This document shows positions 1 through 32,807 of a stretch of DNA of 32,807 nucleotides, in pieces. Position numbers and translations under genes: made by a program. The stretch is taken from contig WFUE01000106.1 of the NCBI GenBank assembly GCA_015485125.1, forward strand, positions 1-32,807, read 5' to 3'. Below the pieces are notes generated by a model. The model searched no databases. It had not been told where the DNA came from and saw nothing but the letters and a program-made list of their open reading frames with translations. Each line of letters begins with the position of its first letter. Positions within the stretch are counted from its first letter, which is position 1. This stretch comes from Lysobacterales bacterium. GTDB taxonomy: Bacteria > Pseudomonadota > Gammaproteobacteria > Xanthomonadales > S139-57.

Positions 1-1122
1 GACAGCCAGCAGATGGCACTGCGCCTGGCGCGACTGCAAACCCTGCCCCGGCTGTACCAGAAGCTGGATGGTGCGTGGTGGCACAAACAACTGGAGAACC
101 AGCAACAGCAGGGTACGGAAGATGAACTGCTGGCCGGGCGTATTCGACAATTACTGGATGAAGGCTACAACTTCATGGCCCAGATGCAGTTGACACGGCC
201 TGAAGGTGCCAATGCACAGGAACGCTTTGAACAGGTGCTGGCCCTGGATCCAGAAAATTCTAAAGCAAAAAAAGGCTTGCAAAAGGTTCTTGAGAAATTG
301 CTGGAACTTGCGGACAAGGCCATGGAAGCCGAGGATCTGGCCCGGGCGTCCCGCTATCTGAAAAGTGCACGCGGGCTGGGATTCTCATCCGATTTACTGA
401 AAACCGCAGAAGAGAAACTGGCGCATCTACAGGAAAAGCGAACGTACGCCGAACCATCCGGAAGCGAGCAAACGGTCAGCACGCGCTTGCCTGCGGATAT
501 CCCCGCCTTGTTGGCTTATGCGGAGCAACACAAGCGGCGACAACCCGAGCAGGCCATCCAGGCCTGGCGTGCGGTCTTGCGTCAGGATCCTGCCAATCTG
601 GAGGCCAGCGATGCCCTGACACGCATGGCACAGGCACTGGCACTGGATGCGGAGTTTTTGCTGGAACAGGAGGATGTGCCAGAAGCGCAGAAACGTCTGC
701 AATGGGCCATGCTGGCTGACCCCGAACACCCCGACGTCAAATCCGTACGGAGAAAGTTCAAACGGATCAGGCAAGCGCAGCAGGTGCAACAGAAGAGCTC
801 GAACGACGATGTATCACAGCTGAAGCAGGCGGCTCAGGCACAGCGATTGTTGAACCGCGCCCAGTCCACCGAGCGTCTGGAAGAAATGAAAGCACTGGAG
901 CAGGAACTGGCGACAATCGGCAATCACTCCGAACGCATTGAACAGGCCATGAACCAACGCGCACAACAGCGTATCGAGCAATTGTTGCAGGCCAACGATT
1001 TGCAACAGGCCGATGCCTGGTTGCAATGGCTGGAGCATAGGGAAGGAGGCACCGCGGCGGCCGCGCCTCTGCGCCTGCGCTGGCGAGCCAAAATGGCGGA
1101 AGCTTCAGATACCGGCCAATAA
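1..1122 (+). CDS. TPR-like/helical repeat protein, 5' end truncated by the window edge
   Basis: Frame is open to base 1 (gac agc cag cag precede ATG 13). Helical repeats such as 'AQERFEQVLALDPENSKAKKGLQKVLEKLLELADKAMEAEDLARASRYLKSA' and 'QAIQAWRAVLRQDPANLEASDALTRMAQALALDAEFLL' resemble tetratricopeptide repeats. Confidence 0.7.
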   Translation, partial: DSQQMALRLARLQTLPRLYQKLDGAWWHKQLENQQQQGTEDELLAGRIRQLLDEGYNFMAQMQLTRPEGANAQERFEQVLALDPENSKAKKGLQKVLEKLLELADKAMEAEDLARASRYLKSARGLGFSSDLLKTAEEKLAHLQEKRTYAEPSGSEQTVSTRLPADIPALLAYAEQHKRRQPEQAIQAWRAVLRQDPANLEASDALTRMAQALALDAEFLLEQEDVPEAQKRLQWAMLADPEHPDVKSVRRKFKRIRQAQQVQQKSSNDDVSQLKQAAQAQRLLNRAQSTERLEEMKALEQELATIGNHSERIEQAMNQRAQQRIEQLLQANDLQQADAWLQWLEHREGGTAAAAPLRLRWRAKMAEASDTGQ

Positions 1123-3045
1123 CGCGTAGCGCACCATTTCCGTGTAAATATCTTCCAGCGGATTGCCCTTGGCCCGGGCAATCACCCAGGCGCGCGCTGT
1201 CAATTCAGCGGCCTCGGCATAATTGCCACGCTCAGCCTGTAACCGGGCCTTTTCCAGGTGGCCTTTTTCGCTGTTGCTCAGTGTAGCCACCAGTTCATCA
1301 CTCATGGCATCCGCCACTTCCTGCAACAAATCCTTGAGCATCTCCGAGTCGCTGGGCAAATCGGCAATCTTCAGTGGCTTGTTGAAACTGCCCAGTTGCA
1401 CCCCTTCCGAGGAAACATCCGTCAGGGTCTTTTCCCGGCTGATGGTGCTGGTCTTGATGATTTTGGCACTGGCCGCATCGATCAGTCGATAGCTGGCAGA
1501 CAGCACCGCCGTATTCTTGTGCAGGGTGATGGCATAGCGCACGTCTTCAAATACGGGCTGCTGCAGGGTTTTCGGGGGCTCGGGCAGCTTTTTGCGCTTG
1601 CGGTTGTTCTGCCAGGCCTGCCAGTCCGGATTGGAAATTTCACGGGTGCCGGTTTGTACCCGCTCGGTCTGGAAAGTTTGCTTTTCCGAATGCTCCACAT
1701 TGGCATCAAGGATATTGCCCTGAACCAGAAAATCTGCCGGCGCAATACTCATGGCACGATTGTTTTTGCCGGCATCCAGCGCCCGTTCACGAATAATGGC
1801 TTCCAGCTCATCCCGTTCCACCATGCGTACATCATGAGGGATACGCTGGAGCAGGATGCTGGTCAATGCCGCAGACAAAGCAGCACCCAGCCCCTGGTGT
1901 TCGGACGTAGCCTTGAACGGGCTGATACTCAGGCGATGGATGGCCTGATTCAGCGTGGCTTCTGCCGGGCGCTGAATCTTGGCTTCCATGGTTTCGGGGT
2001 GGGGGTGTATCTGTTGCAACATGAGCAGATAAGTCAGTTGCAGGCCAGGCAAGCCTTCCTGATTGGCGCGCACCGCCAGGGTCTGCAAAGCCTTGCGCAA
2101 GGGCGCTTCCCAATCCTGAGTCGTAGTCAATGGCTGTCCGGCCATCAGTAGAATTTCCCGTGCCTGTTGATAGTGCTCCCAGGCTTCAACCCAGTTTTCA
2201 CCCTTCAGCGCGGCTTGGCCTCGGTCAGCATGATATTGCGCCAGGGCGGCGATCTGCGTGGCCAGATTGCGGATGACGGACTGGCCGGCCTCCCCCAGTG
2301 CCATCAGCTGTCGCAGATTTTCCAGGGCCTGTTGCGGTTGCCCGTCCTCCAGCGCCTGTTCAAAGGCATTCGCCAGCAGGGCAGCCTGTGCCTGTTGATG
2401 GAGACGCAGCAATTGCGGATGGGAAGGCAGTTCCTGCAAAGCAGCGGCAAGCAATTCCTCCGCGGCCGGGTACTGATACTGCTGTATCAGTTCGCTTACC
2501 TGCTGGCGAATGGCCGCCACGTACTGGTTTTCCACATCTTCCTGCATCAGTTCCATGCGTTGCCCGCTCAGGGCTTCCAGCCTGGCCAGCTGTTGCAGGC
2601 GTTTTTTCAACAGCATCGGGTCGGTTTGCTGCAGGGCCAGTTGCTGATCGGCCAGGGCCAGTTCGGTTTTTTGCCGTTCCTTTTTCAGCCAGGAAGAAAA
2701 ATCGGCCGCTTGACGGGTATCCAGTTTTTGCAGGCGTTCGATCAGTGGCAGCCCTTGTTCCAGGCGGAATACAGGAATATGCCCACCGGTCCGCTCGCGC
2801 TCACTTTCCTGCTGAAACCGGCCAGCCAGCGCACGCGCCAGTTTCTGTTGCAATTGCTGGATCTGGGTGTTCAGACGGGTATCACCCGGTAATTGTTGCT
2901 GACGGGCTTGCATCTCGTGCAACAGTTTTTCCATCTGCTCGACCGTGTTGGCCTGTGCCAGCGTGTGTTCATCGTAAACGGGGGTGCTGGGGCCGCAACC
3001 GGACAGCAGGGTGAATACAAGCAGTACAAGCAAGCTCAGGCGCAT
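1105..3045 (-). CDS. Lipoprotein with helical N-terminal region and CsgG-like domain
   Basis: Signal peptide and lipobox MRLSLLVLLVFTLLSGC. Central region 'RLSISPFKATSEHQGLGAALSAALTSILLQRIPHDVRMVERDELEAIIRERAL...ADFLVQGNILDANVEHSEK' and '...YRLIDAASAKIIKTSTISREKTL' resembles CsgG/curli-secretion-type lipoproteins. Confidence 0.75.
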   Translation of the reverse strand: MRLSLLVLLVFTLLSGCGPSTPVYDEHTLAQANTVEQMEKLLHEMQARQQQLPGDTRLNTQIQQLQQKLARALAGRFQQESERERTGGHIPVFRLEQGLPLIERLQKLDTRQAADFSSWLKKERQKTELALADQQLALQQTDPMLLKKRLQQLARLEALSGQRMELMQEDVENQYVAAIRQQVSELIQQYQYPAAEELLAAALQELPSHPQLLRLHQQAQAALLANAFEQALEDGQPQQALENLRQLMALGEAGQSVIRNLATQIAALAQYHADRGQAALKGENWVEAWEHYQQAREILLMAGQPLTTTQDWEAPLRKALQTLAVRANQEGLPGLQLTYLLMLQQIHPHPETMEAKIQRPAEATLNQAIHRLSISPFKATSEHQGLGAALSAALTSILLQRIPHDVRMVERDELEAIIRERALDAGKNNRAMSIAPADFLVQGNILDANVEHSEKQTFQTERVQTGTREISNPDWQAWQNNRKRKKLPEPPKTLQQPVFEDVRYAITLHKNTAVLSASYRLIDAASAKIIKTSTISREKTLTDVSSEGVQLGSFNKPLKIADLPSDSEMLKDLLQEVADAMSDELVATLSNSEKGHLEKARLQAERGNYAEAAELTARAWVIARAKGNPLEDIYTEMVRYALLAGI

Positions 3046-3083
3046 GGCGGGCGGTTGTCCTGTTTAGGTGTTGGATGAAAAGG

Positions 3084-3089
3084 ATTATA
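3084..3089 (-). promoter_or_regulatory. Candidate -10 element (TATAAT) for the CsgG-like lipoprotein gene
   Basis: Minus strand reads TTTGTATAATCC about 40 nt upstream of the ATG at 3045; no convincing -35. Confidence 0.4.
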
Positions 3090-3120
3090 CAAAGTCTTCC
3101 GGTTCACGGTGGCATGCCCA

Positions 3121-4821
3121 TCAATTTCTTTCGGGAAGAATCAGCCCCATGGCCTCCAGTTTGAGCAGGATGCGCTGCACGGCCTGTTCGGGCGACATTT
3201 GTTGGGTATCCAGGCGCAGCTCCGGGTTTTCCGGTACTTCATAGGGGTCGGAAATGCCGGTGAAATGCTGGATCTTGCCGGCTCGGGCGGCTGCATAGAG
3301 GCCCTTGCGATCCCGTTGTTCGCAGACCTCCAGTGGTGTGCTGATATGGACTTCGATGAACGCACCGTAGTGCTGGATCATTTCCCGTACTTCCTGTCGG
3401 GTGGCGGTGTACGGGGCGATGGGAGCGCAGATGGCCACCCCCCGGTTCTTGGTGATCTCGCTGGCCACAAAACCGATACGGCGCACGTTCAGTTCTCGGT
3501 GTTCGCGGCTGAAGCCCAATTCACTGGACAAGTGCTTGCGGACGATGTCCCCATCCAGCAGGGTGACAGGCCGGTTGCCTTCTTCCAGCAGGCGGATCAT
3601 CAAGGCATTGGCCAGGGTGGATTTTCCCGCCCCGGAAAGGCCGGTGAAAAAGACGGTGAATCCCTGCTGATGACGTGGAGGATAGCGCTTGCGCAGTTCG
3701 GCCATGACCTCGGGCCAGGAAAACCATTCCGGCACCTCCAGCCCCTGTTCCAGCCGGCTGCGCAACTCCGTGCCGGACAATTCCAGCACTTCATCCTTCT
3801 CGCCGATTTCCTCTTCCGTACAATACCGCCCCTTGCCCGGCACCCAGGCGACTTTCTTGAATGGCACCAGTTCGATGCCGATTTCTTCCGCATGCCGTTC
3901 CACGAGCACCTGTGCGGCATACGGGTCATACCAGGGGGTGCCATCCGGCCGCATGCCAGGGCCGGCATGGTCGCGGCCCACGATGAAATGCGTACAAGCG
4001 TAATTCTTGCGGATCATGGCATGCCAAAGCGCTTCACGCGGGCCAGCCATGCGCATGGCCAGTGGTAGCAGGCTGAGCATGGCGGTATGCGCGGGGTAGC
4101 GGGGCAGGAGCCTTTCGTAGCAGCGTACTCGGGTGAAATGATCCACATCTCCGGGGCGGGTCTGCCCAACCACGGGATGAATCAGCAGATTCGCTTCGGC
4201 TTGTCGTGCCGCACGGGTCGTCAGCTCGAGATGGGCGCGATGCATGGGGTTTCTGGTCTGAAAGGCGACAATACGGTCCCACCCCATGCGCTGAAACAGT
4301 TTATGCAGTTCCTGCGGTGTATGGCGCAAGTGCATGAAATCATAGTGATTGGGCAGTTGAATGCCCTGTAATTTTCCTCCAAGATAACAGGGATGCTTTC
4401 GCAGCAGTTGAGCCACGCCGGGGTGGGCGTTATCCTCTGTGCCGAACACGGCAAGGGCTTCCCGCTTCCGATCGGGATGCCAGGCGTCGGTGATTTCCAG
4501 AATGGCCAGTGTCATGCCTTCCGGCTCCAGCAAGGCCAGATGACCGGCTTCTCGGGCGGCTTCCATGGTGGTTTCTGGTACATCCAGCGTGATGGGCATG
4601 GGCCAGAGTTGTTCATTGGCCAGCCGCATGTCAGTAAGTACCCGCTCGTAATCATCGCGGCCCATGAATCCTTGCAAGGGTGAAAAACCGCCATTGAGCA
4701 GCAATTCCACATCACAGAGTTGTTGCCGGGTCAATGTCCAGGCTGGAAGGGTCATGGCCCGCTTTTGAGCGGCTGTCCTGCCTGTTTCAGGCAATAGAAG
4801 CGTTGCCGGTGGTGTATGCAT
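3121..4821 (-). CDS. Bifunctional sulfate adenylyltransferase / adenylylsulfate kinase
   Basis: N-terminal ATP sulfurylase motifs 'QTRNPMHRAHLELT' and 'VGRDHAGPGMRPDGTPWYDPY'; C-terminal APS kinase with P-loop 'FFTGLSGAGKSTLANAL' and 'LDGDIVRKHLSSELGFSREHRELNVRRIGFVA'. Confidence 0.95.
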   Translation of the reverse strand: MHTPPATLLLPETGRTAAQKRAMTLPAWTLTRQQLCDVELLLNGGFSPLQGFMGRDDYERVLTDMRLANEQLWPMPITLDVPETTMEAAREAGHLALLEPEGMTLAILEITDAWHPDRKREALAVFGTEDNAHPGVAQLLRKHPCYLGGKLQGIQLPNHYDFMHLRHTPQELHKLFQRMGWDRIVAFQTRNPMHRAHLELTTRAARQAEANLLIHPVVGQTRPGDVDHFTRVRCYERLLPRYPAHTAMLSLLPLAMRMAGPREALWHAMIRKNYACTHFIVGRDHAGPGMRPDGTPWYDPYAAQVLVERHAEEIGIELVPFKKVAWVPGKGRYCTEEEIGEKDEVLELSGTELRSRLEQGLEVPEWFSWPEVMAELRKRYPPRHQQGFTVFFTGLSGAGKSTLANALMIRLLEEGNRPVTLLDGDIVRKHLSSELGFSREHRELNVRRIGFVASEITKNRGVAICAPIAPYTATRQEVREMIQHYGAFIEVHISTPLEVCEQRDRKGLYAAARAGKIQHFTGISDPYEVPENPELRLDTQQMSPEQAVQRILLKLEAMGLILPERN

Positions 4822-4839
4822 GCTGGGGATCCCTGGATT

Positions 4840-6732
4840 TTATTCTTGGCTCAAGGCATGTTCCTGTTCTTCCAGCGCCGCCGTTTGCTCCAGCCACTGG
4901 TTTTCCTTTTCCTGGAGTTGTTGCCGTAGCTGTCCTTGTTCCTGCAAAAGTGGCTGTAGGCGGGGGCTGTTTTCAACAGTGTACAGTGTTTCATCCAGCA
5001 ACTGTGTTTCGATTTTTTGCAATGCAGTCTGCAAGCGGTCCATGTCCTTTTCCAGCTGTTGGCACTGTTTTTTCAAGGGTTGCAGTTGTGCGCGAATCCG
5101 TGCCGCACGCTTGCGCCGTTCTCGTGCCGAGTGTTCGACTTTGTCACTTTTTCCTGAATCCGCTTCGTGCGTGCGGCGCATGTGCTGGAGCCAGTCTTCC
5201 AGATTGCCGGGCCAGGCTTCCACCCGTCCGTGATCGATGTGCAGATAGTGATCGCAGCACAGTTGCAGCAGGTGCCGGTCGTGGGAAATCAGCAATACGG
5301 CCCCATCGAAATCGTTCAGCGCCAGGGCCAGGGCTTCCCGGGTTTCCATGTCCAGATGGTTGGTGGGCTCATCCAGCAGCAGCAGATTGGGCCGCTGCAG
5401 AATCACCAGAGCCAGCGCCAGGCGTGCACGCTCACCACCGGAATATTCGGCCACCGGTTGTTCCGATTTTGTCTTGCTGAACTGGAACCGGCCCAGATAA
5501 TCCCAGCACTGCTGTTCCGACCACGATGGTTGTTGCCGCTGCACATGTGAACGGGCACTGTCTTCCAGATGCAGGCGGTCCATCTGGTGCTGGGCAAAGT
5601 AGCCTACCTGCAAGCCCTTGGCTGGAAAACATTGCCCGGCCAGTGGTTGCAGTTCTCCGGCCAGTGTGCGCATGAGGGTGGACTTGCCCGCGCCATTGGG
5701 CCCCAGCAGGCCCAGCTTCTGACCAGGCAGCAAGGTCAGACGGATATTCCGCAATACCGGGTTTGCGTCATCCCAGCCCAGACTGACTTCATCCAGCTTG
5801 ATCAGGGTTGCCGGTTGCCTGTCTGGCTGCGGGAAATCGAAGACCAGCCGTCGCCGGCCGCTTTCCAACAGCACGGGTGCGAGTTTTTCCAGGGCCTTGA
5901 GCCGGCTTTGTGCCTGCTTGGCTTTGCTGGCCTTGGCACGAAAACGGCGTACGAAATCTGCCATGTGTGCCCGTTCTGCTTCGGTTTTTTCAGCTTGTTT
6001 CTGTAGCAGGCGCTGTTGCTCCAGCCGCTTGTGCTCACTTTGGCTGTAGTTACCGCGAAACAGGCGCAGTTTCCGGTTTTCCAGGTGCAGTACATGGTCA
6101 CAGACCGCGTCGAGGAACTGGCGGTCGTGAGAGATCAGCAACAGGGTGCCGCTGTAGCGTTGCAGCCATTGTTCCAGCCAGAGCACGGTTTCCATATCCA
6201 GGTGGTTGGTGGGTTCGTCCAGCAGCAGCAGATCCGACCGGCACAGCAAAGCCTGAGCGAGGTTGAGACGCATGCGCCAGCCACCGGAAAAATCCTGAAC
6301 CGGTTTATGGATGTCCGCATCGGCAAACCCCAGACCATGTAGCAGGCGCGCGGCACGGGATTCGGTCTGCCAGCCGCCGATCTGTTCGAAACGTTCGTGT
6401 AGCGTGGCAATGGCGGCTTCCGGCAGCTGTGTGTCCCGCAGCTGCTTTCGCAGGGAAATCCATTCCGCATCACCCAGCAACACATGTTCCAGTGCACTGT
6501 GTGGCAGGGCCGGTGTTTCCTGGGCGACATGAGCGATGGTCCAGTCTTCCGGCAGGGTGCAGTACCCCTGATCGGGCTCCAGTTCACCGCGAATCAGTGC
6601 AAACAGGCTGGATTTGCCGGTACCATTGGCCCCCGTCAAGGCACAATGTTGCCCGGGATGCAGTTCAAAACTGGCATCCTCAATCAACAGCTGTCCGGCA
6701 CGCCGGAGATTCAGGTGTTCACAACGAAGCAT
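4840..6732 (-). CDS. ABC-F family ATP-binding protein (YheS/Uup-like)
   Basis: Two ABC cassettes: Walker A 'GANGTGKSS' and 'GPNGAGKST'; signatures 'FSGGWRMRLNLAQAL' and 'YSGGERARLALAL'; no TM segments; charged C-terminal coiled coil. Start chosen at MLRCEHLNLRRAG (6732), not the longer ORF start at 6789. Confidence 0.93.
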   Translation of the reverse strand: MLRCEHLNLRRAGQLLIEDASFELHPGQHCALTGANGTGKSSLFALIRGELEPDQGYCTLPEDWTIAHVAQETPALPHSALEHVLLGDAEWISLRKQLRDTQLPEAAIATLHERFEQIGGWQTESRAARLLHGLGFADADIHKPVQDFSGGWRMRLNLAQALLCRSDLLLLDEPTNHLDMETVLWLEQWLQRYSGTLLLISHDRQFLDAVCDHVLHLENRKLRLFRGNYSQSEHKRLEQQRLLQKQAEKTEAERAHMADFVRRFRAKASKAKQAQSRLKALEKLAPVLLESGRRRLVFDFPQPDRQPATLIKLDEVSLGWDDANPVLRNIRLTLLPGQKLGLLGPNGAGKSTLMRTLAGELQPLAGQCFPAKGLQVGYFAQHQMDRLHLEDSARSHVQRQQPSWSEQQCWDYLGRFQFSKTKSEQPVAEYSGGERARLALALVILQRPNLLLLDEPTNHLDMETREALALALNDFDGAVLLISHDRHLLQLCCDHYLHIDHGRVEAWPGNLEDWLQHMRRTHEADSGKSDKVEHSARERRKRAARIRAQLQPLKKQCQQLEKDMDRLQTALQKIETQLLDETLYTVENSPRLQPLLQEQGQLRQQLQEKENQWLEQTAALEEQEHALSQE

Positions 6733-6857
6733 GATAAACCGCGCATGGCAGGGGAGACGAATTGTCGCATGAGCCGCGGCCACACGCATCCCTGGAACAC
6801 ATATTCACCAGGCATGAGGAAACTTTGCAATGCGTTTTCGGGCAACTTTCCCACGGA

Positions 6858-6876
6858 TGCAGGGTCTGACCCTGCA
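6858..6876. repeat. 19-bp palindrome TGCAGGGTC-T-GACCCTGCA
   Basis: Perfect 9-bp arms around one central base in the divergent ABC-F/FKBP intergenic region. Confidence 0.7.
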
Positions 6877-6883
6877 GGCAGAT

Positions 6884-6912
6884 TTGCCAAGTGGGTGTTG
6901 AGGCGAGACAAT
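6884..6912 (+). promoter_or_regulatory. Candidate sigma70 promoter for the FKBP gene
   Basis: TTGCCA - 17 nt - GACAAT upstream of ATG 6964; inferred by eye. Confidence 0.35.
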
Positions 6913-6963
6913 AGCCAGCCGAATCGACCCGATTCTTTTTAAATTCAATCCAAGGAGAAAAGT

Positions 6964-7671
6964 ATGACCATCCTTCGCAAAGGGCTGCTGGCCCTATCGC
7001 TGAGTGCGGGTCTGGCCACCATGGCCGTGGCCGAACAAGCCAAGACCGAGAACCCACCCGTAGATCGCAAGGAGCTCAGTTACATGTTGGGTATGGATAT
7101 CGGCAACTCCCTGCGCCAGTTCAATGGCAAGTTTGATATCGATACCGTGGTGGAAGGCATGCGTGACGTGCTGGAAGGCAAGGACCTGAAAATGACCACT
7201 GAACAGGCCCGTGAAGTCAAGAAGGCCTTCTTTGCCCAGTTGCGCAAGGAAAAGGAAGAAGCCAAGGCTTCCGAAGCCAAGAAAAACCGTGAAGCCGGCC
7301 AGAAGTTCCTGGCTGAAAACGCCAAGCGGGCTGGTGTAAAAACCACCAAAAGCGGCTTGCAGTATGAAGTGATCAAGATGGGCGATGGTCCCAAGCCCAA
7401 GGCTACCGATCGCGTCAAGGTTCATTACAAGGGCACGCTGGTGGATGGTACCGAGTTCGACAGTTCCTACAAGCGTGGCCAGCCGGCCACTTTCGCGCTC
7501 AATGGTGTCATCAAGGGCTGGACGGAAGGTCTGCAACTGATGCCGGTGGGTTCCAAGTTCAAGCTCTACCTGCCACCAGAACTGGCCTATGGTTCTCGCG
7601 GCACGCCTGGCCCCATTGGTCCGGACAGCACGCTGATCTTTGAAGTGGAGTTGCTCGGTATCGAGAAGTAG
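6964..7671 (+). CDS. FKBP-type peptidyl-prolyl cis-trans isomerase, exported (Mip/FklB/FkpA type)
   Basis: Signal peptide [25 protein letters not shown]-terminal dimerisation helices; FKBP core '[62 protein letters not shown]'. SD AAGGAG at about 6952. Confidence 0.93.
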
Positions 7672-7688
7672 CGCCACGGCCAATTTCG

Positions 7689-7718
7689 AAAAAAGGCCGG
7701 AGCATTCCGGCCTTTTTT
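7689..7718 (+). terminator. Rho-independent terminator after the FKBP gene
   Basis: AAAAAAGGCCGG-agcatt-CCGGCCTTTTTT. Confidence 0.9.
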
Positions 7719-7753
7719 ATATACTCGCCATAGTCATTACCCTGGGGTTTGTT

Positions 7754-9088
7754 ATGAAAGTCACGATTTTTGGTTCAGGCTACGTGGGGCTGGTTACCGG
7801 TGCCTGCCTGGCGGAAGCCGGACATCATGTGATGTGCGTGGATGTGGATGCGGAAAAAATTGCCTTGCTGAATGCCGGTGGCGTACCGATCTACGAACCG
7901 GGTCTGGATACCCTGATTGCCGAGGGCAGGGAGAACGGACGGCTGCAATTTACCACCAGCCCGGAACATGGCGTGGCTTTTGGTGAATTCCAGTTCATTG
8001 CCGTCGGCACGCCACCGGATGAAGATGGCAGTGCGGACCTGCAATATGTGCTGCAGGTGGCCAGCACCATCGGCCAGCACATGGATGAAGAAAAAATCAT
8101 TGTCGACAAATCCACGGTGCCGGTGGGCACGGGTGACAAGGTCAAGGCCTGCGTGGCTGAACAGTTGCAGAAGCGCGGCAAGGATCTGCCTTTTCATGTG
8201 GTTTCCAACCCCGAGTTTCTCAAGGAGGGCGCGGCCATCGCCGATGCGCGCAGGCCCGACCGGATCGTTGTGGGTGCGGAAAGTGAGGAAGCACACCAGC
8301 GCATGCGCCAGCTATATGCCCCCTTCAACCGCAACCACGACAAGATCGTGGCCATGGACATTCGCTCGGCAGAGCTGACGAAATACGCGGCCAATGCCAT
8401 GCTGGCCACCAAGATCAGCTTTATGAATGAAATCGCCAATCTGGCGGAACATCTGGGCGCGGATGTGGAAATGGTGCGTCAGGGCATCGGTTCCGATCCG
8501 CGTATCGGTTTTCATTTCATCTATCCGGGCACTGGCTATGGTGGTTCCTGTTTCCCCAAGGATGTGCAGGCCCTGAAACGCATGGCTGAACAGATCGGCT
8601 ACGAACCCCTGATGATGAAAGCGGTGGAAGCGGTCAACCAGCGGCAGAAAATGCGTCTGGTCGACAAGATTCATGCCTTTTTCGGGGAAGATCTTTCCGG
8701 CAAGGTCTTCGCTCTATGGGGCCTGGCGTTCAAGCCCAATACCGATGACATGCGGGAAGCGCCCAGCCGGGTCATCATGGAAGCATTGTGGCAGGCGGGT
8801 GCCCGGGTGCAGGCCTACGATCCGGAAGCCATGCAGGAATGCCGGCGCATCTATGGCGAACGCGAGGATCTGCAACTGTGCGAAAACCCGGATCAGGCTC
8901 TGGACGGTGCCGACGCGCTGCTGCTGGTTACGGAGTGGAAACGGTTCTGGAATCCGGACCCGGACAATCTGAAAAAACGGCTGAAGCAGCCGGTGGTCTT
9001 TGATGGCCGCAATATCTATGACCCGCGGCAGATGCGGGAAGCCGGTTTCCGCTACTTTGGCATCGGCCGGGGAGAGCGGCTGGTCTGA
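7754..9088 (+). CDS. ugd: UDP-glucose 6-dehydrogenase
   Basis: [32 protein letters not shown]; '[23 protein letters not shown]'; catalytic '[16 protein letters not shown]'; start set at ATG 7754 rather than 7640. Confidence 0.95.
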
Positions 9089-9189
9089 TTCCCTGACCCG
9101 TGGGCACTGCTGCTATCCCTTTTGGGTAGTCTTTTTTGCCCGCAGGCGCTAGAATCCCCGGTTTCTCCCTTAGCACAGGTAGCAAAGCC

Positions 9190-10356
9190 ATGTCGCAACT
9201 GGTTGATCCGGAAGATTTTTTCTCCGTTCGTTCACAGCTCTCCGAAGAAGAGCTCATGGTGCAGGACACCGTCGCCCGATTTGTGGACGAGCGGGTACTG
9301 CCCATTATTGGCGAATGCTTTGATGAACATCGCTTTCCAAAAGAACTGATCCCGGAAATCGCCGAGCTGGGCCTGCTGGGCAGCAGTATCGAGGGCTATG
9401 ACTGTGCCGGCCTGAACAGCGTCAGCTACGGGCTGATTTGCCAGGAACTGGAACGCGGTGATTCCGGGCTGCGCAGCTTCGTGTCCGTGCAGTCCAGCCT
9501 GTGCATGTATCCCATCCACGCCTTCGGTTCGGAAGAACAGAAGCAGCGCTGGTTACCGGCCATGGCCCGTGGCGAGGTGATTGGCTGTTTTGGCCTGACG
9601 GAATCCCACGGCGGTTCCGACCCGGCCAACATGAAGACCCATGCCAAACGAGATGGGGACGACTGGGTACTCAATGGTTCCAAGATGTGGATCACCAATG
9701 GCTCCATTGCCGACATTGCCATCGTCTGGGCACAGACCGATGAAGGCATCCGCGGTTTCATCGTGGAAAAGGACATGCCGGGCTTTTCCGCGCCGGAAAT
9801 CCGGCGCAAGATGTCTCTGCGTGCTTCCGTCACCTCGGAACTGTATTTTGACAACGTGCGCGTACCGGAAGCCAACCGGCTGCCGCAAGCCCTGGGTTTG
9901 AAAGCCCCGCTGAGCTGTCTGACCCAGGCCCGTTTCGGCATTTCCTGGGGGCCCATCGGCGCGGCCATCGCCTGTTACCGGGAAGCACGGGACTATTGCG
10001 CAGAGCGCGTGCTTTTCGGACGGGCGCTGACCCACAATCAGGCGGTGCAGCTGCGTCTGGCCGACATGGCCCGTCGCATCACCCTGGCCCAGCTGATGGC
10101 GCTGCAACTGGGGCGGATGAAGGATGCCGGCACCCTTCAGCATGTACAGGTCAACATGGCCAAGTGGAACAATGTTCGCATGGCGCTGGATATCGCCCGG
10201 GATGCCCGCGACCTGCTGGGGGGTGCCGGCATCACCGTGGAACACGCACCCATCCGCCACGCGCTGAACCTGGAAAGCGTGGTGACCTACGAAGGCACGG
10301 AGACCATTCATCAGCTGGCGGTAGGCCGGGCCATCACCGGCGTTTCCGCATTCTGA
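9190..10356 (+). CDS. Acyl-CoA dehydrogenase, glutaryl-CoA dehydrogenase type
   Basis: 'ELERGDSGLRSFVSVQSSLCMYPIHAFGSEEQKQRWLPAMARGEVIGCFGLTESHGGSDPANM' and 'RHALNLESVVTYEGTETIHQLAVGRAITGVSAF' closely match GCDH-family sequence as I remember it, including the catalytic Glu in YEGT. Start at ATG 9190. Confidence 0.88.
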   Translation: MSQLVDPEDFFSVRSQLSEEELMVQDTVARFVDERVLPIIGECFDEHRFPKELIPEIAELGLLGSSIEGYDCAGLNSVSYGLICQELERGDSGLRSFVSVQSSLCMYPIHAFGSEEQKQRWLPAMARGEVIGCFGLTESHGGSDPANMKTHAKRDGDDWVLNGSKMWITNGSIADIAIVWAQTDEGIRGFIVEKDMPGFSAPEIRRKMSLRASVTSELYFDNVRVPEANRLPQALGLKAPLSCLTQARFGISWGPIGAAIACYREARDYCAERVLFGRALTHNQAVQLRLADMARRITLAQLMALQLGRMKDAGTLQHVQVNMAKWNNVRMALDIARDARDLLGGAGITVEHAPIRHALNLESVVTYEGTETIHQLAVGRAITGVSAF

Positions 10357-10360
10357 AATC

Positions 10361-12568
10361 ATGTTTCTCAAATGGAAGGCGCCGGGCAACCGGCGCAATC
10401 TCAACCGGGCGGAAGTGGTGGACCTCAACTTCCGCCATTTTGTAGAGACCTATCAGCCGGAAGGGCGGGTGCCGCTGAAGTTGCCAGCTGAAGACCTGCT
10501 GGCGCTGTTCGAGTCGCAAATGGTCTCCCGCCAACTGGATTTGATGGCCCGGCAACTGCGCCTGGAAAACAAGGTGTTCTATACCATCGGCAGCAGCGGG
10601 CACGAAGGCAATGCCATGGTAGGGCGCTTGACCCGCGAAACCGACCCGGCCTTGCTGCACTATCGCAGTGGCGCCTTCATGGCCGAGCGCTACCGTAAGC
10701 GACCGGAGATGGATTTTATCCGTGATACCGCGCTTTCCTTTGCCGCCAGCGCCGCTGATCCGGCCTCGGGTGGGCGGCACAAGGTCTGGGGCAGCAAGCC
10801 CCTGTGGGTGATTCCGCAAACCTCCACCATTGCCAGCCACTTGCCCAAGGCTGGCGGCATGGCCATGGCCATTGAACACGGCCCTCGCATTGGCGTGGAG
10901 CTACCCGTGCCGGAAGACAGCATCGTAGTCTGTTCCTTCGGGGATGCCAGCGCCAATCACAGCACGGCACAGGGTGCCTTCAACGCCGCCCAGTGGGCCG
11001 CACACCAGCAACTGCGCGTGCCCCTGTTGTGGGTCTGCGAGGACAACGGCATCGGCATTTCGGTAAAAACACCGCACAACTGGATTGCGGAAACCTTCTC
11101 CAACCGTGCGCATGTACGCTATTTTCAGGCCGACGGTCTCGATGTGGAACGCGGCTGGCCGGTGGTCAAACAGGCCGTGGAGACCTGCCGCAACCTGCGC
11201 TGTCCGGTCTTTCTTCATCTCAAGACCACCCGTCTGATGGGCCATGCCGGCACGGATTTCGAAATTCGCCACCGCGCACTGGAAGAGGTGGAACAGGCCG
11301 AAGCGCTGGACCCGCTGTTGTTCACGGCCAAACGGGTCATGGACGCCGGCTTGATGCGCGGCGAAGCCATCCTTCAGCGCTATGAACAACTGGGTGAAGC
11401 CTGCATGAAACAGGCGCGTGAAGCTGACCAGCAACCCCGGTTGACTACGCTGAATGCCGTGCGTGATCCACTGCACCAGCGGGATGTACAACGTATCGCC
11501 CGCCGGGCCTCCACGACCGTGCCTGTGGAAAAGCGAACGCGCTTCTGGAGTCGCCTGCCGGAAGAAAACGATCCGAAACACATGGCCATCCTGTTGAATC
11601 AGGGCCTGCAGGATTTGATGCTGCAATACGACAATACCGTGCTCTTTGGCGAGGATGTGGCGCAGAAGGGCGGGGTCTACACCATCACCCGCGACATCTA
11701 TCGCAAGCTGGGGCCCAAGCGGATCTTCAACACGCTGCTGGACGAGCAGACCATACTGGGCATGGGGCAGGGTTACGCCAGCATGGGCTTTCTGCCCATT
11801 CCGGAAATCCAGTATTTGGCCTACTATCACAACGCCTGTGACCAGATTCGCGGAGAAGCCGCCTCCCTGCAATTCTTCTCCAATGGCCAGTTCAGCAACC
11901 CCATGGTGGTTCGCATTCCCGGTCTGGGTTATCAGAAGGGTTTTGGCGGCCACTTTCACAATGACAACTCCATTGCCGCGTTGCGGGATATTCCCGGATT
12001 AGTGCTCGCCTGCCCCAGCCGGGGGGATGACGCGGTGATGATGCTGCGCACCCTGATGGCGGCTGCCGCCGAATGCGGCCAGGTCAGCGCCTTTATCGAG
12101 CCCATTGCCCTCTACATGCGCAAGGATTTGCACCGTGCCGGGGATGAGGGCTGGTGCTTCCGCTATCCGCAACCGGGTCGGTTCATTCCTCTGGGGGAAG
12201 CGGGTTTTTACGGGGAAACATCTGCCGAACTGCTGATTATCACCTTCGGCAATGGTGTGCCGATGAGCCTGCAAGCAGCGGAACAAGCCGGCGTGCCCGC
12301 ACGCATCATGGATTTGCGCTGGTTGCTGCCCTTGAATGAAACCGCCATCATTGAGGCCGCGCAACAGGCCAGACGGGTGCTGGTGGTGGACGAAGGCCGT
12401 TACAGTGGTGGCGTGGGCGAGGCCGTACTGGCCCTGTTGGCGGAAGCGGGTGTCAAAGCCCCCATGCATCGCATCAGTGGCGCGGATTGCTACACCCCGC
12501 TAGGTGATGCCGCCGCACTGGTTTTACCTTCGGTGGAAGAAATTCGCCAGGCACTGGCCGGCAACTGA
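10361..12568 (+). CDS. Single-chain 2-oxoacid dehydrogenase E1 (alpha and beta regions fused; branched-chain/pyruvate E1-like)
   Basis: N-terminal half is E1-alpha-like with a TPP motif 'FGDASANHSTAQGAFNAAQWAAHQQLRVPLLWVCEDNGIGIS'; C-terminal half is E1-beta/transketolase-like 'VLFGEDVAQKGGVYTITRDIYRKLGPKRIFNTLLDEQTILGMGQGYASMGFLPIPEIQY'. Starts 4 nt after the GCDH-like stop. Confidence 0.9.
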   Translation: MFLKWKAPGNRRNLNRAEVVDLNFRHFVETYQPEGRVPLKLPAEDLLALFESQMVSRQLDLMARQLRLENKVFYTIGSSGHEGNAMVGRLTRETDPALLHYRSGAFMAERYRKRPEMDFIRDTALSFAASAADPASGGRHKVWGSKPLWVIPQTSTIASHLPKAGGMAMAIEHGPRIGVELPVPEDSIVVCSFGDASANHSTAQGAFNAAQWAAHQQLRVPLLWVCEDNGIGISVKTPHNWIAETFSNRAHVRYFQADGLDVERGWPVVKQAVETCRNLRCPVFLHLKTTRLMGHAGTDFEIRHRALEEVEQAEALDPLLFTAKRVMDAGLMRGEAILQRYEQLGEACMKQAREADQQPRLTTLNAVRDPLHQRDVQRIARRASTTVPVEKRTRFWSRLPEENDPKHMAILLNQGLQDLMLQYDNTVLFGEDVAQKGGVYTITRDIYRKLGPKRIFNTLLDEQTILGMGQGYASMGFLPIPEIQYLAYYHNACDQIRGEAASLQFFSNGQFSNPMVVRIPGLGYQKGFGGHFHNDNSIAALRDIPGLVLACPSRGDDAVMMLRTLMAAAAECGQVSAFIEPIALYMRKDLHRAGDEGWCFRYPQPGRFIPLGEAGFYGETSAELLIITFGNGVPMSLQAAEQAGVPARIMDLRWLLPLNETAIIEAAQQARRVLVVDEGRYSGGVGEAVLALLAEAGVKAPMHRISGADCYTPLGDAAALVLPSVEEIRQALAGN

Positions 12569-12580
12569 GCCGGCCAGTGC
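12551..12580. terminator. Perfect 12-bp hairpin spanning the E1 stop codon (possible U-less bidirectional terminator)
   Basis: GCACTGGCCGGC-AACTGA-GCCGGCCAGTGC; loop contains the last sense codon AAC and stop TGA; no U-tract. Confidence 0.5.
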
Positions 12581-12625
12581 AGCATTCCATCAAATAGCCG
12601 GGCGGGCTGCTTACAATCCGTCAGC

Positions 12626-13822
12626 TCATTGAATGCGGTTGATCTTCAAAATCACGGGTTGCGCAGTGTCCTTGCCCACTGTTACAGCCTCGGCTTCCAG
12701 ATCACCGGATTGACCCCGTGCCTGACCTTCCGAGGCAATCCGCGCGCTGATGATCCACTGGTCCAGGTCAGAAAGCTTGCGTTGGGGCATCAGGCTGTCC
12801 GCGTCACTCAAGGTGAGTTCCATGGGGAATGCACCCAACGGCAGCTTGCGGGCCGCAACCGGCATGGGTGGGCCATCGGCAGCGCGGGCAAAGACGAACA
12901 AGACCGGGTTGTCAGGCAGTTTGCTCTGCAGGGATGCATCCAGTTCAACGAGCAGTTTCAACGCAAAGGGTGCCGTCGTTTTTGCCAGAGTATCGGGCAC
13001 CGGTTCACCCAGCTGTTGGTATACCTGCTTCAACTGTTTGAGTACCGCAGCGTATACCTCACTGCCCGCGGGCAACTGGGGCATTAGCGTTTCCCAATAG
13101 TGCTTGGCCAGTTCCCATTGCTCGTGCTGGCTGGCATCCAGCCCCAGCAGCCAGAGCGCCTTCTGGTTTTGCGGGTCCATGGTCAGAGCATCACGCAGCC
13201 ATTGCCGTGACTGGTCGTCAAAAGTGCGCTGGCCGCTGGCGAACAGGCGATTTTCAGCCAGTTCCACCAGAATCAACGGTTCTTCCGGTGCCAGTTTCAT
13301 GGCTTTCAGGTAGGCTTGCTCGGCCTGATCAAAGCGCTTCAGTTCATGGTGCAGACGAGCCAGCAGCACCCAGGCTTCCAGGTCCTCAGGATTGACCTGA
13401 ACCCGTTCTTCCAGGCTTTTTTGCAGGGCCTGCGGGCTGTCTGCCGGGCTGGTAGCGTTACTTGCGGTTTTGACTGTGAGAATGCCTGGGCTGCCAATGC
13501 GCTGGTACAACTGCCAACCTGCCAGAGGCAGCGCAAAGGCCAGGACAATGGCCAGTGGCCAGCCAGCCAGCGCTCGCCGAGGCTGCTGCATCCACGCATC
13601 CACTTGTTCCAGCCATTGTTCCGCCATGCGTTGACGCAGTTTTTGCCAGTCATCTTCCACAAGTTCACCGCGTGCACGCAAGATCTGCTGTGCTTGTAGC
13701 AGCTCGATCTGTTCCCGTGTGGGCAGGCATGGGCGTTTGTGTGCAGGGAAAATCAGCGGCCGCAACAGGCTGATCAGCGTAAAGGCCAGAATCAGGCCGG
13801 CCAGGAGCCAGAACAGGGTCAT
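12626..13822 (-). CDS. ccmI: Cytochrome c biogenesis protein CcmI (TPR)
   Basis: N-terminal TM segment, 'REQIELLQAQQILRARGELVEDDW', second TM, TPR 'VNPEDLEAWVLLARLHHELKRFDQAEQAYLKAMKLAPEEP'; position downstream of ccmH. Confidence 0.88.
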   Translation of the reverse strand: MTLFWLLAGLILAFTLISLLRPLIFPAHKRPCLPTREQIELLQAQQILRARGELVEDDWQKLRQRMAEQWLEQVDAWMQQPRRALAGWPLAIVLAFALPLAGWQLYQRIGSPGILTVKTASNATSPADSPQALQKSLEERVQVNPEDLEAWVLLARLHHELKRFDQAEQAYLKAMKLAPEEPLILVELAENRLFASGQRTFDDQSRQWLRDALTMDPQNQKALWLLGLDASQHEQWELAKHYWETLMPQLPAGSEVYAAVLKQLKQVYQQLGEPVPDTLAKTTAPFALKLLVELDASLQSKLPDNPVLFVFARAADGPPMPVAARKLPLGAFPMELTLSDADSLMPQRKLSDLDQWIISARIASEGQARGQSGDLEAEAVTVGKDTAQPVILKINRIQ

Positions 13823-14265
13823 CAGGGTTCCTCGTCTTGTAGCAGATCCAGTGGATCGCTGGCAGGGGCTTCAGGTTCAGTAGTAGCGGGACGGCTGGTG
13901 AGAAAGCGCCAAAGAAAGAATAGGCCAATCAGCAGGAGCAGGGGCGGCAACCCCCAAAGCAGCAGGGTGTTCCGTTGTACGGGTGGCCGGTAGAGGACAA
14001 AATCACCATAGCGAGCTACCAGAAAAGTCTTGATTTCATCGGCACTTTGACCGGATTTGACCATTTCGTAGACTTCCATGCGAAGGTCACGTGCCAGATC
14101 GGCGTCAGAATCCGCCAGATTCTGGTTCTGGCACACCAGGCAGCGCAACTCCTGAGTCAACTGCTGAAAACGAGCTTCCTGCTCCGGGGTGTCGAATTGC
14201 AGCACATCAATGGCTGCCCACAGCCATCCCGGCCATAGCAAAATCAGTATCAGCGCCCGCTTCAT
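13822..14265 (-). CDS. ccmH: Cytochrome c maturation protein CcmH (CcmL-type thioredoxin-like)
   Basis: Signal peptide, 'QELRCLVCQNQNLADSDADLARDLRMEVYEMVKSGQSADEIKTFLVARYGDFVLYRPP'. Confidence 0.95.
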   Translation of the reverse strand: MKRALILILLWPGWLWAAIDVLQFDTPEQEARFQQLTQELRCLVCQNQNLADSDADLARDLRMEVYEMVKSGQSADEIKTFLVARYGDFVLYRPPVQRNTLLLWGLPPLLLLIGLFFLWRFLTSRPATTEPEAPASDPLDLLQDEEP

Positions 14266-14798
14266 GATTGGTCTTCCTGTAACTGGCGGATCCGGGGCAG
14301 CAGTTCCTGCTCATAGATCTCCATGGTAACCGGACCAACATATTTGTAGCGGATGACTCCCTTTTGATCGATCAGGAAGGTTTCCGGCGCACCATAGACG
14401 CCAAAGTCGATGACAGTACGTCCTGCCTGATCCGCCAGTACTGCCGTGTATGGGTTGCCATACTGTTTCAGCCAGCGGCTGGCTTCTTCCGGGCGATCCC
14501 GCCAGTTCAAGCCGTAGAGTGGCACTTCGTTGCGACGGGCAATTTCCATCAGATAGGGGTGCTCGGTACGACAGGCTACACACCAGCTACCCCACACGTT
14601 GAGCAGATAGACCTGACCCAACAGATCGTCCTTACCCAGAGTCTGGTCAGGTTCTTCCAGCAACGGCAGGGTAAAGGCCGGAGCCGGCTTGTCGATCAGC
14701 GGCGAGGGCAACTTGCGCGGGTCATTATCCAGCCCAAAGAACAGTAGCAGGCCCAGGCCCAGAAAAATCAGCAACGGTACGGCAAAACGCATATTCAA
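14262..14798 (-). CDS. ccmG: Thiol:disulfide interchange protein CcmG/DsbE
   Basis: Thioredoxin-like 'LLNVWGSWCVACRTEHPYLMEIA' and 'VYGAPETFLIDQKGVIRYKYVGP'. Confidence 0.95.
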   Translation of the reverse strand: MNMRFAVPLLIFLGLGLLLFFGLDNDPRKLPSPLIDKPAPAFTLPLLEEPDQTLGKDDLLGQVYLLNVWGSWCVACRTEHPYLMEIARRNEVPLYGLNWRDRPEEASRWLKQYGNPYTAVLADQAGRTVIDFGVYGAPETFLIDQKGVIRYKYVGPVTMEIYEQELLPRIRQLQEDQS

Positions 14799-16771
14799 CC
14801 CTCCTGCAGGGCCAGTTTCTGTTCGCGCAGGGCCACGGCTTGTTCGGCCAGTCTGAAGCGACGGTCGGTTGCTGCCACGATCCCGCCCAGCAACATGAAA
14901 ATGCCGCCCAGCCAGATCCAGCGAATATAGGGCTTGTAGTACACACGAATGGCCCAGGCGCCATCTGTGCCGAGTGCCTCACCCATGGCTACATACAAGT
15001 CCCGGCTGAAACCGGCATCAATGGCAGCTTCGGTCATGGGCTTGCCACCGGCGACATACATGCGCTTCTGCGGGTGCAGGGTTGCAATGACCTGATCGTT
15101 TTTCAGGATTTCCACGGTGCCCTGTTCAGCCTGATAATTGGGGCCTTCCGCATGTTGCGCACCCAGAAAACGAAATTGGTAGCCCACCAGCTCCACCTGT
15201 TCGCCAGGGGCCATGCGAACATCCTTTTCGATGCTCTGGCTTTCAGTCATGGCCACGCCAAGCAGGAATACACCCACGCCAGCATGAGCCAGGATCATGC
15301 CCACCACGCCACTGGGCATCTGCCCCACACCCAGTACGCGTTCACGCGCCTTGCGCTGGCGTTGCCAGAAATAATTGAGCGTGCCACCCAACACCCAGGA
15401 CCCGGCCGCAGCTGCCAAAAGGCCGTAAGCGCTCCACTGATGCATCTGCAAGGCGAACACTGCCAGAACAACCACGGTCAGAAGAACACCGGGCCAGATC
15501 AGCTTGACTACTCGTCGGGGCTCATCCTGTTTCCAGCGTGTGAAAGGCCCCATGGGCATCAACAGCACCAGCGGAGTCAGTACCAGGGGGAAAACCGTAT
15601 GAAAATAGGGTGGCCCCACAGAAATTTTGCTGGCACCCAGCAGGTCGATGACCAGCGGGTACAGCGTGCCTGCCAGCACCACCACCATGGCCAGTACCAG
15701 AAAGATGTTCCCGGCCAGGATCAACACCTCACGGGAAAACAGCCCGAACGGCTGTTGAACTACTAGTCTGGGTGCGCGCCATGCGTAGAGTGTCAGTGCG
15801 CCGCCGGCCATGACGGCGAGAAAGATCAGAATAAACAAACCGCGACTGGGGTCGGAAGTAAAGGCGTGTACGGATGTCAGCACACCCGAGCGTACCAGGA
15901 AAGTGCCCAACAGGCTGAGTGAGAAGGTGATTATGGCCAATAGCACGGTCCAGGAAGTGAACAGCTTGCGCTTTTCCGTGACGGCCAGGGAGTGAAGCAG
16001 GGCGGTGCCGGCCAGCCAGGGCATGAAGGAAGCATTTTCCACTGGATCCCAGAACCACCAGCCACCCCAGCCCAGTTCGTAGTAGGCCCACCAGCTGCCC
16101 AGCACGATACCACCGGTGAGTGCGGCCCAGGCCAGGTTGGTCCAGGGCCGCGCCCAACGTACCCAGCGGCTGTCCAGCTTGCCATCCAGCAAGCCGGCCA
16201 CGGCAAAGGCAAAGGCCACGGAAAAGCCCACATACCCCATGTAAAGCATGGGGGGGTGAATGACCAGGCCGGGATCCTGCAACAACGGGTTGAGATCCCG
16301 CCCTTCCGCCGGCGCCGGGAACAGGCGCAGAAAGGGATTGGAGGTAAAAGTGATAAAGGCAAGAAAACCGGTGGAAACCCAGCCCATGATGGCCAGTACA
16401 CGTGCCCGGAATGCCAATGGCAGTTCATGCCCTTTCAATGAAACGGCAATGGACCAGCCACAAAGAATCAGTACCCACAGCAACAGTGAGCCTTCATGAG
16501 CCCCCCAGACTGCCGAAATACGGTAATACCAGGGCAGGGCCGTGTTGGAGTTCTGCGCTACATAGGCGACGGAAAAATCCTTCTGCAGAAAGGCCAGCGT
16601 CAGGATGACAAAGGAAAGCAGTACCAGTGCGAATTGCACGCGTGTGGCGCGGTCGGCAAAACGCATCCACCCCTCCAGGCGCAGATAACTACCCAGCAGC
16701 GGAACGATGGCCAGACTAACGGCCACCAACAGGGAAAGAATCAACGACCACTGGCCCAGTTCCGGAAACAT
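14795..16771 (-). CDS. ccmF: Heme lyase subunit CcmF
   Basis: Polytopic; WWD-type motif 'ELGWGGWWFWDPVENASFMPWLAGTALLHSLAV'. Confidence 0.96.
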   Translation of the reverse strand: MFPELGQWSLILSLLVAVSLAIVPLLGSYLRLEGWMRFADRATRVQFALVLLSFVILTLAFLQKDFSVAYVAQNSNTALPWYYRISAVWGAHEGSLLLWVLILCGWSIAVSLKGHELPLAFRARVLAIMGWVSTGFLAFITFTSNPFLRLFPAPAEGRDLNPLLQDPGLVIHPPMLYMGYVGFSVAFAFAVAGLLDGKLDSRWVRWARPWTNLAWAALTGGIVLGSWWAYYELGWGGWWFWDPVENASFMPWLAGTALLHSLAVTEKRKLFTSWTVLLAIITFSLSLLGTFLVRSGVLTSVHAFTSDPSRGLFILIFLAVMAGGALTLYAWRAPRLVVQQPFGLFSREVLILAGNIFLVLAMVVVLAGTLYPLVIDLLGASKISVGPPYFHTVFPLVLTPLVLLMPMGPFTRWKQDEPRRVVKLIWPGVLLTVVVLAVFALQMHQWSAYGLLAAAAGSWVLGGTLNYFWQRQRKARERVLGVGQMPSGVVGMILAHAGVGVFLLGVAMTESQSIEKDVRMAPGEQVELVGYQFRFLGAQHAEGPNYQAEQGTVEILKNDQVIATLHPQKRMYVAGGKPMTEAAIDAGFSRDLYVAMGEALGTDGAWAIRVYYKPYIRWIWLGGIFMLLGGIVAATDRRFRLAEQAVALREQKLALQEG

Positions 16772-16772
16772 C

Positions 16773-17225
16773 TTATTGCGCCCCTGTTGGATGTGGTGCT
16801 GGTGTGTTGGCCCGCTTCAATGCTTCGGCTACTTCCGGTGGCATGTACTTTTCATCATGTTTGGCCAGCACTTCATTGGCCTTGAAAATGCCATTTTCTA
16901 TACTGCCCTGGGCCACGATACCCTGGCCTTCGCGAAACAGGTCCGGCAGAATACCCGTGTAATCCACCCGCACAGTGCCAGCACCGTCAGTCACGTCAAA
17001 CTGGATGTGCAGGGAATCGGAGTCTCGTTTCACCGAGTTGGCTACCACAATACCGCCCACACGAAACTGGTTGCCTTGAGGAATCCTGCCAGCGGCTATG
17101 TCTGCAGGAGTGATGAACAGGGAGACATTTTCCTTCAATGCGGTCAGGGTCAGTGCCACGGCGGCACTGACACCCAGCAGCAGAAGGCCTACCAGAAGCA
17201 ATCGCCGTTTACGCTTGGGATTCAT
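16773..17225 (-). CDS. ccmE: Heme chaperone CcmE
   Basis: MNPKRKRRLLLVGLLLLGVSAAVALTLTALKENVSLF; heme-binding His region 'LAKHDEKYMPPEVAEAL'. Start at 17225 rather than 17252. Confidence 0.95.
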   Translation of the reverse strand: MNPKRKRRLLLVGLLLLGVSAAVALTLTALKENVSLFITPADIAAGRIPQGNQFRVGGIVVANSVKRDSDSLHIQFDVTDGAGTVRVDYTGILPDLFREGQGIVAQGSIENGIFKANEVLAKHDEKYMPPEVAEALKRANTPAPHPTGAQ

Positions 17226-17403
17226 GCTGTTCTCCTGTATTTGCGCGAGCATGCTGCCTGCGCTTGCGTTGTTTCATTTTGCGCAAGGTTCGCTTGACCT
17301 CGAGCCAGGGCGCGACCAGCCAATAGACCACGACGGCCAGAAAAAGTGCATAGGAAGGCCATACATACAGGGCATAACCGCCCATCTGCCAGAAATCAGT
17401 CAT
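17209..17403 (-). CDS. ccmD: Heme exporter protein CcmD
   Basis: Small single-TM protein MTDFWQMGGYALYVWPSYALFLAVVVYWLVAPWLEVKRTLRKM between ccmC and ccmE. Confidence 0.9.
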   Translation of the reverse strand: MTDFWQMGGYALYVWPSYALFLAVVVYWLVAPWLEVKRTLRKMKQRKRRQHARANTGEQHESQA

Positions 17404-18145
17404 CTACCAGCTCCTGAACCCAACTTGCCTTGCTTTCCTGTTGCAGGATGCGGGCACGTACACTTTGCAACAGGGCTACACCGAAATGAAACTTGGTGGC
17501 CGCGGTCATGATCAGCAGGGCCTTGAGCATGCTTGGATGCATGTGGGACTCGCCGGAAAAGAGCTTTACGGTCGCGCCCTGGTGTAATGTGTTCCACCAC
17601 ACCACCGAATAGTGAATGATAGGGAGATTGACCACGCCCACCAGCGCCAGCAGGGCGGCGGCCCGTGCAGCCTTGCGCCGGTCCTCGATGGCCGCATACA
17701 GCCCCATCACGCCCAGATAGAGAAACAGCAGAAACAACTCGGAGGTCAGGCGGGCATCCCACTCCCACCAGGTTCCCCACATCGGCTTGCCCCAGAGGGA
17801 ACCGGTCACCAGGGTGACGAAGGTGTAGGCTGCGCCGATGGGGGCGCAGGCGATGGCCACCATCTCGGCGACCTTCATCCGCCAAACCAGCGCGATCAGG
17901 CCACTGACAGCCATCAGCACATAGATGAACAAGCCCATCCAGGCCGAGGGTACATGCACATAGAGAATGCGATAGCTTTCACCCTGCTGGTAATCCGTGG
18001 GTGCCACCAGCAGGCTCTGGTAAAGCCCCCACGCCAGGGTGATGACCATGGCCACGAACAGCCAGGGAATCAACGCCCCGGAAAATCGGTAGAAGGTTCG
18101 TGGTGAACCCAGTTGGTGAAACCAGCGTTTCAGTGTTTTCCACAT
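17396..18145 (-). CDS. ccmC: Heme exporter protein CcmC
   Basis: 'YVHVPSAWMGLFIYVLMA' and 'WGKPMWGTWWEWDARLTSELFLLFLYLGVMGLYAAI'. Confidence 0.96.
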   Translation of the reverse strand: MWKTLKRWFHQLGSPRTFYRFSGALIPWLFVAMVITLAWGLYQSLLVAPTDYQQGESYRILYVHVPSAWMGLFIYVLMAVSGLIALVWRMKVAEMVAIACAPIGAAYTFVTLVTGSLWGKPMWGTWWEWDARLTSELFLLFLYLGVMGLYAAIEDRRKAARAAALLALVGVVNLPIIHYSVVWWNTLHQGATVKLFSGESHMHPSMLKALLIMTAATKFHFGVALLQSVRARILQQESKASWVQELVDD

Positions 18146-18172
18146 AATCTGCTCACGGCTATTTCGGGCCAG

Positions 18173-18847
18173 TCAACTCAGGGATACTTTCAATGCCCAG
18201 GCCGCGGTCAGCGGTGCCAGGGTCAAGGCAAATAACAGCATGGCCGCCAGAATCAGCAAAGGGCCGGCTGGCGACATGCCGGCAATGGCGTTTTCCACCG
18301 CCGCCGTGCCGAAAATCAGAACCGGCACATACAGGGGCAAAACCAGTAGGGAAAGCAGCATGCCACCCTTGCGTATGCCGACGGTTAATGCCACGCCTAC
18401 ACTGCCAATCAGGCTCAGGACCGGTGTACCCAGGGCCAGCGATTGTATCAGAGCCCACAAGCCTGGTTGCGGCAGATGCATCAGGATTGCTAACAGGGGT
18501 GCCAGCAAGACCAGCGGCAAACCCGTGACCAGCCAGTGGGTAATGACCTTGCCCAGCACGATCCACGAAAGCGGCGTCTGCGAGACGAACATCTGTTCCA
18601 TGGAACCGTCTTCCACATCACTGCGAAAGATCAGGTCCAGGCTGAGCATGGTCGCCAGCAAGGCCGCCACCCAGACGGTCCCGGAAGCTATGCGTGCCAG
18701 TAACTTTCCTTCCGGCCCCACACCCAGCGGAAACAGGGCGATGACCAGGATAAGGAAAAAAACCGGATTCAGCAGTTCGCCCCGGGAACGCCAGGCCAGG
18801 CGCAAATCCCTCTGGATCAGTGACCACAGAATGTGCAACAGGTTCAT
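18173..18847 (-). CDS. ccmB: Heme exporter protein CcmB
   Basis: 'LAWRSRGELLNPVFFLILVIALFPLGVGPE', 'DGSMEQMFVSQTPLSWIVLGKVITHWL'. Confidence 0.95.
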   Translation of the reverse strand: MNLLHILWSLIQRDLRLAWRSRGELLNPVFFLILVIALFPLGVGPEGKLLARIASGTVWVAALLATMLSLDLIFRSDVEDGSMEQMFVSQTPLSWIVLGKVITHWLVTGLPLVLLAPLLAILMHLPQPGLWALIQSLALGTPVLSLIGSVGVALTVGIRKGGMLLSLLVLPLYVPVLIFGTAAVENAIAGMSPAGPLLILAAMLLFALTLAPLTAAWALKVSLS

Positions 18848-19479
18848 GCCCTATCTCCTTTGCCCCCATCAAGACGAAGAATATCCATATGGGCATGTTC
18901 CAGTGGGAAGGTGCCGTGGCTGGTGGTCATCAACATGCCGTCCTGTTGCAGATGTTCGCGCATCAGCGCATTGACCAGCGCAATGCCCTGGCCATCGAGA
19001 TTGGCAAAGGGTTCGTCCATGAGCCAAAGTTTGGCCGGGTGCAGCAACATGGCGGCTAGTGCCAGTCGTTTTCGCTGGCCGGCCGACAGGGCGCGGCCCA
19101 GATTGTCTTCCCAGCCCCACAGGCCTACCCGCTGCAAGACGGCACCAATTCGGCGGGTGTCGCCTTCATGCAGGGCCACCAGAAAACGCAGGTTTTCCAG
19201 TACGGTCAGATCATCCTTGAAACCGGGCTTGTGACCGGCATAGGCCAGCGGCAGGGTTTCATGAAAGTCGCGAACAGGCAGGGTACGGCCTTCCACCTCG
19301 ACATGCCCTTCCGCCATATCGAGAAATCCGGCCACAACGCGCAGCAACGTGGTCTTGCCACTGCCATTGGGCCCTTCCACCACCAGCATGTGCCCCGGTT
19401 GCAGACTGAACTCCAGCGTGCCGAATACCGGCTCGTCATCACGTTCATAGCGGATTTGTCGAAAGTGACAGGTTGTCAA
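18844..19479 (-). CDS. ccmA: Heme exporter ATP-binding protein CcmA
   Basis: Walker A 'GPNGSGKTTLLRVVAG'; signature 'LSAGQRKRLALAAMLL'; Walker B 'LWLMDEPFANLD'. Confidence 0.95.
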   Translation of the reverse strand: MTTCHFRQIRYERDDEPVFGTLEFSLQPGHMLVVEGPNGSGKTTLLRVVAGFLDMAEGHVEVEGRTLPVRDFHETLPLAYAGHKPGFKDDLTVLENLRFLVALHEGDTRRIGAVLQRVGLWGWEDNLGRALSAGQRKRLALAAMLLHPAKLWLMDEPFANLDGQGIALVNALMREHLQQDGMLMTTSHGTFPLEHAHMDILRLDGGKGDRA

Positions 19480-19964
19480 GGGCTCGTGCTCTGGTGGACT
19501 GGATTGCGAATGGTAATGCCTTTTGTGGTCTCTGTCTTGTCCCCGGTCAGTATTGGCCGCAACCCGTGAATATGGGCTGGTTGAGTCCGGCTGCCCAATA
19601 GCAGGGCCAGCTGGCCGGCATGCCGGGCAAGACGGATGACCGGTTCCAGTTGATCGGTCACCAGCCAGAAACCGGCTTCGACTGGCCAGTCTCCGCGATC
19701 GCTACCGGACCAGGCCGGGCCAAAAGGTCGTTGCAGTCGCTGAATACCCTGTTGCAGCAAACCGTTGCGCCAGCGGTTTTCCTGCGTGGGATATCGTCTG
19801 CTGCCCGGATTGGCGGCCGTGATCCATACCCAGTGAAGGGATGAATGCTGTAACAACGGCTCAAGCAAATCTAGCCGTTGGCCCGGATGGATGCGTTCGC
19901 TGCATCCCTTCCACCAAAAGTGGTACCAGGCCTGTTGATAAGCCATTTCCAGCTGTAGATTCAT
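19476..19964 (-). CDS. DUF3293-like protein of unknown function
   Basis: 'WVWITAANPGSRRYPTQENRWRNGLLQQGIQ...DWPVEAGFWLVTDQLEPVIRLARHAGQLALLLG' resembles DUF3293; stop overlaps the ccmA start by 4 nt. Start may instead be the internal ATG at 19946. Confidence 0.65.
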   Translation of the reverse strand: MNLQLEMAYQQAWYHFWWKGCSERIHPGQRLDLLEPLLQHSSLHWVWITAANPGSRRYPTQENRWRNGLLQQGIQRLQRPFGPAWSGSDRGDWPVEAGFWLVTDQLEPVIRLARHAGQLALLLGSRTQPAHIHGLRPILTGDKTETTKGITIRNPVHQSTSP

Positions 19965-20006
19965 GCGGGCATGCTACCATTGCCAAAAGCCTTTTCGGGA
20001 GCCTAT

Positions 20007-21368
20007 ATGTCTGAATTTGACTATGATCTGTATGTAATCGGTGCCGGCTCGGGCGGCGTACGCGCCAGCCGCATTGCAGCCGGCCATGGCGCACGTGTGG
20101 CCATTTGCGAGGACAGCCGGGTGGGTGGCACCTGCGTCATTCGCGGTTGTGTGCCGAAGAAGCTGATGAGTTATGCCGCGCACTTTGCTGAAGATATCGA
20201 AGATGCCGCCGGTTTTGGCTGGCAGATAGGAGAAACCCGTTTTGACTGGCCCCGCTTTCTGCAACGCAAGAACGCGGAAATCGACCGGTTGAACCAGATC
20301 TACCTGAAACTGCTGGCCAACAGCGGCGTGACCCTGCACGAAGGGCAGGGGCGTCTGCTGAATGCACACACCGTGGAAGTCGCAGGTCGGCAATATACCG
20401 CAGAGAAAATTCTGATCGCCGTGGGTGGTCGCCCGGTCAAGCCGGAGTTCCCCGGCCATGAACTCAGCCTGACTTCCGACGATATCTTCTATATCGAAAC
20501 CCTGCCCCGGCGCATGGTGATCATTGGTGGTGGTTATATCGCGGTGGAGTTTGCCGGAATTTTCAATGCATTAGGCTCAGAAGTTCATCTGCTTTATCGT
20601 GGTGAGCAGATTTTGCGTGGATTTGATGCCGATGTACGCCGGACGCTGGCACGTGAAATGGCCGCCAAAGGCGTGCACATCCATTTGCATGCCGAGGTTC
20701 AGGCTGTTGAAAAGAAGGGTGAGGAACGGGTTGTGCATCTGAACACGGGTGAAACCCTGAGCGTGGATACCGTGCTCTGCGCCACCGGGCGGGTACCACG
20801 AACGGAAGGCCTTGGGCTGGACAAGGCCGGTGTCTATGTCAACGAGAAAGGTGAGATCCCGGTGGATCACGATTCCAAAACCAATGTGGCCAATATTTTC
20901 GCCGTCGGTGACGTGACCGGGCGCATCGCCCTGACCCCGGTCGCCATCCAGGAAGGGCATGCTTTTGCCGACACCCAGTTTGGCAACAAGCCGTGGTGCC
21001 CCAGCCATGAAAACGTTCCTTCCGCCGTATTCTCGCAGCCGCCGGTAGCTTCCGTGGGCCTGACCGAGGGAGAGGCTCATACCCTGCATGAATCGCTGGA
21101 TATCTACCTCTCCGAATTTCGACCCTTGAAACACACCTTGAGTGGCCGCGAAGAAAAAACCCTGATGAAACTGGTCGTCTGCCGTGAAACAGACCGGGTC
21201 CTGGGGTGCCACATGGTGGGTCCGGACGCGCCGGAGATCATGCAGGGCGTGGCCATCGCTATTCAGTGCGGTGCCACCAAGGCGCAGTTCGATGCTACCG
21301 TGGGCATCCATCCCACGGCAGCGGAAGAACTGGTGACCATGCGTACCCCGGCGCGTAGCGGACATTAG
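20007..21368 (+). CDS. gor: Glutathione-disulfide reductase
   Basis: FAD motif 'YVIGAGSGGVRASRIAAGHGARVAI'; redox-active 'GGTCVIRGCVPKKLM'; C-terminal 'VGIHPTAAEELVTMR'. Start at ATG 20007. Confidence 0.93.
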   Translation: MSEFDYDLYVIGAGSGGVRASRIAAGHGARVAICEDSRVGGTCVIRGCVPKKLMSYAAHFAEDIEDAAGFGWQIGETRFDWPRFLQRKNAEIDRLNQIYLKLLANSGVTLHEGQGRLLNAHTVEVAGRQYTAEKILIAVGGRPVKPEFPGHELSLTSDDIFYIETLPRRMVIIGGGYIAVEFAGIFNALGSEVHLLYRGEQILRGFDADVRRTLAREMAAKGVHIHLHAEVQAVEKKGEERVVHLNTGETLSVDTVLCATGRVPRTEGLGLDKAGVYVNEKGEIPVDHDSKTNVANIFAVGDVTGRIALTPVAIQEGHAFADTQFGNKPWCPSHENVPSAVFSQPPVASVGLTEGEAHTLHESLDIYLSEFRPLKHTLSGREEKTLMKLVVCRETDRVLGCHMVGPDAPEIMQGVAIAIQCGATKAQFDATVGIHPTAAEELVTMRTPARSGH

Positions 21369-21371
21369 AAC

Positions 21372-22172
21372 ATGAAGCGCCGTATCCTCTTTATTTCCGA
21401 TGGCACGGGCATCACCGCGGAAACCCTGGGCCACAGCCTGATGACCCAGTTTCCTGACGTGGAATTCGAGGAAAGGCGCCATGCCTTTATCGACACGCTG
21501 GAAAAGGCCGAGGCATTGCATCAACAACTGCAGGCGGATGAAAACAATCTGATCCTGCTTACCGTGGCCGATGAAGCCATACGCAAGATTCTGCTGGAGT
21601 TGCCCGGTCAGGTGCTGGACATCTTTTCCTTTGCGGTCAGCTGGATGTCCAAGGCGCTGGGGCAGGCACCGGAACAGCATGTAGGCCATGCTCATGGCAT
21701 GGTGGATCTGAAGGCCTATCAACGGCGGATCGATGCGATCAATTATGCCTTGACTTTCGATGATGGGCTGGGGCGTGACTATGGCGAAGCCGATGTGATT
21801 CTTGTCGGCGTTTCCCGCTCCGGCAAGACGCCTCCCTGCCTCTATCTGGCCCTGCATTTCGGTGTCAAGGCGGCCAATTACCCCCTGACTGAAAATGACT
21901 TCGAGTCCATGAATCTTCCGCCCATGCTGGCCCCATGGCAAGACAAGCTGTTTGGCCTGTCTATCGACCCGTTTCGCCTGGCGCAAATTCGCGAAGCACG
22001 CAAACCCGGCTCCAGCTATGCCAGGCTCAATACCTGCCGCATGGAAGTACAGTACGCCGAACGACTGTTCAAACGCTATCGCATCCCTTTCCTCAACACC
22101 ACGGAAACCTCCATCGAGGAAATCAGTGCCAAGATACTCTCGGTGCTCAAACTGGAAAAACCCCTGTACTGA
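21372..22172 (+). CDS. ppsR: PEP synthase regulatory protein (kinase/pyrophosphorylase, DUF299)
   Basis: 'ISDGTGITAETLGHSL'; P-loop-like 'ILVGVSRSGKTPPCLYLALHFGVKAANYPL'; 'SYARLNTCRMEVQYAERLFKRYRIPFLNTTETSIEEISAKIL'. Confidence 0.94.
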   Translation: MKRRILFISDGTGITAETLGHSLMTQFPDVEFEERRHAFIDTLEKAEALHQQLQADENNLILLTVADEAIRKILLELPGQVLDIFSFAVSWMSKALGQAPEQHVGHAHGMVDLKAYQRRIDAINYALTFDDGLGRDYGEADVILVGVSRSGKTPPCLYLALHFGVKAANYPLTENDFESMNLPPMLAPWQDKLFGLSIDPFRLAQIREARKPGSSYARLNTCRMEVQYAERLFKRYRIPFLNTTETSIEEISAKILSVLKLEKPLY

Positions 22173-22654
22173 TGAAAACCTCCGAAGTGGCAACCCTGAC
22201 AGGGAAAACAGATGAACCCAGCTTCAAGGCCCTGATGCTGGTCTATGAGCTGCTGTATCTCAAGCTGGAACAGCTGTTGGGCCAGGAACCGTTTACCGGC
22301 ATCCGTATGTCACAGCCGGCGGGTGTACAACCCATCTATCATGAGCGGCTGGAAACGCACCCTTACGTTACTGTGGAACATCTCAGTTATCGTTTCCCGG
22401 GCCATGGTGCAGCGGCACAGGAACCGGATGCCGTCATCAAGCGCTATCACGATGCGCGTACCGCCGAACTGCTTTCCTGCGTGCCTGATCAGCATGTGGC
22501 CCGGTTCAGTCATCCGGACACGGCCATGGGCGCTGCGTTGAAAGGGCGCTGGCAGATGAATCGCTTTTTGCTGAAATGGTGCGACTACCTGCTGGATCAG
22601 GGACATGGCCAACAAACTTTCGTACTCCTGGAATCTCCCGCATGTGGAGAATGA
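22172..22654 (+). CDS. DUF1249 family protein (YqiB-like)
   Basis: ATG 22172 overlaps the ppsR stop (TGATG); 'YELLYLKLEQLLG', 'THPYVTVEHLSYRF', 'HPDTAMGAALKGRWQMNRFLLKWCDYLLDQGH'. Confidence 0.8.
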   Translation: MKTSEVATLTGKTDEPSFKALMLVYELLYLKLEQLLGQEPFTGIRMSQPAGVQPIYHERLETHPYVTVEHLSYRFPGHGAAAQEPDAVIKRYHDARTAELLSCVPDQHVARFSHPDTAMGAALKGRWQMNRFLLKWCDYLLDQGHGQQTFVLLESPACGE

Positions 22655-22672
22655 TTTTCTTGCCGACAGGGC

Positions 22673-22700
22673 TTGCCAAGAAAAAAAAAGCGGGTAAAAT
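22673..22700 (+). promoter_or_regulatory. Candidate distal promoter of the tRNA operon with GC-rich discriminator
   Basis: TTGCCA - 16 nt - TAAAAT followed by GCGCGGC. Confidence 0.5.
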
Positions 22701-22762
22701 GCGCGGCTCTTCGGTCGAGGTTGGCCGGAGACGGATTCGAAACCGGCCCGGATGGGCATGAC

Positions 22763-22791
22763 TTGACAACCAGCAGACGAGTCATTAAAGT
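22763..22791 (+). promoter_or_regulatory. Candidate proximal sigma70 promoter of the tRNA operon
   Basis: TTGACA - 17 nt - TAAAGT ending 14 nt upstream of the tRNA-Ala 5' end. Confidence 0.55.
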
Positions 22792-22805
22792 TTCGCATCC
22801 CTTTT

Positions 22806-22881
<76 letters not shown>

Positions 22882-22895
22882 GTTTCGAAGGTTTT

Positions 22896-22971
22896 GTCCC
22901 CTTCGTCTAGAGGCCTAGGACACCGCCCTTTCACGGCGGTAACAGGGGTTCGACTCCCCTAGGGGACGCCA
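22896..22971 (+). tRNA. tRNA-Glu (anticodon TTC)
   Basis: GTCCCCTTCGTCTAGAGGCCTAGGACACCGCCCTTTCACGGCGGTAACAGGGGTTCGACTCCCCTAGGGGACGCCA; acceptor and T stems complementary, CCA encoded. Confidence 0.97.
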
Positions 22972-22975
22972 TATC

Positions 22976-23005
22976 AAGGCTCTGGTTTCGGCCAGGGCCT
23001 TTTTT
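22976..23005 (+). terminator. Rho-independent terminator of the tRNA operon
   Basis: AAGGCTCTGG-tttcgg-CCAGGGCCTT followed by T-tract. Confidence 0.88.
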
Positions 23006-23072
23006 ATTGCTGCTGGCATGTCAACTTGCGTTGCTTTACCATGTAGGTAGTCTGCATGCTGGAGGTGTTCAC

Positions 23073-24041
23073 TTGCCACGCTGGAGTTTTGCGCCAGTTC
23101 TTGCATTGTGCCTTCTCGGGTTGGCGCCGACTACGCGGGCACGTGAGCCCATCGACCCCATTCCCCTCGAGATCGAGATTGACCTGGACAAGGCGCGTCT
23201 GGGCTATCAGCTCTATATCGACAAGCGGCTTTCCAGAGATCGCACGGTTTCCTGCGATACCTGCCACGGGTTGTACAACGGCGGGGTGGATCATCGCAAC
23301 GTATCCATCGGAGTTGGCGGGAAGGCAGGCAAGGTCAATGCGCCGACCACCTGGAATGCCGTATTCAATTTCCGCCAGTTCTGGAACGGCAGGGCCCGGG
23401 ATCTGCGTGAACAAGCCGCCGGGCCGGTTCACAATCCCATCGAAATGAACATGAGCGAAGCAGAAGTCGGGAACAGACTGTCGCAGTCGCCTGAATACCG
23501 CGCACAGTTCAGCAAGATCTATGACTCCACGCCCAATCTGGATGATGCCCTGGATGCCATCGCCGAGTTTGAAAAGGGTTTGATCACACCCAATGCCGCC
23601 TTTGATCAGTACCTCCGGGGAGAAAGAACCCTGCCCGCGAAAACCGTGCAGGGCTATCGCCTGTTCAAGACACTGGGATGCGTCACCTGCCACAATGGTA
23701 TCAATGTGGGTGGCAATTCATATCAGTATCTTGGCGTGGTCGTGCCCATCGAGAGCAAAAACCCCAGCCCGGCCGACCGGCATGCGCTGACAGGCGAGCT
23801 TTTTGACCGCAATCGTTACAAGGTGCCCACCTTGAGAAACATCGCGCGTACCGCCCCCTATTTTCATGATTCGTCTGCCAGAACGCTGGATGAGGCCATC
23901 CGGATCATGGCCTATCACAATCTGGGTTATCAAATCGAACAGGATGAAGTGGAAAAAATCCGCGCATTTCTGCTTAGCCTCAACGGAGAAACTCCCTGGA
24001 TCCTGAAACGCCTGTTTCCAGGCAAGGACATTGATCCGTGA
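23073..24041 (+). CDS. Di-heme cytochrome c peroxidase / MauG-like protein, exported
   Basis: Two CxxCH motifs, 'VSCDTCHGLYNGGVDHRNVSIGVGGKAGKVNAPTTWNAVFNFRQFWNGRARDLREQAAGP' and 'LGCVTCHNG'; 'KVPTLRNIARTAPYFHDSSARTLDEAI'. Proposed TTG start at 23073 after GGAGGTG; the ORF-track start 23007 lies just past the tRNA terminator. Confidence 0.9.
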   Translation: MPRWSFAPVLALCLLGLAPTTRAREPIDPIPLEIEIDLDKARLGYQLYIDKRLSRDRTVSCDTCHGLYNGGVDHRNVSIGVGGKAGKVNAPTTWNAVFNFRQFWNGRARDLREQAAGPVHNPIEMNMSEAEVGNRLSQSPEYRAQFSKIYDSTPNLDDALDAIAEFEKGLITPNAAFDQYLRGERTLPAKTVQGYRLFKTLGCVTCHNGINVGGNSYQYLGVVVPIESKNPSPADRHALTGELFDRNRYKVPTLRNIARTAPYFHDSSARTLDEAIRIMAYHNLGYQIEQDEVEKIRAFLLSLNGETPWILKRLFPGKDIDP

Positions 24042-26164
24042 ACAGAAAGCCCGTTCTACCCCTGATCCTACTTGGGGCACTGGTTTTGCTTTCGTTCATC
24101 TTGACCGACTGGCTCGTTCGTGAACAGGCGGACCGCGCAAACCGCTTACACAACATCTTTCAACAGGCCCGAATCCACTGGCTGAGATTGGAAAAGACAC
24201 TTCTGGCCGAAAATGCCACTCTGTACAGCAACTACGGCCAGAGTCAGCTATGGCTTGAACAATTACGCCAGGATCTGACGAAATTGCAAGCCGAACTGCA
24301 AGATCAAAGCTGGGCGAGCCAGGCTCTGGATCAACTGGTCGGCGATCTGGAAATCACAGAGGAACAGATCGATTATTTCCATACCCAGCTGGCCATCATC
24401 AAGAACTCCACCCAGCATTTGCCCCGACTGCTGTCGCGTTATGTTTCTCGCCATCCGCACGGCGGAGAAACCGATGTTTCACGGCATCAAACCGAGCGGC
24501 AATACCTGGCCATGCTCGCTCGCGCGGTCAGCGAAGTCGTGCTGGCCAAGACCAGTGGTGATCTGGATCTGGCCCCGTCCCTGAAACAAATCATTGACGA
24601 CATGCGCCAGCTATCTCCACCATCCGCCATGGATTTATCCTTTCATCAGATTTTCCTGCGCCACCTGGAAGTCATTTACCGAAATCTGCCCGGTTTTCTT
24701 TTGACGCAGGACAACCTGCAAAATCAGCCTTTCCTGGAGCATCTGGATACCCTGGATACACTCGCCGAGCAGGAGCAGCAAAGTCGACTGGCCTGGATCA
24801 CGGCCTTGCACGGGCTGCTGGCCGGCATCTTCTCGCTGTTGTTGATCTATGCCGGCTGGTTGCTGGTGCGCATGCAAAGAGAAAACTGGCGGCTGGAAGC
24901 GGCAAGGGAAGCGCTGGATATCGCCGTGGTTTCCGATACGCTGACTGGCCTGCCCAACCGACTGGCCTGGTCCCAGCAGACAGACGAGACACGAGCGGTA
25001 CTACTGCTGAATGTGGACCGCTTCAAGCACATCAATGATTTTTATGGCAATGCGGCGGGCGATCAAGTGCTCATTCAGCTGACACGCCTGCTGATAGGGC
25101 AACTGGACACCACGTTATCGTCGCGATTGTACCGAGTCGGTGGTGATGATTTTGCCCTGCGCTTGCCGAACAACCACCCAGAACCGGTCATGGAACTGGC
25201 CAAGCGCCTGCTCTTTGCCATCGAACATCACGTTTTCCTGTTTGAGGGCCGTCCCGTCCGCCTGTCAGCCAGCATTGGCATCAGTGAACACGAGCCCTTG
25301 CTGGAAACCGCCGATCTCGCCCTGAAATCAGTGAAGAAAAAACGCAGACGCATACAGGTCTACCAGCCGGACGAAGGCCTGGAGAAAGCCGTCGAGCACA
25401 ACCTGCACATGGTGGATGTCATTCTGAAGGCACTGGAGGACGATCGTATCGTTCCCTGGTTCCAGCCCCTGCTGAACAACCATACCGGGCGCGTGGACCG
25501 TTACGAATGCCTGATGCGTATCGAAATGCCCGATGGCAGCGTACTCACCCCCTGGCGGTTTCTACCGGTAGCGCAGGAAGCGCGGCTGCAGGGGGAAATG
25601 AGTCGCGCGCTGTTTCGCCAGGCGCTGCGCCACATGCAAAAGAGCTCGGCGGGCTTTTCACTCAACCTGTCCATGAGCGACATGGAGGATGAAGCCCTGG
25701 TCCAATTGTTTTCCGAAACCTTCTCGCAAAAGCCTGCGTTGGCCCGGCGCATCACCATCGAAATTCTGGAAACCGAGGATGTCCAGGACAACCAGAGTGT
25801 GGAGCACTTCCTGCAACACATGCGCGATCTGGGCTGTACCCTGGCCATCGATGATTTCGGTAGCGGCTACTCCAACCTCAGCCAGCTGCTCAGGCTGGGC
25901 GTGGACCAGCTGAAAATCGATGCCTCGCTCATTCGCAACCTGGACAGCAGCCCCCAATCGCAGGCCACGGTGCGCGCCATTCTCGAATTTGCCCGCGCGG
26001 CACAGGTCAAGGCCGTGGTTGCCGAGCATGTGTCCTCACACCAGATCCAGCGTATTGTGCAAGAGCTGGGCATCGATTACTCACAAGGTTTCTGGATTGG
26101 CAAGCCGGAGCCGGAACTGCTGCCGGAAGAGCTGCTGCAAGCGGAAAAACTGCCCTCCGACTAG
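24038..26164 (+). CDS. Membrane-anchored GGDEF-EAL protein with N-terminal helical periplasmic sensor region (DAHL-like?)
   Basis: TM at about aa 7-27, helical region, second TM 'LLAGIFSLLLIYAGWLLV'; 'DTLTGLPNRLAW...LNVDRFKHINDFYGNAAGDQVL...YRVGGDDFALRL'; EAL domain 'YECLMRIEM', 'ITIEILETEDVQD', 'LAIDDFGSGYSNLSQLLRLGVDQLKIDASLI', 'AEHV'. GTG start overlaps the preceding TGA. Confidence 0.92.
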   Translation: MNRKPVLPLILLGALVLLSFILTDWLVREQADRANRLHNIFQQARIHWLRLEKTLLAENATLYSNYGQSQLWLEQLRQDLTKLQAELQDQSWASQALDQLVGDLEITEEQIDYFHTQLAIIKNSTQHLPRLLSRYVSRHPHGGETDVSRHQTERQYLAMLARAVSEVVLAKTSGDLDLAPSLKQIIDDMRQLSPPSAMDLSFHQIFLRHLEVIYRNLPGFLLTQDNLQNQPFLEHLDTLDTLAEQEQQSRLAWITALHGLLAGIFSLLLIYAGWLLVRMQRENWRLEAAREALDIAVVSDTLTGLPNRLAWSQQTDETRAVLLLNVDRFKHINDFYGNAAGDQVLIQLTRLLIGQLDTTLSSRLYRVGGDDFALRLPNNHPEPVMELAKRLLFAIEHHVFLFEGRPVRLSASIGISEHEPLLETADLALKSVKKKRRRIQVYQPDEGLEKAVEHNLHMVDVILKALEDDRIVPWFQPLLNNHTGRVDRYECLMRIEMPDGSVLTPWRFLPVAQEARLQGEMSRALFRQALRHMQKSSAGFSLNLSMSDMEDEALVQLFSETFSQKPALARRITIEILETEDVQDNQSVEHFLQHMRDLGCTLAIDDFGSGYSNLSQLLRLGVDQLKIDASLIRNLDSSPQSQATVRAILEFARAAQVKAVVAEHVSSHQIQRIVQELGIDYSQGFWIGKPEPELLPEELLQAEKLPSD

Positions 26165-26186
26165 GGTACAATCCCCGGTTTCCATC

Positions 26187-27101
26187 ATGCCGACTTCCAT
26201 GAAAAACGCCTATCCACACTGGCAGTCCGGGCTGCTCTACGCCTTGCTGGCCTACAGTATCTGGGGGCTGCTGCCGGTGGTATTCAAATGGATGGGGGAG
26301 CTGTCCGTCTGGGTCATTCTGGTCCATCGGGTAGTCTGGACCACCGTCTTCACCGGCCTGCTGATTCTGCTGGCTCGTTCCTGGCCTGCCCTGAAAGCCC
26401 TTTGCATACCGCGTAATCTGCGCTGGCTGGCTCTGAGCAGCCTGCTGATCGGTTGCAACTGGCTGTTGTTTGTCTGGGCGGTAGATCAATCGCGCATCCT
26501 GGAAACCAGCCTGGGCTATTACATCACGCCGTTGATGAATGTTTTACTGGGCATGCTGTTTCTTGGAGAGAAAATTCGCGGCGCCGAATGGCTGGCGCTT
26601 GCGCTGGCCTTTGCCGGTACCGGCTGGCTGGTCTTGAGTCACGGTACTTTGCCCTGGATTTCACTGTCACTGGCCATCACTTTCGGCTTCTACGGGCTGG
26701 TACGCAAGCATCTGGCCGTCAATGCCCTGCACGGGCTTTTTCTGGAAACCCTGTTCATGCTGCCCTTTGCCCTGCTGGCCCTGCCGTGGGTGGATGGCAA
26801 TAGTGCCCATGGCTTTCTGCAAGGTAGCTGGCAGGAGCGCAACCAGCTCATGCTGCTGGGTGTGATCACCACCATACCGCTGACCGCCTTTGCCGCCGCC
26901 ACCCGTCGCCTGCCGCTGGCCACCGTGGGCATGGTGCAATATCTCGCGCCCACACTGAGCCTGTTGCTGGCCGTGTTCGTCTATGGCGAACCCTTCACTC
27001 CCGCACACAAGGTGAGCTTCGTGTTGATCTGGGCCGGGCTGGTCATCTACAGCTTCAGTTTATGGCGGCGCAATCGGCCAGTGGTAGAAATGCTTGAATA
27101 A
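26187..27101 (+). CDS. rarD: EamA-family transporter RarD
   Basis: 'LLYALLAYSIWGLLPVVFKWMGELSVWVILVHRVVWT', 'SSLLIGCNWLLFVWAVDQSRILETSLGYYITPLMNVLLGMLFLGE', 'MVQYLAPTLSLLLAVFVYGEPF'. Start may be 26187 or 26199. Confidence 0.93.
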   Translation: MPTSMKNAYPHWQSGLLYALLAYSIWGLLPVVFKWMGELSVWVILVHRVVWTTVFTGLLILLARSWPALKALCIPRNLRWLALSSLLIGCNWLLFVWAVDQSRILETSLGYYITPLMNVLLGMLFLGEKIRGAEWLALALAFAGTGWLVLSHGTLPWISLSLAITFGFYGLVRKHLAVNALHGLFLETLFMLPFALLALPWVDGNSAHGFLQGSWQERNQLMLLGVITTIPLTAFAAATRRLPLATVGMVQYLAPTLSLLLAVFVYGEPFTPAHKVSFVLIWAGLVIYSFSLWRRNRPVVEMLE

Positions 27102-27140
27102 ATAGATAGATACAATAGAAATATAATTCACTTTCTCAAC

Positions 27141-27168
27141 AAAAAGCCCGGCCTTGCGCCGGGCTTTT
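27141..27168. terminator. Bidirectional rho-independent terminator between rarD and thiolase
   Basis: AAAAAGCCCGG-ccttgcg-CCGGGCTTTT between convergent genes. Confidence 0.88.
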
Positions 27169-27188
27169 ACTTTCGATGAACGGGTGTG

Positions 27189-28382
27189 TCAGCGCAGATT
27201 TTCAAAGATGCCGGCAGCCCCCATACCGGTGCCGATGCACATGGTCACCATGCCGTAGCGACCACCGGTACGCGCCAGCCCGTGCAGCAGGGTGGCGGAG
27301 CGGATGGCGCCCGTGGCGCCCAGCGGGTGACCCAGGGCGATGGCACCGCCCAGCGGATTGACCTTGTCCTCGTCCAGCTCCAGCTGGCGAATCACCGCCA
27401 GAGATTGGGCGGCGAAAGCCTCGTTCAGCTCGATCCAGTCCAGATCCGCCTGTGACAGTCCGGCCTGCTTCAGCGCACGGGGAATGGCCTCCACCGGGCC
27501 AATGCCCATGATTTCCGGAGGAACACCGGCGACGCTGAAGGAAACAAAACGTGCCAAGGGTTCCAGATTGTGGGCCTTGACCATTTTCTCGGAAACCAGC
27601 AACAGCGCACCGGCACCATCGGATGTCTGCGAACTGTTACCGGCCGTGACCGAACCACGCGCATCAAAAGCTGGCCGCAAGCGGGCCAGTTTCTCCAGCG
27701 AGGTATCCGCCCGCGGGCCTTCATCCACCGCCGGCGTGCTTTCCTGAATGCGTACCGTGCCGTTGTGCAGATCCGGCAGGCTGTGACGCACGGTGTAGGG
27801 CAGGGTTTCAGCCTGAAAATGGCCGGCTTCGATGGCGGCCAGCGCCCGCTGATGACTGCGCAGGGCGAAAGCGTCCTGATCTTCCCGGCTCACCTGCCAC
27901 TTTTGCGCCACCTTTTCCGCGGTAATGCCCATGCCGTAGGCGATGGCCACATTTTCATCGGTGAAAATGGCCGGATTGGTGGCCAGCTTGTTGCCCATCA
28001 TCGGCACCAGGCTCATGGATTCGGTGCCGCAGGCGATCATCACATCGGCCTCGCCCAGACGAATGCGATCGGCGGCCATGGCCACCGCTTGCAGGCCGGA
28101 GGAACAGAAGCGATTAATGGTCACGCCCGGCACCTGATCCGGCAGACCGGCCAGCAGGGTGGATACCCGGGCCACATTGATGCCCTGTTCGGCTTCCGGC
28201 ATGGCACAGCCGGCGATCACATCACCGATCTGTTGTGGGTCCAGCCAGGGATTGGCTTCCACCACGCCACGAATGACATGGGCCAGCAGGTCATCGGGGC
28301 GGGTATGGCGGTAGAAACCCTTTTTGGCCTTGCCCACGGGGGTGCGCAGGGCCGAGACGATATAGGCTTGTTGAATGTGCAT
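27189..28382 (-). CDS. Acetyl-CoA C-acyltransferase (thiolase)
   Basis: 'INRFCSSGLQAVAMAADRI', 'NSSQTSDGAGALLL', 'GGAIALGHPLGATGAIRSATLLHGL', 'MCIGTGMGAAGIFE'. Confidence 0.95.
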   Translation of the reverse strand: MHIQQAYIVSALRTPVGKAKKGFYRHTRPDDLLAHVIRGVVEANPWLDPQQIGDVIAGCAMPEAEQGINVARVSTLLAGLPDQVPGVTINRFCSSGLQAVAMAADRIRLGEADVMIACGTESMSLVPMMGNKLATNPAIFTDENVAIAYGMGITAEKVAQKWQVSREDQDAFALRSHQRALAAIEAGHFQAETLPYTVRHSLPDLHNGTVRIQESTPAVDEGPRADTSLEKLARLRPAFDARGSVTAGNSSQTSDGAGALLLVSEKMVKAHNLEPLARFVSFSVAGVPPEIMGIGPVEAIPRALKQAGLSQADLDWIELNEAFAAQSLAVIRQLELDEDKVNPLGGAIALGHPLGATGAIRSATLLHGLARTGGRYGMVTMCIGTGMGAAGIFENLR

Positions 28383-28406
28383 GCTTGTTTTCCTCTCAGT
28401 GGCGCA

Positions 28407-30770
28407 TCAGTTACGCAGGGGCTTGCCGGTTTTCAGCATGTGGGCGATTCGTTCCTGGGTCTTGGGCATCTGTGCCAGTTCGACAAAGTGCTTGCGCTCC
28501 AGATCCAGCAGCCAGGTTTCGTCCACACGCTCACCCGGCTCCACATCACCACCACAGATGACTTCGGCAATGCGGCTGCCGATTTCAAAATCATGCTCGG
28601 AGATGAAATGCCCTTCAAGCATGTTCACCAACACCAGCTTGAGGTTGGCGATACCGGTTTTGCCGGCGACCCGGATGTTGCGGTCGGGCAGGGGCGGGGT
28701 ATAACCGGCTTCCGCCAGAAACAGCCCCTGTTGCCGCGCCACATGCAACACTTCATGCGGATGGAATACCACCTTGCTGCACGGGCCCAGAAAGCCCATG
28801 TCGATGGCTTCCAGGGCGGAACCGGCCACTTTGCCCATGGCCACGGTTTCGAACCAGCGCTGCAGGAAGGGGAAGGGGTCCACATTCTCGGGCAGGGCGG
28901 AAAGCCTGCGGGCAATCTCCTTGAGGCCGCCACCGGCCGGCAAGAGGCCCACACCCACTTCCACCAGACCGATGTAGGTCTCCAGTGCTGCCACCACCCG
29001 GTCGCAATGCATGGTGAATTCACAACCGCCGCCCAAGGCCAGCCCGCGCGGTGCGGAGATCACGGGAATGCTGCTGTAGCGGATACGCTGGCTGGTTTGC
29101 TGGAAGCGGGCCACCATGTCGGTGAAAGCCTCGATTTCACCCGCCTGCAAAGCGGCCAGCGCGCCGGAAAGATCGGCACCGGCGCTGAAAGGTTCTTCGG
29201 TTTGCCAGAGGATCAGGGTCTTGAAATTCTGTTCGGCCACATCCACCGCCTGGTGGATGCTGTCCAACACCTCGCGGCTGATGGTGTGCATCTTGGTCTT
29301 GAAGCTCAGTACCGCGGCACCGTCCCCCTCATGCCACAAGCGCACGGCATCGTTTTCGAACACCGTTTCGCCATAGGTGTAACGCTCGGAGATCAGCGGG
29401 TCGGGGTAGGGCTGACGGCGATAGACCGGTAGCTGGCTGCGGCCCACGAATTGCTGCTTGCTCGGGCTGTAGCTGCCATCGGCCGCGTGGGGGCCGTGCT
29501 CCAGCGCCATTACCCAGGCCGGTAGCGGGGTGGCTGCCATGGTCTTGCCCGTTTCGATTTCCTCGGCAATCCAGCCGGCCACGGTCTTCCAGCCGGCGGC
29601 CTGCCACAGTTCGAAGGGCCCCAGCTGCCATCCATAGCCCCAGCGAATGGCGAAATCCAGATCACGGGCGGTATCGGCAATGCCTTCCAGCTGGCAGGCA
29701 CAGTAGTGGAACAGATCGCGGAAACAGGCCCAGAGAAACTGTGCCTGCGGGTGCTCACTAGCACGCAGGGCGGCCATTTGTTCCGCCGGCGTGGCCAGTT
29801 TCAGCATAGCCTTGACCTCGTCGGCCACCCCCTTGCCGGAGGGCCGGTAGTCACCGGATTGCAGATCCAGCACCTCGATGGTCTTGCCCTGCTTACGATA
29901 GATGCCACAACGGGTTTTCTGCCCCAGGGCACCGGCATCGATCAGCTTTTGCAGCCAGCCGGGTACCTGGAAGTATTCGTGCCAGGGGTCGTCCGGCAGG
30001 GTGGCCGACATGGTATGAATCACATGGGCCATGGTATCCAGCCCCACCACATCCGCTGTACGGTAGGTGGCGCTCTTGGGCCGGCCGATGCGTGTGCCGG
30101 TCAACGCGTCCACCTCATCGAAGCTCAGGCCGAACCGGGCGGTGTGATGCATGGTGGCCAGAATGGAAAACACGCCAATGCGGTTGCCGATGAAGTTGGG
30201 GGTGTCCTTGGCGCGTACGATGCCCTTGCCCATGCGGGTGGTGAGGAAGGTCTCCAGCGCATCCAGCATGGCCGCATCGGTTTTGCGCGTGGGAATCAGT
30301 TCCACCAGATGCATGTAACGGGGCGGGTTGAAGAAATGCACGCCACAGAAGCGGGCCTGCAGGTCATCGGGCAGGGCATCGGCCATCTTCTGGATGGACA
30401 GCCCGGAGGTGTTGCTGGCCAGCCAGGTTTTCTCCCCGAGATGGGGCGTGATTTTTTCAAACAGATCCAGCTTCCACTCCATCTTTTCGGCAATGGCCTC
30501 GATGACCAGATCGCAATCAGCCAGGGCCGGTAAATGCTCTTCATAATTGGCCGGTTCAATGTGGTGCAGTGCCGCCGCATGAGCCAGTGGTGGTGGTTTC
30601 AGCTTCTTCAGGCCAGCCAGCGCCTTGCGCGCGGCGGCGCTCTTGTCCGGGCCTTCGGTGGCCGGCAGTTCAAACAACAGGGTTTCCAGGCCGGCGTTGG
30701 CCATGTGTGCGGCAATCTGCGCACCCATGACGCCCGCGCCCAGAATGGCGACCTTGCGAATGCTTTTCAT
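28407..30770 (-). CDS. 3-hydroxyacyl-CoA dehydrogenase/enoyl-CoA hydratase, FadN-type domain order
   Basis: N-terminal NAD-binding 'VAILGAGVMGAQIAAHMANAGLETLLFE', 'FCGVHFFNPPRYMHLVELIPT'; C-terminal crotonase 'EPFSAGADLSGAL', 'GLALGGGCEFTMHCDRVVAALETYIGLVEVGVGLLPAGGG'. Start at MKSIRK (30770). Confidence 0.92.
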   Translation of the reverse strand: MKSIRKVAILGAGVMGAQIAAHMANAGLETLLFELPATEGPDKSAAARKALAGLKKLKPPPLAHAAALHHIEPANYEEHLPALADCDLVIEAIAEKMEWKLDLFEKITPHLGEKTWLASNTSGLSIQKMADALPDDLQARFCGVHFFNPPRYMHLVELIPTRKTDAAMLDALETFLTTRMGKGIVRAKDTPNFIGNRIGVFSILATMHHTARFGLSFDEVDALTGTRIGRPKSATYRTADVVGLDTMAHVIHTMSATLPDDPWHEYFQVPGWLQKLIDAGALGQKTRCGIYRKQGKTIEVLDLQSGDYRPSGKGVADEVKAMLKLATPAEQMAALRASEHPQAQFLWACFRDLFHYCACQLEGIADTARDLDFAIRWGYGWQLGPFELWQAAGWKTVAGWIAEEIETGKTMAATPLPAWVMALEHGPHAADGSYSPSKQQFVGRSQLPVYRRQPYPDPLISERYTYGETVFENDAVRLWHEGDGAAVLSFKTKMHTISREVLDSIHQAVDVAEQNFKTLILWQTEEPFSAGADLSGALAALQAGEIEAFTDMVARFQQTSQRIRYSSIPVISAPRGLALGGGCEFTMHCDRVVAALETYIGLVEVGVGLLPAGGGLKEIARRLSALPENVDPFPFLQRWFETVAMGKVAGSALEAIDMGFLGPCSKVVFHPHEVLHVARQQGLFLAEAGYTPPLPDRNIRVAGKTGIANLKLVLVNMLEGHFISEHDFEIGSRIAEVICGGDVEPGERVDETWLLDLERKHFVELAQMPKTQERIAHMLKTGKPLRN

Positions 30771-30926
30771 GGCTTCTCCTGAATGATTTGTCAGTATGCG
30801 GACAGGCAGTGTCGGAAATACCATACTCTACCGTATAGTTCAGGCCGATCCAAGGGGCATGGCCAGCTTGCCAGCCAGAAGGAATTTGCCTGTTTTGCAA
30901 TAAAGACGGATTACAACCGCGATGGT

Positions 30927-31112
30927 CTACTGGTCTGCCGGTGGCTGTTGCTCCAGCCTGGTGAGAAGTTGCCGCAGTAACTGTGTTTGTTCGATGCTTT
31001 CCCGGCGAATTCTGAATACGACAAAGGGCAGGATGACCCAGAGCACAAACAGCAACAACGCTCCGATGGAATAGAGTACAACCATGCCAAAGGCGAGAGT
31101 GGATCCAGTCAT
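30927..31112 (-). CDS. Small single-TM membrane protein of unknown function
   Basis: MTGSTLAFGMVVLYSIGALLLFVLWVILPFVVFRIRRESIEQTQLLRQLLTRLEQQPPADQ; SD-like AAGGAAAG upstream of the ATG on the minus strand; TM followed by amphipathic charged tail. Confidence 0.65.
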   Translation of the reverse strand: MTGSTLAFGMVVLYSIGALLLFVLWVILPFVVFRIRRESIEQTQLLRQLLTRLEQQPPADQ

Positions 31113-31148
31113 GTTTCTTTCCTTGTTTCAGCAATCAAGATCAATGGA

Positions 31149-31171
31149 GAAAGCCCGCTCAACGGGCTTTC
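31149..31171 (-). terminator. Terminator-like hairpin downstream of the POT transporter gene
   Basis: GAAAGCCCG-ttgag-CGGGCTTTC on the minus strand; weak U-tract. Confidence 0.5.
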
Positions 31172-31215
31172 CGTTCACACAAGATGCCCACCAGGGCGGA
31201 CGGTATCACAGGGGC

Positions 31216-32736
31216 CTATTCGCAGCCCCTGCTCCAGCGTTTCAGCGCGGGTGTGAGCACGACGAACACGATGCCCATGCCTACCGATGTGGTCACAATG
31301 CTCATGAACAGATCGGGCATTTGTTGCACATTGTGCTCATCGAAATCACCGGCAATCAGGCCCGCCATCACGCTGCCCAGGGCTGAACCCATGAACCAGG
31401 TGCCCATCATCTGACTGGTGTAACGCCGGGGTGAAAGCTTGGTAACGGAGCTGAGACCTACCGGGCTCAGGCATAATTCACCGGTGGTATGCAGCAGGTA
31501 AGTGAGAATCAGCCAGAAGGGCAGGGCCTTTTCACCGGAAGAAACCAGCTTGGCGGCAAAGACCATGACCAGGAACCCCCCGGCCAGCAGGAAAAAGCCC
31601 AAAGCGAATTTGAAAGGCGTGCTGGGTTCCAGGTGCCTGCGTGCCAATTGTACCCAGGCCCAGGCGAACAGGGGAGCCAGCGTTACGATGAAAAACGGGT
31701 TCAGGGATTGAAACCAGCTGGCAGGTATGGTGAAACTGCCCATGACCCGTTCGGTATAGCGTTCGGCAAAAAGATTGAGAGAAGTGCCTGCCTGTTCGAA
31801 ACCTGCCCAGAACATGGCTGCGCCAACAAACAATGCGGCAATGACCAGTACGCGCTTTTTCTCATCGGCATCCAAACCACCGAAAAACAGCACATAGCCA
31901 AAGAAAATGGCCGCAATGGTAATGATGAAATACTTGGTGCCATGGGCCAGGGCTACAGCCGGGTAATGCACCGTCTCGGTGAGGCCCAGTACCAGCAATA
32001 CTGTCAGCAGAACACAGAATGCGCCAATGCCAGCCCAACTCATGCGTACGGCAGCCGGGCTCAGCCCCGCGGCATGTGGATATAGGCCGGCTTCACCCAA
32101 TTTCGGGCGCATGATGCGGTATTGAATCAGGCCGATGACCATGCCTACACCAGCCGCACCAAACCCATAGTGCCAGTCAATATTTTCTCCCAGCCAGCCT
32201 GAGATCAGCGGGCCGGCAAACGCACCCAGGTTGATGCCCATATAGAAGATGGTAAATCCGGCATCTTGCCGTGCACCACCTTCTGGGTACAGTTCACCCA
32301 CGATGGTGGAAATATTGGGTTTGAGCAAGCCCGTACCCACGACAATCAATACCAGTCCGGTAAAGAACGCCGCCTGGTCGGAAACCGGTGCGAACAGCGG
32401 CAAGGCCATGGCAAAATGCCCGGCAGCAATGATGATGCCGCCATACCAGACCGCATTCTGCTGCCCCAGCAAGCGATCTGCGATCCACCCACCGGGCAAC
32501 GCCAGGAGGTAGACGGCCGCACTGTAGATGCCATAGATGGCCGCGGCATTCTTTTCAGTAAAACCCAGTCCGCCTTCCTCAACGGCAGCGACCATGAACA
32601 GGACCAACAGGGCACGCATGCCGTAGTAACTCATGCGTTCCCACAGTTCGGTGAAGAACAGGGTGTATAGCCCCGCAGGGTGGGATTGCCGGACCGCATC
32701 ATCCAGTGGGGTATTGATGGCCGCGTCTTTGCTCAT
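31216..32736 (-). CDS. POT/PTR2-family proton-dependent peptide MFS transporter
   Basis: 'FFTELWERMSYYGMRALLVLFM', 'ALPGGWIADRLLGQQNAVWYGGIIIAAGH', 'GTGLLKPNISTIVGELYPEGGARQDAGFTIFYMGINLGAFAGPLISGWLGE'. Start at MSKDAAINTP (32736). Confidence 0.94.
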   Translation of the reverse strand: MSKDAAINTPLDDAVRQSHPAGLYTLFFTELWERMSYYGMRALLVLFMVAAVEEGGLGFTEKNAAAIYGIYSAAVYLLALPGGWIADRLLGQQNAVWYGGIIIAAGHFAMALPLFAPVSDQAAFFTGLVLIVVGTGLLKPNISTIVGELYPEGGARQDAGFTIFYMGINLGAFAGPLISGWLGENIDWHYGFGAAGVGMVIGLIQYRIMRPKLGEAGLYPHAAGLSPAAVRMSWAGIGAFCVLLTVLLVLGLTETVHYPAVALAHGTKYFIITIAAIFFGYVLFFGGLDADEKKRVLVIAALFVGAAMFWAGFEQAGTSLNLFAERYTERVMGSFTIPASWFQSLNPFFIVTLAPLFAWAWVQLARRHLEPSTPFKFALGFFLLAGGFLVMVFAAKLVSSGEKALPFWLILTYLLHTTGELCLSPVGLSSVTKLSPRRYTSQMMGTWFMGSALGSVMAGLIAGDFDEHNVQQMPDLFMSIVTTSVGMGIVFVVLTPALKRWSRGCE

Positions 32737-32807
32737 GAGGCTACCTTCTATCAAAATCCAAAGAGCGCAAAGGATTGCCCGTCTATCCCAAAAGGTCAAA
32801 TTAGAGA

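Follow-up and report, generated by a model that had tools for sequence, protein, structure and literature searches.

A di-heme cytochrome c peroxidase-like protein paired with DAHL-domain receptors as a candidate periplasmic sensing partner

The window—the whole stretch of 32,807 nucleotides analysed here, from a Lysobacterales bacterium—carries a pair of overlapping genes immediately 3' of a tRNA-Ala/tRNA-Glu unit and its terminator. The first gene encodes a cytochrome c peroxidase-like protein (hereafter CCP) and the second a membrane receptor. The following features were located in this segment:

22976-23001, + strand: terminator-like hairpin at the end of the upstream tRNA-Ala/tRNA-Glu unit
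23061-23066, + strand: Shine-Dalgarno sequence GGAGGT for the TTG start of the CCP gene
23073-24041, + strand: CCP gene; its product is a di-heme periplasmic protein of 322 aa that carries a signal peptide
23253-23267, + strand: first heme motif, CDTCH (residues 61-65)
23679-23693, + strand: second heme motif, CVTCH (residues 203-207)
24024-24028, + strand: AAGGA, likely ribosome site of the receptor, inside the CCP gene
24038-24041, + strand: GTGA start/stop overlap
24038-26164, + strand: membrane receptor DAHL-GGDEF-EAL, 708 aa
24185-24796, + strand: DAHL periplasmic sensor domain (residues 50-253)
24932-25348, + strand: GGDEF domain with a GGDDF motif and the metal Asp replaced by Asn325, probably no cyclase
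25424-26107, + strand: predicted EAL phosphodiesterase domain, catalytic residues conserved

The CCP gene starts with TTG at 23073, six bases from its Shine-Dalgarno sequence, and the AAGGA preceding the receptor gene lies nine bases from the GTG at 24038-24040, both sites having been assigned by eye. The TGA stop of the CCP gene (24039-24041) and this GTG overlap within GTGA, so that the two genes share four bases, as an earlier note on this DNA had read them. Its proposal of coupled expression gains support from an overlap of exactly four bases in 63 of 117 tabulated pairs of a CCP gene and its next gene, a set in which a few records are duplicated and one Pseudomonas entry is spurious. The genome contains exactly one further CCP_MauG gene, with no same-strand open reading frame of at least 120 residues starting within 400 bases downstream of it, and a single DAHL gene above the Pfam cutoff.

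The window CCP is a di-heme peroxidase-like protein with two CxxCH sites, scoring 182 bits against CCP_MauG (PF03150; cutoff 25.6) and also matching Cytochrom_C. With residue numbering mapped by motif from the Pseudomonas enzyme, the peroxidatic residues Q114, P118 and E124 and the E-heme ligand Met279 are all present, and Val81 occupies the distal His position. Because the set is intact and the distal His is replaced, the peroxidatic heme should be open, as judged from the sequence. A strong sequence match was found to the bacterial di-heme CCP 1iqc (E 2e-79), which has the same heme and peroxidatic residues; the window CCP differs in belonging to a separate subfamily tied to DAHL receptors, in nearly all members of which the distal His is replaced (one His among 114). 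MauG carries a Tyr at the E-heme ligand position. The description "MauG-like" had to be dropped, since the scores fall far below the cutoffs of MauG (TIGR03791; 117 bits against 443.85) and MbnH (TIGR04039; 133.8 against 362.85) and Met is kept at the E-heme.

In the receptor, Pfam placed DAHL at residues 50-253, GGDEF at 299-437 and EAL at 463-690. The DAHL assignment (PF19443, 53.1 bits against a cutoff of 38) bears out the periplasmic sensor of DAHL type that had been suspected, and AlphaFold2 modelled residues 1-286 as all-helical with a mean pLDDT of 91: stacked helical bundles lie between two long terminal helices that bear the hydrophobic, membrane-spanning segments. No sequence relative of this region was found in the PDB. 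The best fold match of the model was McpS (2yfa; TM 0.48-0.59), a receptor of the HBM type whose helical bundles are likewise stacked between two membrane helices, and TorS (3i9y, 3o1i; TM about 0.5) was also among the matches; all of these are weak (E > 0.001), and no sequence kinship was found between TorS and DAHL. Across 112 aligned downstream proteins, Asp67 is conserved in 96% and Asn118 in 79%—a conservation pattern rather than a curated requirement—and the window protein has Gly67 and Leu118 at these positions, a loss that may change what its DAHL domain responds to. The most conserved Asp and Asn are likewise missing from a relative in the same genus (L005).

The direction of the output can be narrowed further. 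The first metal-binding Asp of the GGDEF domain is Asn325 (25010-25012), as it is in 38 of 38 aligned relatives, so that the pair of metal-binding acidic residues of an active diguanylate cyclase is incomplete even as the GGDDF motif looks intact. In the EAL domain, the window protein has the full catalytic set of E, N, E, DD, K, E and Q, and so does every relative that is ungapped there. On these residues, the GGDEF domain is probably a regulatory, non-cyclase domain and the receptor output probably the breakdown of c-di-GMP by a predicted EAL phosphodiesterase. The earlier claim of a c-di-GMP output thus stands as regards the GGDEF-EAL architecture, and its neutrality as to direction does not.

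Conservation of the adjacency across genera had been set beforehand as the check on a functional link between the two proteins, and it was found on a scale well beyond what was first supposed. When 274 genomes of Gammaproteobacteria were searched starting from DAHL, 45 genes, in 37 genomes bearing 30 family codes, scored above the cutoff, and a CCP gene directly precedes 42 of them; the remaining three have no CxxCH protein upstream. In a sample covering Pseudomonadota as a whole, each of the 30 best DAHL loci has an adjoining CCP. Of the sub-cutoff DAHL matches, eight were retrieved together with their flanks; none of these had a neighbouring CCP, and sub-cutoff matches were treated as false. 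At the level of genomes, CCPs are present in 37 of 37 with DAHL and in 111 of 237 others (p of about 1e-11, for genomes that are not phylogenetically independent). Since 364 CCPs were counted in 148 genomes, pairing involves a minority of CCPs and nearly all of the DAHL genes found. When the search started from the CCP instead, its 80 closest relatives among GTDB genomes spanned Gammaproteobacteria, Campylobacterota, Aquificota, Desulfobacterota and Nitrospirota and included one member of the Gallionellaceae; in most of them a receptor-like gene lies directly downstream. A motif scan placed a signalling gene next downstream of none of 43 high-scoring unlinked canonical CCPs. A third conserved gene was ruled out in ten loci, where the upstream genes are unrelated housekeeping genes. 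Two of the unpaired DAHL genes (L157 and L158) each sit behind a gene whose start resembles that of a response regulator; their genomes carry a CCP-paired DAHL as well.

What varies behind the pair is the cytoplasmic part. Of 97 proteins scanned behind linked CCPs, 96 matched DAHL, and the outputs attached to it comprise GGDEF plus EAL, PAS plus GGDEF/EAL, histidine kinase (HisKA/HATPase), chemoreceptor (MCP), one class III adenylate/guanylate cyclase, and none. Work on the chemoreceptor Tlp10 reportedly noted already that DAHL receptors come with many outputs. In a FastTree phylogeny of the CCPs, which contains some long branches, a single branch with a support of 99 separates linked from unlinked sequences (one change, against a mean of 38 when labels were shuffled), the unlinked set being biased toward canonical CCPs because it was drawn from the highest scores. 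The linked CCPs therefore form a subfamily apart from the sampled canonical CCPs, and the window CCP, directly upstream of its DAHL gene, falls on the linked side. Within that subfamily the output has switched type at least 11 times: CCP and DAHL stay constant while output modules are swapped. Moreover, among 67 pairs bearing EAL, CCP distances show a partial r of 0.45 with DAHL and 0.24 with EAL, which gives modest support to the idea that CCP divergence follows the sensor more than the output.

Whether linked or not, all CCPs keep the heme Cys and His residues, the one exception being a linked row with a gap at one site. The peroxidatic Gln/Pro/Glu set is intact in 43 of 43 unlinked CCPs, 71 of 75 linked CCPs from the CCP-first search and 17 of 39 from the DAHL-first search, fractions that are not unbiased because the CCP-first and unlinked sets were picked by similarity to the canonical sequence. 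At least one of these residues is lost, with both heme sites kept, in 26 of 114 linked CCPs (CCPs of loci L118-L160). These 26 are candidate pseudo-peroxidases, and losing the peroxidatic residues while retaining the hemes is as expected for a sensor rather than an enzyme.

One studied system appears to be an example of this pair. In Campylobacter jejuni, the CCP gene docA immediately precedes docB (tlp10), according to a review (PMC3156733); Tlp10 has a DAHL domain as its sensor (PMC9796306), and both genes are described as required for chick colonisation (PMC3156733, PMC9796306). The Campylobacter locus of our set (L074), equated with docA-docB by its gene order and domains, has a CCP that groups with the linked sequences in the tree and, directly behind it, a DAHL chemoreceptor. 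As this is exactly the docA-docB arrangement, the window pair can be regarded as the c-di-GMP version of docA-docB, in that a CCP gene immediately precedes a DAHL receptor gene in both and GGDEF-EAL stands in place of the chemoreceptor output. In the literature that we searched, a link between Tlp10 or DAHL and a CCP was not found outside the docA-docB review, nor was the near-obligate pairing of DAHL with a distinct CCP subfamily.

A CCP-receptor pair fixed in many phyla, with an inner part that is freely swapped, suggests that the CCP is a dedicated sensing partner. Because the CCP and the sensor are fixed and co-translated and the output is free, the simplest reading makes the CCP the sensing subunit, and because the hemes are what is conserved, peroxide or another redox change is the likely signal. 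The whole explanation that we favour, and consider probable though far from assured, is a conserved module in which the CCP is dedicated to a DAHL receptor, serving as the sensory subunit on the periplasmic side and relaying its own heme state. Translational coupling would cause the CCP to be made in step with the receptor; peroxide or another redox input would be received at its hemes; and contact would transmit the changed heme state or shape to the DAHL domain with its two helical bundles, from which the membrane helices would carry it on to whichever output is attached—here, probably c-di-GMP breakdown by EAL, with GGDEF in a regulatory, non-cyclase role. The CCP would thus act as the periplasmic input partner of DAHL by analogy with TorT and TorS, the latter being a helical membrane sensor of related shape that is read through the separate periplasmic TorT; TorT is a periplasmic binding protein, whereas the partner in the window would be a di-heme peroxidase. 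The weak fold matches, the direct binding of malate by McpS and the absence of Asp67 and Asn118 from the window DAHL all count against this explanation.

The alternative that survives best, although we consider it unlikely, casts the CCP as an ordinary peroxidase engaged in detoxification and has DAHL bind a small metabolite alone, the two being co-expressed for the same habitat or physiological state. It would account for the full peroxidatic set of the window CCP, and the fold resemblance to McpS fits it, since McpS directly binds organic acids such as malate and its structure implies no partner gene. In addition, Tlp10 is reported to have several ligands, malate among them (PMC9796306), so DAHL may need no protein partner. 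However, independent detoxification leaves unexplained why the output is free to vary when the CCP is fixed, why the peroxidatic set is incomplete in 22 of the 39 CCPs from the DAHL-first search although both heme sites are kept, and why no sampled canonical CCP is paired. It also sits poorly with C. jejuni, whose CCPs, DocA included, give no protection against hydrogen peroxide according to the review (PMC3156733).

A second alternative, which we judge improbable, invokes chemistry within the same superfamily of di-heme enzymes: the CCP would oxidise a residue of DAHL, as MauG and MbnH do on partner proteins, and the modification would be a signal or a maturation step. MbnH acts on the product of a neighbouring gene, and DAHL positions 63 and 66 are often aromatic. 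Yet the alignment contains no universally conserved oxidisable Tyr or Trp in DAHL, the best Tyr columns reaching 62-64 percent and the most aromatic column being mostly Phe; moreover, the CCP falls far short of the MauG and MbnH cutoffs and keeps an E-heme Met where MauG has Tyr. Least probable of all is control in the opposite direction, in which DAHL would read a chemical or redox cue and the receptor would adjust the expression or activity of the neighbouring peroxidase: regulator and target are often neighbours and some of the outputs are histidine kinases, but many others are chemoreceptors or c-di-GMP enzymes, which seldom control one neighbouring gene, and the CCP is the first gene, co-translated with its supposed regulator.

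Should the CCP indeed be the sensing subunit, a heme-based periplasmic input could be plugged into any signalling output, and c-di-GMP enzymes, histidine kinases, nucleotide cyclases and chemoreceptors, C. jejuni Tlp10 included, would share a periplasmic redox input. A single explanation would then be offered both for why colonisation needs the docA peroxidase, which gives no peroxide protection, along with the adjoining chemoreceptor gene, and for what the widespread DAHL domain senses. Whether DAHL in general is the docking receptor of a dedicated di-heme peroxidase-like sensor—an ancient modular redox input extending to Tlp10—rather than a free-standing metabolite sensor is, in our estimation, evenly balanced.

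Several individual loci depart from the common layout. At L124 (2572-4704), the protein behind the CCP combines DAHL, GAF and an adenylate/guanylate cyclase domain and is possibly a redox-controlled cyclic nucleotide enzyme. At L146 (1504-2460), a DAHL membrane protein of 319 residues without any output domain still lies directly behind a CCP. Finally, a second GGDEF-EAL gene directly upstream at L033 and L044 places the CCP between two c-di-GMP genes.
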